Origin: Chloroflexota bacterium | GTDB lineage: Bacteria > Chloroflexota > Anaerolineae > B4-G1 | Assembly: GCA_024232355.1 (NCBI GenBank) | Contig: JAAEPW010000850.1 | Span: forward strand, 1 to 6,691 | Length of the DNA stretch: 6,691 bases | Direction of reading: 5' to 3' | Shown: piece after piece, positions 1 to 6,691 of the stretch | Layout: every line of letters starts with the position of its first letter | Numbering within the stretch: position 1 is the first letter of the stretch | Notes under the pieces: generated by a model | Database searches by the model: none | Seen by the model: the letters and a program-made list of their open reading frames with translations, nothing else | Told to the model about the DNA's origin: nothing | Translations under genes and position numbers: made by a program

Positions 1-300
1 CGTACCTTGCGATCACACGTGCCCGGGCTGGGACGAAGAGAAGAAGGGTTGGCCAAGACGAAGGAAGGGTTGCTTCGTCGGTTGCGACTGGTGATGGGCT
101 ATTACAACTTTTGCCTACCTCACTTGTCCCTCCGAGAAGCATTGCCGAAACCAATGCCGACCAAAGGCAATGGTTCACCCAAGAAATGGATGTCCCGGAC
201 ACCTGCTATGGCGGCGGGTCTTACTGATCACGTCTGGACGATGGGCGAGTTTCTGCTCTTTCGAGTGCCCCCGTGGCGACAGGAGGCGACAGCGGCTTAG
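1..300 (+). CDS. Transposase, C-terminal part (5' end outside window)
   Basis: The frame is open from base 1 to a TAG at 298-300, so the gene enters from the left. Visible segments are ALGRR-like GLGRREEGLAKTKEGL (about residues 10-25), an MGYYNFCLPHLSLREAL block (about 32-48), TKGNGSPKKW, and TPAMAAGLTDHVWT near the C-terminus. A YYNFCLPHxSLR segment followed by TPAMAAGLTDHxW is the pattern I know from the C-terminal end of DDE-type, IS1-like transposases, which cut and join DNA at the ends of their element. The catalytic core would lie mostly upstream, so I cannot tell whether the enzyme is intact. The family (IS1-like versus another DDE group) is recalled rather than checked. A TTG at base 7 is open but is not a believable start, because homology-like sequence continues to the edge. 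Confidence 0.72.
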   Translation, partial: RTLRSHVPGLGRREEGLAKTKEGLLRRLRLVMGYYNFCLPHLSLREALPKPMPTKGNGSPKKWMSRTPAMAAGLTDHVWTMGEFLLFRVPPWRQEATAA

Positions 301-460
301 GGAGGAGTGCGTCACCGGGGAGAAAACGAAGGGGTGAGCGCATCTGCACGGCGCCAAATGCGGCGTCTGTGACTTCCATGTGCCCAGTTTTGGGTCTGGG
401 ACGCTGTTTTTCTGTGTTGGAGGCCGTTTGGTCGTTTTCCGGGGTGTGGCTGAATTATCC

Positions 461-482
461 GCATCCTAATGGGTCAGTACCC
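461..482 (+). repeat. Putative terminal inverted repeat of the insertion sequence
   Basis: Read on the minus strand this stretch begins GGGTACTGACCCATTAGG, which looks like an IS terminus. It also contains a small internal palindrome (GGGT, four bases, ACCC at 471-482). It lies directly before the methyltransferase ATG. The matching left repeat is not in the window, so this is an inference. Confidence 0.35.
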
Positions 483-485
483 TCA

Positions 486-3400
486 ATGAACCCCATCAAC
501 CAATCCGAAATCAACGACATCCTCTGGCGAGCCTGCGACACCTTCCGTGGCACCGTCGACCCCGCCGAATACAAAAACTATATCCTCGTCATGCTCTTTG
601 TCAAATACATCTCTGACGTCTGGCGCGACCGCTACGAGCAACTGCTCGCACGCTACGACGGCGACCAGGAGCGCGTCCAACGGGCGATGCGCTACGAAAA
701 GTTCACCCTGCCCGCAGACTGCGACTTTGAGACACTCTACGCCCAGCGCAACGCCGACAACCTGGGCGAAATCATCAACATCGCGCTGGAGGCCATCGAG
801 GAGGCGAACAAGGAAAAGCTAGAGGGCGTCTTTCGCAACATCGACTTTAACTCTGAGGCCGCGCTGGGCCGCACCAAGCAGCGCAACGAACGGCTCAAGA
901 ACCTGCTCAACGATTTTGCCGACAAACGCCTCGATCTGCGCCCCTCCCGCGTGGGCAACCTCGACGTCATCGGCAACGCCTACGAGTACCTCATTGGCCG
1001 CTTTGCGGCGGGGGCGGGCAAAAAGGCGGGCGAATTCTACACCCCGCCCGAGGTCTCCACCCTGCTGGCCCGGCTGGTGGCCCCCCGGCCCGGCGACCGC
1101 ATCTGCGACCCCACCAGCGGCTCCGGCTCGCTGCTGATCCGCTGCGCCAAGGAGGTAGATGGCGACGACTATGCCCTCTACGGCCAGGAGAACAACGGCT
1201 CCACCTGGGCGCTGGCCAAGATGAACATGTTCCTCCACGACGTCAGTTCGGCCCGCATCGACTGGTGCGACACGCTGCGCGCGCCCACCCTCGTCGAGGG
1301 CGACCACCACATCAAATGCGGCAACTCGCTCATCGGGGCGACGCCCGAACTGATGGACGCCGGCATTTCCACCGACGCCTTCAAGCCCGTCACCGGCGAC
1401 GACAAAGCCGTGGCCAAGGCGGTACGGGCACGCAACCGGCGCGAGTTGAAAGAGTGGGAGGCGGGCGCGGTGCAGGGCCGTCTTTTCCAGGTGACGCTCT
1501 ACGAGCCGGGCGGAGCCGTACACCAAGAGTACGTCACCATCGCCGGCCTGGCCGAGGAGCAGCCCAAGATGGCGCAGGAACGCTACGCCGAGTACCTCAC
1601 GGCGGACGATTATCGCAGGAAAAAACTAGAGGCCGACTTTTGGACCGCCGCCTTTTTCTGGCCGTTGATCACCGTAGGGGCGCAGGTCTCCGCGCCCACC
1701 TGGACACCCACCCACGGCGAGTTCATCCGGCTGCGCGAGCAAGGCCCCGAGACCCTGCCGCCGGAAGCATTGGCGCAGATCGAGGCCCTGGCCGAGCAGT
1801 ACCGTTTCTTCCACTGGCATTTAGAGTTCCCCGATCTGTTTGCGGACGATGGTGCAAGAGGGTTTGACGTGGTGCTAGGCAACCCGCCGTGGGAGCGGAT
1901 CAAGCTGCAAGAGAAAGAATTTTTTGCCGACAAGGACGCCGAGATTGCCAATGCCCGCACCGCTGCCGAGCGGCGCAAGTTGATCAAGCGCTTGCCCCAG
2001 GCCAACGCTGCTTTGCACGCTGCATACATCGCTGCCTTGCGCAAGAGCGAGTCGGCAGGACACTTTTTGCGTAGTTCTGACCGCTTTCCATTGACCTCTG
2101 GTGGTGACATCAACACCTATGCTATATTCGCCGAGTTATCTCTACAATTGGTTTCGCAGAATGGGTTTGCGGGAACTGTGGTGCCAACAGGAATCGCTAC
2201 AAACTACACATACCGCAATTTTTTTGGGAACCTGATGGAGAATTCACTGCTAAGTAGCCTTTACGACTTTCAAAATTCGGCAGGAATCTTTTCGCAAGTT
2301 GATCGAAATCAGAAATTTGTCCTTCTGACTATGAGTGGAGGAACAACCGCAAGTGAATCAGTTTTTGCTTTCGCACTTACGGATACATCTGGACTGTCTG
2401 AACTTGGCTCGAAAGTGATACTGACAGCCGATGACATATCGCTAATTAATCCAAACACTCGAAATTGTCCGATTTTTGATACGGCGCAAGATGCAGGAAT
2501 TGCTAAACGCATTTACTGGAAATGTCCTGTGTTAGTAAATGAAAACAAACAAGAGGAAAATGAATGGAACATTAGTTTTGATCGTATGTATGATATGACA
2601 ACAGACAGTAGCTTATTTCAGGATCGCGAGTCCCTTGCCCGACTTGGGTACAAAAGAAATCAGAGGGGATGGTTATATTTGGAGACCACAATATTCATTC
2701 CTTTGTACGAAGGGAAAATGATTTATCAATTTGATCATCGTTTTGCCCAAGCAGATCCGCCAAGTCGACAAGGAGGTATACGGGGCTCTTCGCGGCAGGT
2801 AATTGCTAAACAGCACCAGAATCCAAGTTTCTATCCCGAGTCTCGATATTATGTTTCCGAGAGTGAGTTCAATAGCAAGTATCCTGAACGTAATTGGTTC
2901 ATTGGTTATCGTGATGTCACCGGTACGGTTGCTAACGTTCGAACTGTGATATTTTCTCTGATTCCAAGAGCGGCTGCAGGAAACAAGGTGCCCATCGTAC
3001 TATTTGGTGGCAATCATAAAGCCATTCATATTGCAGCATTCCTTAGTAACATGAACTCGTTCGTTTTCGATTTCACAGCCCGTCAAAAAATTAGCGGGAT
3101 GTCTCTGAACTACTACATACTTCAGCAACTCCCTACAATCCCACCTTCCCGCTACACCCCCGATCACCTCGATTTCATCGTCCCCCGCGTAGTCGAACTC
3201 ACCTACACCGCCTGGGACCTGCAAGCCTTCGCCGATGACATCTGGTGCGAGGCTGACGACCGGCTGAGAGAGAGGCTGCGCCAGCAATGGGAGAGCAATG
3301 CACATTCTCTTGAAGGGAAATCAAATTTCCTTGAAAGAAATCAAAATTCCTTTGAAAGAAAAATAAATTCCCTTGAAAGAAACGAGGGAATGACTCAAAC

Positions 3401-3635
3401 GGCAGAACGTTTTCCCTATCCGCCGTTTACGTGGGATGAGGAACGCCGCGCCATCCTGCGCGCCGAGCTGGACGGCCTCTATGCCCACCTCTACGGTCTC
3501 ACCCGCGAGGAGTTGGACTATATCCTGGATACCTTCCCCATCGTCCGTCGCAAGGATGAGGCCAAGTACGGGGAGTACCGGACCAAGCGGATGGTGTTGG
3601 AGAGCTATGACGCACTGAAAGGACAATTTGGGTAG
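486..3635 (+). CDS. Chimeric adenine-N6 DNA methyltransferase: HsdM N-terminus fused to Eco57I/type IIG-like C-terminus
   Basis: A 1049-residue enzyme predicted to transfer a methyl group from S-adenosylmethionine to adenine N6 in DNA. Residues 1-150 match the HsdM N-terminal helical domain (MNPINQSEINDILW, YILVMLFVKYISDVW). FYTPPE lies at 184-189 and the SAM-binding motif DPTSGSGSLLI at 208-218. At about residue 273 the sequence switches to HHIKCGNSLIGATPELM, typical of large Eco57I-type methylases. The catalytic motif NPPW is at 466-469, followed by a recognition region (about 530-880) and a conserved C-terminal block (YILDTFPIVRRKDEAKYGEY). Type I HsdM is usually about 500 residues with NPPF soon after motif I; here the two motifs are 250 residues apart, as in the second family. 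I chose ATG 486 because HsdM homology starts there, although the frame is open upstream through IS sequence. No Shine-Dalgarno site precedes it. Methylation activity is inferred; a complete motif set is visible. No HsdS, HsdR or nuclease domain is seen. Confidence 0.85.
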   Translation: MNPINQSEINDILWRACDTFRGTVDPAEYKNYILVMLFVKYISDVWRDRYEQLLARYDGDQERVQRAMRYEKFTLPADCDFETLYAQRNADNLGEIINIALEAIEEANKEKLEGVFRNIDFNSEAALGRTKQRNERLKNLLNDFADKRLDLRPSRVGNLDVIGNAYEYLIGRFAAGAGKKAGEFYTPPEVSTLLARLVAPRPGDRICDPTSGSGSLLIRCAKEVDGDDYALYGQENNGSTWALAKMNMFLHDVSSARIDWCDTLRAPTLVEGDHHIKCGNSLIGATPELMDAGISTDAFKPVTGDDKAVAKAVRARNRRELKEWEAGAVQGRLFQVTLYEPGGAVHQEYVTIAGLAEEQPKMAQERYAEYLTADDYRRKKLEADFWTAAFFWPLITVGAQVSAPTWTPTHGEFIRLREQGPETLPPEALAQIEALAEQYRFFHWHLEFPDLFADDGARGFDVVLGNPPWERIKLQEKEFFADKDAEIANARTAAERRKLIKRLPQANAALHAAYIAALRKSESAGHFLRSSDRFPLTSGGDINTYAIFAELSLQLVSQNGFAGTVVPTGIATNYTYRNFFGNLMENSLLSSLYDFQNSAGIFSQVDRNQKFVLLTMSGGTTASESVFAFALTDTSGLSELGSKVILTADDISLINPNTRNCPIFDTAQDAGIAKRIYWKCPVLVNENKQEENEWNISFDRMYDMTTDSSLFQDRESLARLGYKRNQRGWLYLETTIFIPLYEGKMIYQFDHRFAQADPPSRQGGIRGSSRQVIAKQHQNPSFYPESRYYVSESEFNSKYPERNWFIGYRDVTGTVANVRTVIFSLIPRAAAGNKVPIVLFGGNHKAIHIAAFLSNMNSFVFDFTARQKISGMSLNYYILQQLPTIPPSRYTPDHLDFIVPRVVELTYTAWDLQAFADDIWCEADDRLRERLRQQWESNAHSLEGKSNFLERNQNSFERKINSLERNEGMTQTAERFPYPPFTWDEERRAILRAELDGLYAHLYGLTREELDYILDTFPIVRRKDEAKYGEYRTKRMVLESYDALKGQFG
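1302..1310 (+). other. Fusion junction between HsdM-type and Eco57I-type sequence
   Basis: Upstream residues (QENNGSTWALAKMNMFLHD, then CDTLRAPTLVEGD) are characteristic of HsdM. Downstream residues (HHIKCGNSLIG, then AFKPVTGDDK) are characteristic of large Eco57I-type methylases. The switch falls at GACCACCAC, residues D273-H275. HsdM proteins commonly continue here with a D/H-containing stretch leading to FDVVVANPPF, and the other family commonly has LDHHIK at this place. A short shared GACCAC could therefore have joined the two genes in frame. The exact base is an estimate. Confidence 0.6.
2080..3130 (+). other. AT-rich recognition-domain segment inside the methyltransferase gene
   Basis: Base composition changes sharply inside one reading frame. 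I counted 47 G/C in 1081-1140, 24 in 2221-2280, 18 in 2521-2580 and 38 in 3181-3240. The AT-rich part begins just after the NPPW region and ends just before the conserved C-terminal region. In this enzyme family that is where the DNA target recognition domain lies. The pattern fits replacement of the recognition domain by recombination with a foreign allele while the catalytic and C-terminal parts were kept. Boundaries are approximate. Confidence 0.6.
3304..3387 (+). repeat. Four tandem 21-base in-frame repeats (heptapeptide array)
   Basis: Four direct units start at 3304, 3325, 3346 and 3367, each beginning ATT and carrying CTTGAA or TTTGAA followed by A/G-rich sequence (shared core TTGAAAGAAA in the last three). 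They encode seven-residue units read as HSLEGKS, NFLERNQ, NSFERKI and NSLERNE (residues 940-967). The array is much more AT-rich than the flanking coding DNA, keeps the frame, and lies in a linker just before the conserved C-terminal block. It is probably a dispensable spacer that can change copy number by slippage. Confidence 0.75.
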
Positions 3636-3673
3636 AGGGGCATCACGATGCGTCCGTATCCTCTCACCGTTTT
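3634..3673 (+). terminator. Possible weak terminator after the methyltransferase gene
   Basis: A two-tier hairpin could form: AGAGG (3634-3638) with CCTCT (3660-3664), enclosing GCATC (3640-3644) and GATGC (3647-3651) with only two bases between them. A run of four Ts follows at 3670-3673. The stem is interrupted, the inner loop is too tight as drawn and the T-run is short, so this is only a candidate. It sits between the methyltransferase stop and the next promoter, where a terminator would make sense. Confidence 0.25.
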
Positions 3674-3674
3674 A

Positions 3675-3683
3675 TGGTATAAT
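3675..3683 (+). promoter_or_regulatory. Extended -10 promoter (TGGTATAAT) for the HEAT/SEC-C gene run
   Basis: A consensus TATAAT (3678-3683) is preceded by TG one base upstream, the extended -10 form recognised by the housekeeping sigma factor. I see no good TTGACA box 16-18 bases upstream, which extended -10 promoters can do without. Transcription would start near 3690, leaving a leader of about 25-30 bases containing AAGGAG (3702-3707), 10 bases before the ATG at 3718. Confidence 0.6.
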
Positions 3684-3717
3684 TTGTAACACACTGTAGG
3701 GAAGGAGCAAGTGTATA

Positions 3718-4092
3718 ATGAACACAAGTTACGAACAAATAGGAACCGTTCTGGAGAAACTGACGTTTGATGAAAGCCAAACTGTGCTGCGCTTTGCCGA
3801 GTTCCTGTTGCAACAACGCCGGGGCGCGGTAGACGCTCGTACTGCCCGGCGCAAAGTGAGTGCCTGGTTGGTGCGCGACGTGGGCAACCTACTGATGGGA
3901 GGAGAACCCAAGTACGTGCCGGGCGAACATCCTCTGTGGCGGGTGCCCGTACTCGTCACCCATGGCCGCCAGGGTCGCGCGACGTTTGTAGACGTAGATG
4001 CCCAAACCGGCGATTTGCTAATCACTCGAGATACACCGCAGCAGGTACTGACCCATGTCCAAACCTTTATTGCTGGTTTCTCATCGAACTGA
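3718..4092 (+). CDS. Hypothetical protein, 124 residues
   Basis: I do not recognise a named family. The N-terminal ~35 residues (IGTVLEKLTFDESQTVLRFA, then EFLLQQRRG) form an amphipathic helical segment resembling the start of small DUF2281- or antitoxin-like proteins. The C-terminal half has a WRVPVLVTHGRQGRATFVDV segment followed by DAQTGDLL, a strand-rich pattern reminiscent of PepSY-like or ligand-binding domains in which a DAxTGE turn is common. There is no signal peptide or membrane segment, so it should be cytosolic. ATG 3718 has AAGGAG 10 bases upstream and a strong extended -10 promoter before that, which supports it as first gene of the run. The next gene follows after 24 bases. The PepSY and DUF2281 comparisons are impressions, not assignments. 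Confidence 0.75.
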   Translation: MNTSYEQIGTVLEKLTFDESQTVLRFAEFLLQQRRGAVDARTARRKVSAWLVRDVGNLLMGGEPKYVPGEHPLWRVPVLVTHGRQGRATFVDVDAQTGDLLITRDTPQQVLTHVQTFIAGFSSN

Positions 4093-4116
4093 GAATTTTA
4101 AAAGAGTGCAAGACCC

Positions 4117-4830
4117 TTGAACAATATAAACGATGATCACGATCTCTCTGACGACGTAAAGGCTGTCCGCCATTTTGCGGAAACAGACCCGGTTGCTCTT
4201 AATCATCATCTCGAACTCTTGTTTCGCCAGCAGTACCAGGTAGCATTGGAAGCCCTATGCGACGAAATGGGGAACCGTGACCGCGAGCAAAAGGTGGTGC
4301 TGGAGAAACTGTCCAAGTTGCAGGGTAGCGGCCGCCCCGCCCCGGAACATATTCCAACACTGATCGCGCTGGAACGTATCACGCGGGAGGCTGGTGGCAC
4401 GGAATACTGCGAGGTAGAGAAAACTATTTTCCAAGTGATGGCCTTTTTGAGTCATCTCGACCTGATCACCTTCCTGGTAGAAGCTTTCCAGTACCGTCGT
4501 CGTCATGACAGCTTTGCCGAGCGGCGACGCGAGTACTCGATCGACATAGTCGCCGTCATTGCTGCCCACACCAGTGCCCCCCAGGCCATAACTGCATTGG
4601 GCGAGATGTTGGCCGATCCCGCGCCCAAGATTCGCGGGGTAGCGTTGGACATCATCTATGAAGCCTACGAGCGAGAGGCACGCGAAATGCCAGGTCCCTT
4701 GCTCGATTATTTTTGGCAACTGGGTCGGGATGATCCCGACCGGCGTGTGCGTCAGACGGCCTTGGCCTTTTTGCAGCGTATGGGACAGGTCAGCTATGCG
4801 GAGGCATTGAGATACTTGGAAGGTAGATAG
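4117..4830 (+). CDS. HEAT-repeat protein (TTG start)
   Basis: A 237-residue soluble, helix-rich protein. The C-terminal half has two HEAT-like helical hairpins: about 153-186 (SAPQAITALGEMLADPAPKI, then RGVALDIIYEA) and about 192-223 (LLDYFWQLGRDD, then RRVRQTALAFLQRMG). Such repeats form curved scaffolds that bind other proteins. The N-terminal 150 residues are helical and charged (HHLELLFRQQYQVALEAL), with no motif I know. I accept TTG at 4117 because a stop lies in frame at 4099-4101, no ATG or GTG lies between, and the first in-frame ATG (about residue 51) would remove conserved-looking helices. A modest purine-rich site (AAAGAG, 4101-4106) precedes it, so translation may be weak. It probably shares a transcript with its neighbours. 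The partner is unknown. Confidence 0.8.
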   Translation: MNNINDDHDLSDDVKAVRHFAETDPVALNHHLELLFRQQYQVALEALCDEMGNRDREQKVVLEKLSKLQGSGRPAPEHIPTLIALERITREAGGTEYCEVEKTIFQVMAFLSHLDLITFLVEAFQYRRRHDSFAERRREYSIDIVAVIAAHTSAPQAITALGEMLADPAPKIRGVALDIIYEAYEREAREMPGPLLDYFWQLGRDDPDRRVRQTALAFLQRMGQVSYAEALRYLEGR

Positions 4831-4850
4831 GACGGGCCGGAGCGCATGCT

Positions 4851-5570
4851 ATGCAAGGAATGATTGAAATGAATAGTCTGATCCAGCAATTGATCCAGCC
4901 GGGAAACCTACCACACCCCGACTTGTTAGCCGACATCCTGACTTGTGGAGATGCGGCTGTTGAACCTCTGATTGCCATCATCAGTAATCAGAAGGTGTAC
5001 TGGTATGACGCCCAGGGTTGGCCGCGCTGGCTGCCCAGTTATGCCATAGGGTTGCTGGGGGATTTGCGCGCCAAAGCGGCCATCCCTGTGCTCGTTGAGT
5101 TGCTCCGTCGGCAGGGCACGGGCGATCTGTGTGACCAGGTTGTTGATGCTCTGGTTCGCATCGGCCCGGCTGCGGTCAAGCCGCTCAAAGCGGTCGTTTT
5201 GGATCGGTCTTTGGGCTGGCCCCCGCGTTCGCATGCTATCCGGGCATTGGTGGGCCTGATTCACAGGGGGATGAAGGATTCCGAAACGCTTCTTGAATTC
5301 CTGCAGTCTCTGCTGGTTCACGGCCCGGCCAATCATCCAGACGATAGATCTGTCTATGCCTTTTTGGCTCATGACCTGGCCGACTTGCAAGGCATGGATG
5401 CGGTCGAGACCATCCGGGCAGCCTTCCAACGTGATGCCATTGATCCGGTTTATATAGATTGGCCTGACGCCGAGACGATGTGTCAAAACGCCTCTCCCGA
5501 TCTTTTGCGGCGCTATACTGTGGATTTTCTGTCCGATTATCGAACCAAGTTTCATAGGAGAAGAGATTAA
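4851..5570 (+). CDS. HEAT-repeat protein, DUF1186-like
   Basis: A 239-residue (or 233-residue) helical repeat protein. HEAT-like units are visible at about 61-88 (YAIGLLGDLRAKAAIPVLVE), 94-118 (VVDALVRIGPAAVKPLKAV), 126-156, and 167-197 (VYAFLAHDLADLQG, then AVETIRAAFQRDAIDP). The last unit resembles the DUF1186 family, which often carries or travels with a SEC-C motif. That fits the next gene, whose ATG directly follows this stop codon. Three in-frame ATGs lie within 21 bases. ATG 4851 has CGGAG 8 bases upstream. ATG 4869 has AAGGA upstream and is a strong alternative. The likely role is a protein-binding scaffold; no enzymatic motif is seen. It lies 20 bases after the previous HEAT gene, and the two could form a heteromeric complex, which is inference. 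Confidence 0.82.
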   Translation: MQGMIEMNSLIQQLIQPGNLPHPDLLADILTCGDAAVEPLIAIISNQKVYWYDAQGWPRWLPSYAIGLLGDLRAKAAIPVLVELLRRQGTGDLCDQVVDALVRIGPAAVKPLKAVVLDRSLGWPPRSHAIRALVGLIHRGMKDSETLLEFLQSLLVHGPANHPDDRSVYAFLAHDLADLQGMDAVETIRAAFQRDAIDPVYIDWPDAETMCQNASPDLLRRYTVDFLSDYRTKFHRRRD

Positions 5571-6260
5571 ATGTCCAAATACGTAAACCCACCCCGGTTT
5601 GACCGTGGTGATTTGACAGGGATGGTTGATCCCGATGGTGGATTTCTGTGCATGACTATGCACTGGCGACCCGATCCGGAGGCCGCCGATCCAGAGATGC
5701 CAGGTGAAAAGCTATCTATGAGCAGCTTTATTCCCCTGTCTGGAAGGAAAGTATGCCTGTGTGGCAGTGGTAAGCGCTACCGTGACTGTTGCCAACAGAA
5801 TCGTCTGTGGCATCCGGTGTGTCCCAACCCCGGTGGTCCTGACAACGGGTATAGACTGGTCAAGCCCCAACGAGCTACCTTTCGCAACTTTGACGGAGGC
5901 CTGATCCGCGAGCAGTTGGTAGCAGACCGGCGACTGCGCTGTACGGATACTAGCCCGATCAGCAGTTTTTGGATTCTCTTTGGCGATCCGCCGGTAGAAG
6001 AGCAGTACGGTATTCTCTGCTTTGGCGACATTGAATTCGAGCGCAACCGTACCCTCGCAGTGAGTGCGATGAGCGATCTGCGAATGCAGACATTGCTGGC
6101 GCTGCTGCACGAGGTCGCCGGCGATATGCTGGGGGAGCCGCGGATAAGCTATGACGTGGTGATGGGGATTGACAAATCAACAAATAAGATGTGCAAAATG
6201 AAGGTGTCAGAACCGGGACAACGATCAAAACGCCGACGGCGCAGGCGCCAAGATGGTTAA
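5571..6260 (+). CDS. SEC-C zinc-motif protein with arginine-rich tail
   Basis: A 229-residue protein with a clear SEC-C motif at residues 62-74 (CLCGSGKRYRDCC). Its cysteines (C62, C64, C73, C74) are those that bind one zinc ion in the C-terminal tail of SecA and in many otherwise unrelated proteins, where the motif mediates binding to proteins or the ribosome. Here it is internal. About 110 residues follow with strand-helix character (FWILFGDPP, GILCFGDIEFERNR, LALLHEVAGDML) that I do not recognise. The protein ends in a basic tail (KRRRRRRQDG, 220-229) that could bind nucleic acid. The start is well supported: AGGAG (5556-5560) lies 10 bases before the ATG, which abuts the preceding stop codon, implying translational coupling to the DUF1186-like gene. 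Zinc binding is established for the motif; the partner is not known. Confidence 0.85.
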   Translation: MSKYVNPPRFDRGDLTGMVDPDGGFLCMTMHWRPDPEAADPEMPGEKLSMSSFIPLSGRKVCLCGSGKRYRDCCQQNRLWHPVCPNPGGPDNGYRLVKPQRATFRNFDGGLIREQLVADRRLRCTDTSPISSFWILFGDPPVEEQYGILCFGDIEFERNRTLAVSAMSDLRMQTLLALLHEVAGDMLGEPRISYDVVMGIDKSTNKMCKMKVSEPGQRSKRRRRRRQDG

Positions 6261-6307
6261 GGGAAAAAGTGCTGAGAAGAGCGCATAAATTCACCGGGAG
6301 GAATATG

Positions 6308-6346
6308 ATGACATCCACAACTGAAAAAGATGCAAGTGGGGGATGA
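6308..6346 (+). CDS. Very short ORF, possibly the 5' part of a frameshifted small gene
   Basis: A 12-codon ORF (MTSTTEKDASGG then TGA) behind a strong GGGAGGA site (6296-6302). An extra ATG lies directly upstream at 6305. Its stop overlaps the next small ORF as ATGA. The stop comes right after five Gs (6338-6342); one more G would join this ORF in frame to the next. It is therefore either a leader peptide that couples translation to the next ORF, or the first part of a roughly 56-residue gene broken by a base deletion or sequencing error. Confidence 0.4.
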   Translation: MTSTTEKDASGG

Positions 6347-6474
6347 CGCCCAAGTTAATGGTCGAAGGGCGCGACCCTCAGTTAGAGAAAGCGGTAGAAA
6401 TCGTACCGGAAGAATTGGAGAGGAACCCACTGTCCAAGGTGCGGCGACCTGCACCGGCAAACCGTGCTAGGTGA
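6343..6474 (+). CDS. Small ORF, 43 residues, probable 3' part of the same small gene
   Basis: The ORF starts MTPKLMVEGRDPQLEKAV and continues with EIVPEELERNPLSKVRRPAP. It has a charged helix-like centre and a basic, proline-containing end. The E/K/R/L pattern looks coding, while the other two frames contain stops or improbable residues. It has no ribosome binding site of its own beyond the G run, so translation would rely on coupling with the overlapping ORF ending at 6346, or the true gene starts at 6305/6308 and the window carries a frameshift. No family is recognised. It lies 31 bases before the helicase-like gene and could be a small partner of it, by position only. Confidence 0.45.
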   Translation: MTPKLMVEGRDPQLEKAVEIVPEELERNPLSKVRRPAPANRAR

Positions 6475-6505
6475 ACAAGCCACGCCCTCTTTAGGAGAAT
6501 GATTG

Positions 6506-6691
6506 ATGAATCCTTTCATCGTACTTTCCCAGGTCCAACAGAATTACCGCACCTACGTCCAGACCTTTCAACAATTCCAGAACGAGGAAATCGAGCAATG
6601 GATTGGGGAACGCATCGACAACGGCACGCTGCTCTGGAAGCCGCCTTACGTCCAACTCTCGCGCCCCTTTGCGCCGGGCAAGTCGCTGTCC
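6506..6691 (+). CDS. N-terminus of a large protein, probably a superfamily 2 helicase (3' end outside window)
   Basis: An ATG 8 bases after AGGAG (6493-6497) opens a frame that stays open to the right edge, giving 62 residues. The sequence begins MNPFIVLSQVQQNYRTYVQT and includes ERIDNGTLLWKPPYVQLSRP and FAPGKSL. This resembles the opening of very large DEAD/DEAH-box helicases found beside Eco57I-type methylases in defence loci, including DUF1998-type helicases, where an aromatic-rich TYVxTFQxF stretch and a W-PP-R-PFAPG segment precede the helicase core. No Walker motif falls within the window, so the helicase call rests on resemblance alone. If correct, it would be the DNA-translocating part of a restriction-like system with the methyltransferase gene upstream. 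Confidence 0.6.
   Translation, partial: MNPFIVLSQVQQNYRTYVQTFQQFQNEEIEQWIGERIDNGTLLWKPPYVQLSRPFAPGKSLS

What the first reader, a model, noticed from the sequence alone, without database searches (positions are those of the whole stretch)
1100..1900. In-frame chimera of type I HsdM and a large Eco57I/type IIG-like methylase
The first ~273 residues (HsdM_N domain, FYTPPE, DPTSGSGSLL, QENNGSTWALAK) are HsdM. From HHIKCGNSLIG onward the protein is a different methylase class with NPPW 190 residues later. SAM-binding motif I therefore comes from one family and catalytic motif IV from another, yet the order of motifs is preserved and the frame is open to the natural C-terminus. If real, it would be a hybrid enzyme that keeps the HsdM N-terminal domain but has its own recognition region and needs no HsdS. 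A deletion fusing two neighbouring restriction loci is the simplest origin.
Basis: partly seen in the sequence, partly recalled or inferred. Interest (0 to 1): 0.8.

Follow-up and report, generated by a model that had tools for sequence, protein, structure and literature searches.

The report
One-off fused DNA methylase gene
A gene in this stretch joins, in frame, the front half of one kind of bacterial DNA-methylating enzyme to the back half of another; the join was not found elsewhere, so it is either a rare natural accident or a sequencing artefact, and it may still fold as an enzyme.

Summary
The chimera is in the sequence. ORF 486-3635 (+, 1049 aa) is type I HsdM up to residue 272 (81% to P0122). 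From residue 273 it is an ArmB/DrmMI/type-IIG-like methylase; residues 273-487 are 95% identical to P0001, a 1365-aa Chloroflexi protein. The join lies within an 8-nt match, CGACCACC (1301-1308), codon-aligned in relatives of both parents. Of the 322 listed relatives none matches both residues 1-150 and 273-487, and a search with the junction alone listed nothing that spans it.

Downstream genes go with the right-hand parent. In L132 the order is DrmD/BrxHII-like helicase, methylase, other genes, YprA/DruE-like helicase, an ARMADA-like layout; its last gene is 79% identical over 61 residues to the window's start of that gene. The fusion replaced the first ~630 residues of ArmB; ArmA is not in the 485 bases upstream. 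A structure model (pLDDT 81, pTM 0.74) builds one methylase fold across the join.

Most likely: a recent microhomology-mediated fusion that may still methylate DNA with ArmB's specificity. Without reads or a second assembly a library chimera is not excluded.

The parts
486..3635 (+). Chimeric methylase ORF, 1049 aa, stop included
   Evidence: start matches HsdM relatives
486..1301 (+). HsdM-derived segment, residues 1-272: HsdM_N domain, motif X (FYTPPE, 1035-1052), motif I (DPTSGSGS, 1107-1130), first two strands
   Evidence: before the join no departure from columns at least 95% conserved in 120 relatives
1263..1277 (+). Left-over HsdM motif III (WCDTL), in a stretch modelled below pLDDT 50 (residues 255-272)
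1301..1308 (+). Junction: CGACCACC, the longest in-register match between the parent types
1302..3632 (+). ArmB/DrmMI/type-IIG-like segment, residues 273-1049
1305..1337 (+). ArmB motif III strand (HHIKCGNSLIG)
   Evidence: strand 274-278 in the model
1881..1892 (+). Catalytic motif IV, NPPW
2106..3140 (+). Residues 541-885, putative target-recognition region (inferred from variability), GC3 0.39 against 0.81 in residues 273-487
3309..3382 (+). About 20-21 bp tandem repeat coding for SLERN-like heptads inside the ORF
5571..6260 (+). SEC-C motif gene, 48% identical over 191 residues to the gene next to an ArmB-like fragment in L093
6506..6691 (+). Start of a YprA/DruE-like helicase (ArmC-like), cut by the window end; 79% to L132, 45% to L088, 43% to L009 over about 61 residues

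Best explanation
The ORF is a recent, probably genuine gene fusion in an ARMADA-like defence locus of a Chloroflexota-like bacterium. Illegitimate recombination at an 8-nt microhomology joined the first 272 codons of a type I hsdM gene to about codon 633 onward of an ArmB/DrmMI-like methylase gene and so removed ArmB's N-terminal half with its own SAM motif. Inferred mechanism: the HsdM part supplies the N-terminal helical domain, motif X, motif I and strands 1-2; the ArmB part supplies strand 3 onward, the catalytic NPPW and the recognition region. Together they complete one adenine-N6 methylase fold, with the redundant HsdM strand 3 looped out. If active it would methylate ArmB's target without HsdS, and it would probably not act in ARMADA defence if ArmA is missing. 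Shown: the sequence join, the parentage, the microhomology in relatives, the right-hand neighbours. Inferred: that the join exists in cells, that the protein folds and is active, its specificity, the host, and loss of ArmA.
Against: No second occurrence in what was searched, which an artefact also predicts. No reads and no whole genome held. C211S next to motif I and G261C in motif III depart from columns 80% and 88% conserved and could be early drift; 4 and 6 relatives carry the same residues. Motif III is duplicated and 255-272 are modelled below pLDDT 50. The model's alignment contained both parents, so it does not show activity. The control model of the ArmB-type relative P0004 was worse (pLDDT 71.5, pTM 0.54), but P0004 is N-terminally truncated and its alignment shallower, so it is no clean comparison. 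The actual HsdM parent was not found. An ArmC-like gene was seen in only 2 of the 5 Chloroflexota-sample loci fetched (L129, L132), so the ARMADA layout is not universal among these relatives within the stretch seen.
Confidence: 0.58

Rival explanations
1. Library or assembly chimera: an HsdM fragment and an ArmB fragment were joined at a short match during amplification, ligation or assembly, and no cell carries the gene.
For: No second occurrence of the join found; the window starts inside an open frame and ends inside the helicase gene, as a short metagenome contig would; no genome is held. The GC3 of the two halves is alike (0.87 and 0.81), so composition argues neither way.
Against: Only about 8 nt can be shared at the join, judged from relatives, below usual assembler overlaps (recalled); no Ns; the join is in frame and falls between motif I and motif IV of two homologous folds in the right order, unlikely for a random ligation (inference).
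Confidence: 0.3
2. A genuine fusion but a dead relic: a deletion scar in a decaying defence locus, without methylase activity. It shares the real event with the best explanation, so the two confidences overlap.
For: Loss of ArmB's own N-terminal half; ArmA not in the 485 upstream bases; a possible mobile-element remnant upstream (identity recalled); duplicated motif III; C211S and G261C.
Against: No stop or frameshift over 1049 codons; HsdM columns at least 95% conserved are intact before the join; residues 273-487 are 95% identical to P0001; both modelled halves fit one fold. A recent relic would look the same.
Confidence: 0.35
3. An ordinary, established family of HsdM-Eco57I hybrid methylases.
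For: Long HsdM-type proteins (up to 988 aa among those listed) and many Eco57I-type proteins exist; 112 alignments to the 240 proteins listed by then cross the join.
Against: The crossing alignments start mostly at residue 203-206, the motif-I region that both families share, and some earlier ones at low identity (80 of the 112 printed). With segments tested apart at E up to 0.001, 121 of 322 listed proteins match residues 1-150, 201 match 273-487, none match both. In the junction-only search the best hit covers 56% of the region at 146 bits, and no listed row with PF12161 (HsdM_N) covers more than 59%.
Confidence: 0.02

Closest known systems
Type I HsdM (P0122; PacII M1, 7vru/7vs4)
   Same: Residues 1-272: HsdM_N domain, motif X, motif I, order and spacing
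   Different: Everything after residue 272, including its own NPPF and C-terminal region, is replaced
ARMADA ArmB / DISARM DrmMI / type IIG-like methylases (P0001, the L132 methylase)
   Same: Residues 273-1049: motif III, ~180-residue insert, NPPW, recognition region, C-terminal domain; downstream YprA/DruE-like helicase
   Different: About 630 N-terminal residues, with their own motif I, are missing; ArmA-like helicase not seen in the 485 bases upstream
Engineered HsdM-HsdS and half-HsdS fusions (PMC6158711, passages seen)
   Same: Shows that type I M subunits tolerate fusion to recognition domains and stay active methylases
   Different: Those fuse HsdM to HsdS; here the methylase fold itself is made of two families

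Membership tests
Type I HsdM | HsdM_N domain and motif-I part of N6_Mtase | tested here: met
   HsdM_N 1.2e-28; N6_Mtase 4.2e-34
Type I HsdM | Whole N6_Mtase domain with its own NPPF and a full HsdM score | tested here: not met
   only profile positions 4-120 of 311; TIGR00497 128.5 bits against a cut-off of 242.75
Type I HsdM | hsdS/hsdR beside it | tested here: inconclusive
   none found among the window genes scanned; sequence beyond the window, 485 bases upstream of the ORF, is unseen
ARMADA ArmB (PglX-like methylase) | NPPW half and C-terminus related to ArmB/DrmMI-like proteins | tested here: met
   PADLOC showed no model named ARMADA, so the ArmB label rests on neighbours and on PMC12458937 (passages)
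ARMADA ArmB (PglX-like methylase) | Own N-terminal half with own SAM motif | tested here: not met
   replaced by HsdM
ARMADA system | YprA-like helicase in the locus | tested here: met
   only its first 62 residues lie in the window; 79% to L132, 45% to L088, whose longer product hits DruE models
ARMADA system | BrxHII/RapA-like helicase (ArmA) next to the methylase | tested here: inconclusive
   not in the 485 bases upstream; directly upstream of the methylase in L009, L129, L130, L131 and L132, not in L128
Type IIG restriction-methylase | Nuclease domain in the same chain | tested here: inconclusive
   no nuclease family in Pfam at E up to 0.01; weaker relatives not excluded
Active adenine-N6 methylase | SAM binding and methyl transfer | not testable with these tools
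   motifs I and IV present; activity needs experiment

The most novel reading that the evidence does not exclude
A natural, working methylase whose SAM-binding half comes from a type I HsdM and whose catalytic and recognition half comes from an ARMADA ArmB. It would show that gamma-class methylases of different defence systems can exchange half-domains within the Rossmann fold in a single microhomology event and gain activity that needs neither HsdS nor the rest of ARMADA.
Probability: 0.3. Interest if true: 0.62.

Novelty: new variant of a known kind. Interest (0 to 1): 0.4.

Why it matters
Restriction and defence methylases are generally described as evolving by shuffling whole domains such as nuclease, methylase and recognition parts (recalled; PMC6158711 passages). 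A natural join inside the catalytic fold would be a ready-made test of how interchangeable SAM-binding and catalytic halves are, and of whether ArmB methylation can be uncoupled from ARMADA. If it is a relic or an artefact, it is a caution about hybrid enzymes seen on a single contig.

Tried and rejected
Ordinary hybrid family: rejected as far as the listed hits go. Alignments that seemed to cross the junction (112 alignments to 240 proteins, 80 printed) were put down to shared motif-I homology after the segments were tested apart. De Bruijn misassembly at a long shared word: considered unlikely because the overlap in relatives is at most 8 nt in register and 9 nt in any register. Composition as a sign of two organisms: uninformative for the junction (GC3 0.87 and 0.81); the marked drop is in residues 541-885. 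Decay of the HsdM half: not seen at 95% conservation, two departures of 86 columns at 80%. A place as close to the window as P0001 was not found in the sampled genomes (396, 400, 2; best right-half identity 56%), so no dN/dS could be made. Search of plasmids with window 1-3000: 141 records with a match; all 10 listed rows lie within 494-1320, 9 annotated as type I subunit M and 1 without annotation. Rfam at gathering scores: nothing. The upstream frame 1-297 gave no Pfam or NCBIfam family; tblastn in plasmids gave 5 records, annotated as hypothetical proteins, so calling it a transposase end rests on recall. Papers: three keyword searches for HsdM chimeras or hybrid methylases listed none that describes such a natural fusion in title or abstract start (listings, apart from passages of PMC6158711 and PMC3384240). 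I do not claim that it is unpublished.

Full report
Observation. The window holds one long ORF, 486-3635 (+), 1049 aa. Pfam finds HsdM_N at residues 10-144, the first 120 of 311 positions of N6_Mtase at 160-269, and Eco57I with its best stretch at 433-482. Scanned apart, residues 1-272 give type I methyltransferase models and 273-1049 type IIG and DrmMI models as their best PADLOC hits. NCBIfam's HsdM model scores 128.5 bits against a cut-off of 242.75.

Junction. Pairwise alignment to the HsdM P0122 covers residues 2-277 at 81%; alignment to P0001, a 1365-aa Chloroflexi protein, becomes nearly identical at residue 273. As separate segments, residues 1-272 match P0122 at 82.8% over 268 aa and 273-487 match P0001 at 95.3% over 215 aa, while 488-1049 match P0001 at 47%. 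The best stretches of all 10 solved-structure sequence hits end between residues 253 and 274. In relatives the HsdM side reads, for example, GAA GGC GAC CAC CTG (L048, L083) and the ArmB side CTC GAC CAC CAC ATC (L009, L091); the window reads GAG GGC GAC CAC CAC ATC. Not all HsdM relatives carry GAC CAC there: P0122 itself reads EDGHL. Over 300 pairs of sites the longest in-register match is 8 nt, the longest in any register 9 nt. The join is thus best read as a microhomology join that keeps the codon register of both parents; the parents themselves were not found.

Is it a family? In the last the best hit covers 56% of the region; P0241 and P0099, which cover over 90%, are ArmB-type, and no listed row with HsdM_N covers more than 59%. 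Of the 322 listed proteins 121 match residues 1-150, 201 match 273-487, none match both at E up to 0.001. A scan of genome contigs found 98 relatives and kept 80; no kept locus whose match starts before residue 85 reaches beyond residue 335. In 396 genomes sampled from one class, with mostly two candidates scored per genome, no listed place that starts before residue 100 reaches beyond 292. A search of 400 genomes sampled from the phylum used only the right half; the open frames there are 607-1704 aa and their N-termini were not inspected one by one. No co-linear homologue was found.

Surroundings. In Methanosarcina sp. DH2 (L009) a DrmD/BrxHII-like helicase frame meets a 1334-aa DrmMI-like methylase, and a DruE-like helicase follows further on. 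Five longer loci were fetched from genomes sampled in the class or phylum. An ArmA-like gene lies directly upstream of the methylase in 4 of 5 (L129-L132, not L128) and an ArmC-like gene was seen in 2 of 5 (L129, L132). In L132 the order is ArmA-like (967 aa), ArmB-like (1487 aa), other genes, ArmC-like; the last is 79% identical over 61 residues to the product starting at window 6506, while the four small genes between them in the window had no match in L132 at E up to 1e-4. A SEC-C gene like window 5571-6260 sits next to an ArmB-like fragment in L093. BrxHII/RapA-like helicase, PglX-like methylase and YprA-like helicase are the set that PMC12458937 names ARMADA (passages seen). That paper reports that mutating NPPW in ArmB abolishes protection, while mutating the SAM GxG motif causes only partial loss. 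The window's helicase therefore goes with the ArmB parent, and HsdM came in from the left.

Age and state. Among 120 relatives (truncated to 420 residues, P0121 left out) 48 columns are at least 95% conserved; the hybrid departs at three, residues 275, 285 and 286, all after the join. At 80% conservation it departs at 2 of 86 columns up to residue 272: C211S next to motif I and G261C in motif III, residues that 4 and 6 relatives also carry. With the 95% identity of 273-487 to P0001 this points to a recent event, functional or not.

Verdict. The weight of evidence favours a real, recent fusion, but its uniqueness and the lack of reads leave a library chimera at about 0.3. Given a real fusion, a working enzyme and a dead relic are about equally likely.

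Noticed in passing
window 2106-3140: The putative recognition region (residues 541-885) has GC3 0.39 against 0.81 in residues 273-487, a larger fall than in all six relatives compared (the largest of theirs is L009, 0.53 to 0.28); it looks like a separately acquired target-recognition region.
   Followed up: partly
window 3309-3382: A ~20-21 bp tandem repeat inside the ORF codes for SLEGKSN/FLERNQN/SFERKIN/SLERNEG heptads, where the relative P0001 has a different, shorter linker.
   Followed up: partly
window 1-297: The open frame at the left edge resembles the end of a transposase (recalled); library searches named no family, and tblastn found 5 plasmid records (Deinococcus, Meiothermus) annotated as hypothetical proteins.
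   Followed up: partly
window 3718-6260: Four small genes lie between methylase and helicase: an unassigned 124-aa product, one with weak HEAT-repeat hits below Pfam's cut-offs, one with DUF1186 and weak HEAT hits, and one with a SEC-C motif.
   Followed up: partly
P0121 (protein): A 653-aa HsdM relative carries an internal near-exact duplication of about 160 residues around motif I, either another rearranged methylase or an assembly error.
   Followed up: no
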